Below, piece after piece: positions 1-47,237 of a stretch of 47,237 nucleotides of DNA. The DNA comes from Alphaproteobacteria bacterium (GTDB taxonomy: Bacteria; Pseudomonadota; Alphaproteobacteria; Rhodospirillales; Magnetovibrionaceae). The notes below the pieces were generated by a model. It was not told the origin of the DNA and ran no database searches. It saw only the letters and a program-made list of their open reading frames with translations. The stretch's first letter is position 1, and each line of letters opens with the position of its first letter. The stretch lies in assembly GCA_015231605.1 (NCBI GenBank), contig JADGBG010000010.1:1-47237 (forward strand), read 5' to 3'. The position numbers and the translations under genes were made by a program.

Positions 1-530
1 GTCAAGGTCAGGCCGCCAAGGTCGCTGGGCATCAAGGTCCAGGTGCCGTCGCCGTTGTCGGTTCCCGCCGACAGGGCCGCGCCTACCGGCACGCCGGTCA
101 GCAGGATGCTTTCCACCGTTTCATTGGTGCTCCCGGCCATCGCGGTCGCAATGGTCAGCATGATCGAGCTGTCTTCCGCGCCCGTGACGTCGGCCACCGC
201 CAACTGCGGGGTGTCGGCGACCGGGGCCACGTTGACGCTGAAGCTGCTGGTGGCGACGCCGCCGTCGCTGGACACCGCCTGCACGCCCAGGTTAAGGGTC
301 CCGTTGAAATCCTTGGGCGGGGTCAGGGACAGGCTGCTCAATTGCGACGGACGCAACGTCCAGGTGCCGTCGCCGTTGTCGGTCCCGACCGACAGGGCCG
401 CGCCCGAAGGCACGCCCGTGACCACGACGCTGGCCACCGTATGCGTGGTATCCGCCGGCATGGTGGCGGCGATGGTCAGTGCGACCGCGCCGTCCTCGAA
501 CCCGGTGACGTTGGCGGCAGCCACCTGCGG
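1..530 (-). repeat. Tandem 107-codon repeats in the surface protein
   Basis: The unit at 530-210 and the one starting at 209 (cut by the window edge) are offset by 321 nt. Both contain the Pro-Gln start, a VTG.ED motif, a GVP.GAALS motif and the shared block TDNGDGTWTL. The blocks at 40-62 and 361-383 are nearly identical at DNA level. They encode consecutive Ig-like domains of the protein starting at 2087. More units probably lie beyond position 1. Confidence 0.8.
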
Positions 531-2087
531 GACGTCGACGACCGGCGTCACGGTCACGGTGACCGTTGCGGTCGCGACCGCGCCGTTGGCGTCGGTCACC
601 AGATAGGTGAAGGTATCGGTGCCGCCAAAATCGGTTTTCGGAATGTAGGTGAAGGTGCCGTCCGCATTGACAACCACGGTCCCGTTCACCGGCGCGCCAT
701 CGGTGGCGAGGCTGAACACCAGCTCGCCGCCCTCCAGGTCGGCCGCCTGCAACTGCCCGCTGAACACGTTGTCTTCGGCGAGGATCGCCGAACCGGCCTC
801 GGCGACCGGCGGGGCGTTGACGGGTTCGACCGCCACCACGACCGGCGTTTCGGCCGTCACGACGGCCTCCGGACCCACCGGCGCGGGTTCGGGCGCGCCG
901 CCCACGTCGACGGCTTCGGATTCGACCACGTCGAGACCCGCCGTCACGTCCATGGGCCGCACTTCGTCGCCGAACACCACGTTCGTTTCAGCCTCCAATT
1001 CATCGGCCGTCACGCCCGGACCGGCGGCCGTGTCGAAACTGGCCAGGCTTTCCTCGTCTTCCTGATTCTCGTCACCCGCCGCCGTTTCGAAATCCGCCAA
1101 GCCCTCGCGCCCGGCCTCACCGCTGGGAACGGCGCCTTCCTGCTGACCATAGGTGTTGGCGTTGGTGCCTTCCACCGGCAGCACTTGCAGGGCCGATCCA
1201 TATTGCTCGACAAGGCTTTCGACGCTCGCCAACGCAAGCGCTTGCGGCGGAGTCAGGAACGACAAGACCTGCACGCCCGTAAACGCCTGGTTCAGCGTGA
1301 ACACGCCACCCGCATTGCTGACGATCACCTCGCCGACAAAGCCGTCGGCTTCTTCCATCAGCACGACGTTCAAGACGTCGCCGCGGCCCAGGTCCAGCCC
1401 GACCTGGGTGCCCCGAATCCCGATGGTCGCCATCGGCGTGAACACCTGCATGGCCTCCGGATCGGTCTTGGCGATTTCGCCGGACACCATGGTGAAGACG
1501 CCGCGCAGGACGGAAAGCCCGATGGACCCTTCCTGAACGCTCGGGTCGTAAACCATTTCATCAAGGACCATCAACGCGTCCTCGCCCATCGCAAGCGACG
1601 TGCCATCGGCCAGCAGGATGCCGATGCCGCCATCTCCGGCGGTTTCAACGATGTCGCCGAGAAACACCGGATCGCCTTCGTTGAGGGTCACCTTGGTTCC
1701 GTCGGCGCGGGTGATCGTCACCTCGCCGTCGATGTTGACCACGCGGCCGATGGCTTCACTGGCCCCGGCGGTTCCAGCCACCTGGGCCGGAGTGGGCGAA
1801 CCCGCCAACCGGGCGACCAGGTCGCCGTCAAAATGCGCGCCGCCATCCGTCACGAGGGTCGGCGGCGTTTCCTGCATGAAGAAATCCGTGACGACCACTT
1901 CCTCGCCATCCGGCGTGGTCATCACCAAATCCGGACCGGCACGCACGAAGTCCACCTCGGCCGGGTTGAAGCCCGGGGGCAAGAGAACCTCATCGCCCGT
2001 GGCATGCACATAGACGCCCGCACTGGCACCGCCACCGCCGGTCGTTTCCGGTGACCTGTAAAGGGTGGGATTGAACTTGCGCGTCAT
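1..2087 (-). CDS. FecR-domain, Ig/cadherin-like repeat surface protein (C-terminus outside window)
   Basis: The frame is open from an ATG at 2087, preceded by a GGAGGAGG ribosome site, to the window edge: 695 codons without a stop, so the 3' end is missing. Residues about 125-235 form a FecR-type domain, including GRVVNIDGEV and GIRGTQVGLDL (about 223-233). An acidic linker rich in Glu, Val and Ala follows. Residues about 430-505 look like a cadherin-like/Tandem-95 domain (NADGTFTYIP, FGGTDTFTYLVTD), and then about 107-residue Ig-like repeats begin. No Sec signal peptide is visible. Large alphaproteobacterial adhesins of this layout are usually type I (RTX) secreted, and the secretion signal would lie in the missing part. 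A role in adhesion or biofilm formation is inferred. Confidence 0.8.
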   Translation of the reverse strand, partial: MTRKFNPTLYRSPETTGGGGASAGVYVHATGDEVLLPPGFNPAEVDFVRAGPDLVMTTPDGEEVVVTDFFMQETPPTLVTDGGAHFDGDLVARLAGSPTPAQVAGTAGASEAIGRVVNIDGEVTITRADGTKVTLNEGDPVFLGDIVETAGDGGIGILLADGTSLAMGEDALMVLDEMVYDPSVQEGSIGLSVLRGVFTMVSGEIAKTDPEAMQVFTPMATIGIRGTQVGLDLGRGDVLNVVLMEEADGFVGEVIVSNAGGVFTLNQAFTGVQVLSFLTPPQALALASVESLVEQYGSALQVLPVEGTNANTYGQQEGAVPSGEAGREGLADFETAAGDENQEDEESLASFDTAAGPGVTADELEAETNVVFGDEVRPMDVTAGLDVVESEAVDVGGAPEPAPVGPEAVVTAETPVVVAVEPVNAPPVAEAGSAILAEDNVFSGQLQAADLEGGELVFSLATDGAPVNGTVVVNADGTFTYIPKTDFGGTDTFTYLVTDANGAVATATVTVTVTPVVDVPQVAAANVTGFEDGAVALTIAATMPADTTHTVASVVVTGVPSGAALSVGTDNGDGTWTLRPSQLSSLSLTPPKDFNGTLNLGVQAVSSDGGVATSSFSVNVAPVADTPQLAVADVTGAEDSSIMLTIATAMAGSTNETVESILLTGVPVGAALSAGTDNGDGTWTLMPSDLGGLTL

Positions 2088-2281
2088 GACCGCCTCCTCC
2101 TGCTAGAGGCTCCGCCCGGCGTCCACGCGCACTCCGCTTTGAGCGCACACCGCCTGATCCACTTACCATTCTAGCATTTCCCCCCAAAAAAAGCGCGGAT
2201 TGCCGCGCCTCGCCGCGTAGGATCAATGTCTTTTCTTAATCCGGCCCCGTGGTACTCTCCGGGAATGTGGAGCGGAGTTGC

Positions 2282-2986
2282 ATGACGGAAATCGCCGATG
2301 CGTTTTGGATCGCCTTGCGCCTGATCGGCACGCTGGATTCCCAGCTGGCCGAAATCGTCGGTCTGTCGCTGACCGTCAGCCTCAGCGCGGTGCTCCTGTC
2401 CGCCGTGATCGGCCTGCCGCTGGGCGCGGCATTGGCGATGTTGCGCTTTCCCGGCCGCAAGATCGTACTGGTCGGCGTCAACGCGTTGATGGGGTTGCCG
2501 CCGGTCGTGGTGGGGCTAATGGTCTATCTGATGCTGTCCAGAAGTGGGCCGTTGGGCGTGTTCGGACTGCTCTACACCCCCACCGCCATGATCATCGCCC
2601 AGGTATTGCTGGTGACCCCGATCATCGCCGCCTTGACCCGTCAGGTGATCGAAGACCTGTGGCGCGAATACGCCGAACAGTTGACCAGCCTGGGGGCGTC
2701 GCCGGTGCGTGCGATCCCGACGCTGGTGATGGACGGGCGGTTTTCCCTGCTGACCGCCGTGCTGGCCGGGTTCGGACGCGCCACGGCGGAAGTCGGCGCG
2801 GTGATGATCGTCGGCGGCAACATCGATCACGTCACCCGGGTGATGACCACCGCCATCGCGCTGGAGGTCAGCAAGGGCGACCTGGGCCTGGCGCTGGGGC
2901 TCGGCATGGTGCTTCTGGGGCTGTCCGTCGCCATCGGGGCCGTCGCCCAACTGGTCAAGGATCGCCGCGAACGGAGGGCTTGGTGA
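2282..2986 (+). CDS. tupB: Tungstate/molybdate-type ABC transporter permease TupB
   Basis: This 234-residue inner-membrane permease has several hydrophobic helices and the EAA-like loop of binding-protein-dependent importers (YAEQLTSLGASPVRAIPTLV). Length and sequence style fit the COG4662/TupB group, which pairs with a TTTS-type binding protein. The ATG at 2282 is chosen because a GGAG site lies just before it; an in-frame start at 2249 has no such site. The next gene, the ATPase, starts inside the stop codon (ATG at 2986), so the two are translationally coupled. The protein should form the membrane channel of the importer encoded by the next two genes. Confidence 0.88.
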   Translation: MTEIADAFWIALRLIGTLDSQLAEIVGLSLTVSLSAVLLSAVIGLPLGAALAMLRFPGRKIVLVGVNALMGLPPVVVGLMVYLMLSRSGPLGVFGLLYTPTAMIIAQVLLVTPIIAALTRQVIEDLWREYAEQLTSLGASPVRAIPTLVMDGRFSLLTAVLAGFGRATAEVGAVMIVGGNIDHVTRVMTTAIALEVSKGDLGLALGLGMVLLGLSVAIGAVAQLVKDRRERRAW

Positions 2987-3750
2987 TGCCCGGATCGGCC
3001 CTGCCCCTCACCCTCGACGGCGTTTGGTACCACAGCACCAACGGACGCGCGCGCGCGCCCAAGATGCCCTTGATCAAGGACCTCAACGTCCGCCTCACGG
3101 CCGGGCCGCGCACCGTGGTGGTGGGGCCCAACGGCGCGGGCAAAAGCCTGTTCCTGCGGTTATGCCACGGGCTTCTCACGCCCAGCCAGGGGACCGTCGC
3201 GCACGGACCCGGCGTCCAGGCGATGGTGTTCCAGCGCCCCGTGATGCTGCGCCGCAGCGTGCGCGCCAATGTCGATTACGCCCTGACCCTGCACCGCGTG
3301 CCGCGGGGCGAGCGGGCGGCGATGATCGACGCCGTCCTGACCAAGACCGGCCTCGGCCGCCATGCCGACGCCCCGGCGCGGGTGTTGTCGTTCGGCGAAC
3401 AACAACGTCTCGCCATCGCGCGGGCCTGGGCACTGCGCCCCGAAATTCTCTTCATGGACGAGCCCACCGCCAGCCTGGACCCGTCCGCCACCCATCAGAT
3501 CGAGGAGTTGATCTTCGCCATCCACGCCCAGGGGACCAAAATCGTCATGACCACCCACGACCTGGGCCAGGCCCGGCGCATCGCCGACGAGGTGCTGTTC
3601 CTGCACCGGGGACGCCTGCTGGAACAGGCCCCGGCGCAACAGTTTTTCGAACACCCCGGAAATGACCTTGCCCAGGCGTTCATACGGGGTGATCTTCTGT
3701 GGTGGACGCGCGGTCGGGGACCGCGCCGTGATCCGAAGCACAGCCGATAA
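2986..3750 (+). CDS. tupC: Tungstate/molybdate-type ABC transporter ATPase TupC
   Basis: This 254-residue ABC ATPase has Walker A GPNGAGKS, a Q-loop in MVFQRPVMLRRS, the signature LSFGEQQRLAIARA, Walker B ILFMDEPTASLD and switch His in TTHDLGQ. It powers the importer formed with the preceding permease. The ATG at 2986 overlaps the permease stop by one base; a GTG one codon earlier is possible. The binding-protein gene follows after 10 nt. The context makes tungstate or molybdate the likely cargo, although the ATPase alone would fit other oxyanions. Confidence 0.88.
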   Translation: MPGSALPLTLDGVWYHSTNGRARAPKMPLIKDLNVRLTAGPRTVVVGPNGAGKSLFLRLCHGLLTPSQGTVAHGPGVQAMVFQRPVMLRRSVRANVDYALTLHRVPRGERAAMIDAVLTKTGLGRHADAPARVLSFGEQQRLAIARAWALRPEILFMDEPTASLDPSATHQIEELIFAIHAQGTKIVMTTHDLGQARRIADEVLFLHRGRLLEQAPAQQFFEHPGNDLAQAFIRGDLLWWTRGRGPRRDPKHSR

Positions 3751-3760
3751 GGAATAGAAC

Positions 3761-4573
3761 ATGCGATTGCTTGCCGCCGTTTCCGCCACCCTCGCCCTGT
3801 TGCTGAGCGCTCACGCCTGGGCCGGGGAATTCATCACCGTGACGTCGACCACCTCGACCCAGAATTCCGGCCTGTTCGAGGACATCCTGCCGAAATTCAC
3901 CGCCAAGACCGGGATCGAGGTGCGCGTGGTCGCCGTGGGCACCGGCCAGGCCATCAAGATCGCCCAGCGCGGCGACGCGGACGTGCTGTTCGTGCACCAC
4001 CGCCCGTCGGAAGACGCCTTCGTCGCCGAGGGCAATGGCGTGAAGCGCCTCGACGTGATGATGAACGATTTCCTCATCGTCGGCCCCGCCGCCGACCCCG
4101 CCGGGGTCAAGGGCGCGGGAGACGCGGTGGATGCGCTCATGAAAATCATGAACACCTCCGCCCCGTTCGTGTCGCGCGGCGACGACAGCGGCACGCACAA
4201 ACGCGAACTGGGTCTGTGGAAGGCCGCCGGACTCGATCCCAAGGCCCATTCGGGAACCTGGTACCGCGAAGCCGGGGCCGGCATGGGCGCGACGCTCAAC
4301 ATGGCCCAGGCCATGGGGGCCTATGCCATCGCCGACCGGGGCACCTGGATCGCGTTCAAGAACAAGGACGGCCTGGACATCGCGCACCAGGGCACGGGGG
4401 GATTGCTCAACCCCTACGGCGTCATCCTGGTGAACCCGGAACGCCATCCCCACGTCAAGGCCGGGGCCGGACAGGCGTTCATCGACTGGCTGGTGTCGGA
4501 CGAGGGTCAGGCCGCGATCGCCGCGTTCCAGATCGACGGACAGCAGCTGTTCTTCCCCACTGCGGGCAAGTAA
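3761..4573 (+). CDS. tupA: Tungstate-binding periplasmic protein TupA
   Basis: This 270-residue protein has a cleavable signal peptide (hydrophobic core LLAAVSATLALLLSAHAWA, cleavage near residue 21). The mature protein opens with VTSTTSTQNSG, the Thr/Ser-rich oxyanion-binding start of the TupA/PstS-like family. Other family-like blocks are DVLFVHHRPSEDAF and RGDDSGTHKREL. It should capture tungstate, perhaps also molybdate, in the periplasm and deliver it to the TupBC complex. Metal preference cannot be read from the sequence. A short hairpin with a T-run (4582-4609) between this gene and moaA could reduce read-through. Confidence 0.88.
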   Translation: MRLLAAVSATLALLLSAHAWAGEFITVTSTTSTQNSGLFEDILPKFTAKTGIEVRVVAVGTGQAIKIAQRGDADVLFVHHRPSEDAFVAEGNGVKRLDVMMNDFLIVGPAADPAGVKGAGDAVDALMKIMNTSAPFVSRGDDSGTHKRELGLWKAAGLDPKAHSGTWYREAGAGMGATLNMAQAMGAYAIADRGTWIAFKNKDGLDIAHQGTGGLLNPYGVILVNPERHPHVKAGAGQAFIDWLVSDEGQAAIAAFQIDGQQLFFPTAGK

Positions 4574-4611
4574 TCCGGGACAACGCGTGCCGAAAGCGTT
4601 AAATTTTTTCC

Positions 4612-5637
4612 ATGTTGACCTCACCGGACACACTGAGCGCCCCCGCGATGCAGGACGTTTTCGGCCGCACGATCACGTACCTTCGCGTTTCCGTCACGGA
4701 CAAATGCGACTTCCGCTGCTTTTACTGCATGGCGGAGGACATGACGTTCCTGCCCCGTCAGGACCTGTTGTCGATCGAGGAACTGGACGCGGTGTGCAGC
4801 CGTTTCGTGGAACGCGGCGTCACCAAGATCCGCATCACCGGGGGCGAACCCCTGGTGCGCCGGGGCGTGATGGACTTGATGCAAAAGCTGTCCCGCCACC
4901 GCCAAAGCGGCGCGCTGAGGGAATTGACGCTGACCACCAACGGCAGCCAACTGGCCAAGCACGCGGCCGAATTGAAGGCGTTGGGGGTTGAGCGCATCAA
5001 CGTCTCGCTGGATACCCTGGATCCGGACACCTTCCGCCGCATCACGCGCCTGGGCGAGATCCGCGCGGTCCTGGACGGCCTGGACGCGGCGGCTGCGGCC
5101 GGTCTCAAGGTCAAGATCAACACCGTCGCCCTGAGGGGTGTCAACGACGGCGAGATTTCCGCCATGCTGGCCTGGTGCGGCGAACGGGGGTTCGACATGA
5201 CGCTCATCGAAACCATGCCGCTGGGCGACATCGGCGGCGAGCGGGTGGACAATTATCTCCCGCTGGCGAAGGTTCGCGAAACCCTGACGCGGGACTGGAC
5301 CCTGACGCCGTCCGGCCACGCCACGGGAGGGCCGTCCAAATACTTCGACATCGCCGAGACCGGGCGGCGCATCGGCTTCATCACCCCGCTGTCGGATCAT
5401 TTCTGCGACGCCTGCAACCGCATGCGGCTGACCTGCACGGGCGATTTGTACATGTGTCTGGGCCAGGACGACCGGGTCAATTTGCGCGACGCGTTGCGCG
5501 GACCGGACGGGGCGGCGGGATTGGACCGCGCCATCGACCGGGCGCTGGCGGCCAAGCCGCGCGGCCACGACTTCCAAATCGAACCCGGCGACGCAGGCCC
5601 CAGCGTCCATCGCCACATGAACGTGACCGGGGGCTGA
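4612..5637 (+). CDS. moaA: GTP 3',8-cyclase MoaA (molybdenum cofactor biosynthesis)
   Basis: This 341-residue radical SAM enzyme performs the first step of molybdopterin synthesis, converting GTP to 3',8-cyclo-H2GTP. The N-terminal 4Fe-4S cluster is bound by C32, C36 and C39 (CDFRCFYC). The C-terminal cluster uses C265, C268 and C282 (CDACNRMR...YMC), with an additional C275. The SAM-binding ITGGEPL block is present. The chain ends in Gly-Gly, as functional MoaA requires for activity. The start has no clear ribosome site; an in-frame ATG at 4648 (MQDVFGR) is an alternative. It lies directly after tupBCA, linking cofactor assembly to tungstate/molybdate uptake. Confidence 0.95.
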
Positions 5638-5652
5638 GTGTTGGGCTATACT
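5623..5652 (+). promoter_or_regulatory. Putative sigma-70 promoter of nadK
   Basis: GTGACC (5623-5628), an 18-nt spacer and TATACT (5647-5652) overlap the end of moaA and lie 33 nt before the nadK start. An AAAGGGG ribosome site follows at about 5666. This suggests nadK can be transcribed independently of moaA. It was judged by eye only. Confidence 0.45.
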
Positions 5653-5684
5653 GCCCCGCACGTACAAAGGGGACGGCACGCATC

Positions 5685-6452
5685 ATGACCTTCAAATCCA
5701 TCGCCATGGTGGCCTCGCGCCAGCAGGACGCGCAAGACGCTCTCAAGGAGCTGAAGGGGCGCTACAAGCTGACCACGCCCTCCAAGGCCGACGCGATCGT
5801 GGCGCTGGGCGGGGATGGTTTCATGCTGCGCACGCTGCACAAGTACCTGCACCGGGGCGTGCCCATCTATGGCATGAATCGGGGCACGGTGGGTTTCCTG
5901 ATGAACGAATACCACACCAAGGGTCTGCGCAAACGCCTGGAACAGGCGCATTCCATCGTCCTGCATCCGCTGCGCATGTGCGTCACCGACATGCGTGGAA
6001 AGGTGCACGAGGCGCTGGCTTTCAACGAGGTTTCGCTGCTGCGCCACTCCCGCCTGGCGGCCAAGCTGCGCATCTCGGTGGATGGCAAGACGCGGATGGA
6101 GGAAATGATCTGTGACGGCGCGCTGCTGTCGACGCCCGCGGGCAGCACGGCCTACAACCTTTCGGCCCACGGCCCCATCATCCCCTTGGGCGCGGAGTTG
6201 TTGGCGCTGACGCCCATCAGCGCGTTCCGTCCCCGGCAATGGCGCGGCGCGCTGTTGCCGGCCGAAGCCAAGGTCCGGTTCGAGATCATCGATCCCCAGG
6301 AACGCCCGGTCAGCGCCGTGGCCGACGACCACGAGGTCGAACGGGTGCGGTGCGTGGAGGTCGTCGAAGACCGCTCCATCACCCAGGTCCTGCTGTTCGA
6401 CCCCGAACACAACCTGGAAGAACGAATCTTGCGCGAACAGTTTTTGGTCTAA
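5685..6452 (+). CDS. nadK: NAD kinase
   Basis: This 255-residue cytoplasmic enzyme phosphorylates NAD+ at the 2' position of the adenosine ribose to make NADP+. The catalytic GGDGFML motif is near residue 45, followed by [14 protein letters not shown] and the NE-containing AFNEVSLLR block. The short form, without an N-terminal extension, is typical of alphaproteobacteria. The start at 5685 follows an AAAGGGG ribosome site. Its stop overlaps the stop of convergent pyrD. Confidence 0.92.
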
Positions 6453-7522
6453 CCGGCCTTTTTGCCGACCGCTTCGGCGACGTTGCTGAAGCCGTCCGCC
6501 TTCAGCAACGTTGCCAGCTCGCGGTTGACGCGCGCCGCCAGCGCGGGGCCGTGGTAGACCATGGCGGAATAGAGCTCCACCAACGACGCGCCCGCGAGGA
6601 TCTTTTCATAGGCGCCGCGCCCGTCCTCGATCCCGCCGACCCCCACCAGGACCATGCGGCCCTTGGTTTCGGCATACATTTCCGCCAAAACCCGCGTGGA
6701 GGGATGAAACAGCGGACGGCCGCTGAGACCCCCGCCCTCGCCCCGATGGCGGCTTTTCAGGGTGTCCGGGCGGGCGATGGTGGTGTTGGTGACGATCAGA
6801 CCGTCGATGCCGACGTCCATGGACACGGCGGCGATGTCGGCCTTGTCCTCGTCGGTCAGGTCCGGCGCGATCTTCAGCAGCAAGGGCGGCGCGGACCCGG
6901 GCGCGGCGTCCAGCAAGGCGGCCTTGGTGCGGCTCAGCAGGTCGCGCAAGGGTTCCGGCCCCTGCAAGGCGCGCAAGCCCGGTGTGTTGGGGGACGAAAC
7001 ATTGATCACCAGAAAGTCCGCCAATGCCGCGAAATTGCGCGCGCCGATTTCATAGTCGGCGGCGGCATCCTCGGTTTCCTTGTTCTTGCCCAGGTTCACG
7101 CCGACGATGCCGACGCTCCCGTCGCGCCCTTGCAGGCGGCGCACGGCCGGTTCGTGGCCCTCGGAATTGAAGCCCATGCGGTTGATCACCGCACGGTCTT
7201 CCTCCAAACGGAACAAACGGGGCTTGGGATTGCCCGGTTGCGAGCGCGGCGTGATGGACCCGACTTCGACGAAGCCGAACCCCAGCTTCAACATCGGGGC
7301 GTGCACCCGTGCGTCCTTATCGAATCCAGCGGCGAGACCGACCGGATTGGGGAAATCCAAGCCCCACACCCGCGCATGCAGAACCGGATCGGCGAAACCG
7401 CCGGACCCTGCGCTCACCCCAAGCTCGAGCGCCCGCACGGCCCAGCCATGAGCCGTTTCGGGATCGATCAGGCGGACCAGGGGCCACGCCAAGCGATAAG
7501 GGGAAAAGGAACCGGTCGTCAT
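6449..7522 (-). CDS. pyrD: Dihydroorotate dehydrogenase (quinone), class 2
   Basis: This 357-residue membrane-associated flavoenzyme oxidises dihydroorotate to orotate using quinone (pyrimidine synthesis). The N-terminal helix, [18 protein letters not shown] and [11 protein letters not shown] are seen; the Ser of the last block is the class 2 catalytic base. FMN-binding VTNTTI and GVGGI blocks are also present. The ATG at 7522 ([14 protein letters not shown]) matches the family N-terminus better than an in-frame start 25 codons upstream. Its TAG stop (6449-6451) overlaps the nadK stop in convergent orientation. pyrC lies about 20 kb away. Confidence 0.93.
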
Positions 7523-7713
7523 GGGCGCGACTGTATCAGGTCCCGCACACTCTGATAAGACCCGGGATCGCCAAAATGCGACGGAAGAGATTGGCAAAAT
7601 GCAAATCGAATCCCGAACCCGTGCACACCATGGTGGTTTTTCATCTCAAAACGCGAACGTCTTTTCGCCATACCATGAAATTCATTCCTTACGAATCAAT
7701 AGGTTAAATAAAC

Positions 7714-7729
7714 TGGCACGCTGATTGCT
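7714..7729 (+). promoter_or_regulatory. Sigma-54 (RpoN) promoter, -24/-12
   Basis: TGGCACG (7714-7720), four bases, then TTGCT (7725-7729) match the RpoN consensus TGGCACRNNNNTTGCW at every fixed position, with the required GG-N10-GC spacing. Transcription would start near 7741, about 34 nt before the ATG of the 79-residue gene. Upstream inverted repeats that could bind an enhancer protein are CACCATGGTG at 7626-7635 and GCGAA-N6-TTCGC at 7653-7668. Their role is inferred. Confidence 0.8.
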
Positions 7730-7774
7730 ATCTTTTCGGGTGAAAGCGGAACGTCCGGTACAGGAGACATACAG

Positions 7775-8014
7775 ATGGCAACCTCCACGCCCCCCAGCGA
7801 CGCCATCCTTTCTTGGGCCACCCCCCCCCAGGCCCTCTCCGAGGACGGTCCGCTTTCCAAAGCTCTTCAGTACATTGAAAGCGTTTCGCAAAGCGGCTCC
7901 GTGTTGGCTCCGATGATGCCGTCCCCCGAAGCGCTTCACGCCGCGGCCCTCAAGGCGGGGATCGCCCCGCGCGCGGCCCTGGCGGCGTACTTGGCGATCC
8001 TCGACTACGAATAA
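7775..8014 (+). CDS. Small orphan protein (79 aa) under sigma-54 control
   Basis: Not recognised. The predicted 79-residue protein has no signal peptide, membrane segment or cysteine. The first 30 residues are Pro/Ser-rich and probably disordered; the second half is Ala-rich and probably helical (PEALHAAALKAGIAPRAALA), ending in Asp-Tyr-Glu. It has a strong ribosome site (ACAGGAGAC), a near-perfect RpoN promoter upstream and a strong terminator downstream, so it is a self-contained transcription unit. This organisation supports a real, conditionally expressed gene, perhaps tied to nitrogen, motility or stress regulation. The function is unknown. Confidence 0.75.
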   Translation: MATSTPPSDAILSWATPPQALSEDGPLSKALQYIESVSQSGSVLAPMMPSPEALHAAALKAGIAPRAALAAYLAILDYE

Positions 8015-8056
8015 CTCTCTCCCTGACCCCAATCCGGCGCCCCCGGCCGGAGAATC

Positions 8057-8085
8057 GAGAGCCCGCTTCCGGGCTCTCTTTTTTT
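8057..8085 (+). terminator. Rho-independent terminator
   Basis: A perfect 9-bp stem (GAGAGCCCG / CGGGCTCTC) with a CTTC loop is followed by seven Ts. It ends the transcript of the 79-residue gene. Confidence 0.9.
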
Positions 8086-8156
8086 GCCCCTGGCAAATAC
8101 CTGTTTTTTACGAATGGTTATTGCCGACAAAATTAATGATGGTTCTGATTTTAATC

Positions 8157-8185
8157 TTGACTAATTTAATTGGGTATATCATATA
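8157..8185 (+). promoter_or_regulatory. Putative sigma-70 promoter
   Basis: TTGACT (8157-8162) is followed after 17 nt by CATATA (8180-8185), within a strikingly AT-rich stretch (8100-8190). A TATATA two bases further on is an alternative -10. It would drive the gene starting at 8250 and explains why codons upstream of that start look non-coding. Confidence 0.5.
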
Positions 8186-8249
8186 TAGTGCATGTAAGGA
8201 AACCCTGGCCAGGACACCCCCAATGCACAGCACGAACAAGGAGCAGACA

Positions 8250-8699
8250 ATGTCCGGCTTTATCCCCCACTTTCCCGACACTGGTGTCGTGACGGTCAAC
8301 AGGGTCATCCTCAAACCCGAATTTGATGTGGACGACCTTCAGGAACGCGTTGCGATGCTGTGTGAAAACGTCAAGACCTTCCATTCCGACACGGGCTTTT
8401 TCGGTGGCTTCGTGATGTTGAACTCGGGCCTGGTGTCCAACGAGGGCAGCACCATCGGCCAGACCGTGGAAAGCCCGCTCAAGGAACGGGAAGCTTTGAT
8501 CGTGACCTTCTGGAAATCGTTCTCGGATCACGAACGTTCGCACAAAAGTCCGACCTTCCAGCCTTTGTTCGCGGAAGTTCTGGACCTCTGTGAAAACGGC
8601 AACGAGGAAATCGCCTATCAGATGCTGTGGTCGGGCAAGGCCTATTCGGCGACAGAAGCCGAGGCCGCCCGCCACGCCAAGGAACGCTTCGCGGCCTAG
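8250..8699 (+). CDS. Small soluble protein, possibly dimeric alpha/beta-barrel (ABM-like)
   Basis: The 149-residue cytoplasmic protein is not firmly recognised. Its beta-alpha-beta pattern (VVTVNRVILKPEF, a helix, GFFGGFVMLNSG, EALIVTFWKSFSDHERSHKS, then EIAYQMLWSGKAYS) resembles antibiotic-biosynthesis-monooxygenase/EthD-like dimeric barrels, in which a Trp-containing strand and a following helix line a pocket. This is inference from the pattern only. The ATG at 8250 is chosen for its AAGGAG site; the frame stays open upstream to 8121, but that part overlaps the promoter and is AT-rich. A terminator follows. Confidence 0.65.
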   Translation: MSGFIPHFPDTGVVTVNRVILKPEFDVDDLQERVAMLCENVKTFHSDTGFFGGFVMLNSGLVSNEGSTIGQTVESPLKEREALIVTFWKSFSDHERSHKSPTFQPLFAEVLDLCENGNEEIAYQMLWSGKAYSATEAEAARHAKERFAA

Positions 8700-8764
8700 C
8701 CCCGCGAACCCGGAACGGCCGAGGGGTGGATAACCCGTCCCCCCATTCACCCCCCGGTCAAGAC

Positions 8765-8806
8765 GGAAAGCCTCACGCCGCCAGTCGTGGGGCTTTCCCA
8801 ATTTTT
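8765..8806 (+). terminator. Rho-independent terminator
   Basis: GGAAAGCC (8765-8772) pairs with GGCTTTCC (8791-8798), extended by an inner CAC/GTG, and is followed by CAATTTTT. It ends the 8250-8699 gene. The rest of 8700-8918 shows no gene. Confidence 0.75.
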
Positions 8807-8918
8807 GCGGTCCGGCAAACAGGCCGGAGCCCCCCCCCAGCAGTCACACAACCGCCAAGCATCCGGTCCGGCTTCATGCTATTCTAGACCATGGCGCCAT
8901 CACCGAAGGGGCAAGGCC

Positions 8919-9449
8919 ATGAGCATCGAGTTCAACCCCGACGACTATTACGACATCAACAAATCCATCGTCATTTGCGGCGCGAAGAAGCCCCCCGAGA
9001 ACCCTGAAGGGCGCATCATCGAGGAGATGAAAATTTTTGTCTCTGGCCTGGAAATACCGGGACTGAGCTACCGGGTGGAGGACGTCGTTTCGGGCGGCCT
9101 GTTCGATCGCAAATCCAGCAACAGATGCCTCGTGCTGGAGATCGCGTTCAACCAGCACACCATGCGGATGCTGACCTCGGTGTCCGTGATGGGCAAGGCC
9201 GTCAGCATCTTTTCGTATGAAAGCTTCTCGCCGACCCCGTCGAGCCTGGATCTTGAAAACGGCTCCAACACGATTGTTGAAGCCATTGCCGCATCCCTCT
9301 CGCACATGGAAGACGTCGAATTCTTCCTGACCATGGATCAGGTCTTCAATTTCGTCCATGACAGCGGCGTCGAATTGATCCGCAATTGCTCGCTGTCGAC
9401 CGTGCACGTCACGTCCGTCCGGATGGGACGGCTCTTGGCTCTTCCGTGA
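8919..9449 (+). CDS. Hypothetical protein (176 aa)
   Basis: Not recognised. The predicted 176-residue soluble protein has alternating strands and helices. The start at 8919 follows a GAAGGGGCAAGG ribosome site and gives MSIEFNPDDYYDINKS. No signal peptide, membrane helix or metal motif is evident. It opens with an Asp/Tyr-rich segment and has a hydrophobic core (CLVLEIAFNQHTMRMLTSVS). Downstream it converges on the SulP gene with a 24-nt gap. No functional clue comes from the neighbours. Confidence 0.6.
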   Translation: MSIEFNPDDYYDINKSIVICGAKKPPENPEGRIIEEMKIFVSGLEIPGLSYRVEDVVSGGLFDRKSSNRCLVLEIAFNQHTMRMLTSVSVMGKAVSIFSYESFSPTPSSLDLENGSNTIVEAIAASLSHMEDVEFFLTMDQVFNFVHDSGVELIRNCSLSTVHVTSVRMGRLLALP

Positions 9450-9473
9450 CGCGGTGAGGCCGGAGCGCCCAAC

Positions 9474-11228
9474 TCAGACCGTGGTGACCTCGCGGCATTC
9501 CTGGAACACACGCACGGGGCAGTTGTCGCAATGCCCCTGCTTGCGGAACAGGCGGTGGAAGGTTTCGATGGCGTCCTTCTTTTCGTCGAAGAAGTGCCAG
9601 TTCTTGATGTCGCGGATCAGATGGGCCTTGGCCATGGCTTGGTAGACCGCCGGCTTCAGTTCGCAGAAATACAGCCCGCCGCCCTTTTCCTCCAGATGCT
9701 GCGCCAGATGCAACAGCATCTCCGTGCCGCTGAGATCCACCATGTTGATGCCGGCGCCCATGATCAGGATGTGATGCACGCCCTGTTTATCGGAAATTTC
9801 GTAGAGCTTCTTTTCGATATGGTTGAGCGAGCCGAAATAAATCGACATGTCAATGCGCACGATCTTCAGTTGGGGGCATTCCGCCAACGGCTTGGTGGTG
9901 ACGTCGGTGAGAACGTTCTTGTTGTAACGGCGATCGATGTCCGGGGCCAGGGTCACGACTTCGGGAATGGACGTGCGCGCCAAAAAAATGACCAGCGACA
10001 GCAAGACGCCCAGATAGATGGCGAATTCCAGTTCGAGAAACAGGGTCGAAAGAAAGGTGGTGAGCAAGATGGCGCTTTCCGTCGTCGACGAGGTGAGGAC
10101 ATGCTTGATCTGCCCCATGTCGATCAGGTTGAGCGCCACCACCAAGATCACGCCGCCCATGGCCGCCAGCGGCAGGTAGGCGGACAAGGGCGCGACCAGC
10201 ATCACGATGCCCATCAGGATCACGGCGGCGAAGATGGCGGAAATCGGCGTCTTCGCGCCCGCCGAATAATTCACCCCGGAACGGGTGAACGATCCCGACC
10301 CGGCGTAGCTGGAAAAGAAGCTGCCGACAAGGTTGGACAGCCCCTGGCCGATGAATTCCTGGCTGCTGTCGATGCGCTGGTGGGACTTCGCGGCGATGGA
10401 ACGGCTGATGGACACCGCCTCGATCAAGCCCAGAAGCGCCACGGCGAAGGCCTGCGGCGCCAGCATCTTGATGGTCGCGAAGGAAAATTCGGGATGGGAC
10501 AACGGCGGCAGATGCGCCGGAATTTCGCCCACCACCTTGACCCCATGCGCCGCGCCGTCAAGGACGAGGGACAGCGCGCTGCCGACGATCAGCGCGATCA
10601 ACAAGTTCGGGTACTTGGGCTTGATCTTCTTCACGCCGTAAGCCACCGCGAAGGTCGCGCCGGCGACGATGAAAACGTAGATGTTGAAGGTGTCGATCGC
10701 CGCGAACAGGTTGCCCCAGGTGTGCAGGAAGGTTTCGCCCTTGGCCGCCGCCACGCCCAACACGTTCTTCATTTGCGACGTGGCGATGAGAATCGCCGCG
10801 CCCGCGGTGAACCCCACCACCACGGTGTGGGACACGAAGTTCACCAGCATGCCCATACGCGCCAGGCCAAAGCCGAACTGATAGACTCCGGCCAGGAACG
10901 TCAACGTCAACGCCAGGGATATGAATTCGGGCGTACCCGGTTGGGCGTAACCGCTGATCGTGGAATACACGACGATGGAAATGGCCGTGGTCGGACCCGA
11001 AATCAAATGGCGCGACGACCCGAACAGGGCCGCGATCACCGGCGTCACCATGGCGGTGTACAGGCCGTATTCGGGCGGCAGGCCGGCGATCATGGCGAAC
11101 GCCACGCCCTGGGGCAGCACGATGACGGCGCCGGTGATGCCGGCGATCAGGTCGGCGCGCAACGTGTCCCGGGTCACCAGCGGGAGCCATGCCAGGAACG
11201 GAAGAAGGGATCTCAAATGGATGGGCAT
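9474..11228 (-). CDS. SulP family anion transporter with STAS domain and Cys tail
   Basis: This 584-residue inner-membrane protein carries the SulP transport core (LRADLIAGITGAVIVLPQGV, GLPPEYGLYTAMV, SGPTTAISIVV) with about 12-14 hydrophobic segments. A cytosolic STAS domain (ILIMGAGINMVDLSGTEML) follows. Family members move sulfate, bicarbonate or other anions. The C-terminus is unusual: after the STAS domain a segment HCDNCPVRVFQEC carries three cysteines and a histidine, which may bind a metal or respond to redox state. The ATG at 11228 follows an AAGGA site; an in-frame start seven codons upstream is less likely. Cargo cannot be told. Confidence 0.9.
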   Translation of the reverse strand: MPIHLRSLLPFLAWLPLVTRDTLRADLIAGITGAVIVLPQGVAFAMIAGLPPEYGLYTAMVTPVIAALFGSSRHLISGPTTAISIVVYSTISGYAQPGTPEFISLALTLTFLAGVYQFGFGLARMGMLVNFVSHTVVVGFTAGAAILIATSQMKNVLGVAAAKGETFLHTWGNLFAAIDTFNIYVFIVAGATFAVAYGVKKIKPKYPNLLIALIVGSALSLVLDGAAHGVKVVGEIPAHLPPLSHPEFSFATIKMLAPQAFAVALLGLIEAVSISRSIAAKSHQRIDSSQEFIGQGLSNLVGSFFSSYAGSGSFTRSGVNYSAGAKTPISAIFAAVILMGIVMLVAPLSAYLPLAAMGGVILVVALNLIDMGQIKHVLTSSTTESAILLTTFLSTLFLELEFAIYLGVLLSLVIFLARTSIPEVVTLAPDIDRRYNKNVLTDVTTKPLAECPQLKIVRIDMSIYFGSLNHIEKKLYEISDKQGVHHILIMGAGINMVDLSGTEMLLHLAQHLEEKGGGLYFCELKPAVYQAMAKAHLIRDIKNWHFFDEKKDAIETFHRLFRKQGHCDNCPVRVFQECREVTTV

Positions 11229-11353
11229 CGCCGAGGGGTCCTTGCACACGAATTCGGCGCGAAACGCCGAACGTACCGTATAAAACCATGGGGCGCGCGG
11301 CGCCCCATCTCCCCTCTCCTTGCGGGGTTATACCACTTCTTATAAAAAATACA

Positions 11354-11385
11354 CAAAAAAAGACGGGTCCCCGCGGGGACCCGTC
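11354..11385 (-). terminator. Rho-independent terminator of the chemoreceptor gene
   Basis: A perfect palindrome with 12-base arms (GACGGGTCCCCG and its complement, 11362-11385) is followed on the minus strand by a run of seven Ts. It lies 20 nt after the chemoreceptor stop. Confidence 0.85.
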
Positions 11386-11405
11386 CGATTTGTCGGCGGA
11401 ACGGG

Positions 11406-12734
11406 TCAGTGCCCCAGTTCGCGGGCCAGTTGTTCAAGCAACGTCAAGACTTCCTTGGACGCCTTTTCCATGTTTCCGGCGTTGGCCAGGGCCGCATCCA
11501 TGTCTCCGGAATGAAGCGCGCGCAACGCATCCTTGCCGAAGCGGTGGACGCGGTCGTGCGGGTCCTCCATGGCCCGGAAGGCGGCGGTATTCTTGATTTC
11601 CGCGTCGGTGACAGCATAGTACCACTTGCCCAGGCGGCAGTTGTGGTGGTCGGCCAGTTCGTCCGCATGCAAGGATTTCCGCCCGATCAGGGTGTCCATG
11701 ATGTTCTTCTTGAACGTGGTGTGGTCGGCCTTGGCCAGGTACACCACCTTGTGCGTGACGTCACGCTCGCCGAGGGTCTTGACGCGCTCAAGGATCACCG
11801 CATTGGCCTTGTCCATGGCGTCGGCGACGCGGGCGATTTCCTCGGAATTGCGATTCGACATGTCGGCGATCATCGACACGCCCTGAGCCACTTCGGTGGA
11901 CGCCTCGCTCTGCTGAGCCAGAATCGAGGCGATTTCCTGCATCTTCGAGGTCACGCCGGTGATCTGGTCGCCGATGGTGCGCATGCCGTTGCCGGTCGCG
12001 ACGATGACTTCCTCGCCTTCCTGCACGGCCTTGGCCCCTTCCTCCATGGAGGAAACGATGGTGGCCATTTCGGTGCGCAGGTTTTCGATGCGGGTGCGGA
12101 TGTCGTCGGTGGCCTTGGCGGTTTGGTTCGCCAGGTTCTTCACTTCGGACGCCACCACGGCGAAGCCCTTGCCCGCCTCCCCGGCGCGCGCGGCTTCGAT
12201 GGTGGCGTTCAACGCCAGCAGGTTGGTCTGCTTGGCGATGGCTTCGATGCTGGCGACGATTTCGCCGATCTGGGCGGACGCCTCGGCCAGACTGTCGACC
12301 TTGGCGACCGCGTCCTCGACGGCCTTGGAGATGTTGTGCATGGTCTGCACCGCGCGTTCGGCCTGGTGCATGCCTTCGTTGGCGCTGGCCTCGACGTCGT
12401 TGGCGTCGGCCGCCGCCGCTTCGCTGGTGGTGGCGATGTCGCGCACCGAAGCCACCATTTCCTCGGCCGCCGCAGCGATGGCCTGGGAGCGGTTGTTCAC
12501 TTCCATCACGTCGCGGGTCATTTCCGCGATGGACACCATGGCGTCGCCGCACTCCACGGCGACCTGAATGGTGCCCTTCAGGTTTTCCCGGTCGTTGACC
12601 TCCAGGGCCTCGGCGAACTTATCGACCGTGGGGCCGCTGCCTTCGTCGTGGGCGGCCTGCTTGGCCTGGGTATAAGACCCACCCGCGAGGAGACGGATCA
12701 CCTCGTCGCTGCATTGCTTGGCGTCGTCTGACAT
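11406..12734 (-). CDS. Soluble methyl-accepting chemotaxis protein with C-terminal CZB zinc domain
   Basis: This roughly 442-residue chemoreceptor has no transmembrane segment. A short N-terminal region is followed by the MCP signalling coiled coil, with the hairpin tip around [20 protein letters not shown] and [20 protein letters not shown]-terminal chemoreceptor zinc-binding (CZB) domain carries [16 protein letters not shown] and PHDRVH. CZB domains bind Zn through three His and one Cys and tune CheA activity, so a cytoplasmic zinc, oxidant or pH sensor is likely. ATG 12734 is preferred because AGGGG has better spacing there than for the start at 12746. No che genes are nearby. Confidence 0.92.
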
Positions 12735-12841
12735 ATCCGAAATCATCCCCTAAAAAACATGGCGCAGGTGCGGTAATGATAACCAAGTACCAGAGACATG
12801 AAAACAAGGAATTTACAATAAAATCTGCGAATATCCGCCGG

Positions 12842-14011
12842 TCAGAGGGGTAACAACCGTTCGACCAGACGAACCCAATAGGACGCGCCGATGGTCAGCG
12901 CCTCGTCGTTGAAATCGTACTTCGGATGGTGTAACCCCGGTTGGTCATCCCCCTGACGTGTCCCCATCCAGACGTAGCATCCGGGTGTGCGTTCCAGCAT
13001 GAAGGCGAAGTCCTCGGCGCCCATGCTGGCGGGAAACGCGCCGACCACGTTGTCCGCGCCCACCACGTCCCGGGCCGCGTCATATGCGTGGCGGGTTTGC
13101 TCCGGGGCATTGACGGTCGCCGGATAGGTGCGATGGCGCTTCACCGTGAACCGCGCGCCATGGCCCGCCGCGATGTTCTCGGCAAGCGCGACCAGACGGT
13201 CCCACGCCCGCTCCCCGGCTTCGGCGGACAGGGAGCGCACCGCCCCCTTCAGGGTCACGGTTTCCGGCAGGATGTTGAAGGATTCGCCGCCATGAATCGA
13301 CGTCACCGATACCACGGCGGCATCATGGGGGGCGAGCGAACGGCTGACGATGGTCTGCCAGGCGTTGATCACCTGGGCCGCGACGACGATGGAATCCACG
13401 CCCTGATGCGGCATCCCGCCATGCGCGCCGACTCCCCGGATTTCCGCGGTGAAGGCCTCGTAGGCCGCCATGACGGGCCCGGCCTGAACGGCGAAGGTGC
13501 CGAAATCCATGTTGGGCCAGTTGTGCAGGCCGTAGACGCCGTCCACCGGGAACCGTTCGAACAGCCCGTCGTCGATCATCGCCTTGGCCCCGGCCTCCCC
13601 TTCCTCTGCTGGCTGGAAGATGAACACCACCACGCCGCGAAAAGATGGAGAAGACGCCAAATGCTTGGCCGCGCCCAACAGCATGGCGACGTGCCCGTCG
13701 TGGCCGCAGGCATGCATTCTGCCGGGGATTTGCGAAGCGTGCGCCACGCCGGTCGCTTCGTCCATCGCCAGCGCGTCCATGTCGGCGCGCAACGCGATGG
13801 CGGGGCCCCGGCCACGGGTCAACACGCCGACCACGCCGGTTCGCCCGACGCCGGTCGTCACCTCGAGACCGAAATCTTGCAACCGGTCCGCCACGAACCG
13901 GGCGGTGCGGGTTTCCTCATACGCGGTTTCCGGATGGGCGTGAAGACCGCGTCGCCATGCGGTCATCTCCTGGGCGAGAGCCGCGACGGCGGGGGAGAGA
14001 TCCAAAGGCAT
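12842..14011 (-). CDS. M20 family metallo-amidohydrolase (hippurate hydrolase-like)
   Basis: This 389-residue cytoplasmic enzyme cleaves N-acyl amino acids or similar amides. Metal-ligand motifs are HACGHDGHVAMLLGAA, the catalytic QPAEEGEAGA, the dimerisation-domain block GAHGGMPHQGVDS and the late MGAEDFAFML. This is the M20D subfamily that includes hippurate hydrolase, IAA-amino acid hydrolases and N-acetyl-diaminopimelate deacetylase; the exact substrate is open. The ATG at 14011 has an AGGAGAC site; an in-frame start 13 codons upstream does not. It follows three unrecognised genes on the same strand. Confidence 0.9.
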   Translation of the reverse strand: MPLDLSPAVAALAQEMTAWRRGLHAHPETAYEETRTARFVADRLQDFGLEVTTGVGRTGVVGVLTRGRGPAIALRADMDALAMDEATGVAHASQIPGRMHACGHDGHVAMLLGAAKHLASSPSFRGVVVFIFQPAEEGEAGAKAMIDDGLFERFPVDGVYGLHNWPNMDFGTFAVQAGPVMAAYEAFTAEIRGVGAHGGMPHQGVDSIVVAAQVINAWQTIVSRSLAPHDAAVVSVTSIHGGESFNILPETVTLKGAVRSLSAEAGERAWDRLVALAENIAAGHGARFTVKRHRTYPATVNAPEQTRHAYDAARDVVGADNVVGAFPASMGAEDFAFMLERTPGCYVWMGTRQGDDQPGLHHPKYDFNDEALTIGASYWVRLVERLLPL

Positions 14012-14074
14012 CGGGGGTCTCCTGTTGTCGTTCGGCCCCGATGATGCCATTCCCGGACAGACGGGGAAAGCCCC

Positions 14075-14536
14075 CTATCGGTTGAACACGACGTTCTTGC
14101 AGATGGTGGTGAAGGCGCGTCTGGACAAGCGGTCGCACAATTGCGGATTGGCGCTTTTTTCGACGATCAGGTCGTACAAGGCCGGCGCGTGCTCCACCAA
14201 GGCGTCCACCTGCCAGGGAAAATGATGAAAGGCGTCGCGCGCGGTGCGCACCACTTCGCGGACTTCGTTGCCGAGTTTGTCCGGGACCACGCCCTCCTGT
14301 CCCATCCGCCCCACAAGATCGACGATGGCCAGCAGCGCCGCCTTGGTCCAGCACCGTTCGCCCATGCGATTGGCGTGGGACTCGAACGCTGCCTCTCCAT
14401 CCTCGCCCAGCGCGAACAGGATGTCGAATTTGTCCGTCATGCCTTGGGCGTAGAGATCGTTCACGCGCACCAGAACCTCATGCATTTGCATGCCGGAACA
14501 TTGATCCGCACCTTTGCAGCCGTCGCACGATTCCAT
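14075..14536 (-). CDS. Hypothetical protein with N-terminal Cys cluster (153 aa)
   Basis: Not recognised. The predicted 153-residue soluble, largely helical protein begins with MESCDGCKGADQCSG, giving C4, C7 and C13 (CxxCx5C), a possible metal or cluster site. Further Cys residues lie mid-chain (ERCWTKA) and near the end (PQLCDRL, TTICKN). The start at 14536 has a GAGGACC site. The gene is followed by the M20 hydrolase after 63 nt and preceded by the 122-residue gene after 71 nt, so co-transcription is plausible. There is no signal peptide or membrane helix. Confidence 0.65.
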   Translation of the reverse strand: MESCDGCKGADQCSGMQMHEVLVRVNDLYAQGMTDKFDILFALGEDGEAAFESHANRMGERCWTKAALLAIVDLVGRMGQEGVVPDKLGNEVREVVRTARDAFHHFPWQVDALVEHAPALYDLIVEKSANPQLCDRLSRRAFTTICKNVVFNR

Positions 14537-14607
14537 GGCGGTCCTCGCCGGTTGTGCACCTCACCCGTGATGTGGTATCCGCGCCGGACGGTGACAAGGA
14601 AAATCGT

Positions 14608-14976
14608 TCAAACCGGCGGATCGGGCAAGGTCATGGACAGCGCCTCCCCGTCCCCCGTCAACTCCGCGTGCGTCATGAGCCGCGCCACGCACGCCATGGA
14701 GGTGTCGATGGTCCAGCGCACCTGCCGTTCCCCCAGCGCGTTCCCGGCGGCCACCACCTCGGGCAGGATGTGCCGTTGCAGAAACCCCGCGACGCCGGCC
14801 AGCGCGCGGGCGGTCAGGCGCAGGTCTTCGGCGGGAACACGCATCTCCCGGCCGTGCCGGATCTGGTCCGCGGCCCGCGACAGCGCCGCCATCATGCCGG
14901 CCACGCCCGGGTCGGCCTCGCCCGCCTTGGCGGCGGCGAAACGCAACTGCGCGGCGTAGAAATCATAGTCTCCCAT
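14608..14976 (-). CDS. Hypothetical helical protein (122 aa)
   Basis: Not recognised. This small soluble protein is predicted all-helical (FYAAQLRFAAAKAG, MMAALSRAADQIRHG, LTARALAGVAGFLQRHIL). Its start lies 14 nt inside the end of the upstream membrane-protein gene, so the two are probably translationally coupled and may act together. It contains one Cys and no clear catalytic motif. Confidence 0.6.
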   Translation of the reverse strand: MGDYDFYAAQLRFAAAKAGEADPGVAGMMAALSRAADQIRHGREMRVPAEDLRLTARALAGVAGFLQRHILPEVVAAGNALGERQVRWTIDTSMACVARLMTHAELTGDGEALSMTLPDPPV

Positions 14977-15607
14977 TGTCCCGAAGCTCGTTTACGGCGT
15001 CCACCAGCTCGCCGCGTTTTTCGCGGATCTGCTCTTTGAGACGGTCGCGCAGCGCGTCGTGTTCCTTTTGCAATTCCTTTTCCATGCGCTTGATGCGCCG
15101 GGTCAGGTCCTCCACCCGGCGCAGCGACTTTTCGCGCTGGCGCGCCTGGTGGCGGCGGAAATATTTCACGAATTGCCATTCGCCGACGATCGCCAGCGTG
15201 ATGATGCCGGTGATGGTGAAGACGAACGCCACCACCAGATACGGCGCCTTGTCGAAGGCGAAGACGGTGCCCCAGAACCCGATCGTGACCAGCGCGGAGG
15301 CCAGAGTGAACATCACGCGCCGCGTCACCACGTCCTTGTCGTCCTTGGCGTTTTCCGCGGCGATGATGGCCAACGTGATTTCCATGCGCGCCATGTCCTG
15401 CCATTGCCGCAGCGACATGCCCTCGCTCAGGGTGCGTCCCTCGCGGATGAATTGTTCAAGACGTTTGACCACGAAGTCGGCGCGCTGCTCGGGCAACGGG
15501 TTTCCGGTTTCGTCCGGCGGCGGATTGCCGTCCTCATGGGGCGGCAACTGGGGAGCGGCGCGCGCGCCGGTCTTGCCGTTGTCCTGGTCGCCGTCAGGCC
15601 TGTTCAC
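14963..15607 (-). CDS. Two-helix membrane protein with long C-terminal coiled coil (214 aa)
   Basis: Not recognised. It starts with GTG at 15607 after a GGGAAGGATGG ribosome site. Residues 1-45 are Pro/Asp-rich and probably disordered. Two membrane helices follow (about 100-117, VMFTLASALVTIGFWGTVF, and about 123-143, LVVAFVFTITGIITLAIV) separated by a tight turn. The last 65 residues are a highly charged heptad-type coiled coil. Both tails should face the cytoplasm, which suggests a scaffold or membrane-organising role. Its stop overlaps the next gene by 14 nt. Confidence 0.65.
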   Translation of the reverse strand: MNRPDGDQDNGKTGARAAPQLPPHEDGNPPPDETGNPLPEQRADFVVKRLEQFIREGRTLSEGMSLRQWQDMARMEITLAIIAAENAKDDKDVVTRRVMFTLASALVTIGFWGTVFAFDKAPYLVVAFVFTITGIITLAIVGEWQFVKYFRRHQARQREKSLRRVEDLTRRIKRMEKELQKEHDALRDRLKEQIREKRGELVDAVNELRDNGRL

Positions 15608-15671
15608 GCGCCGCCATCCTTCCCGTTCGAATTTACGATACGGCCGTTTTTAACACATCCACCCTACCAGA

Positions 15672-18221
15672 TCATGAATGATCCGCGCCGGTCCCGCCGT
15701 TTTCCGGCGCGGACGGCAGGGTGAAATGGAAGGTCGTCCCGTGGCCCAGCGCGCTTTCGGCCCAGATCCGCCCACCGTGATTGCTGACGATCCGTTTGCA
15801 GACGGCCAGACCTATGCCCGTGCCCTCGAATTCCTGTTCCGTGACATGAAGGCGCTGAAACACGCCGAAGACCTTGTCCAGGTTTTCCTCGGCGATGCCG
15901 ATGCCGTTGTCGCGGACGGCGAACGCCCACATGCCGTCAAGACGTTCGGCGGACACCTGGACGCTGGGCGCGCGGTCCGCCGGACAGTACTTGACCGCGT
16001 TGCCCACCAAATTCTGGACCAGGCGGATCAATTGCCCCTCGTCGCCCAGCACGCGCGGAAGGTCCTCGACCCTCGCCACCGCGCCACGCCGGGCCATGGC
16101 GGCTTCGAGATTGAGCAACGCGTCCTTCGCCACTCCGTTCATGTCGATCGCCTCGCGCACGGACTTGCGGCTGTCCAATCGTGAATATTCCAACAGGTCG
16201 CGGATCAGGCGGCTCATGCGCATGATGCCCTTGCCGGCATTTTCCACGTACATCTTGGCTTGATCCGGCAAGCTCTCGCCGTGGCGCATGGTCAACAAAT
16301 CGAGATAGCCGGAAACCGTGTTCAGCGGGGCTTGCAGGTCGTGCGCCACGGCGGAGGCGAAGTGTTGGAGTTCCTGATTGGAATGCTCCAGATCCTTTTG
16401 CAGTTCGACGGTCTTGGTGATGTCGCGCTGGGATTCGACCACCTCGACGATGCGGCCCGTCGAGATGTCGCGGATCGGGGCCGAGCTCAATTCGACATAT
16501 GCGACGTCGCCCAAATGGTTGTAATGGCGATGCACCACCCGGGTCGGCAAGCCCGTCTTGAGGATGGTCTTGATGGGACACGGGTCGTCCTCGCCCTCGC
16601 ACGGCGCGTTCTGTTTGTGCGACAGGGCGTGACACGTCATGCCGGGCGTCAGATCTTCGCCACGGTTGTACATGTTTCGGGCCGCCTGGTTGGCGAGAAT
16701 CACCTGGTAGCTTTGCACATCGATCACCACGGTCGGGTCGGCGATGGATTCCACGAGGGTGCGCACATAGTTCTGCGAAACCTTCAACAGGTGTTCGGTG
16801 TCCTTGAGATGCGTGATGTCGTTGACGTAACCGATGAACCCCACGACATGGCCGTCACCGCCGCGCACCACCAGGGTATGTTCGCGCAACCAGATGGATT
16901 TTCCGTTGGCGTCGACCACCCTGTACGGCGCGCGTTCGAAGGACCGCGTGTCGGCCTGTTCCGCCTTGGCCGTTTCCTCGATCAACTGGGCCATGAACTC
17001 GGGTTCGATGATGCTCGAATAGCTCAACTCCCCGTCCAGGAAGCGTTCGGGGCCATATCCAAGCACGGCTTCCACGTTGGCGGAGACATACTCCACCGGC
17101 CAGCCGTATTCGTTGCGCCATCTGAAGACCACGGTCGGGCCGCCGACGAAGGCGTCCCGTTCCGTCTTCACGGCCTCGTGCAGGCGATCCAGTTCCTCCA
17201 CCGCTTGGTGACGGGATTGGATGTTGCGGAACACGATGAGCACGCCAACGGCGTACAGCACGAACACCGCCAAAAACGCGGGCAGGTAATCCAGGGCCCG
17301 TTCCCGGAGCAAGGCGCCGAGCACCGCGTCCCGGACCACCGCAGCCATGGTCCATTGACACGGCAGGCAGTTCTTGCCTTCCCCTTCGCCACCACGCACG
17401 AACGCCACCAGCCCCAGTTCCTCGCGCATTGAACCATCCTGTGACAATCCCATGCGTCGCCATTCGTCGGGCCACTGGTGGGAAAACCGGGCCTGATCCT
17501 TGTGGGAGAACATGAAGCCCCATTCCTCGAAACGCTCGAATCCGACCAGATAGAACCCGTCTCCGTTCAGCCAAATGACGTCGCCCATGAAATCCTGGGC
17601 CAGGGCACGAACGGCATCGATCAGTTCCTCGGCCAAATAATTGAGGACCAGCACCCCGGTTTTCCGGCCATCGGCGTCATAGACCGGCGCGGCCGCCCGG
17701 ATCATCGGTTTGATGGGCAGCTCCACCTCGTGATGCTCGATATTCAGGTCCAGCGGCGACATGTAAATCCGTCCGGGCGGCAGGTCTACCGCGTCCTTGA
17801 AGTAATACCGATGCGATTTGTCCTGCAATTCGGCCGCAGGCACGGCGGCCGGTTTGCCGTCGTTATAGTTGACCCGAACCACCTCCATGCCGTTCAGATC
17901 CAACAGGCGGATCTGGTCATAGCGACGCTTGGTGGCCATGAAATTCAAGAACCCCTGCGTCACCCGCGCCCGCTCGTCCTCGGGCGTCGCATGCCCAATG
18001 AAGCCACCGTGGGTGATGCTTTGGCGTTCCAGAAAAGCCAGGTCCGACTGGATTTCCTGCAGCCTCAAGCGAACCTGCACCCATTCGCGTTCCAGAACGG
18101 CGTGGGCCTCCCGCACGAGGTCGTCTTCGGTGTGTTGTTTATCCACCTGGGACAATCCGGCCCAAACGGCCGCCAGGACCACCGCGCCCGCGACAATGGA
18201 GAGGCCCGCTCCCTTCATCAT
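15672..18221 (-). CDS. Membrane sensor histidine kinase (periplasmic sensor, PAS-PAS, HisKA-HATPase)
   Basis: Order in the 849-residue protein: TM1 about 5-25; a large periplasmic Cache-like sensor (about 26-305) with a CxxC pair at C285/C288 close to the membrane; TM2 about 311-331; PAS1 about 360-480; PAS2 about 490-610; HisKA with phosphoacceptor H627 in AHDLQAPL; and HATPase with NLVGNAVKY, DNGIGIA and GTGIGLAVCKRI. PAS2 carries an unusual cluster (C530, H531, H535, C541, C548) that could bind a metal or sense redox state. Its ATG overlaps the stop of the upstream PhnD-PAS gene by 4 nt, so the two are translationally coupled. No response regulator is adjacent. Confidence 0.92.
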   Translation of the reverse strand: MMKGAGLSIVAGAVVLAAVWAGLSQVDKQHTEDDLVREAHAVLEREWVQVRLRLQEIQSDLAFLERQSITHGGFIGHATPEDERARVTQGFLNFMATKRRYDQIRLLDLNGMEVVRVNYNDGKPAAVPAAELQDKSHRYYFKDAVDLPPGRIYMSPLDLNIEHHEVELPIKPMIRAAAPVYDADGRKTGVLVLNYLAEELIDAVRALAQDFMGDVIWLNGDGFYLVGFERFEEWGFMFSHKDQARFSHQWPDEWRRMGLSQDGSMREELGLVAFVRGGEGEGKNCLPCQWTMAAVVRDAVLGALLRERALDYLPAFLAVFVLYAVGVLIVFRNIQSRHQAVEELDRLHEAVKTERDAFVGGPTVVFRWRNEYGWPVEYVSANVEAVLGYGPERFLDGELSYSSIIEPEFMAQLIEETAKAEQADTRSFERAPYRVVDANGKSIWLREHTLVVRGGDGHVVGFIGYVNDITHLKDTEHLLKVSQNYVRTLVESIADPTVVIDVQSYQVILANQAARNMYNRGEDLTPGMTCHALSHKQNAPCEGEDDPCPIKTILKTGLPTRVVHRHYNHLGDVAYVELSSAPIRDISTGRIVEVVESQRDITKTVELQKDLEHSNQELQHFASAVAHDLQAPLNTVSGYLDLLTMRHGESLPDQAKMYVENAGKGIMRMSRLIRDLLEYSRLDSRKSVREAIDMNGVAKDALLNLEAAMARRGAVARVEDLPRVLGDEGQLIRLVQNLVGNAVKYCPADRAPSVQVSAERLDGMWAFAVRDNGIGIAEENLDKVFGVFQRLHVTEQEFEGTGIGLAVCKRIVSNHGGRIWAESALGHGTTFHFTLPSAPENGGTGADHS

Positions 18222-20077
18222 GACCGTCCTCCCTCCACCGAATGGAATACGATGACGGCCCCCACCGCCCGGCCGTCCTTCAACATCGGCGTGCTGACGT
18301 ATTGCGCCTTGAAGGACGACCCGTCCTTGCGCCAGAACAACTCGTCATATCCACGGTGCTGCACGCCTTGGCGCAGGACCGACGTGATCGGGCATTGGCT
18401 GGCGGGGAACTCGGTGCCGTCCGGGAGGGTGTGGTGCCACATGGAATGGCTGTCCTTGCCCAGCATCTCCTCGACGCTCCACCCCAGCATATCGGCGGCG
18501 GCGGGGTTGACGAAGGTGTGAACACCGAACTGATCGACCCCCAAGATCCCCTCGCCGGCGTTGTCCAATATGATGTCGCGCAGTTGCTGTTCGGTGTAGA
18601 TGGTGTTCTCCAGATCCTTCAGCCGGCCGATGTCGCCGATGGCGACCACCAGGTGTTTTTCCTCGCCGTCGCTTTCCATCAGGCTCACCGAGGACAGCAC
18701 CCAAACATAGCCCCCGCCCTTGCAGGCATGGCGTTTTTGCAGGGAAAACGAACCGGTCTTGCCCTTGCGCAAACCGTCGAGCCTGGTCAGCTCCAGGGAC
18801 GCGTCCTGCGGGTGGGTGAGTTCGCTGAACGACATTTTTTTCAGTTCGGCCTCGCTGTATCCGGTGATCTGGGAATAGCGGTAGTTGGCGCGGATGATCC
18901 TGCCGCCCACCGTGGCGTGCGCGATGCCGAACGCCGCCTGTTCGAAGGTCCCGCGAAACCGCGCCTCGCTGATCCGAATGGCTTCCTGCTGATCGGCGAG
19001 CCTCCGGTTCAGGGCGGCGTTGCGCGCCAATTGCACCGTCTGCGCAGCGAACAAAACGGCGATGACCACCAGCCACGGCCAGTATTCGGCGACCACCCGG
19101 GCGATGCTGATCGGATCGAACCGGTCGTAGGGCGGCAACCGCATGTCCCGCAGCAAATCGCGCACGGGCTCGTAACTCTGGGGAATGGTCCAGCCCAGGA
19201 TGTCGGCGTCGTCGGTGGCCGGCATGCCGGGCTTCAAGCGCATCAACGCCCCGGCGACGTCCTTGGCGAGGTCGTCCGACGTGTGCGCGACCTTGGCGAA
19301 CGGCCATTCCGGGTACAGCGGCGTGCTGACCTTGAAGGGGAAGGACGGATGGGTCTGATTGTTGATGACGCGCAAGGCGTTCAGGTCGATCAGCCCTTCT
19401 TCGGCCATGCGCTCCAGGGTATCCGTGCGCACGATGCCAACATCGCTCTCGCCCTTGAGAACGGACAGAACCACCGCGTCGTGCGTCTCCAAAAACTTGA
19501 GGGCCGCGAAATCCCCCTCCTCCACGCCGGCTTCGCGCAGTGCGTGGAGCGCCATGATCCACCCGCCCAAGGACGTCGGGTGCACGGCCGCCACCTTGGC
19601 GCCCTTGACGTCCTGAAGTGAAGCGGGCAGTCCCGCGCCCTGGCGGGTGAACATCACGCTGCCGAACTGGGTGACGTGTACGCCGGGGGACAGGCTGTTT
19701 TTAAGGGTGAGGATGCGCTGCACCCCGAAATCCACGGACAATTGAACGTAGATCCCCGGATTGACGATCACGAAATCGACCAGTCGATTCGACACCAGCA
19801 CCGGAATTTCGTCGAATTCCATGGGCACGATTTCAAAGGGGGCCCCGGGAACGGCCTCGCTCAAATACGCGGCGGTGGCGTTCCAGCGTTCCAATGCCTT
19901 GTTCGTCCCGCGCTTGGCGAGAATGCCGATCTTGACCGTCTTCGGAGAGGACGCGGCTTCGGCGGTTGAAACGGCGGACGGACAGCCCGCGAACGCCCCA
20001 ACCACCAAAAGAACGGCGAACCAAGGCAGCGCCATTCCTTGCAGCTCGAACATTCCCTGGCGGAGCCAAAGAATCAT
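18218..20077 (-). CDS. PhnD-like binding protein fused to two PAS domains, no kinase
   Basis: This 619-residue membrane-anchored sensor has a signal sequence (to about residue 42). A periplasmic PhnD-like substrate-binding domain follows (about 46-300; VKIGILAKRG, DFVIVNPGIYVQL, HPTSLGGWIMALHAL), then one TM (about 332-352, WLVVIAVLFAAQTVQLA), PAS1 (about 370-490) and PAS2 (about 500-612). It ends right after PAS2; no HisKA, HATPase, GGDEF or EAL domain is present. PhnD-like domains also serve as the sensory part of TtrS-type kinases. The ATGA overlap with the downstream kinase suggests it supplies ligand sensing to that kinase. ATG 20077 has a GGTAGGGG site. Confidence 0.88.
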   Translation of the reverse strand: MILWLRQGMFELQGMALPWFAVLLVVGAFAGCPSAVSTAEAASSPKTVKIGILAKRGTNKALERWNATAAYLSEAVPGAPFEIVPMEFDEIPVLVSNRLVDFVIVNPGIYVQLSVDFGVQRILTLKNSLSPGVHVTQFGSVMFTRQGAGLPASLQDVKGAKVAAVHPTSLGGWIMALHALREAGVEEGDFAALKFLETHDAVVLSVLKGESDVGIVRTDTLERMAEEGLIDLNALRVINNQTHPSFPFKVSTPLYPEWPFAKVAHTSDDLAKDVAGALMRLKPGMPATDDADILGWTIPQSYEPVRDLLRDMRLPPYDRFDPISIARVVAEYWPWLVVIAVLFAAQTVQLARNAALNRRLADQQEAIRISEARFRGTFEQAAFGIAHATVGGRIIRANYRYSQITGYSEAELKKMSFSELTHPQDASLELTRLDGLRKGKTGSFSLQKRHACKGGGYVWVLSSVSLMESDGEEKHLVVAIGDIGRLKDLENTIYTEQQLRDIILDNAGEGILGVDQFGVHTFVNPAAADMLGWSVEEMLGKDSHSMWHHTLPDGTEFPASQCPITSVLRQGVQHRGYDELFWRKDGSSFKAQYVSTPMLKDGRAVGAVIVFHSVEGGRS

Positions 20078-20226
20078 GATCCCCTACCTCAAGACGGTGC
20101 ACACGGGCGCGGCTTTCGGCGCAGGCCATCGGTATTTCGCCCTCGGATCATGATGGCGTGTTCGAGCCAGGCTGTCTAGAAAAGAAATCGATATACCAAT
20201 GGTTTGAAGAGCGCCGCCGGGTTCCC

Positions 20227-20775
20227 TTAGCGGACCATTTCGGTGGTGCTGTCGAGCCGTACGTCGTCGCGCACCTCGCCGTCGGCGATTGTGATCAGCC
20301 CCCACAGGACGCCCCCGTTCATATGGGTGCGCCCGTCGCTCGACTTGGTGTACCAGACGATCTGGGAGCCCAGATACCACTCCCCGGCGGGAAGATCTTC
20401 GAAGCGGAACCGCCCTTCGTCGTCCGCCACCGCGACCCGGCGGTAGGTGTCGTAATCCGGATGCTTGGAAACGCCGTCGTAGCTTTTGAAGAAATTCTTT
20501 TCCCGGGACGCCGAAACGATTTCGTCCGTGTAGCTGTTGCGCGGCACAAGGACCACCCTTTGCTTCGCCCCGTATTTGAGAACGCCGCCCTGGGCCTTCA
20601 TCACGGCCTGACCGGCGATCACGCCGGTTCCCCGCTTCATGGCCCAATCGAACTGGTTTTTGGAAAACTCCGTTTTCGGCTCGTAAAGCGATTGCTGGAT
20701 ACGGATCTGCGCCGACGCGCCGGCCGCGCCCAAGGCGACGGCCAGTCCGAGCACCACTGCGATTACGAGCCTCAT
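20227..20775 (-). CDS. Secreted protein with carboxypeptidase-regulatory-like (Ig-fold) domain
   Basis: The 182-residue precursor has a signal peptide (MRLVIAVVLGLAVALGAAGASA). The C-terminal half fits the carboxypeptidase-regulatory-like beta-sandwich pattern (VAVADDEGRFRFEDLPAGEWYL). The segment RVVLVPRNSYTDEIV looks like a decoration-presenting strand. Function unknown; such domains often bind partners or sugars in the periplasm. The start at 20775 has a GGGGGAAAG site. The gene diverges from the cytochrome c' gene, so they may share a control region (20776-20904). Confidence 0.7.
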   Translation of the reverse strand: MRLVIAVVLGLAVALGAAGASAQIRIQQSLYEPKTEFSKNQFDWAMKRGTGVIAGQAVMKAQGGVLKYGAKQRVVLVPRNSYTDEIVSASREKNFFKSYDGVSKHPDYDTYRRVAVADDEGRFRFEDLPAGEWYLGSQIVWYTKSSDGRTHMNGGVLWGLITIADGEVRDDVRLDSTTEMVR

Positions 20776-20904
20776 TCTTTCCCCCTGCATCCGGCGTGGA
20801 GATGTTAGCAAGCCACGCCCCCGCACGCATCCGTTTTTCGATTTGCCCAGGCTATGGTAGTATTATCCTTTCGTTTTCACAAATCAAAGGAGAAGGAGTC
20901 CGTC

Positions 20905-21534
20905 ATGCGGGGCAAAACTCTATGGGTGGCGGCCGTCGCCGCGGGCGTTCTGGCCACAAGCGGCGCTTTCGCGCAATGGGCCCCTCCGGGCCCCGGCATG
21001 TGGGGACCGGGTGGACAGGGACGCCCCGATACCTCCCGGACCCAGACGCGCCAGGGCGAGATGACCCGCCACGGCTGGAAAATGGACGAATTGGAGCGGA
21101 TGTTCGACGGACAGTCGAACTTCAACCGCGGGCGCGCTCTGACCCTGGCCCGCGAGATCGAGGCCGGGGCCGGCGAAGCCTTGTGGAAACAGTTCGAACA
21201 ACCGGGCAGCCACGGCCCGTCCACGCGCATTACGCCGCGCATTCTGGCCGACTTCGATACGTTCAAGGAATACGCGGAAGTCTTGAAAAGCAACGCCGGG
21301 TCCTTGGCCTCGGCCCTTGAGGCCAAGCCCACGCCGCAAGAGGTGTTCCAGGGCAGGGCCATGATGCCGCGCGGATCCACCATGCCGCCGCCGTGGGCGA
21401 TGCACGCCCCCCAGCGCCGCGCCGCGCCTCAACAGCAGGACATCGGCGCGGTCGATCTCAAGGCCTTGCAGGCCTTCGCCGCGACGGCGGCCACCTGCGA
21501 AGTCTGCCACATGGTCTATCGCGGCCGGCGGTGA
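20905..21534 (+). CDS. Cytochrome c' (class II) family protein with Pro/Met-rich regions
   Basis: The 209-residue periplasmic protein has a signal peptide (KTLWVAAVAAGVLATSGAFA). Cytochrome c'-like helices carry a C-terminal heme site CEVCHMVYRGRR; placement of CxxCH followed by a basic residue at the very end is the class II hallmark. It is longer than a usual cytochrome c' because of a Pro/Gly/Met-rich start (APPGPGMWGPGGQG) and a Met/Pro/Gln-rich segment before the heme. Possible roles are NO or redox handling; the insertions are unexplained. The ATG at 20905 follows AAAGGAGAAGGAG. A terminator follows. Confidence 0.8.
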   Translation: MRGKTLWVAAVAAGVLATSGAFAQWAPPGPGMWGPGGQGRPDTSRTQTRQGEMTRHGWKMDELERMFDGQSNFNRGRALTLAREIEAGAGEALWKQFEQPGSHGPSTRITPRILADFDTFKEYAEVLKSNAGSLASALEAKPTPQEVFQGRAMMPRGSTMPPPWAMHAPQRRAAPQQQDIGAVDLKALQAFAATAATCEVCHMVYRGRR

Positions 21535-21540
21535 CACAAG

Positions 21541-21580
21541 AAAACCGGCTTGCGACCGTCAAGCCGCAAGCCGGTTTTTT
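21541..21580 (+). terminator. Rho-independent terminator
   Basis: AACCGGCTTGCG (21543-21554) pairs perfectly with CGCAAGCCGGTT (21565-21576), and a T-run follows. It ends the cytochrome c' gene and could work in both directions. The core CGCAAGCCG recurs in the hairpin at 24491. Confidence 0.88.
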
Positions 21581-21591
21581 CCCGTCGCCCC

Positions 21592-22251
21592 TCAGTATGA
21601 CAGCAGGCGGATATAACTCACCAGGCCGTCGATCTCCTCGGCGGTCAGGATGTCATCCCATGCCGGCATGAAGCCGCCCTTGCCATAGCGGATCACGCCC
21701 GCCATGTCGTCGTTGGACAGGGCCTCGGTCTGAATGGAATTGGTGTGGTCGGCGGGGCGGAACTTCATGATCGCCGTCATCACGCCCCTGCCGTCGCCTT
21801 CCTCGCCATGGCAGGCGGCGCAGTATTTCTGGTACAGCTTGAATCCGACTTCCGGATCGCCGATCAGCCTGTGTTTGGAGCGGCTGAGGATCCGCAGATA
21901 GGCGATGATCGCGCCCACCTTGTCGTCGCTGAAGACCTTTTCCCAGTCCGGCATGGCCTCGCTGAGGATGTTGTGACGCGCCCGCCCGGCGATGGTCTGC
22001 CCACCGCGCCCGGTGATGATCTTGGTCAGGATGGTGTCGCTGCGCGAGCGCACCGTGGTGGTGAGGTCGGCGGGCGTAATGCCCATCTGGCGGGCCAACG
22101 GACCGTCGCCCTTGCCGCCCTCGCCGTGGCACAGTTGACAGTAGGAAACGTAGAGACGCCGCCCCTCGTACGCGGGCGGAGGCTCCGCCGACGCCTGGGA
22201 CACGCCGGCGGCCAACCCGGCGAGCACGGCCCACGCGAACAGCTTTTTCAT
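21592..22251 (-). CDS. Di-heme cytochrome c
   Basis: The 219-residue periplasmic protein has a signal peptide (KKLFAWAVLAGLAAGVSQASA) and two class I cytochrome c domains. The first has CQLCH with distal Met in AMPDW; the second has CAACH with Met in GFMPAW. Such di-heme proteins carry electrons to terminal oxidases or reductases. The ATG at 22251 has a GGAGG site. It converges on the cytochrome c' gene and lies next to a hemerythrin-like gene, so this is a small redox cluster. The electron-transfer partner is not visible. Confidence 0.9.
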   Translation of the reverse strand: MKKLFAWAVLAGLAAGVSQASAEPPPAYEGRRLYVSYCQLCHGEGGKGDGPLARQMGITPADLTTTVRSRSDTILTKIITGRGGQTIAGRARHNILSEAMPDWEKVFSDDKVGAIIAYLRILSRSKHRLIGDPEVGFKLYQKYCAACHGEEGDGRGVMTAIMKFRPADHTNSIQTEALSNDDMAGVIRYGKGGFMPAWDDILTAEEIDGLVSYIRLLSY

Positions 22252-22357
22252 GAGAACCTCCGTTGCCGTATTCTGGCGTCCGGCCCCCATAATACGACAA
22301 CGGCGCGGATTCGCATACGCGCCGTTGCCGTTGGTTCCGCCGGTCTTGGCGAAAAGA

Positions 22358-22783
22358 CTAACGCTTGCCCTCGCGATAACCGCCGTACATGGGATAGAGT
22401 TGCTCGCTTTCGGCCTGGATGCGTTGCCACACCAGGTCGAACACCTCCTCGGTTTCCTTCACGAACGCCGCGTGATCCCCGATATGCAGACCGCGCTTCA
22501 CCCACTTGTCGGTGTAATCCTTGAACACCCGCTTGATGGTGCGCTCACCCTCCATGAACCGTTCGACCATTTGCCGAACCGACTTTTCATTCTTGCTGAG
22601 CATGATGGAATAAATTTGCTTGTTGTTCTTCATGTGCTCATCGAACTTTTCGACGTAGCTCTTGAACAACTCGTACGTGATGTTCGAGTCACACATTTCG
22701 CGGTCGTGAAAGAGATAGCAAAGAATCTTGGCCAACTCGCCAATCTTGTGATTTTGCTCATGAAGTTCCGTAACGGTGATCAT
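22358..22783 (-). CDS. Hemerythrin-like four-helix protein
   Basis: The 141-residue soluble, strongly helical protein has His residues at 8, 12, 26, 50, 100 and 104 (HxxxH in HIGDHAAF) and acidic residues near the end (ESEQLY). This is compatible with a hemerythrin-type di-iron site binding oxygen or NO. The usual EE pair after the third His is not evident, so the site may be atypical. The chain is Lys-rich, unlike its neighbours. The ATG at 22783 is chosen because it gives a compact family-length protein with an AGGGGAC site; the frame stays open upstream without homologous character. Confidence 0.6.
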   Translation of the reverse strand: MITVTELHEQNHKIGELAKILCYLFHDREMCDSNITYELFKSYVEKFDEHMKNNKQIYSIMLSKNEKSVRQMVERFMEGERTIKRVFKDYTDKWVKRGLHIGDHAAFVKETEEVFDLVWQRIQAESEQLYPMYGGYREGKR

Positions 22784-22970
22784 CGGAAATGTCCCCTGGC
22801 ATGAATATCCTTTGAGGTCGATTATACACCCATCAGGCCGACCTTTGGAAAGTCTGTTGTCGCACCTGCGTTGCATCCCTTGCATGGCGAATGCGACCCT
22901 CTGGCATTTGTGCTTGGCATTGACGGTTGGCGGCATATGGTTACGGGACACGAAACCGAGGAGCCCGACC

Positions 22971-23225
22971 ATGGCCGAATTCCCCATCCCCGACGGCGCG
23001 CACCACGAACCCGGACCGTGCCCCAGGTGCGGGGCCGACGCGCCGGTTGTTTCGGTCCGGACCAAGACGGACCGCAATTGGTGGGAAGAATGGAAAGGCT
23101 GCATGGGGTGCGTCACCCCGGCCATCTACATGACGCAATTTCTGGACCGGCACGGCGAATACACCATCGCCGTTCCAGGGGGGCCGGAACCGCGCGACGT
23201 GCGGCGCAAGCGGCGCAAAACCTGA
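22971..23225 (+). CDS. Small zinc-ribbon-like protein (84 aa)
   Basis: Two knuckles, CPRCG (near residue 18) and CMGC (near residue 46), are spaced as in a treble-clef or zinc-ribbon fold. The protein ends in a basic tail (RDVRRKRRKT). The ATG at 22971 has a GAGGAG site; the open frame upstream is ignored. It might bind nucleic acid or a protein partner. Function unknown. Confidence 0.65.
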   Translation: MAEFPIPDGAHHEPGPCPRCGADAPVVSVRTKTDRNWWEEWKGCMGCVTPAIYMTQFLDRHGEYTIAVPGGPEPRDVRRKRRKT

Positions 23226-23240
23226 CAACGCCCCCCGGCG

Positions 23241-23429
23241 TTACGGCCGCAAAAGGGTCAACAGGTCGCTTTCCCGCTCGAAACAAAGCCGGTAGCGGCG
23301 GCCGGCCCCCAGCAGAAACGATGTCCCGGCCCGTTGCACGGACCATGCACCCTCGCACATGCCCGCCAGCTTTTTCTTCAAAACGGACAGCCGGGCGTTC
23401 GACGTGTATTCGATCTCATAACGAAACAT
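23241..23429 (-). CDS. Small hypothetical protein (62 aa) with very strong ribosome site
   Basis: Not recognised. The predicted 62-residue protein begins FRYEIEYTSNARL and contains a Lys-rich helix and two Cys. Its ribosome site AAAGGAGGAGG is the strongest in the window, implying high translation. It diverges from the rhodanese gene and converges with the zinc-ribbon gene. No signal peptide or membrane helix is seen. Confidence 0.6.
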   Translation of the reverse strand: MFRYEIEYTSNARLSVLKKKLAGMCEGAWSVQRAGTSFLLGAGRRYRLCFERESDLLTLLRP

Positions 23430-23582
23430 GACAGACCTCCTCCTTTGACGGTCACAGTATCCCCGCTTGCGATTAACAAAGAATTGACCGGAATGGGTGT
23501 ATCCGCGACCCGCGCGGACTGGGCTGCCGCACCCGGAATGGGCGGGGTTTCTTTTTTCCACGACATCGCCATAATCTCCGTC

Positions 23583-24488
23583 ATGGACAAGCCGCACGGA
23601 CAAGATCCAACGGAGGCCGCAGGGCCGCGCGCCCCCCTTGCCCCGCCCTTGGTGGAGGTATCTTGGGTAACGGAGAACCACGCCCGCGCCGGATTGGTAT
23701 TCATTGACCTCCGGGCCAAGGCGCAATACCTCAAGGCCCACGTTCCCGGTGCCGTACATAGCGACTATGTCTTCGATGGCTGGCGGGAGGAACGGGACGG
23801 CGTCGTCGGTCTGATGCCCTGCCCCCACGCGCTGGAGTCCGTGATCGGACGCTTGGGGGTGTCCAACGACAGCCACGTGGTGCTTTTGCCGCCGGGCGCT
23901 TCGGCCTGGGACATGGGAATCGCGACGCGCATCTACTGGACATTCAAGGTCCTGGGGCACAACGCCATGTCGATCCTCAACGGCGGAATGAAAGCCTACC
24001 TGGCCGAGGACCGATCGCCCCGCGAGGACGGAGAGGTCGCCCCCCGCCCGGCTCGCTTCATCGCCGAATACCAGCCGCTGCTGGTGGCCGACTGTGATGA
24101 TGTGTCTGACGCGCTTCGGGCCCGCGGCCTGCTTCTGGACAGTCGGCCCACGGACCAGTACCTGGGCCTCAACAAAACCGGCGACGTGCAGCGCTACGGC
24201 ACGCTGCCGGGCGCGGTGAGCATTCCCGGCCAATGGCTCACCATCAACGGCGGCGGATACTTTCGCGGGGTCGAGACCCTGCGCCGCCTGTACCAAGCCG
24301 TCAATGTCCCCCTGGACCCATCGGCCATCCTGTTCTGCAATACGGGCCACTGGTCGACCGTGGGATGGTTCGCCCACTCGGAACTGCTGGGCCTAAGCCC
24401 CAGCCGCATGTACGACGCCTCCATGGCCGAATGGAGCCGCGCCGACCCGCAAGACCGCCCCATGGAAATCAAAGTGCCGGTGGATTGA
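23583..24488 (+). CDS. Tandem-rhodanese sulfurtransferase
   Basis: The 301-residue protein has two rhodanese domains. The N-terminal one (about 20-135; FIDLRAKAQYLKAHVPGAVH) lacks the catalytic Cys, having PPGASAWD in its place. The C-terminal one (LLLDSRPTDQYLG) has the active Cys in FCNTGHWSTVGW instead of the classical CRKGVT-type loop. It should transfer sulfane sulfur from thiosulfate, mercaptopyruvate or another donor; the unusual loop leaves the substrate open. No signal peptide. The start at 23583 lacks a clear ribosome site, and an open frame extends upstream, so the N-terminus is uncertain. Confidence 0.82.
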   Translation: MDKPHGQDPTEAAGPRAPLAPPLVEVSWVTENHARAGLVFIDLRAKAQYLKAHVPGAVHSDYVFDGWREERDGVVGLMPCPHALESVIGRLGVSNDSHVVLLPPGASAWDMGIATRIYWTFKVLGHNAMSILNGGMKAYLAEDRSPREDGEVAPRPARFIAEYQPLLVADCDDVSDALRARGLLLDSRPTDQYLGLNKTGDVQRYGTLPGAVSIPGQWLTINGGGYFRGVETLRRLYQAVNVPLDPSAILFCNTGHWSTVGWFAHSELLGLSPSRMYDASMAEWSRADPQDRPMEIKVPVD

Positions 24489-24490
24489 AA

Positions 24491-24522
24491 AACGGCCTGC
24501 GGGCAATAAGCCGCAAGCCGTT
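24491..24522 (+). terminator. Hairpin, probable terminator after the sulfurtransferase gene
   Basis: AACGGC/GCCGTT outer and TGCGG/CCGCA inner arms have one mismatch between them. A weak T-run (ATATTTT) follows. It matches the hairpin at 26076-26107 at 24 of 32 positions over the same length. Confidence 0.55.
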
Positions 24523-24601
24523 GAATATTTTATGGCTCAAATGGTGTGAATCTTCCAATTTCCAAGGGCTTTACCGCGCGCAGAAAATCCGCAAAACCGG
24601 G

Positions 24602-25774
24602 TTATTTCTTTTCTTCCATTCGACGCATGAATTGGTCGAACATGGGAACGGTGAAATCGATATCCCCATATGATGGGCTGTAAATCATTCCTTTATGGAT
24701 AATGCTTGCCCTGCAAGGCCCCAGTGACTTTGGGTTTTCCCCCATGGCGTCTGCAACCTCAGCCGCTTTGTACGGGCCTCGCCCCAGACTTGCCATAGCC
24801 GAGACATACTTGCGCTCCTTGGGGGTTAGCCGATCAAATCGAACCTTGAAAAAACCCTCATCAAGCCGATGCAACGCCGGCCCGGATGCCCCTTCGACAT
24901 CATCTGCCGAAATAGGCGAAGACTGTGCTATGTTCCAAGACTGATACCCCCATTCTTGGAGAAAATACGGGTAACATTCCGTTTTTCTTAATATTGCGCC
25001 GACAGCTTCATCGGAAATTTCACATCCCTCCCCCTTGATTGGTTGGGTGATGGCATCAATCGCAGCCTCCTCATCAAGTGCCCCAATGTGCGGATAGGCA
25101 AAAAGCCTCTCAGCATAGGATTTTGCCTCACCGGATAGAGCGGCGAGTTGGGGTAATCCAGCACCAAAAAAAATGATTGGAAGTTGGCGCTGATTTACAC
25201 GGTGTATTGCAACAATAAGCGCGGACAATCCGTCGTTTGAGAGGTACTGAACTTCATCAATCAACAATGTCCATGCAGAATTTGCAGCTTTAGCCGCCTC
25301 ACCGACGCGAACAAACAAATCTCCCAAATCGTATTCAAGAAAGCCGCTATCTGCATTTCCCGGTTCGGGGTCAACCGACAGAGAAACATCACCAATTGAA
25401 ATTTTAAAAACACTTGCAAAACTTTGCAGGGAACGCATCGCTGAATAAGCATATGCCTTCGCAGCTTCTATCCCAGAGAAGTGGCGTAAAACTTGATGAA
25501 TTTTGGGATACAAAAGGGTTTGAAGACTCTGGTCTTCTGGGGCTTCAATGAAGGAAGTTGCATGACGATGAGAATCCGCAAGCCGTTCGATAGCATTGAG
25601 CAGCACCGTCTTCCCGGTCCCGCGCAGGCCCAGCAGCATTTGCGATTGGGAATGGCGACCAATTAAGATCCGTTGCAACGCAATGTTTGCATCATCAATG
25701 ATTTTCGAGCGGCCAGCCAGTTCTGGTGGCGGCGATCCGGCACCAGGAGCAAATGGATTTCTAACGGGGTCCAT
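24602..25774 (-). CDS. AAA+ ATPase (ORC/Cdc6-like, AAA_16 type), AT-rich orphan
   Basis: The 390-residue protein has an ATPase core with Walker A GLRGTGKT (about residue 50) and Walker B TLLIDEVQYL (about residue 170), and a sensor-like FGAGLPQL stretch. A lid domain and a C-terminal winged-helix-like part follow (LTPKERKYVSAMASLGRG, YKAAEVADAMG). Such predicted ATPases act alone or as the ATPase arm of defence or mobile systems; the function here is unknown. The gene is visibly AT-richer, with different codon use from its neighbours, suggesting transfer. It has an AGAGGAA ribosome site and an AT-rich promoter region. No partner gene is adjacent. Confidence 0.85.
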   Translation of the reverse strand: MDPVRNPFAPGAGSPPPELAGRSKIIDDANIALQRILIGRHSQSQMLLGLRGTGKTVLLNAIERLADSHRHATSFIEAPEDQSLQTLLYPKIHQVLRHFSGIEAAKAYAYSAMRSLQSFASVFKISIGDVSLSVDPEPGNADSGFLEYDLGDLFVRVGEAAKAANSAWTLLIDEVQYLSNDGLSALIVAIHRVNQRQLPIIFFGAGLPQLAALSGEAKSYAERLFAYPHIGALDEEAAIDAITQPIKGEGCEISDEAVGAILRKTECYPYFLQEWGYQSWNIAQSSPISADDVEGASGPALHRLDEGFFKVRFDRLTPKERKYVSAMASLGRGPYKAAEVADAMGENPKSLGPCRASIIHKGMIYSPSYGDIDFTVPMFDQFMRRMEEKK

Positions 25775-26075
25775 GACTCTATTCCTCTGCGCAACCCAGG
25801 AGTTCTAAAGTTTTTATAGTGTTCTACTCAATATAATATAGATCACCATAGAGTGCCATATTTTTTGCAGAACTTTTTATGTGTCAGCAAGACCGGAGAA
25901 GCCAGGCTTTCATTTTCATCCCTCATCCATAAAATGGCGCGATGCATCTTTACCCGATAGCCCCTCAAGGCATGACCCATATGGTGCAAACCACCAAATA
26001 TGCTCTCGATGCGTTGAAGCCCCCATAACGCACCGAAATCGCTTCATTCGGTTGCTGGGCGGTTGCTACAGAAAA
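25775..26075. other. AT-rich gene-free interval
   Basis: No credible gene is seen. The stretch at 25805-25880 is very AT-rich and holds TATATT- and TATAAA-like -10 candidates on the minus strand that could drive the ATPase. The rest returns to average composition. An open frame at 25881-26159 runs into the antisense of the tRNA and is not a gene. Confidence 0.7.
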
Positions 26076-26107
26076 AACGGCCTGACGCGGAAAAGCGCCA
26101 AGCCGTT
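26071..26107 (-). terminator. Terminator of tRNA-Met
   Basis: On the minus strand AACGGC ... GCCGTT (26076-26107) forms a hairpin with an inner GCG/CGC pair and is followed by six Ts. It begins 9 nt after the tRNA 3' end. It resembles the hairpin at 24491. Confidence 0.75.
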
Positions 26108-26115
26108 TTCAACAT

Positions 26116-26192
26116 TGGTAGCTGGGGGCGGACTTGAACCGCCGACCTCGGCATTATGAGTGCCGCGCTCTAACCAGCTGAGCTACCCAGCC
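26116..26192 (-). tRNA. tRNA-Met (CAU), elongator
   Basis: The 77-nt cloverleaf folds fully. Acceptor GGCTGGG/CCCAGCT has a G1-U72 pair; the D stem is GCTC/GAGC, the anticodon stem CGGCA/TGCCG with loop CTCATAA (anticodon CAT), and the T stem GGCGG/CCGCC. Discriminator A and CCA are encoded. G1-U72 is usual in alphaproteobacterial elongator tRNA-Met. An initiator would have three G-C pairs in the anticodon stem, which this lacks. Confidence 0.96.
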
Positions 26193-26262
26193 ATGGGTGG
26201 GGCGTAATTACGGCATCCCTTGCGAGGCGTCAAGGGGGGAATGGCGATTTTTCCCCCAACCC

Positions 26263-27264
26263 TCACGCGTTGACGTCGATCACCGTGCGCCCGCGCACCG
26301 CGCCTTCCAGAATGCGCTTGCCGAGCGCCGGGGCTTCGGACAACGGATGGACTTCCGCGACCGCGCCCAGCTTGTCCATGGGCAGTTCGGCGGCCAGCCG
26401 GTTCCAGGCCGTGACGCGCCGCGCCGTGGGGCACGCCACGCTGTCGATGCCCAGCAGATTGACGCCGCGCAACAGGAACGGCAGGACCGAGGCTTCGAAG
26501 GTGAAACCACCCGCATTGCCGACGGCGGCACAGCTGGCGCCCGGTTGCAGGGACGACAGCAGGTTGCCCAGGATCTTGCCGCCGACGTTGTCGATGGCCC
26601 CGGACCAGCGCGCCTTGGACAGCGGCCCGCGGGGCGTTTCCTCAAGCTCCGCGCGCGACACCAGGGACGCCGCGCCCAGGCCGGTGAGATAGTCGTGCGA
26701 ACTGTCCCGCCCGGTCCCCGCCGCGACGCGGTAGCCCAGGTTCGACAGCAGCGCCACCGCGACCGAGCCCACACCGCCGGACGCGCCGGTGACCAGGACC
26801 TCGCCCTCGGATTCCGGCGTCAGGCCGTGGTCTTCCAGAGCCATCAGCGCCAGCATCGCGGTCAGCCCCGCCGTGCCCAGCCCCATGGCCTGCACGCTGT
26901 CCAATCCCTTGGGCAGCGGCACCAGCCATTCGGACTTGACCCGCGCGCGGGTGGCGAAGCCGCCCCACCACACCTCGCCCACGCGCCAACCGGTGCAGAT
27001 CACGTCGTCGCCCGGCTGGAACGCGCCGGACACGCAGCTTTCCACCACGCCGACGAAATCGACGCCGGGGATGTGCGGATAGTCCCGCACCAGCTTGCCG
27101 AGCCCGTTCAGGATCATCCCGTCCTTGTAGTTCAGCGACGAATACTTGACCGCCACGGTGGTGTCGGCGTCGGGCAAACGGTCGTTGCCCAGGGTTTGGA
27201 GGGACGCGGAAACCTTGCCCGCGTCGTCTTGGTCGAGAACGAGGGCGCGAAACGTGTCGGTCAT
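26263..27264 (-). CDS. acuI: Acrylyl-CoA reductase (NADPH), AcuI/YhdH family
   Basis: The 333-residue MDR-family reductase has no catalytic zinc ligands. It has an NADPH-binding GASGGVGSVAVALL (about residue 150) and family blocks SSLNYKDGMILNG, PGVDFVGVVE and GTAGLTAMLAL. AcuI reduces acryloyl-CoA to propionyl-CoA, used in 3-hydroxypropionate or DMSP breakdown and in detoxifying acrylyl-CoA. The ATG at 27264 with an AAAGGA site is chosen; the longer open frame is unlike the family. It is the last gene of a tightly packed run, 23 nt after pyrC. Confidence 0.88.
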   Translation of the reverse strand: MTDTFRALVLDQDDAGKVSASLQTLGNDRLPDADTTVAVKYSSLNYKDGMILNGLGKLVRDYPHIPGVDFVGVVESCVSGAFQPGDDVICTGWRVGEVWWGGFATRARVKSEWLVPLPKGLDSVQAMGLGTAGLTAMLALMALEDHGLTPESEGEVLVTGASGGVGSVAVALLSNLGYRVAAGTGRDSSHDYLTGLGAASLVSRAELEETPRGPLSKARWSGAIDNVGGKILGNLLSSLQPGASCAAVGNAGGFTFEASVLPFLLRGVNLLGIDSVACPTARRVTAWNRLAAELPMDKLGAVAEVHPLSEAPALGKRILEGAVRGRTVIDVNA

Positions 27265-27287
27265 GGGGAAATCCTTTGTGCTTGAAG

Positions 27288-28334
27288 TCAGTCCATGATG
27301 CGCCAGGGAATGGTCATCCCGGCCAGGAAGGGTTTGACGGACGCGCCGCCATCCACGGCGACGTGTTCGGGCACGGTCCAGGGATCGCGCACCAGGGTCA
27401 CGGTCTCGGATGCGGGTTTCAGCCCGTAGAACGCCGGGCCGTTGAGGCTGGCAAAGGCTTCGAGCTTGTCCAGCGCGCACTCTTCGTCGAACACCTGGGC
27501 ATAGAGTTCCACCGCGCATGGGGCGGAAAAGATGCCCGCACAGCCGCACGCCGCCTCCTTGGCCGAAACCGCGTGCGGCGCGGTGTCGGTGCCGAGAAAG
27601 AACTGCGCCTCGCCGGATGTCGCGGCCTCACGCAGGGCCAGACGGTGCTGTTCGCGCTTGGCGATGGGCAGGCAGTAGAGATGCGGATGCACGCCGCCCC
27701 GGAAGATGTCGGTGCGGTTGATCATCAGATGATGCACCGTGATGGTCGCACCGACGCGCGGCCCCCGCGAGCGCACGAAATCCACGGCGGCCGAGGTGGT
27801 GATGTGTTCGAACACCACCTTGAGGCCCGGGAAACGGTCGAGCATCGGCTCCATCACCCGGTGGATGAAGACGTGTTCGCGGTCGAACACGTCCACCGCC
27901 GGATCCGTGACCTCGCCGTGCACCAGAAGCGGCATGCCGATTTCCTCCATGCGCTCCAACACGCCATGGATGTTGGCGACGCCGGTGACGCCGCTGTCGG
28001 AATTGGTGGTGGCCCCGGCGGGGTACAGCTTGGCCGCGGCGAACACGCCGTCCCCGTAGCCGCGCGCGATGTCGTCCGGGTCGGTCTTGTCGGTGAGGTA
28101 CGCCGTCATCAACGGGGTGAAGCCCATCTCGGCGGGTACGGCGGCGGTGATGCGGTCGCGATAGGCCGCCGCCAGGTCCGCCGTGGTCACCGGCGGAACC
28201 AGGTTCGGCATGACGATGGCGCGGCCGAACTGACGCGCCGTGTAGGGCGCGACGGCGTTCAGCATCGCTCCGTCGCGCAGGTGCGCGTGCCAGTCGTCGG
28301 GGCGGCGGATGGTGAGGGTGTCGGGTCCGGTCAT
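27288..28334 (-). CDS. pyrC: Dihydroorotase, class II
   Basis: The 348-residue enzyme cyclises carbamoyl-aspartate to dihydroorotate in pyrimidine synthesis. The binuclear zinc site shows in DWHAHLRDG (H16, H18), the carbamylated Lys in [14 protein letters not shown], His in LLVHGEV and VFEHITT, and Asp in GTDTAPH. Length and motifs fit the E. coli-type class II enzyme. It starts 9 nt after the cNMP-binding gene and is followed 23 nt later by acuI, so all three are probably on one transcript. Confidence 0.95.
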
Positions 28335-28343
28335 GATGCTGTC

Positions 28344-28799
28344 TTATTTCCAGGAGTTGTTCTTACGGCGCATGAATTCGTCGGCCATGGTGCGCACCCG
28401 GCTGACCAGAAAGGTGGTCATGTTGCGCATCACCGGGTCCATGGCGGCAAGTCGGGCGCGGAATTCGGCGCGGTCGATGGCGATCACCTCCACGTTGGTG
28501 CGGGCCAGGGCCTCGGCCATGCGGGGGCGGTCGTCGAACAGCGCCATTTCACCGAAAATCTCGTTGCGTTCCAGGGTCGCCAGGATCTGCGGGTTGGACG
28601 TCTGCATCCCCTTGCGGATTTCCACCATGCCCTTGACGATCAGGAACGCCGCCTCGCCGCGATCGCCTTCGTGGAAAATGATGGTGTTGGCCTCGAACTT
28701 CATGGTCTTGAAGCCGGTCTTCTTCGCATCCCCCTCGGTCAAGGGGGGCGCGATGGGACTCGCTGCCTTGTTGGTCAAGTTGAGGCTATCGTCGGTCAT
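28344..28799 (-). CDS. Stand-alone cyclic nucleotide-binding domain protein (151 aa)
   Basis: A single cNMP-binding fold with FHEGDRGEAAFLIVKG and the phosphate-binding cassette FGEMALFDDRPRMAEA (the key Arg is kept), then a short C-terminal helix. No DNA-binding or enzymatic domain is attached. It is similar in style to the protein at 45836-46192. It may be a regulatory subunit sensing cAMP, cGMP or a related ligand. It lies 18 nt after asnB and 9 nt before pyrC. Confidence 0.85.
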   Translation of the reverse strand: MTDDSLNLTNKAASPIAPPLTEGDAKKTGFKTMKFEANTIIFHEGDRGEAAFLIVKGMVEIRKGMQTSNPQILATLERNEIFGEMALFDDRPRMAEALARTNVEVIAIDRAEFRARLAAMDPVMRNMTTFLVSRVRTMADEFMRRKNNSWK

Positions 28800-28817
28800 G
28801 CATTTCCCATTCGGCGG

Positions 28818-30575
28818 TCAGTCCGCGAGCACGTCGAATGCCGTCGCGTCCGCGTCTCCCCCTTCGAGGTGAATTTTGTGCCATATCGCATAAAACAGCA
28901 ACGTCCAAGCCGCCTTGCCCGCCCGCCCCGACGGATCGGCGAACACCGCCCGCACGCCCGTCGGACGGCACACGGCGCGGATGCAGTCTTGCTCCGCCAC
29001 CAGTTCGCCCAGCCTGGCGCCCTCGGCGCGGATCCATTCGCCGACCGGCACGGTGAAGCCGCGCTTCTTGGAAAACGGCAAGGCCTTCGGCATGGCGGTG
29101 GACAGCCAGCGGCGCAGCAGGTGCTTGCCTAGCCCATGCTTGATTTTCAAGGCGTCGGGCAAGGCGAAGGCGAACGTCGCCATTTCCGGATCCAGGAAGG
29201 GCACGCGTCCCTCGACCCCGTGCGCCATCAACATGCGGTCGACCTTGGTCAGCAGGTCGTTGGGCAGCCATGTGGCGATGTCCTGGGCCTGCACGGACTG
29301 CAAGCGGGTGCGGCCCAGCCGCCGGGCGTCCGTGCCGGCCCGGGCCATGCCGGCCCGCCAGACGCGGGCCGGATCGTCGTGCGCCAGGACATGCAATCCG
29401 TCGAGAATGCCCTTGCGGTACAGCTCCTTGGGGAACAGCAGGCGCTTGGCGGCGCGGTAACGTCCGTACCCGGCGAACAGTTCGTCCCCGCCTTCGCCCG
29501 CCAGCACCACCTTGAAGCCTTCCGCCCGCGCGGTCTGCGCCAGCTTCCAGGTCGGCAGCGTGGCGTAGTCCGCGACCGGATCGTCCATATGGCGCGCGAT
29601 GGCGGGCAGCATGGTCCACAAATCCTCCGCCCCGAATTCGACTTCGACATGGTGGGCGCGTTCCGCCCGCGCCAATTCGCGGGCGTGTTCGCGTTCATCA
29701 TGCACGGGACCGGCAAAGCCCGCAGTGAACGCGGTCACAGGGTCGGGGTTGAGGCGGCTCATCATCGCCAGCAGGACGGAGGAATCGATGCCCCCCGACA
29801 GGAACATGGCGTAGGGTACGTCGGCGCGCTGGTGCACGCCCACGGTGTCGTTCAGCACGCGGTCCAATTCGCTCAGGGCGTGGGCCTTGGAGACGGCGCG
29901 GGGCTTGCCGTCGGGCAGCGCATCGATGCGGCGGCGCTCGACGATCCGGCCGTTTTCGACGGCGACGGTCTCGCCCGGCAGGACGCGGCGGATGCCCGCC
30001 AGCGGCAGATCCGCCCCGGTGGTGAATTGCAGTTGCAGGAACTCGTCGCGCTTGGCCGGGTCCAGACGGGCGTCCACCAGACCGGCGTCGATCAGGGCGC
30101 GCGGTTCGGACGCGAAGGCGAAGCCCTTTGCAGTCTCTGCGTAATACAACGGCTTGATGCCGAACGGATCGCGCGCCAGCACCAGCCGCCCCGCGCCCGC
30201 GTCCCAGATGGCGATGGCGTACATGCCGCGAAGATGGCGGGAGAAGTCCAGCCCGTGGCGGAGATAAAGATGCAGGGGCGGCTCGCAGTCGGACGCGCAG
30301 GCGAAATCGACGCCCGGCATTTCGGCGCGCAGTTCGGGGTTGTTGTAGATTTCCCCGTTGGCGACCAGGGCCACTTCGCCCCCGTCGGCCCGGCGGGTGA
30401 CGAACGGCTGGTCGCCGCCCGCCAAATCGACGATGGCGAGCCGCGTGTGCGCCAACGCGCACGCGCCGTTGCGATACACCCCCGCCCCATCCGGCCCCCG
30501 GTGCGCCAGCGCCGCCTTGAAGCGGTCGAGAAGCGCGTCGTCGTGCGCGCCCACCAGCCCCGCGACGCCGCACAT
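28818..30575 (-). CDS. asnB: Asparagine synthase (glutamine-hydrolysing) AsnB type
   Basis: The 585-residue protein has an N-terminal glutaminase domain with catalytic Cys2 exposed after Met removal (MCGVAGLVG) and AHRGPDGAG, and a C-terminal synthetase domain with the PP-loop SGGIDSSVLL (about residue 265) and GEGGDELFAGYGRY. The family makes asparagine, but paralogues within sugar-polymer clusters amidate uronic acids. The ATG at 30575 overlaps the stop of the GT4 gene by ATGA, and two further glycosyltransferases lie upstream, so a cell-surface role is plausible. The sequence alone cannot separate the two options. Confidence 0.9.
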   Translation of the reverse strand: MCGVAGLVGAHDDALLDRFKAALAHRGPDGAGVYRNGACALAHTRLAIVDLAGGDQPFVTRRADGGEVALVANGEIYNNPELRAEMPGVDFACASDCEPPLHLYLRHGLDFSRHLRGMYAIAIWDAGAGRLVLARDPFGIKPLYYAETAKGFAFASEPRALIDAGLVDARLDPAKRDEFLQLQFTTGADLPLAGIRRVLPGETVAVENGRIVERRRIDALPDGKPRAVSKAHALSELDRVLNDTVGVHQRADVPYAMFLSGGIDSSVLLAMMSRLNPDPVTAFTAGFAGPVHDEREHARELARAERAHHVEVEFGAEDLWTMLPAIARHMDDPVADYATLPTWKLAQTARAEGFKVVLAGEGGDELFAGYGRYRAAKRLLFPKELYRKGILDGLHVLAHDDPARVWRAGMARAGTDARRLGRTRLQSVQAQDIATWLPNDLLTKVDRMLMAHGVEGRVPFLDPEMATFAFALPDALKIKHGLGKHLLRRWLSTAMPKALPFSKKRGFTVPVGEWIRAEGARLGELVAEQDCIRAVCRPTGVRAVFADPSGRAGKAAWTLLFYAIWHKIHLEGGDADATAFDVLAD

Positions 30576-31612
30576 CAGTTGGCCACCTTTTGGAAGAAAT
30601 CGAGGTACCGCTTCACCACCTGGGCCTCGGTGAAATCGCGCTCGTAGCTTTGCCGTCCGGCCTGGGCCAGATCGCCGGCCAGAACATCGTCGCCCACGAC
30701 CCGCTGAATGGCCTTGGCCAGGGCCTTGGCGTCGTCCACCGGAACCAACAGGCCGTTGACGCCATCCCGGATCAGGGCCGCCGGACCCTGGGACGCGCAC
30801 GCCACCACGGGGCGCTCCTGACCCCAGGCTTCGATCACCACGTTGCCGAGCGGCTCGTGACGCGACGGGCACACGAACACGTCCGCCGCCGCCAGCAGTT
30901 CGGCGGTGTCGTCGCGCCAGCCCAGGAAGCGGATGCGCGGACGCACGCCCAGGCTTTTGGCGTGGGCTTCCAGGGCTTCGCGTTCCGGCCCCTCTCCGGC
31001 GATGGCGAGGTAGGCGTCCGGCAGATCCGCCATGGCGGTAATCAGCACGTCGAAGGCCTTGTTCTCATGCAGCCGCCCCAGCGTCAAAATCAGCCGCGCC
31101 CGGTCGGGGACGTTCAGGTCCTTGCGCTTGGCGGGCGGCCGGCGGTCGGCCGCGACGAAATTGGGCAGGTAGTGGGCGCGTTCCGCTGGCCATCCTTCGC
31201 GCAGGAAATAGTCGCGGATGTCCTCGGTGTTGCCCACCAGATGATCGCAGTTGCGGTAGTACTTGAGGTCGTAATACCCCCCCAACCGGGCGGTGAAGAC
31301 GTAGTTCGTGTCCTTCGGCGGGGTCCCCGGCATCTTGGCCGTGGCGCGGTTCATCCAGGTCATCACCACGTGGGGCTGGTAATCGCGCAGTTGACGCTTC
31401 AGCTCCGGCCCCGTGACCCAGTCCAACCGCCCGCGAAACGGCAGTTCCACCGGCTCGATCCCCGCCTCGCGCAGCAACGCCGCGCGCCGCGCGTTCTTGC
31501 GAATCACCACGCGCTGGTCCAGCCCCGCGCCGTGCAGGGCAATGACCAGACGCTCGAAGAACTTCTCCGCGCCGCCGTGATCGGCACCGGCCATGGCTTG
31601 CAGGACGCGCAT
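30575..31612 (-). CDS. Glycosyltransferase family 4 (GT-B)
   Basis: The 345-residue protein has an N-terminal DHGGAEKFFERL acceptor loop. The donor domain has LTLGRLHENKAFDVLI, IAGEGPEREALE and the GT4 CPSRHEPLGNVVIEAW motif with the E-x7-E-like pattern. It should transfer a sugar from a nucleotide donor in LPS core, O-antigen or capsule assembly. It overlaps asnB by 4 nt and starts one nt after the GT2 gene stop. Sugar specificity is unknown. Confidence 0.92.
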   Translation of the reverse strand: MRVLQAMAGADHGGAEKFFERLVIALHGAGLDQRVVIRKNARRAALLREAGIEPVELPFRGRLDWVTGPELKRQLRDYQPHVVMTWMNRATAKMPGTPPKDTNYVFTARLGGYYDLKYYRNCDHLVGNTEDIRDYFLREGWPAERAHYLPNFVAADRRPPAKRKDLNVPDRARLILTLGRLHENKAFDVLITAMADLPDAYLAIAGEGPEREALEAHAKSLGVRPRIRFLGWRDDTAELLAAADVFVCPSRHEPLGNVVIEAWGQERPVVACASQGPAALIRDGVNGLLVPVDDAKALAKAIQRVVGDDVLAGDLAQAGRQSYERDFTEAQVVKRYLDFFQKVAN

Positions 31613-31613
31613 G

Positions 31614-32375
31614 TCAATCGTTCTCCAGGCGCGCTTTCAGGTGCGACAACAGCGGGAACAATCCCGCCATCAGCGCGATGAGGAAACCGTAATAGCCTTC
31701 CTTGTATCCCTTGCGCCCGATGTAGCACTTGAAGAAGCGCGAAAACAGGCGGCGCAGGTTGTTGGGGAAGGATCCGATGTCGCCCTTGGCCCGCATGTCG
31801 CGGGCGCGGGACGTGGTGTAGCGGTCGAGCCGCTGGATCATGTCCGAGATGTTGCGGTCCACCAGATGCACCATGCGGTGTTCCAGCCACATGCGCTCGC
31901 CCTTTAGCTCGACGCCGGGATGGATGCGCTGCTGCCCCCAGGACTTGGCCCCGCGCGCGAACAGGCGCACGGTCGCGCTCACCCCCCAGGACCCGCCCCA
32001 GCCGTAGCGCACCAGCCGTTCGCCGACATAGTTGTCGTAGGGAATGAGGAAGTGGCCGAACGGCGCGGTCTGGATCTTGTCCAGGATCTCGCCCCCCAGT
32101 TCCGGGGACACGCGCTCGTCCGCGTCGACTTCCAAGATCCAGTCCATGGCGCAGGCGTCGATGCCGGCATGACGGCGTGGACCTTCGATCTCCCAACTGC
32201 CTTCGATCAGGCGGCCGGTGTAACGCGCCGCGATGTCGCGCGAGCCGTCGGTGCACTTGTCCAGCACCACCACGATCTCGTCGGCGAAGCTCAGCGTGTC
32301 CAGACATGCCGCCAGGTTCTCTTCCTCGTTGTGGGCGACGACCAGCGCGCTCACCGTGACCTTGCGCGCGTTCAT
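31614..32375 (-). CDS. Glycosyltransferase family 2 (WaaE/KdtX-like)
   Basis: The 253-residue GT-A enzyme has VSALVVAHNEEENLAACL, EIVVVLDKCTDGS and the metal-binding DADERVSPEL. The conserved C-terminal part resembles LPS-core beta-1,4-glucosyltransferases of the WaaE type. The ATG at 32375 with a GGAAGA site is chosen; its first base overlaps the stop of the GT9 gene (ATGA). It probably acts in LPS core assembly with the adjacent GT9 and GT4. Confidence 0.9.
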   Translation of the reverse strand: MNARKVTVSALVVAHNEEENLAACLDTLSFADEIVVVLDKCTDGSRDIAARYTGRLIEGSWEIEGPRRHAGIDACAMDWILEVDADERVSPELGGEILDKIQTAPFGHFLIPYDNYVGERLVRYGWGGSWGVSATVRLFARGAKSWGQQRIHPGVELKGERMWLEHRMVHLVDRNISDMIQRLDRYTTSRARDMRAKGDIGSFPNNLRRLFSRFFKCYIGRKGYKEGYYGFLIALMAGLFPLLSHLKARLEND

Positions 32376-33328
32376 TCCAGATCTTCCCACAATCGCCGCG
32401 CGGCGCGTTCGGCCGTATCCACGTCAAGCTCCATCATCATGTTGGGCGCATTGCGCCAATCGTAGTCCGCCGGGAAAACTTCGTCATAGCTTTTTTCGCC
32501 GCGCACGCTGCGACACTTCGGCCCCCACGGCGCGTAGTTGATTTCCCGGGACGGCCCGAACAGCCCCAGCGTCGGCGCGCCCGCCGCCGCCGCGACGTGC
32601 ATCAGGCCGGAATCGTTGCCGATGTACAACGCCGAACGGCGGATGCATGCGGCGATGGTCAGCAACGGAGCATCTCCGACCAGATTGAGCAACCGGTCTT
32701 TGGGCAGCGCGTCCAGGACGGGTTGCGCCATCTCGCGTTCCGATGAATGCGCGATCACCGCCACCCGGCCGCCGGGAAGAATGCCTCCGTCACCCGTCAG
32801 CCGCAACGCCAATTCCGCGAACCGTTCGGCGGGCCAGGTCTTGCCGGACCAGTTCGCCGTCGGGCCCAACGCCAAAACCGGCGCGCCGTCGGGGATCAGG
32901 CGCAAAGCCTCGGCGTCGTGTTCGGGCAGGGTCCAGAGCCGGGGCGCGGGCGGATCGTCCGCGCGCCCGACCAGCGACCCCATCGCCGTGACCCGGTGGT
33001 CGTATTTCTTGTTGGCCTTGCCCAGATGGATCTGCCGCTTGGCCGCGAGCAGGTAACTGAGCGGCGCGTTGCGCAAGTCCACCACCACCTCCCACAGGCG
33101 CGGGACGCATTGGAACCACATGTCCCACCAGTGCAGCGAGTGCTTGCGCTTGGGCAATTCGATGATGCGCTCCAAGCCCGGCACGCCTTGGAACAGGCCC
33201 GCCGGCACCGGGCCGCACACCACCGTCACCCGCGCGCCGGGATGGCGTTCCAGCATGTGCGCCAGCACGCCCGTGGACAACGCCGCGTCGCCCAACCGGT
33301 TGGAAGTGATGAACAGAATCCGGCGCAC
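32372..33328 (-). CDS. Glycosyltransferase family 9 (heptosyltransferase-like)
   Basis: The 318-residue GT-B protein opens with RRILFITSNRLGDAALSTG and has the donor-site block YIGNDSGLMHVAAAAGAPTL followed by GLFGPS, typical of ADP-heptose:LPS heptosyltransferases. The likely start is GTG at 33328, five nt after AGGGGG; a TTG one codon upstream is possible. It ends in ATGA overlap with the GT2 gene. The likely role is inner-core LPS synthesis; the sugar could differ from heptose. Confidence 0.9.
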   Translation of the reverse strand: MRRILFITSNRLGDAALSTGVLAHMLERHPGARVTVVCGPVPAGLFQGVPGLERIIELPKRKHSLHWWDMWFQCVPRLWEVVVDLRNAPLSYLLAAKRQIHLGKANKKYDHRVTAMGSLVGRADDPPAPRLWTLPEHDAEALRLIPDGAPVLALGPTANWSGKTWPAERFAELALRLTGDGGILPGGRVAVIAHSSEREMAQPVLDALPKDRLLNLVGDAPLLTIAACIRRSALYIGNDSGLMHVAAAAGAPTLGLFGPSREINYAPWGPKCRSVRGEKSYDEVFPADYDWRNAPNMMMELDVDTAERAARRLWEDLE

Positions 33329-33388
33329 CAATGCCCCCTTCGAAAACCTGCGTCTTTATACGGGGATGGGGCCGAGAATCCTAGGGCA

Positions 33389-33706
33389 TTAAACGGGATA
33401 GCGCGACAGCAACGCCAATACGGCGCACACGCTCAACGGCTGTTTTTTCATGTCGGGGCGTTGCTTGAGGAACTCCTCGAGCAGGGCTTCCAAGTGCCGG
33501 GCGTCCTGCAACGCACGCTCGCCGGTGGCGTCGTAGATCGGATCCTTGCCGTTGCGTTTGAGGATCGCGTTGGTCCCGGCCAGGGCGTGCGCCACGCCGG
33601 TCATGTAGACATCCAGAACCGCGCGCTGATCGACGGTCAGGTCCTGGCGCGCCAGGAACTGGTCCATGGGGGTGTCGAGCTTACCGGGATTTTTCTTGAA
33701 GAACAT
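33389..33706 (-). CDS. Hypothetical helical protein (105 aa), weakly Rap1a/Tai-like
   Basis: Not firmly recognised. The all-helical protein has VYMTGVAHALAGTN, then a helix-rich tail ending LALLSRYPV. This layout weakly recalls the Rap1a/Tai immunity fold, but no signal peptide or disulfide Cys pair is present, so assignment is tentative. It starts 3 nt after the membrane-protein gene stop and is thus likely coupled to it. The GT9 gene follows after about 60 nt. Confidence 0.6.
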   Translation of the reverse strand: MFFKKNPGKLDTPMDQFLARQDLTVDQRAVLDVYMTGVAHALAGTNAILKRNGKDPIYDATGERALQDARHLEALLEEFLKQRPDMKKQPLSVCAVLALLSRYPV

Positions 33707-33709
33707 GGC

Positions 33710-34291
33710 TCAGCGTCCCTCTCCACGATAGGCCTGGACGGCGGCGAAGATCTGTTCGGCGGTGGCGTCGACGCCCACGGGACTGATGTTGATCAGTTCA
33801 TACCCCGTGGCGGAGACGAGACCCTTCGCGGCGCCGGTCAGCACGCCGTCTCCTTCCAGGTACTGGGCCGCGTCCTCGACGGTCAGCACCACCCCCAGAA
33901 CGGGTTCCGCGGTGTCGCGCGCGTTGCCGCCGCTTTTGGTCAGCTTGACGTTGGCGATGTCGGCGATTTCCGCGCCGCGAACGGCCTCCCACGGGATGGT
34001 GTTGGGGCCGATGCGGGCGTCGAAAATTCCGGCGCCGGTGACGCGGACGATGGGCCCGCGCTTGCCGGTCTCATAGGTTTTGTAGGACTTGAACGACACG
34101 GTCGCCATGACGAAGAACACCGCCAGGCCGATGCCCAGCGGGACGATGGTGTCGGAACTCCACCCGGCATCCGCCGCGCCGCCGCGCGCGCGCCAGGCGA
34201 ACACCAGACCGCCCAGCGCGATCAGCGCCGTGGCGATCACGGCGATCAGGGCCTTGGTCACTTCCAGATGGGCTTCGAAGGGGGCGGGCAT
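33710..34291 (-). CDS. Two-TM membrane protein with PH-like cytosolic domain (STM3941-like)
   Basis: The 193-residue protein has two helices (about 13-33, LIAVIATALIALGGLVFAW, and about 48-66, IVPLGIGLAVFFVMATVSF), then a beta-rich PH-like part (RVTGAGIFDARIGPNTIPWE, AEIADIANVKLTK). The layout resembles the STM3941-type family. Role unknown, possibly envelope maintenance. It lies between the TSUP permease (15 nt) and the 105-residue gene (3 nt). Confidence 0.65.
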   Translation of the reverse strand: MPAPFEAHLEVTKALIAVIATALIALGGLVFAWRARGGAADAGWSSDTIVPLGIGLAVFFVMATVSFKSYKTYETGKRGPIVRVTGAGIFDARIGPNTIPWEAVRGAEIADIANVKLTKSGGNARDTAEPVLGVVLTVEDAAQYLEGDGVLTGAAKGLVSATGYELINISPVGVDATAEQIFAAVQAYRGEGR

Positions 34292-34306
34292 GGGCGGTCC
34301 TCCGGC

Positions 34307-35104
34307 TTAGGCGATCCACGTGCGTATCCAGATATGCAGAATGTTGTCGGGATCATCGTAGATCAGCTTGGCCGTGATCGCCAGCGACATGACCACCAGC
34401 ATTGGCCGAATCACCCCAGCGCCGTGTTTCATGGCGGTGTTGGCCCCCAGCCGCGCGCCCACCAGTTGGCCCGCCGCCATCACCAGGGCGGGAAGCCACA
34501 AGACATGTCCACCCACGGCGAACACCAAAAACGCCGCGAAGTTCGAGGTGAAGTTGACCACCTTGGTGTGCGCCGTGGCCTTGAGCATGTTGAAGCCCAG
34601 GATGGAGACGAAGGCCAGCGCCCAGAAACTGCCCGTCCCCGGCCCGAAAAAGCCGTCGTAAAACCCGATGCCGAGCCCGAACAGCATGTAAAACGGCCCC
34701 GTGTTCATCAGGTGATGACGATCGACGTGGCCGATGTTCGGACCGAAGGCGAAATACAGCGCCGCCGCGATCAGCAGGAACGGGATCAGCTGCATCATGA
34801 TGTCGGAAGACAGGCTCTGCACCGCCACCGCGCCGACGACGGATCCCGTGAACGTCCACGCCACGGCGGCCTTCATGGCGCGGAGGTCCACATGCCCACG
34901 CTTGGCGTAGGCGCGGGTCGCGGTGAACGATCCGAACATGGCCTGGGCCTTGTTGGTGGCCAGCGCCGCCACCGGGCCCATGCCGGTCGCCAGCAACGCC
35001 GGAACGGAGATCAGCCCCCCGCCCCCGGCGATGGCGTCCACGAACCCACCGGCGAGACCGGCGAGGAAGAGCAACGCCAAGACATCCAGGGCCATGGCGT
35101 CCAT
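34307..35104 (-). CDS. TSUP (TauE/SafE) family permease, co-transcribed with thiC
   Basis: The 265-residue inner-membrane protein has about eight hydrophobic helices and family blocks FVDAIAGGGGLISVPALLATG, NKAQAMFGSFTA and YDGFFGPGTGSF. TSUP members export or import sulfite, sulfoacetate or other organosulfur anions. It starts 8 nt after the thiC stop, with its GGAG ribosome site inside the thiC end, so it shares the TPP-riboswitch-controlled transcript. That suggests a thiamine-related cargo, which is inference. A second ATG three codons downstream is possible. Confidence 0.85.
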   Translation of the reverse strand: MDAMALDVLALLFLAGLAGGFVDAIAGGGGLISVPALLATGMGPVAALATNKAQAMFGSFTATRAYAKRGHVDLRAMKAAVAWTFTGSVVGAVAVQSLSSDIMMQLIPFLLIAAALYFAFGPNIGHVDRHHLMNTGPFYMLFGLGIGFYDGFFGPGTGSFWALAFVSILGFNMLKATAHTKVVNFTSNFAAFLVFAVGGHVLWLPALVMAAGQLVGARLGANTAMKHGAGVIRPMLVVMSLAITAKLIYDDPDNILHIWIRTWIA

Positions 35105-35112
35105 GGCTGGAT

Positions 35113-37072
<1,960 letters not shown>

Positions 37073-37124
37073 TGTTGCGGTGAATGTGGAGAGTCCCGAC
37101 GCAAACGTCAAGGGCCGGAAACGT

Positions 37125-37340
37125 TCAGCGCGGCGCCTTGCAGATGGTGCGTCCCAGATCGGTGACGCTGGCCTTGTCGAATCCGGCGCCGAAGGGCTTG
37201 AGGGTCAGCCAGCCAGAATCCTTGCATTCGTGCAAGGTGCGGAACAGCAACGTCCCGTCGTCTTCGGCCGGGACCGCGATGTCCCCGGACTGCATGATCA
37301 ATTCCAGAAGCAAGCGTTGTTGTGGCAAGGCTGTAGGCAT
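37125..37340 (-). CDS. Hypothetical small protein (71 aa)
   Basis: Not recognised. The predicted 71-residue soluble protein has a short helix (PTALPQQRLLLELIM), a strand pair (GTLLFRTLHECKDSGWL) and a C-terminal DLGRTIC. This pattern resembles a small winged-helix-like fold (a helix, then a LKPFG wing), but too weakly to name. The ribosome site is weak. It sits just upstream of the thiC riboswitch, on the same strand. Confidence 0.5.
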   Translation of the reverse strand: MPTALPQQRLLLELIMQSGDIAVPAEDDGTLLFRTLHECKDSGWLTLKPFGAGFDKASVTDLGRTICKAPR

Positions 37341-37550
37341 GGTTTAACGGCCCCAAACTGTCATCGTCTGCGCATAAGATGGGGTGCATCATGGTTTTGC
37401 GCCGGACCATTTGCAACAAAAAACTCCCATCCTAATACGTTTGGACGAACGATCCCCGCGATCGGGGGCGGCCGGGGGGATTGACGTTGGCCAAAACCGC
37501 CCCGATGGTGTAGAAGCCCTGGCCAAAGACATTCAAACAGGAGAACGCAC

Positions 37551-37871
37551 ATGTCCGATTCCGTCGCCGCCTCGCACATCCTGCTGATGTACGCCGGCTC
37601 CATGCGCTCCAGCGCGACCCGCTCCAAGGACGAAGCCCTGGCGCAGATCGAAGACCTCAAGTCCCAACTGGACGGCGGCGCGGATTTCGCGGCGCTGGCG
37701 AAGGATCACTCGGACTGCCCGTCGGGCTCCGGTGGCGGCGCGCTGGGCACGTTCGGCCGCGGCCAGATGGTCAAGGAATTCGAGGACGCGACCTTCTCCA
37801 TGGACGTCGGCGACGTCAGCGGCGTGGTGGAAACCGCGTTCGGCTACCACCTGATCAAGCGCACGTCCTGA
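37551..37871 (+). CDS. Parvulin-type peptidyl-prolyl cis-trans isomerase
   Basis: The 106-residue protein is a single PpiC/parvulin domain (SHILLMY, DFAALAKDHSDCPSGSGGGA, LGTFGRGQMVKEFEDATF, ETAFGYHLIKRT). No signal peptide, so it should be cytoplasmic and act as a stand-alone isomerase like E. coli PpiC. The ATG has a CAGGAG site. Atm1-type exporter gene starts 28 nt later and may be co-transcribed. Confidence 0.93.
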   Translation: MSDSVAASHILLMYAGSMRSSATRSKDEALAQIEDLKSQLDGGADFAALAKDHSDCPSGSGGGALGTFGRGQMVKEFEDATFSMDVGDVSGVVETAFGYHLIKRTS

Positions 37872-37899
37872 TCCGACGTCACCAGCCCTCGCCCGCGTC

Positions 37900-39735
37900 A
37901 TGAGAGGCATGCGAGACCGCACCCCCCGTCCGCAATCGTCCGGCGACCGCGACGATTGGCGCACCATTCGCACGCTGCTGCCGTACCTTTGGCCAGCCGG
38001 GCGGTGGGACTTGCGCGGGCGGGTGGTGGTCGCCATGGTCCTGCTGCTGGCGGCCAAGGGCATGACGGTGCTGGTGCCGGTCATCCTCAAGCACGCGGTG
38101 GACGATCTCAGTTCCACCAGCATGGCGGCGGGATTGGCCGCGGTGCCGGTGGCGCTTTTGGTGGCGTACGGACTGGCGCGGATCTTCTCCTTGGCGTTTC
38201 GCGAACTGCAAGCCGCGATCTTCGCCAACGTCACCCACTACGCGATCCGCGAAACGGCGTTGAGAACCTTTCGTCATCTGCACGGCCTGTCGCTGCGTTT
38301 TCACCTGGAACGCCAGACCGGGGGGTTGTCGCGTACCATTGAGCGCGGCTCGCGCGGGATCGAATTCCTGTTGCGCATGATGCTGTTCAACATCGTGCCG
38401 ACCATCGTGGAAATCGCCATGGTGGGCGCGCTGCTGTGGGTGATGCTGAGTCCCTGGTTCGCGGGGGCGACGCTGGCGACCATTCTGGCCTACGTGGCGT
38501 GGACGGTGGCGCTGACCAACTGGCGCACGCGCTTTCGCCGGGAAATGAACGAAAACGATTCCCGCGCCCACACCAAGGCGATCGACTCGCTGCTCAACTA
38601 TGAAACGGTCAAGTATTTCGGCAACGAAGACCACGAGGCACGGCGCTTCGACGAAGGGTTGGCGGGCTACGAGTTGGCGGCGATCAAGTCCAAGACCTCG
38701 CTGGCGGTTCTCAACACCGGCCAGGGCGCGATCATCGCGGTGGGCGTCACGGCGGTGATGCTGATGGCCGCCTTCGGGGTCGAGGCCGGCGACATGACGG
38801 TGGGCGACTTCGTGCTGGTCAACACGTACCTGTTGCAGCTCTACCTGCCGCTGAATTTTCTGGGCTCGGCTTATCGGGAAATCAAGCATTCCCTGACCGA
38901 CATGGAAGACATGTTCACCCTGCTGAACGCGCCGAAGGACGTCACCGACGCCCCGGACGCCCCCGCACTGGACGTTTCCGGCGGCGCCGCCGTGGCGTTC
39001 GAGGGCGTGGATTTCGCTTACGATCCCCGCCGCCGGGTGCTCAAGGACGTGTCGTTCCGGGTGGAGGCGGGCAAGAGCGTCGCCATCGTCGGCGCGTCGG
39101 GGGCCGGGAAATCCACCATCTCGCGGCTGTTGTTCCGCTTTTACGACGTCGATGCCGGGCGCGTCGCCATCGACGGCCAGGACATCCGCGCGGTGACCCA
39201 GGCCAGCTTGCGCGCCGCCATCGGCATCGTCCCGCAGGACACGGTGCTGTTCAACGACACCATTTATTACAACATCGCCTATGGCCGCCCCACCGCCACG
39301 CCCGGCGAGGTCGAGGCGGCGGCCCAACTCGCCCACATCCACGATTTCGTCCTGTCGCTGCCCGATGGCTATGACACGGTGGTGGGCGAACGGGGCCTGA
39401 AGCTGTCAGGCGGGGAAAAACAGCGCGTCGCCATCGCGCGCACCATCCTGAAGGATCCGCGCATCCTGCTGTTCGACGAAGCCACCTCGGCGCTGGACAC
39501 GCACACGGAAAAGGAAATCCAGGCCGCGCTCAGGGACGTGGCGGCGGGCCGCACCACGTTGATGATCGCGCACCGCCTGTCCACAGTGGTGGACGCGGAC
39601 GAGATCTTGGTGCTGGACCACGGCGAAATCCGCGAACGCGGCCGCCATGCGGAATTGTTGGAACGACGCGGACTTTACGCCGCCATGTGGGCGCGCCAGT
39701 TGGAAGCCCGCGAGGCCGAAGAGGTCCCGGCGTGA
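37900..39735 (+). CDS. Atm1-type ABC exporter (ABCB7/heavy-metal tolerance family)
   Basis: The 611-residue half-transporter has six TM helices (about 40-320) with the family block LNYETVKYFGNE and the glutathione-site LNTGQGAII. The nucleotide-binding domain has Walker A GASGAGKS, signature LSGGEKQRVAIAR and Walker B ILLFDEATSALD. It works as a homodimer exporting glutathione-linked metal or polysulfide species. An in-frame ATG three codons later is possible; no clear ribosome site is seen for either. It follows the parvulin gene. Confidence 0.93.
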   Translation: MRGMRDRTPRPQSSGDRDDWRTIRTLLPYLWPAGRWDLRGRVVVAMVLLLAAKGMTVLVPVILKHAVDDLSSTSMAAGLAAVPVALLVAYGLARIFSLAFRELQAAIFANVTHYAIRETALRTFRHLHGLSLRFHLERQTGGLSRTIERGSRGIEFLLRMMLFNIVPTIVEIAMVGALLWVMLSPWFAGATLATILAYVAWTVALTNWRTRFRREMNENDSRAHTKAIDSLLNYETVKYFGNEDHEARRFDEGLAGYELAAIKSKTSLAVLNTGQGAIIAVGVTAVMLMAAFGVEAGDMTVGDFVLVNTYLLQLYLPLNFLGSAYREIKHSLTDMEDMFTLLNAPKDVTDAPDAPALDVSGGAAVAFEGVDFAYDPRRRVLKDVSFRVEAGKSVAIVGASGAGKSTISRLLFRFYDVDAGRVAIDGQDIRAVTQASLRAAIGIVPQDTVLFNDTIYYNIAYGRPTATPGEVEAAAQLAHIHDFVLSLPDGYDTVVGERGLKLSGGEKQRVAIARTILKDPRILLFDEATSALDTHTEKEIQAALRDVAAGRTTLMIAHRLSTVVDADEILVLDHGEIRERGRHAELLERRGLYAAMWARQLEAREAEEVPA

Positions 39736-39783
39736 CGGACTTTCGGAACTTCCGCTGGCAAACGGACGGCGCGCCGCTCTGAC

Positions 39784-40278
39784 TCACATCATGGACATGG
39801 ACGGCATGCGGCGGTCCCTGCCATCCACCTGCTTTTCCTTACGCCGACGGTCGGGACCAAAAAAATTGTGGGTTTTGACGAACACGCGGTTGTGTTCGAT
39901 GATGGCGCGAATGCGGGCGTACAGGCTCTTCGCCGAAATCGGCTTGGCCAGATATTCGGTCATGCCGGCGTCGCGCGCGGTGCAGACGTGATGGATTTCG
40001 GTGAAGGCCGTCACCACGATCACCGGAATGAAAGGATTGGCGCTGTTTTCGCTGTCGCGCACGGCCGTCAGGAATTTCAACGCATCCAGATCCGGAGCCC
40101 AGTCCAGCAAAATGATGTCGTATTGGCCCTTGGAAAACAGTTCGAGCCCTTCGGCCAAGGAACCGACCCGGTCCTGGCGGGCGACGCCCAAGTGGTTCAA
40201 CACGTCGCCCATCAGGCGGCGCATGAATTGATGCTTTTCGACGATCAGAATCTCCAGACCGCTCAAATTGTACCCCAT
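39784..40278 (-). CDS. Single-domain response regulator with GPDRR tail
   Basis: The 164-residue protein is a receiver domain (about 8-130): phosphoacceptor Asp in IILLDWAP, Thr in VVTAFTE, Lys in LAKPIS. The first acidic pair is reduced to Glu-Lys (VEKHQFMRR), where most receivers have Asp-Asp or Glu-Asp. After it comes a basic tail with FFGPDRRRK, also found in the regulator at 46197. No output domain. ATG 40278 follows GGAGGG. It is not next to a kinase. Confidence 0.85.
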   Translation of the reverse strand: MGYNLSGLEILIVEKHQFMRRLMGDVLNHLGVARQDRVGSLAEGLELFSKGQYDIILLDWAPDLDALKFLTAVRDSENSANPFIPVIVVTAFTEIHHVCTARDAGMTEYLAKPISAKSLYARIRAIIEHNRVFVKTHNFFGPDRRRKEKQVDGRDRRMPSMSMM

Positions 40279-40394
40279 GGAACCCTCCGCTTTGCGGTTC
40301 ACCCCAATGCATTAAAGACGATGGTATGCAGGAGGGGGTGATTTGCAATTCTTTTGTGGAAAATCCCGGATCACATTGTCGTGAGCGCAGGGGC

Positions 40395-40997
40395 TCACAC
40401 GAAATCGGGGCCGTGGATCCAGGCCACAAGGGACTGACGCAGACCGCCGACGACCGGCGCGACCCGGTGCAGCGTGGTGGCGGCGAAGGCCACGGCCGTT
40501 CCCCGTTCTTTCGGCGCCTGGAACGGGCGGCCGTCGGCGTTCAATTCCAGCTCGCCGCCGACGTAGGCTTCGGGCGCGCTCAACTGCACCGAAAGGGTCA
40601 GCTTGCGCCGCCCCGCCACCGGACCGCGACCGCGATCGATGTGCCAATCGTAATGGTGCCCAGGGCCGTAGGCCGCCAGTTGCAGCTGTTCTTCGAACCC
40701 GTCCAGGGCGTAGCGGAACAGATCCCGGTTGGCGTCCGCCGCCAGCCGGGTCATGCGGGCGTGGACCCAGTCCAGGTCGTCCCGATCGGGAATCCACACC
40801 AGGGTGGACTTGCGGACGTTGTGGTCGAAGCGATCGACCACCAGACCGCCGTCGCTTTGATCCAGGTCGGCGAAAAGCGCGACAAGGCGCTCGCACTCGT
40901 CGTCGCTGAACGCGTGGGGATAAACGCACCAATACTGCGGCGGTTTGCCCCGGCCCGTACCGGACGGGGGCTGCCAGGACGCGGACGCCAAGGCCAT
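40395..40997 (-). CDS. 2-oxoglutarate/Fe(II) dioxygenase (prolyl 4-hydroxylase type)
   Basis: The 200-residue double-stranded beta-helix protein has iron ligands in HYDWHIDRG (H-x-D pattern) and a distal His in TTLHRVAPVVGG, with the 2-oxoglutarate-binding Arg in GLRQSLVAWI. The N-terminal SDDECERLVAL helix is typical of the P4Hc group. It would hydroxylate a protein or small molecule; the substrate is unknown. The ATG has a GAAGG site. Confidence 0.88.
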   Translation of the reverse strand: MALASASWQPPSGTGRGKPPQYWCVYPHAFSDDECERLVALFADLDQSDGGLVVDRFDHNVRKSTLVWIPDRDDLDWVHARMTRLAADANRDLFRYALDGFEEQLQLAAYGPGHHYDWHIDRGRGPVAGRRKLTLSVQLSAPEAYVGGELELNADGRPFQAPKERGTAVAFAATTLHRVAPVVGGLRQSLVAWIHGPDFV

Positions 40998-41089
40998 GGC
41001 GCGAAACCTTCACCAAACCGCGCCAGACGCGCGGCGCAGCGTCTATACGCCCAAACCACCGCTTTGGATAGAGAGATTCGCGCCAAACT

Positions 41090-41575
41090 TCAGGCCAGGT
41101 CCTCGACCACCCACTTGGTCACCAACGCGGTGGCCCGGGCGCATTGGTCGCCGCGTTGGTCGGAAAATCCTTTGTATTCCTCCGGCTTCCACATGTTCCA
41201 GGTCTTGCCGGTGAATTCCTGCTGCAAATGTTCGCAGGTGACGCCGCCGAATTCCGCCTTGAAGCGTTCGACCAACTTGCGCCCGGCATTGAAGTTGGCC
41301 ATGCCGCGCCCCTTGTCGAGCTTGTCGGCGTCGCGGCCCTTCTTCGCGCCCAAAGCCAACAGCCCGCCGGTGAGCGCGCCGCACGCCCCCTCCCCCATCA
41401 ACCCGCCGCCGCCGGAAAGTCCGTGACTGGCCTTGATGGTCTCGTCGGTGACCAGGCCGACCGTGTTCTTGACGGCCGTCAGGACGCACTGCGGACAGCA
41501 GCCGTATTTGACGTCCAGCTCAAAGGCCTCGTCCGCGGCCTTTTGCGCCAGGGCTTCCTTGTCGGGGTTGGTCAC
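41090..41575 (-). CDS. C_GCAxxG_C_C family redox protein
   Basis: The 161-residue protein carries a CCPQC cluster (about 26-30), the family motif GACGALTGGLLALG (about 64-77), a Cys in GVTCEHL and a late Cys in GDQCARA. The family is often next to redox or metal proteins; some members are membrane-associated and likely bind iron-sulfur clusters. It starts with GTG at 41575 after AAGGAG. No signal peptide. Confidence 0.85.
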   Translation of the reverse strand: MTNPDKEALAQKAADEAFELDVKYGCCPQCVLTAVKNTVGLVTDETIKASHGLSGGGGLMGEGACGALTGGLLALGAKKGRDADKLDKGRGMANFNAGRKLVERFKAEFGGVTCEHLQQEFTGKTWNMWKPEEYKGFSDQRGDQCARATALVTKWVVEDLA

Positions 41576-41650
41576 GGCGAACTCCTTCCGGGCGGCTTCA
41601 TATTAGGGAATCTTAAAATACCACCACGGGAAAGGAAAGACCCGCGAACG

Positions 41651-41681
41651 ACGAAAGGGCCGCGCGCGGCGGCCCTTTCGT
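41651..41681 (-). terminator. Hairpin after the 45-codon gene
   Basis: ACGAAAGGGCC (41651-41661) and GGCCCTTTCGT (41671-41681) are perfect 11-base arms. On the minus strand only a weak T-rich tail follows. It lies 41 nt after the stop of the 45-codon gene. Confidence 0.55.
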
Positions 41682-41722
41682 CTGGATTGCGGCGTCCGGA
41701 AAGCGGACGCACTGTGCCACCG

Positions 41723-41860
41723 TCACATGAAGGCGCGGACGCACGCCAACGCCAGCACATGGCAGAGGCTCAGGAAAAAACGGTGACCGGGATGCGAACG
41801 CACGCAATGGAACCGTGGGTTCTGGCGCGCCGCGATGGTCACCACATGGCCGTATACCAT
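41723..41860 (-). CDS. Small His/Cys-rich protein (45 aa) with own promoter
   Basis: A 46-codon frame on the minus strand starts at ATG 41860 directly behind a good ribosome site (AAAGGATAGC). It encodes a basic peptide with three Cys and five His, with a hydrophobic C-terminal half (FFLSLCHVLALACVRAFM). A promoter (41909-41938) and a hairpin (41651) frame it. A small membrane-associated peptide is possible; alternatively the transcript is a regulatory RNA. Not recognised. Confidence 0.5.
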   Translation of the reverse strand: MVYGHVVTIAARQNPRFHCVRSHPGHRFFLSLCHVLALACVRAFM

Positions 41861-41908
41861 GGCGCTATCCTTTCTGGACTGTTGCGGTCACTTCTGGGAC
41901 CAACCGTC

Positions 41909-41938
41909 AGTATAGCAGATTTTCGCCCGGTTCGACAA
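41909..41938 (-). promoter_or_regulatory. Putative sigma-70 promoter of the 45-codon gene
   Basis: On the minus strand TTGTCG (41938-41933), 18 nt, then TATACT (41914-41909). The -10 is five of six matches to TATAAT; the -35 is four of six to TTGACA. Start of transcription would be near 41902, about 42 nt before the ATG. Confidence 0.5.
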
Positions 41939-41950
41939 ACGCGCGTCGGC

Positions 41951-42247
41951 TCAGGTGCTCGGCCCCGGCCGATCGCGGGTGTCCAAAGGATTGTGCGGCT
42001 CGTCCTCGGCCTTTTTGCGCCGGATCAGGATGTCGCCGTTGGGCAGGATTTCCGGCGCATCGTAGGTCGGCAGATCCTTGACGAACTGACCGAACGACTT
42101 CATCAGCAACTCCATCGAATCCAGCAGCGCGCGCAATTCCTCGCGCGGGATGGGGGGGATGGGCGCGTCTTCCGCCCGCACGGGCGTGACGGCCGCGAGG
42201 ACGACGAAACCGGCCCCCAGGACCGTTGCAATCAACCGCTTGTTCAT
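41951..42247 (-). CDS. Small secreted protein (98 aa)
   Basis: Signal peptide (LIATVLGAGFVVLAAVTPVRA) followed by a short helical mature part (REELRALLDSMELLMKSFGQ) and a strand EILPNGDILIRRKK. Cleavage near residue 25. Similar small periplasmic proteins are common in Rhodospirillales; function unknown. The start has a GGGAG site. It diverges from gyrA. Confidence 0.7.
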   Translation of the reverse strand: MNKRLIATVLGAGFVVLAAVTPVRAEDAPIPPIPREELRALLDSMELLMKSFGQFVKDLPTYDAPEILPNGDILIRRKKAEDEPHNPLDTRDRPGPST

Positions 42248-42412
42248 CGGGAACTCCCATCGTGTTGCGAGGGCTCAGCATAGCACAAATCCGCATCCGC
42301 CACGCGGTTGTTTCGGGGGGGCTAAAATGCTAAGTTCAACGGGTCTGGAGCGGTCTGGCGTGGCCGCTCTCTTCGCACGCCAATTTATTGAATTCACAGG
42401 GAATTTTTTTAT

Positions 42413-45157
42413 ATGACCGAATCGGCCTCCGTGCCTCCTTCGCAAACCGGTGGATTCGAATCCGTCGCCATCGAAGACGAGATGAAAAGCTCGTATCTCG
42501 ATTACGCCATGAGCGTGATCGTGAGCCGCGCTTTGCCCGACGTCCGCGACGGTCTGAAACCGGTTCACCGGCGCATCGTGCACGCGATGAACGAGAACGG
42601 ATACGACGCCACCAAGCCGTACCGCAAGTCGGCGCGCATCGTCGGCGACGTCATGGGTAAATACCACCCCCACGGCGACAGCGCGATCTACGACGCCATG
42701 GTGCGCATGGCGCAGAATTTCTCGCTGCGCCTGCCGCTGATCGACGGCCAGGGCAACTTCGGATCCATGGACGGCGACCGCGCCGCGGCCATGCGCTACA
42801 CCGAGGCCCGCATGGCCAAGTCCGCGCACGCGCTGATCGACGACATCGACAAGGACACCGTCGACTTCCAACCCAACTACGACGACACCCAGCGCGAGCC
42901 CAAGGTGCTTCCGGCGCGCTTTCCGAACCTTTTGGTCAACGGCGCGGGCGGCATCGCGGTGGGCATGGCGACCAACATTCCGCCGCACAATCTGGGCGAG
43001 GTGTTGGACGGCTGCCTGGCGGTGATCGACAACCCGGACATTTCCATCAACGGCCTGATGGAATACGTCAAGGCCCCTGACTTCCCGACCGGCGGGCTGA
43101 TCATGGGCCGCCAGGGCATCCATTCGGCGTTCCACACCGGGCGCGGCTCCATCATCATGCGCGGGCGCACCGAGATCGAGGAACGCCCGCACGGCCGTGA
43201 AGCCATCGTCATCAGCGAAATCCCCTATCAGGTCAACAAGGCCCGCATGGTCGAGATCATGGCCGAATGCGTGCGCGACAAGAAGATCGAGGGCATTTCC
43301 GACATCCGCGACGAATCCGACCGCCACGGCGTACGGGTGGTGGTGGAAATCAAGAAGGACGCGGTCACCGAGGTGGTGCTGAACCAGCTGTTCCGCTTCA
43401 CGCCGCTGCAGACGTCGTTCGGGGTCAACATGCTGGCGCTGAACGGCGGGCGGCCGCAGCTGATGAACCTGAAGGAAATCCTCCAGGCCTTCGTCGACTT
43501 CCGCGAAGAAGTCATCCGGCGGCGCACCATCTTCCTGCTCGGCAAGGCGCGCGACAAGGCGCACCTGTTGGTGGGGCTGGCCATCGCGGTGGCCAACATC
43601 GACGAGATCATCGCGCTCATCCGCGCCGCGCCCAACCCGCAGGTGGCGCGCGAACAGTTGATGGAGCGCGATTGGCCCGCCACGGACGTCAAGCCGTTGA
43701 TCGACCTGATCGACGAACCGGGCCGACTGGTGGACGAGAACGGCAACTACCGCCTGTCCGAGGCCCAGGCCAAGGCCATTCTGGAACTGCGCCTGCACCG
43801 CCTGACCGGGCTGGAACGCGACAAGATCGCCGAAGACCTGCGCGCGCTGGGCGACGAGATCAAGGAATTGCTGTCCATCCTCGGTTCGCGCGAAAAGCTC
43901 TACGAAGTGCTGCGCGGCGAGTTGGAGGAGATGCGCGACCAGTTCGCCAACGAACGGCGCACATCCGTGGAAGAGGCCGAGTTCGAACACGACATCGAAG
44001 ACCTGATCCAGCGCGAGGACATGGTGGTGACGGTGACCAACACCGGCTACATCAAGCGCGTGCCGCTGTCGACCTACCGCGCGCAACGGCGCGGCGGCAA
44101 GGGCCGGTCCGGCATGTCGATGCGCGACGAGGATTTCGTCAGCCAGGTGTTCGTGGTCAACACCCACACGCCGGTGCTGTTCTTCTCGTCGACCGGCATC
44201 GTCTACAAGCTCAAGGTCTACCGCCTGCCGCTGGGCAGCCCCACCGCGCGCGGCCAGGCCATGGTCAACATCCTGCCTTTGCAAAAGGGCGAGACGATCT
44301 CGACCATGATGCCCCTGCCCGAGGATGAAACCGCCTGGGACGCCATGTCGGTGATGTTCGCGACCGCGTCCGGCAACGTGCGGCGCAACTCGCTCGCCGA
44401 TTTCGTCAACGTCATGAAGAACGGCAAGATCGCCATGAAGCTGGACGATGGCGACCGCCTGGTGGGCGTGCGCGCCTGCACCGACGAGGACGACGTTTTG
44501 CTGTCGGCCAAGAACGGCAAGTGCATCCGCTTCCCGGTTGGCGACGTGCGCGTGTTCCAAAGCCGCGCGTCCACGGGCGTGCGCGGCATGCGCCTGCAAA
44601 AGGGCGACGAGGTGATCTCGATGACCATCCTGCGCCACGTCGATTTCACCATCGAGGAACGCGACGCGTACCTGAAAGTGCAAGGCGCGCGCCGCCGCGC
44701 CGAGGGCGAAAGCGTCGGCGAGGACTTGGTGACCGATCCCGCCCAACTGGGCCTGGGCGAAGACCGCTTCGCCGAGATGGAGGCGCTGGAGGACTTCATC
44801 CTCACCGTCACCGAAAACGGCTTCGGCAAGCGGACGTCGGCCTATGAATACCGCATCGCAGGACGCGGCGGCCAGGGCATCACCAACATCGAAACCAACA
44901 AACGCAACGGCGACGTGGTGGCGTCCTTCCCCGTCGAACACACCGACCAGTTGGTGATGGTGTCCGACGGCGGCCAACTGATCCGCACCACGGTCGTGGA
45001 CATCCGCATCGCCGGACGCAACACCCAGGGCGTGACGTTGTTCAAGACCGCCGCCGACGAACGGGTGGTGTCCGTCACCCGCCTGTCCGAGGACGAAGAT
45101 GGGGGGGACGCAGAAGACGCCGCCGACGCCCCTGACGCCGGCGGGGACGGGGACTGA
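42413..45157 (+). CDS. gyrA: DNA gyrase subunit A
   Basis: The 914-residue type II topoisomerase subunit cuts and rejoins DNA to introduce negative supercoils with GyrB. Catalytic Tyr129 lies in MRYTEARM. The quinolone-contact positions are Ser90 and Asp94 ([12 protein letters not shown]), equal to E. coli S83 and D87, so the sensitive-type residues are present. The C-terminal domain holds the GyrA-box-type RRGGKGRSG and six blade repeats, with an acidic tail. AGGGA lies 10 nt before the ATG. coaD follows after 3 nt. Confidence 0.97.
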
Positions 45158-45160
45158 CCC

Positions 45161-45679
45161 ATGCCCAACGCCAAGGCCCAGCGCATCGGGGTCTACCCCG
45201 GCACCTTCGACCCCATCACCAACGGGCACGTGGACATCATTTCCCGCGCCACCCGGGTGGTGGACAAGCTGGTGGTGGCGGTGGCCGTCAACGGCGGCAA
45301 GGAGCCGCTGTTCACCCTCGACGAACGGGTGGCGATGGTTGAGGCCGACCTCGCCAACATCCAGACCCCGCCGGGGACCGTGATCGAAGTCCGTCCCTTC
45401 GACAACCTGTTGGTGGAATTCGTCGCCGACGTGGGCGCCGGGGTGATCGTGCGGGGGCTGCGCGCCGTGTCGGATTTCGAATACGAATTCCAGATGGCCG
45501 CCATGAACGCGCGCCTCAGCCCCAAGCTGGAAACGGTGTTTCTCATGGCGTCCGATCGCAACCAGTTCATTTCCAGCCGTTTCGTCAAGGAAATCGGACG
45601 GCTTGGCGGCGACATCCGGCACTTCGTCTCGGCCGCCGTGGCCCAACACGTGCGCGCACGCTACGAACTCGACGCTTAG
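45161..45679 (+). CDS. coaD: Pantetheine-phosphate adenylyltransferase
   Basis: The 172-residue enzyme adenylates 4'-phosphopantetheine in coenzyme A synthesis. The nucleotidyltransferase start GVYPGTFDPITNGHVD (T/H motif) and the late ISSRFVKEIG motif are intact. It begins 3 nt after the gyrA stop, so it is likely co-transcribed with gyrA. Confidence 0.96.
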   Translation: MPNAKAQRIGVYPGTFDPITNGHVDIISRATRVVDKLVVAVAVNGGKEPLFTLDERVAMVEADLANIQTPPGTVIEVRPFDNLLVEFVADVGAGVIVRGLRAVSDFEYEFQMAAMNARLSPKLETVFLMASDRNQFISSRFVKEIGRLGGDIRHFVSAAVAQHVRARYELDA

Positions 45680-45835
45680 GCTTGCCCCTTCTTTCCCGTC
45701 CCCCTTTCCTTCCGCCAATGGCGTCGATTGGGGGTGGCGCTCCGTCTCGATTATATTATTATCGGACCAGCACAACCGGACGGGGCGGGGGAGCCCCGCG
45801 CCGGCTACTCAAAGCAAAATTGGGATACGGACGCC

Positions 45836-46192
45836 ATGGAAACCCGTGGACTGCTCGCAGGGCAAATTCTATTCAGCGAAGGCGAGGCCGGCGACAAGGC
45901 CTATGTGGTGAAAAAGGGGAAGCTGAAGGTTTCCCGCAAGACCGAGGACGGCGGCTCGCACAACTTGGCGCATGTCAGCGTCGGCAGCATCGTCGGCGAA
46001 ATGGCCCTGATCGACGACAAGCCCCGCGCTGCGACCGTCGTCGCGTTGGAGGAAAGCACCGTCCTGGTCATCACCAAGGAAGAGTTCCAGACGCGCGTCG
46101 ATCGCTCCGACAAGGTGGTGGCATTGTTGCTGCAAACCTTCGTCAACCGCCTGCGCCAACAGGCCGACTTGATCGTGCAACTCTCCCAGTAA
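45836..46192 (+). CDS. Stand-alone cyclic nucleotide-binding domain protein (118 aa)
   Basis: Compact cNMP fold: ILFSEGEAGDKAYVVKKGKL, phosphate cassette VGEMALIDDKPRAATV with the key Arg, then a C-terminal helix. No output domain. The ATG at 45836 has only a weak GGGATA site; an in-frame start at 45728 would add a non-family stretch. It converges with the response-regulator gene (4-nt gap). It is a small relative of the protein at 28344-28799. Confidence 0.85.
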   Translation: METRGLLAGQILFSEGEAGDKAYVVKKGKLKVSRKTEDGGSHNLAHVSVGSIVGEMALIDDKPRAATVVALEESTVLVITKEEFQTRVDRSDKVVALLLQTFVNRLRQQADLIVQLSQ

Positions 46193-46196
46193 CGGC

Positions 46197-47135
46197 CTAT
46201 TCCATCGCCGCGGGCTCTTCCGGCTTGGGCCGGAAGGTCAGAGGGTTGGTGCGGTCTTCATCGAACGCGCCCTGGATCACCTGCGCCAACTTGGCGATCA
46301 GCCGCATGTCTTCGTCCTTCACGCCGTCACCGCGCGCCACCACGTCCCGGGTCATGTTGACCAGGGTCATGCACAGATCCGTGACATGGGCATAGCGGGT
46401 CGACTTGATGCGCTTGCTCATGTCGTTGGACACCCATTGCAATCGATCCAGATGCCCCTTCAACCCGGTGCCGTCGTCGTCGGGTTCGGCGCCGTCCCGG
46501 ATGTGGCGGATGCGGTTCATCAGCCAGCCGATCTGATAGGCGTGGCGGACCACTTTTTGTTCGTTGATCACCGCCATGGTGGCGTTGATGGCGCGCTTTT
46601 GCGAGAACTCGTTCATGTGCCCCGTCATGCGCTGACGCAGGGGGTTGGGAACGTCCAGGCGCGGAATCTCAATCGTGCCCGGACGGTGCGCCTTGCGCCT
46701 ATCGGGGCCGATGTAGTCCGTGGTGACGACGAATTTCTTGCGCCCATGGGTCAACGCTTCCATCTGGGCGAAAATCTCGCACACGTCGAATGGCTTCACC
46801 AGGACGTGGTCCGTGCCGGAGTTGATCACCTTGTGGACCAGGTCCCGATTGGGGGTGCTGACCAGCGTGATGGTGACGATGAAGGGATTGTCGCCGATTT
46901 CACCGTGCCGCACCTTGTGGATCAACGTGGACAGGTCCCCCTCGGGCAACTTGGTGTCGCCGATCAGGATATCGACGGCGCCTCCGCGCAAGGCCTCCAT
47001 CACCTGGGCCATGTTGCCGGTGTCGACGATATGCCTGACGCCTTTTGCAAGGAGCGTGTCGCGGATGTCCCGACGCAAGGACGCGGACGGTTCCGCCAGG
47101 ACCACACGGATATCCTCGAACGGTGACAACGCCAT
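46197..47135 (-). CDS. Response regulator receiver with GPDRR motif and helical C-terminal domain
   Basis: The 312-residue protein has a receiver (about 8-135): Glu-Pro (LAEPSASLRRD) in place of the usual acidic pair, phosphoacceptor Asp in ILIGDTKLP, Lys in VKPFD. YIGPDRRKAHRPG follows, then an about 150-residue helical domain with no recognised motif (RHAYQIGWLMNRIRHIRDG). No DNA-binding or enzymatic output seen. The ATG has an AAAAGG site. The 47136-47237 upstream stretch is AT-rich and holds TATAGT as a possible -10. Confidence 0.82.
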   Translation of the reverse strand: MALSPFEDIRVVLAEPSASLRRDIRDTLLAKGVRHIVDTGNMAQVMEALRGGAVDILIGDTKLPEGDLSTLIHKVRHGEIGDNPFIVTITLVSTPNRDLVHKVINSGTDHVLVKPFDVCEIFAQMEALTHGRKKFVVTTDYIGPDRRKAHRPGTIEIPRLDVPNPLRQRMTGHMNEFSQKRAINATMAVINEQKVVRHAYQIGWLMNRIRHIRDGAEPDDDGTGLKGHLDRLQWVSNDMSKRIKSTRYAHVTDLCMTLVNMTRDVVARGDGVKDEDMRLIAKLAQVIQGAFDEDRTNPLTFRPKPEEPAAME

Positions 47136-47237
47136 GAATTGGGGCCTTTTATTCTGCTTTTACGGCGTCCACTATAGATGGGAACGCGGATGGAAAAATA
47201 GTATTTTTTCCGCGCCGTGCATAAAACTCTGTGTTCA

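Follow-up and report, generated by a model that had tools for sequence, protein, structure and literature searches.

A conserved pair of membrane receptors that looks like a reusable two-subunit input module, with a PhnD-like protein lacking an output domain beside a receptor with interchangeable output enzymes

The window, by which we mean the whole 47,237-nucleotide stretch of alphaproteobacterial DNA analyzed here, carries two overlapping genes on its minus strand. Gene A (18218–20077) encodes a 619-residue putative co-receptor that combines a PhnD-like domain, a transmembrane (TM) helix, and two PAS domains without an output domain, and gene B (15672–18221) encodes an 849-residue histidine kinase with a dPDC/Cache-type sensor, a TM segment, two PAS domains, HisKA, and HATPase_c. 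Both reading frames exist as the first-pass annotation had drawn them, with the TGA stop of A and the ATG start of B sharing the ATGA at 18218–18221 (minus strand). A has an unbroken frame, within which a GGAGG-type stretch sits just 5′ of the B start.

The PhnD-like (Phosphonate-bd) domain of A is predicted to be periplasmic and occupies residues 50–290 (19208–19930, minus strand; Pfam, 2.7e-40). It is followed by a TM helix at residues ~325–351 (19025–19105, minus strand), supported by hydropathy and by the AlphaFold2 model; the single TM counted in the first-pass annotation corresponds to this helix, and the description is refined here by an additional N-terminal hydrophobic segment (residues 14–32, hydropathy). 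The PAS region assigned by Pfam spans residues ~372–612 and comprises PAS1 (residues about 377–485; 18623–18949, minus strand; Pfam, AlphaFold2 model, and structural alignment) and PAS2 (residues about 494–612; 18242–18598, minus strand; Pfam and AlphaFold2 model). A Pfam search of the protein found no catalytic domain, in agreement with the initial description of a PhnD-PAS-PAS protein without an enzyme. AlphaFold2 models A (mean pLDDT 67) with one unbroken helix (325–379) from the membrane to PAS1 and a second (484–506) linking PAS1 to PAS2; these modeled helices would fit a signaling relay, as expected. The PhnD domain matches PtxB (5lv1, 7.3e-8), and a second structural aligner superimposes the model fold on PtxB, ArrX, and AioX; this aligner is the source of the structural PhnD match, the top Foldseek rows listed for the model being PAS matches alone. 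The best NCBIfam match of A is the TtrS model NF040750 (4.9e-43, residues 47–345), at 147 bits far under its cut-off of 750. TtrS and ThsS (tetrathionate and thiosulfate) resemble A in having a PhnD-like periplasmic domain and one TM, but TtrS carries HisKA and HATPase in the same chain, where A has two PAS domains instead.

Protein B begins with a membrane segment (residues 5–23, hydropathy) and a sensor domain of the HK_sensor_dom_bact family (PF21623) with a double-PDC fold (residues 74–275; 17397–18002, minus strand; Pfam, 4.8e-26), which matches 2p7j/3lid by sequence (2e-17) and 3lid by fold (7.6e-15). A CxxC pair (C285, C288; 17358–17369, minus strand), present in all 14 complete B orthologs and replaced by CxxxC in L056, stands just before TM2 (residues 313–331; 17229–17285, minus strand; hydropathy). 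Pfam places PAS1 at residues about 378–469 (16815–17090, minus strand) and PAS2 at about 485–605 (16407–16769, minus strand), the latter with a C-x4-H-x5-C-x-G-x2-D-P-C motif that is kept in all complete B orthologs. The CxxC pair and the PAS2 Cys/His motif could form a putative redox or metal site, or serve as a further input. The output of B has the features of an orthodox histidine kinase: a HisKA domain with phospho-acceptor histidine H627 in HDLQAP (residues 618–684; 16170–16370, minus strand; Pfam, 1.7e-14) and a HATPase_c domain (residues 726–837; 15711–16046, minus strand; Pfam, 1.1e-29) with intact N (NLVGNAVKY), G1 (DNGIGI), and G2 (GTGIGL) boxes. The earlier account of B as a protein with its own sensor, two PAS domains, and an intact kinase is thereby borne out. 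The AlphaFold2 model of B is poor over the kinase part, because the alignment rows have GGDEF at that place.

The neighboring ORFs scanned around A and B contain neither a response regulator, as the first-pass annotation had stated, nor reductase genes that would give a TtrS-like context; the sole response-regulator domain seen in the window lies at 46197–47135. Two minus-strand ORFs without significant Pfam or NCBIfam match flank the pair (20227–20826 and 14963–15607) and could belong to the same transcription unit. Also nearby are a cytochrome c′ (20854–21534, plus strand), a two-domain cytochrome c (21592–22290, minus strand), and a weak hemerythrin-like ORF (22358–23125).

A search for the pair elsewhere, which the first-pass annotation had put forward as one of its checks, located it in a second family of this order, in gammaproteobacteria, and in a further class of the phylum, giving 14 loci with both genes intact: the window, one each in genomes G025 and G544, and 11 gammaproteobacterial loci. 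G025, from the same order but another family, encodes a 497-residue PhnD-TM-PAS protein that lacks the second PAS domain and shares 46% identity with residues 39–479 of A; its TGA overlaps, as TGATG, the start of a B protein 41% identical to window B over residues 12–611. The gammaproteobacterial loci came from a contig scan with the alignment of A and its G025 ortholog, which returned 14 loci, 11 of them with an intact pair, in Candidatus Thiodiazotropha, gammaproteobacterial symbionts of Ctena, and one Thiotrichales MAG. Their A proteins are ~602–648 residues long and 44–48% identical to A over the matched length, with B directly next. The other three scan loci hold a broken A with a cut B (L062), a match at a contig edge (L068), and a fused PhnD kinase (L069). 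In G544, which belongs to another class of the phylum, A lies at 5804–7834 of L078 with B 10 bases downstream. The two genes overlap by 4 nt in eight of the 14 intact loci and by 1 nt in G025, and elsewhere lie within ~20 nt of each other, given uncertain starts. In all 14, A ends after PAS, lacks an output domain, and stands directly upstream of B. Judged from sequence, this arrangement is not due to chance, since distant bacteria encode relatives of both proteins with 41–48% identity across most of the chain, and with the gene order preserved.

The pair is sparsely distributed. It occurs in two of 317 genomes of the order, and a phylum sample of 398 genomes yielded two true pairs (the window and G544). 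A class-level scan at 1e-75 gave no match beyond the window, and relatives on plasmids were partial matches only, below 60% identity and none covering 80%. The set represents about five independent lineages, because ten of the 14 loci belong to a single group of symbionts that are close relatives. No conserved neighbor that might name a ligand was common to different lineages; by eye, the pair adjoins thiamine synthesis and lipid genes in Thiodiazotropha, and hydrogenase and multiheme cytochrome genes in G025.

Of the two refutations that the first-pass annotation had named, a pair that is not conserved is countered by the 14 loci. The orthologs also bear directly on the other, a kinase lost from A through a frameshift near 18218, and on its wider form, in which A is a decayed sensor kinase whose HisKA and HATPase domains were lost there by frameshift or deletion. 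Such an origin is conceivable in that the order does contain single-chain PhnD-PAS-PAS-HisKA-HATPase proteins (G024, L055), and fused PhnD kinases with a close PhnD domain are known as well (L069 and L080). Yet the A orthologs of other lineages likewise stop after PAS, the window frame is unbroken, and B, which begins within the A stop codon, has a start, a membrane segment, and a sensor of its own. Within its clade no A homolog with the same PAS tail has a kinase, and we therefore reject a truncation near 18218 and regard decay as highly improbable.

A tree of PhnD domains, built by a quick method, places window A in a set of 19 rows that has full support and is made up of 16 A-type proteins, the identical pair of fused PhnD-TM-HisKA-HATPase proteins L069 and L080, and one long branch (L077). 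In proteins beyond this set, a single chain joins PhnD-TM to outputs that include kinases, hybrid kinases, GGDEF, HD-GYP, SpoIIE, and a LuxR-type DNA-binding domain; the order of the window itself has fused PhnD receptors with HD-GYP, SpoIIE, and LuxR outputs besides kinases, and a related class has GGDEF. PhnD-TM is thus a general input module in these bacteria, and the A–B pair is the version found without its own output and coupled to a second receptor. Among the individual fusions, a 462-residue PhnD-TM protein with a C-terminal LuxR-type GerE DNA-binding domain (L034, 1414–2799; G127) looks like a one-component regulator that is bound to the membrane and senses through PhnD. Fusions to HD-GYP, SpoIIE phosphatase, and GAF-GGDEF were seen at L026, L029, and L032 (G063, G003, and G087), L074 (G590), and L073 (G541). 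The genome of the window also encodes a 776-residue single-chain PhnD-TM-kinase paralog on contig C59 (1038–1979; L002, 957–3287), ~39% identical to the PhnD part of A.

Turning to the outputs of B, 12 of the 14 loci (G025 and all 11 intact gammaproteobacterial loci) encode a B protein ending in GGDEF, each with intact RxxD...GGEEF motifs. The B protein of G544 ends in HisKA-HATPase-REC, a hybrid kinase with a receiver, and a plain HisKA-HATPase output is found in window B alone. Over residues 12–611, the best match of window B is the GGDEF protein of G025; its kinase part (~600–840) is 45–52% identical to unrelated kinases of the order, for example in G025 and G036. As the B output varies between lineages, window B is by similarity a chimera, with its sensor and PAS domains nearest to GGDEF relatives and its kinase nearest to unrelated kinases. 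Within the gammaproteobacterial set, the splits with strong support are the same in a tree of A and in one of B (sensor and PAS domains only); at depth, the branching of the window, G025, G544, and L056 is poorly resolved, with long branches meeting. The first-pass annotation had called the locus a split two-component sensor: that it is a split sensor pair stands, but the label is too narrow, because the partner of A is a GGDEF protein in most lineages. Exchange of the B output enzyme between lineages, read from the domain content of the orthologs, is the new element relative to that account. Taken together, A and B look like a reusable two-subunit input module that would drive interchangeable outputs, rather than a broken kinase.

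We therefore propose, with a probability of roughly 0.7, that A and B together make up a single membrane sensor of two subunits, with A modulating B upstream of its output. The periplasmic PhnD-like domain of A would bind a small oxyanion, and its membrane helix would relay the resulting change to the cytoplasmic PAS domain or domains. Since A has no enzyme, it has to signal through a second protein, and B, encoded on the same mRNA, is the most likely one. B, which carries the output enzyme, would contribute a periplasmic input of its own through the double-PDC sensor, together with a PAS-PAS relay. Because the pair stays the same whether its output is a diguanylate cyclase, a hybrid kinase, or a plain histidine kinase, the two inputs would merge before the output enzyme, which in the window would phosphorylate an unlinked response regulator. 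This independence from the output is the main argument for the reading, and it requires contact to run through what stays constant, whether periplasmic domains, TM helices, or PAS relays. As A of G025 lacks PAS2, the core would be PhnD, TM, and one PAS domain, with not every part of A being needed. The physical contact of A and B, its region, the direction of signaling, and the ligand are points that we infer; the conservation of the pair supports the hetero-complex with A as a second input to B that the first-pass annotation had envisaged.

Linked genes can be co-inherited without interacting, which counts against the proposal, as do the small number of carriers and lineages and the long, poorly resolved deep branches of the B tree. 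A and B might accordingly be co-transcribed but independent receptors, with A docking on other PAS proteins and the ATGA overlap just equalizing dosage; the PAS-PAS part of A resembles many PAS relays of the order, making other partners conceivable. We consider this improbable, given that in all 14 intact loci, from alphaproteobacteria, gammaproteobacteria, and a third class, the partner of A is of one B type and the arrangement and orientation of the two genes are constant, that the flanking genes differ between lineages while the pair stays, and that the output of B changes while its sensor and PAS domains do not.

Two further alternatives are themselves versions of the two-subunit reading, and our confidences in them overlap with that given above. 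Binding proteins dock on periplasmic domains of LuxQ, TorS, and MbaA, and the contact could likewise be mainly periplasmic, with ligand-loaded PhnD of A docking on the double-PDC of B and the PAS domains of A being secondary. The PhnD part of A is better conserved (51–57%) than its PAS part (29–46%), A of G025 has just one PAS domain, and binding-protein-assisted kinases and cyclases are known in AioX-AioS (PMC7533571) and NspS-MbaA (PMC8967002). However, every A ortholog is membrane-anchored with at least one cytoplasmic PAS domain, neither of which a purely periplasmic co-receptor would need, and we hold this arrangement to be rather unlikely, though the least so of the alternatives. Alternatively, A could be a negative partner that forms inactive mixed oligomers with B and frees it on ligand binding, or the reverse. 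The PAS-PAS tails of the two proteins are distantly but detectably homologous (23% identity, 1e-7), so that subunit exchange is conceivable; their sensors and TM anchors differ, which makes mixed dimers less likely than dimer–dimer contact, and we give this version lower odds than periplasmic contact.

Within the two-subunit reading, the pair may be described as an input cassette, in which an anchored binding protein with PAS domains of its own would engage a second receptor at the PAS relay of the latter, the output having switched between diguanylate cyclase, histidine kinase, and hybrid kinase in separate proteobacterial lineages. We lean toward this description, with somewhat less assurance than toward the two-subunit sensor as such.

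As for the ligand, soxB and dsrA scored above curated cut-offs in all five carrier genomes tested, which makes a sulfur oxyanion plausible. The link to sulfur is weak taken alone, since 107 of 317 genomes in the order also have dsrA. No sulfur-oxidation gene was found adjoining the pair; the window encodes a SulP permease at 9474–11249. A sulfur oxyanion is thus a tentative assignment, to which we give slightly less than even odds.

Among known systems, AioX-AioS-AioR and ArrX/ArxX are similar to the pair in that a binding protein of the PhnD/PtxB fold is encoded separately beside a sensor kinase. A differs from AioX, which has been described as a periplasmic binding protein (PMC7533571, PMC5908839), in being TM-anchored at 325–351 with cytoplasmic PAS domains of its own, and, unlike in AioXSR, no response regulator is encoded with the window pair. 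The double-PDC sensors of vpHK1S-Z8 and PF21623 resemble the periplasmic domain of B by sequence and fold, but these entries describe a single-protein sensor, whereas B is paired with A. The periplasmic NspS, which binds polyamines, is from a different family than A and is not known to have TM or PAS parts. This separate binding protein controls the membrane GGDEF protein MbaA (PMC8967002), as we propose for the GGDEF-bearing pairs; the GGDEF partner is matched by the 12 orthologous pairs and not by the window, which has a kinase. By analogy, the A–B pair works like these binding-protein-assisted receptors (AioX-AioS, NspS-MbaA) with a TtrS/PhnD-type sensor, and is itself neither TtrS nor AioX.

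The published survey in which the thiosulfate sensor was found was restricted to proteins that combine Phosphonate-bd, HisKA, and HATPase_c in one chain (PMC5408782) and would therefore have missed the pair. In a review of c-di-GMP sensing, SBP_bac_3 is the sole member of the binding-protein clan studied in such networks (PMC8846402). No paper on the A–B pair was found in the open-access literature searched, which is no proof of novelty.

The pair points to receptors overlooked by searches for single-chain PhnD kinases, and it offers a natural case of one receptor pair with three output enzymes, in which the site of signal integration could be tested by domain swaps. If the cassette description is true, one signal would be linked to c-di-GMP in certain bacteria and elsewhere to phosphorylation. 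Its ligand, perhaps a sulfur oxyanion, may prove useful for biosensors and for understanding sulfur-oxidizing symbionts.
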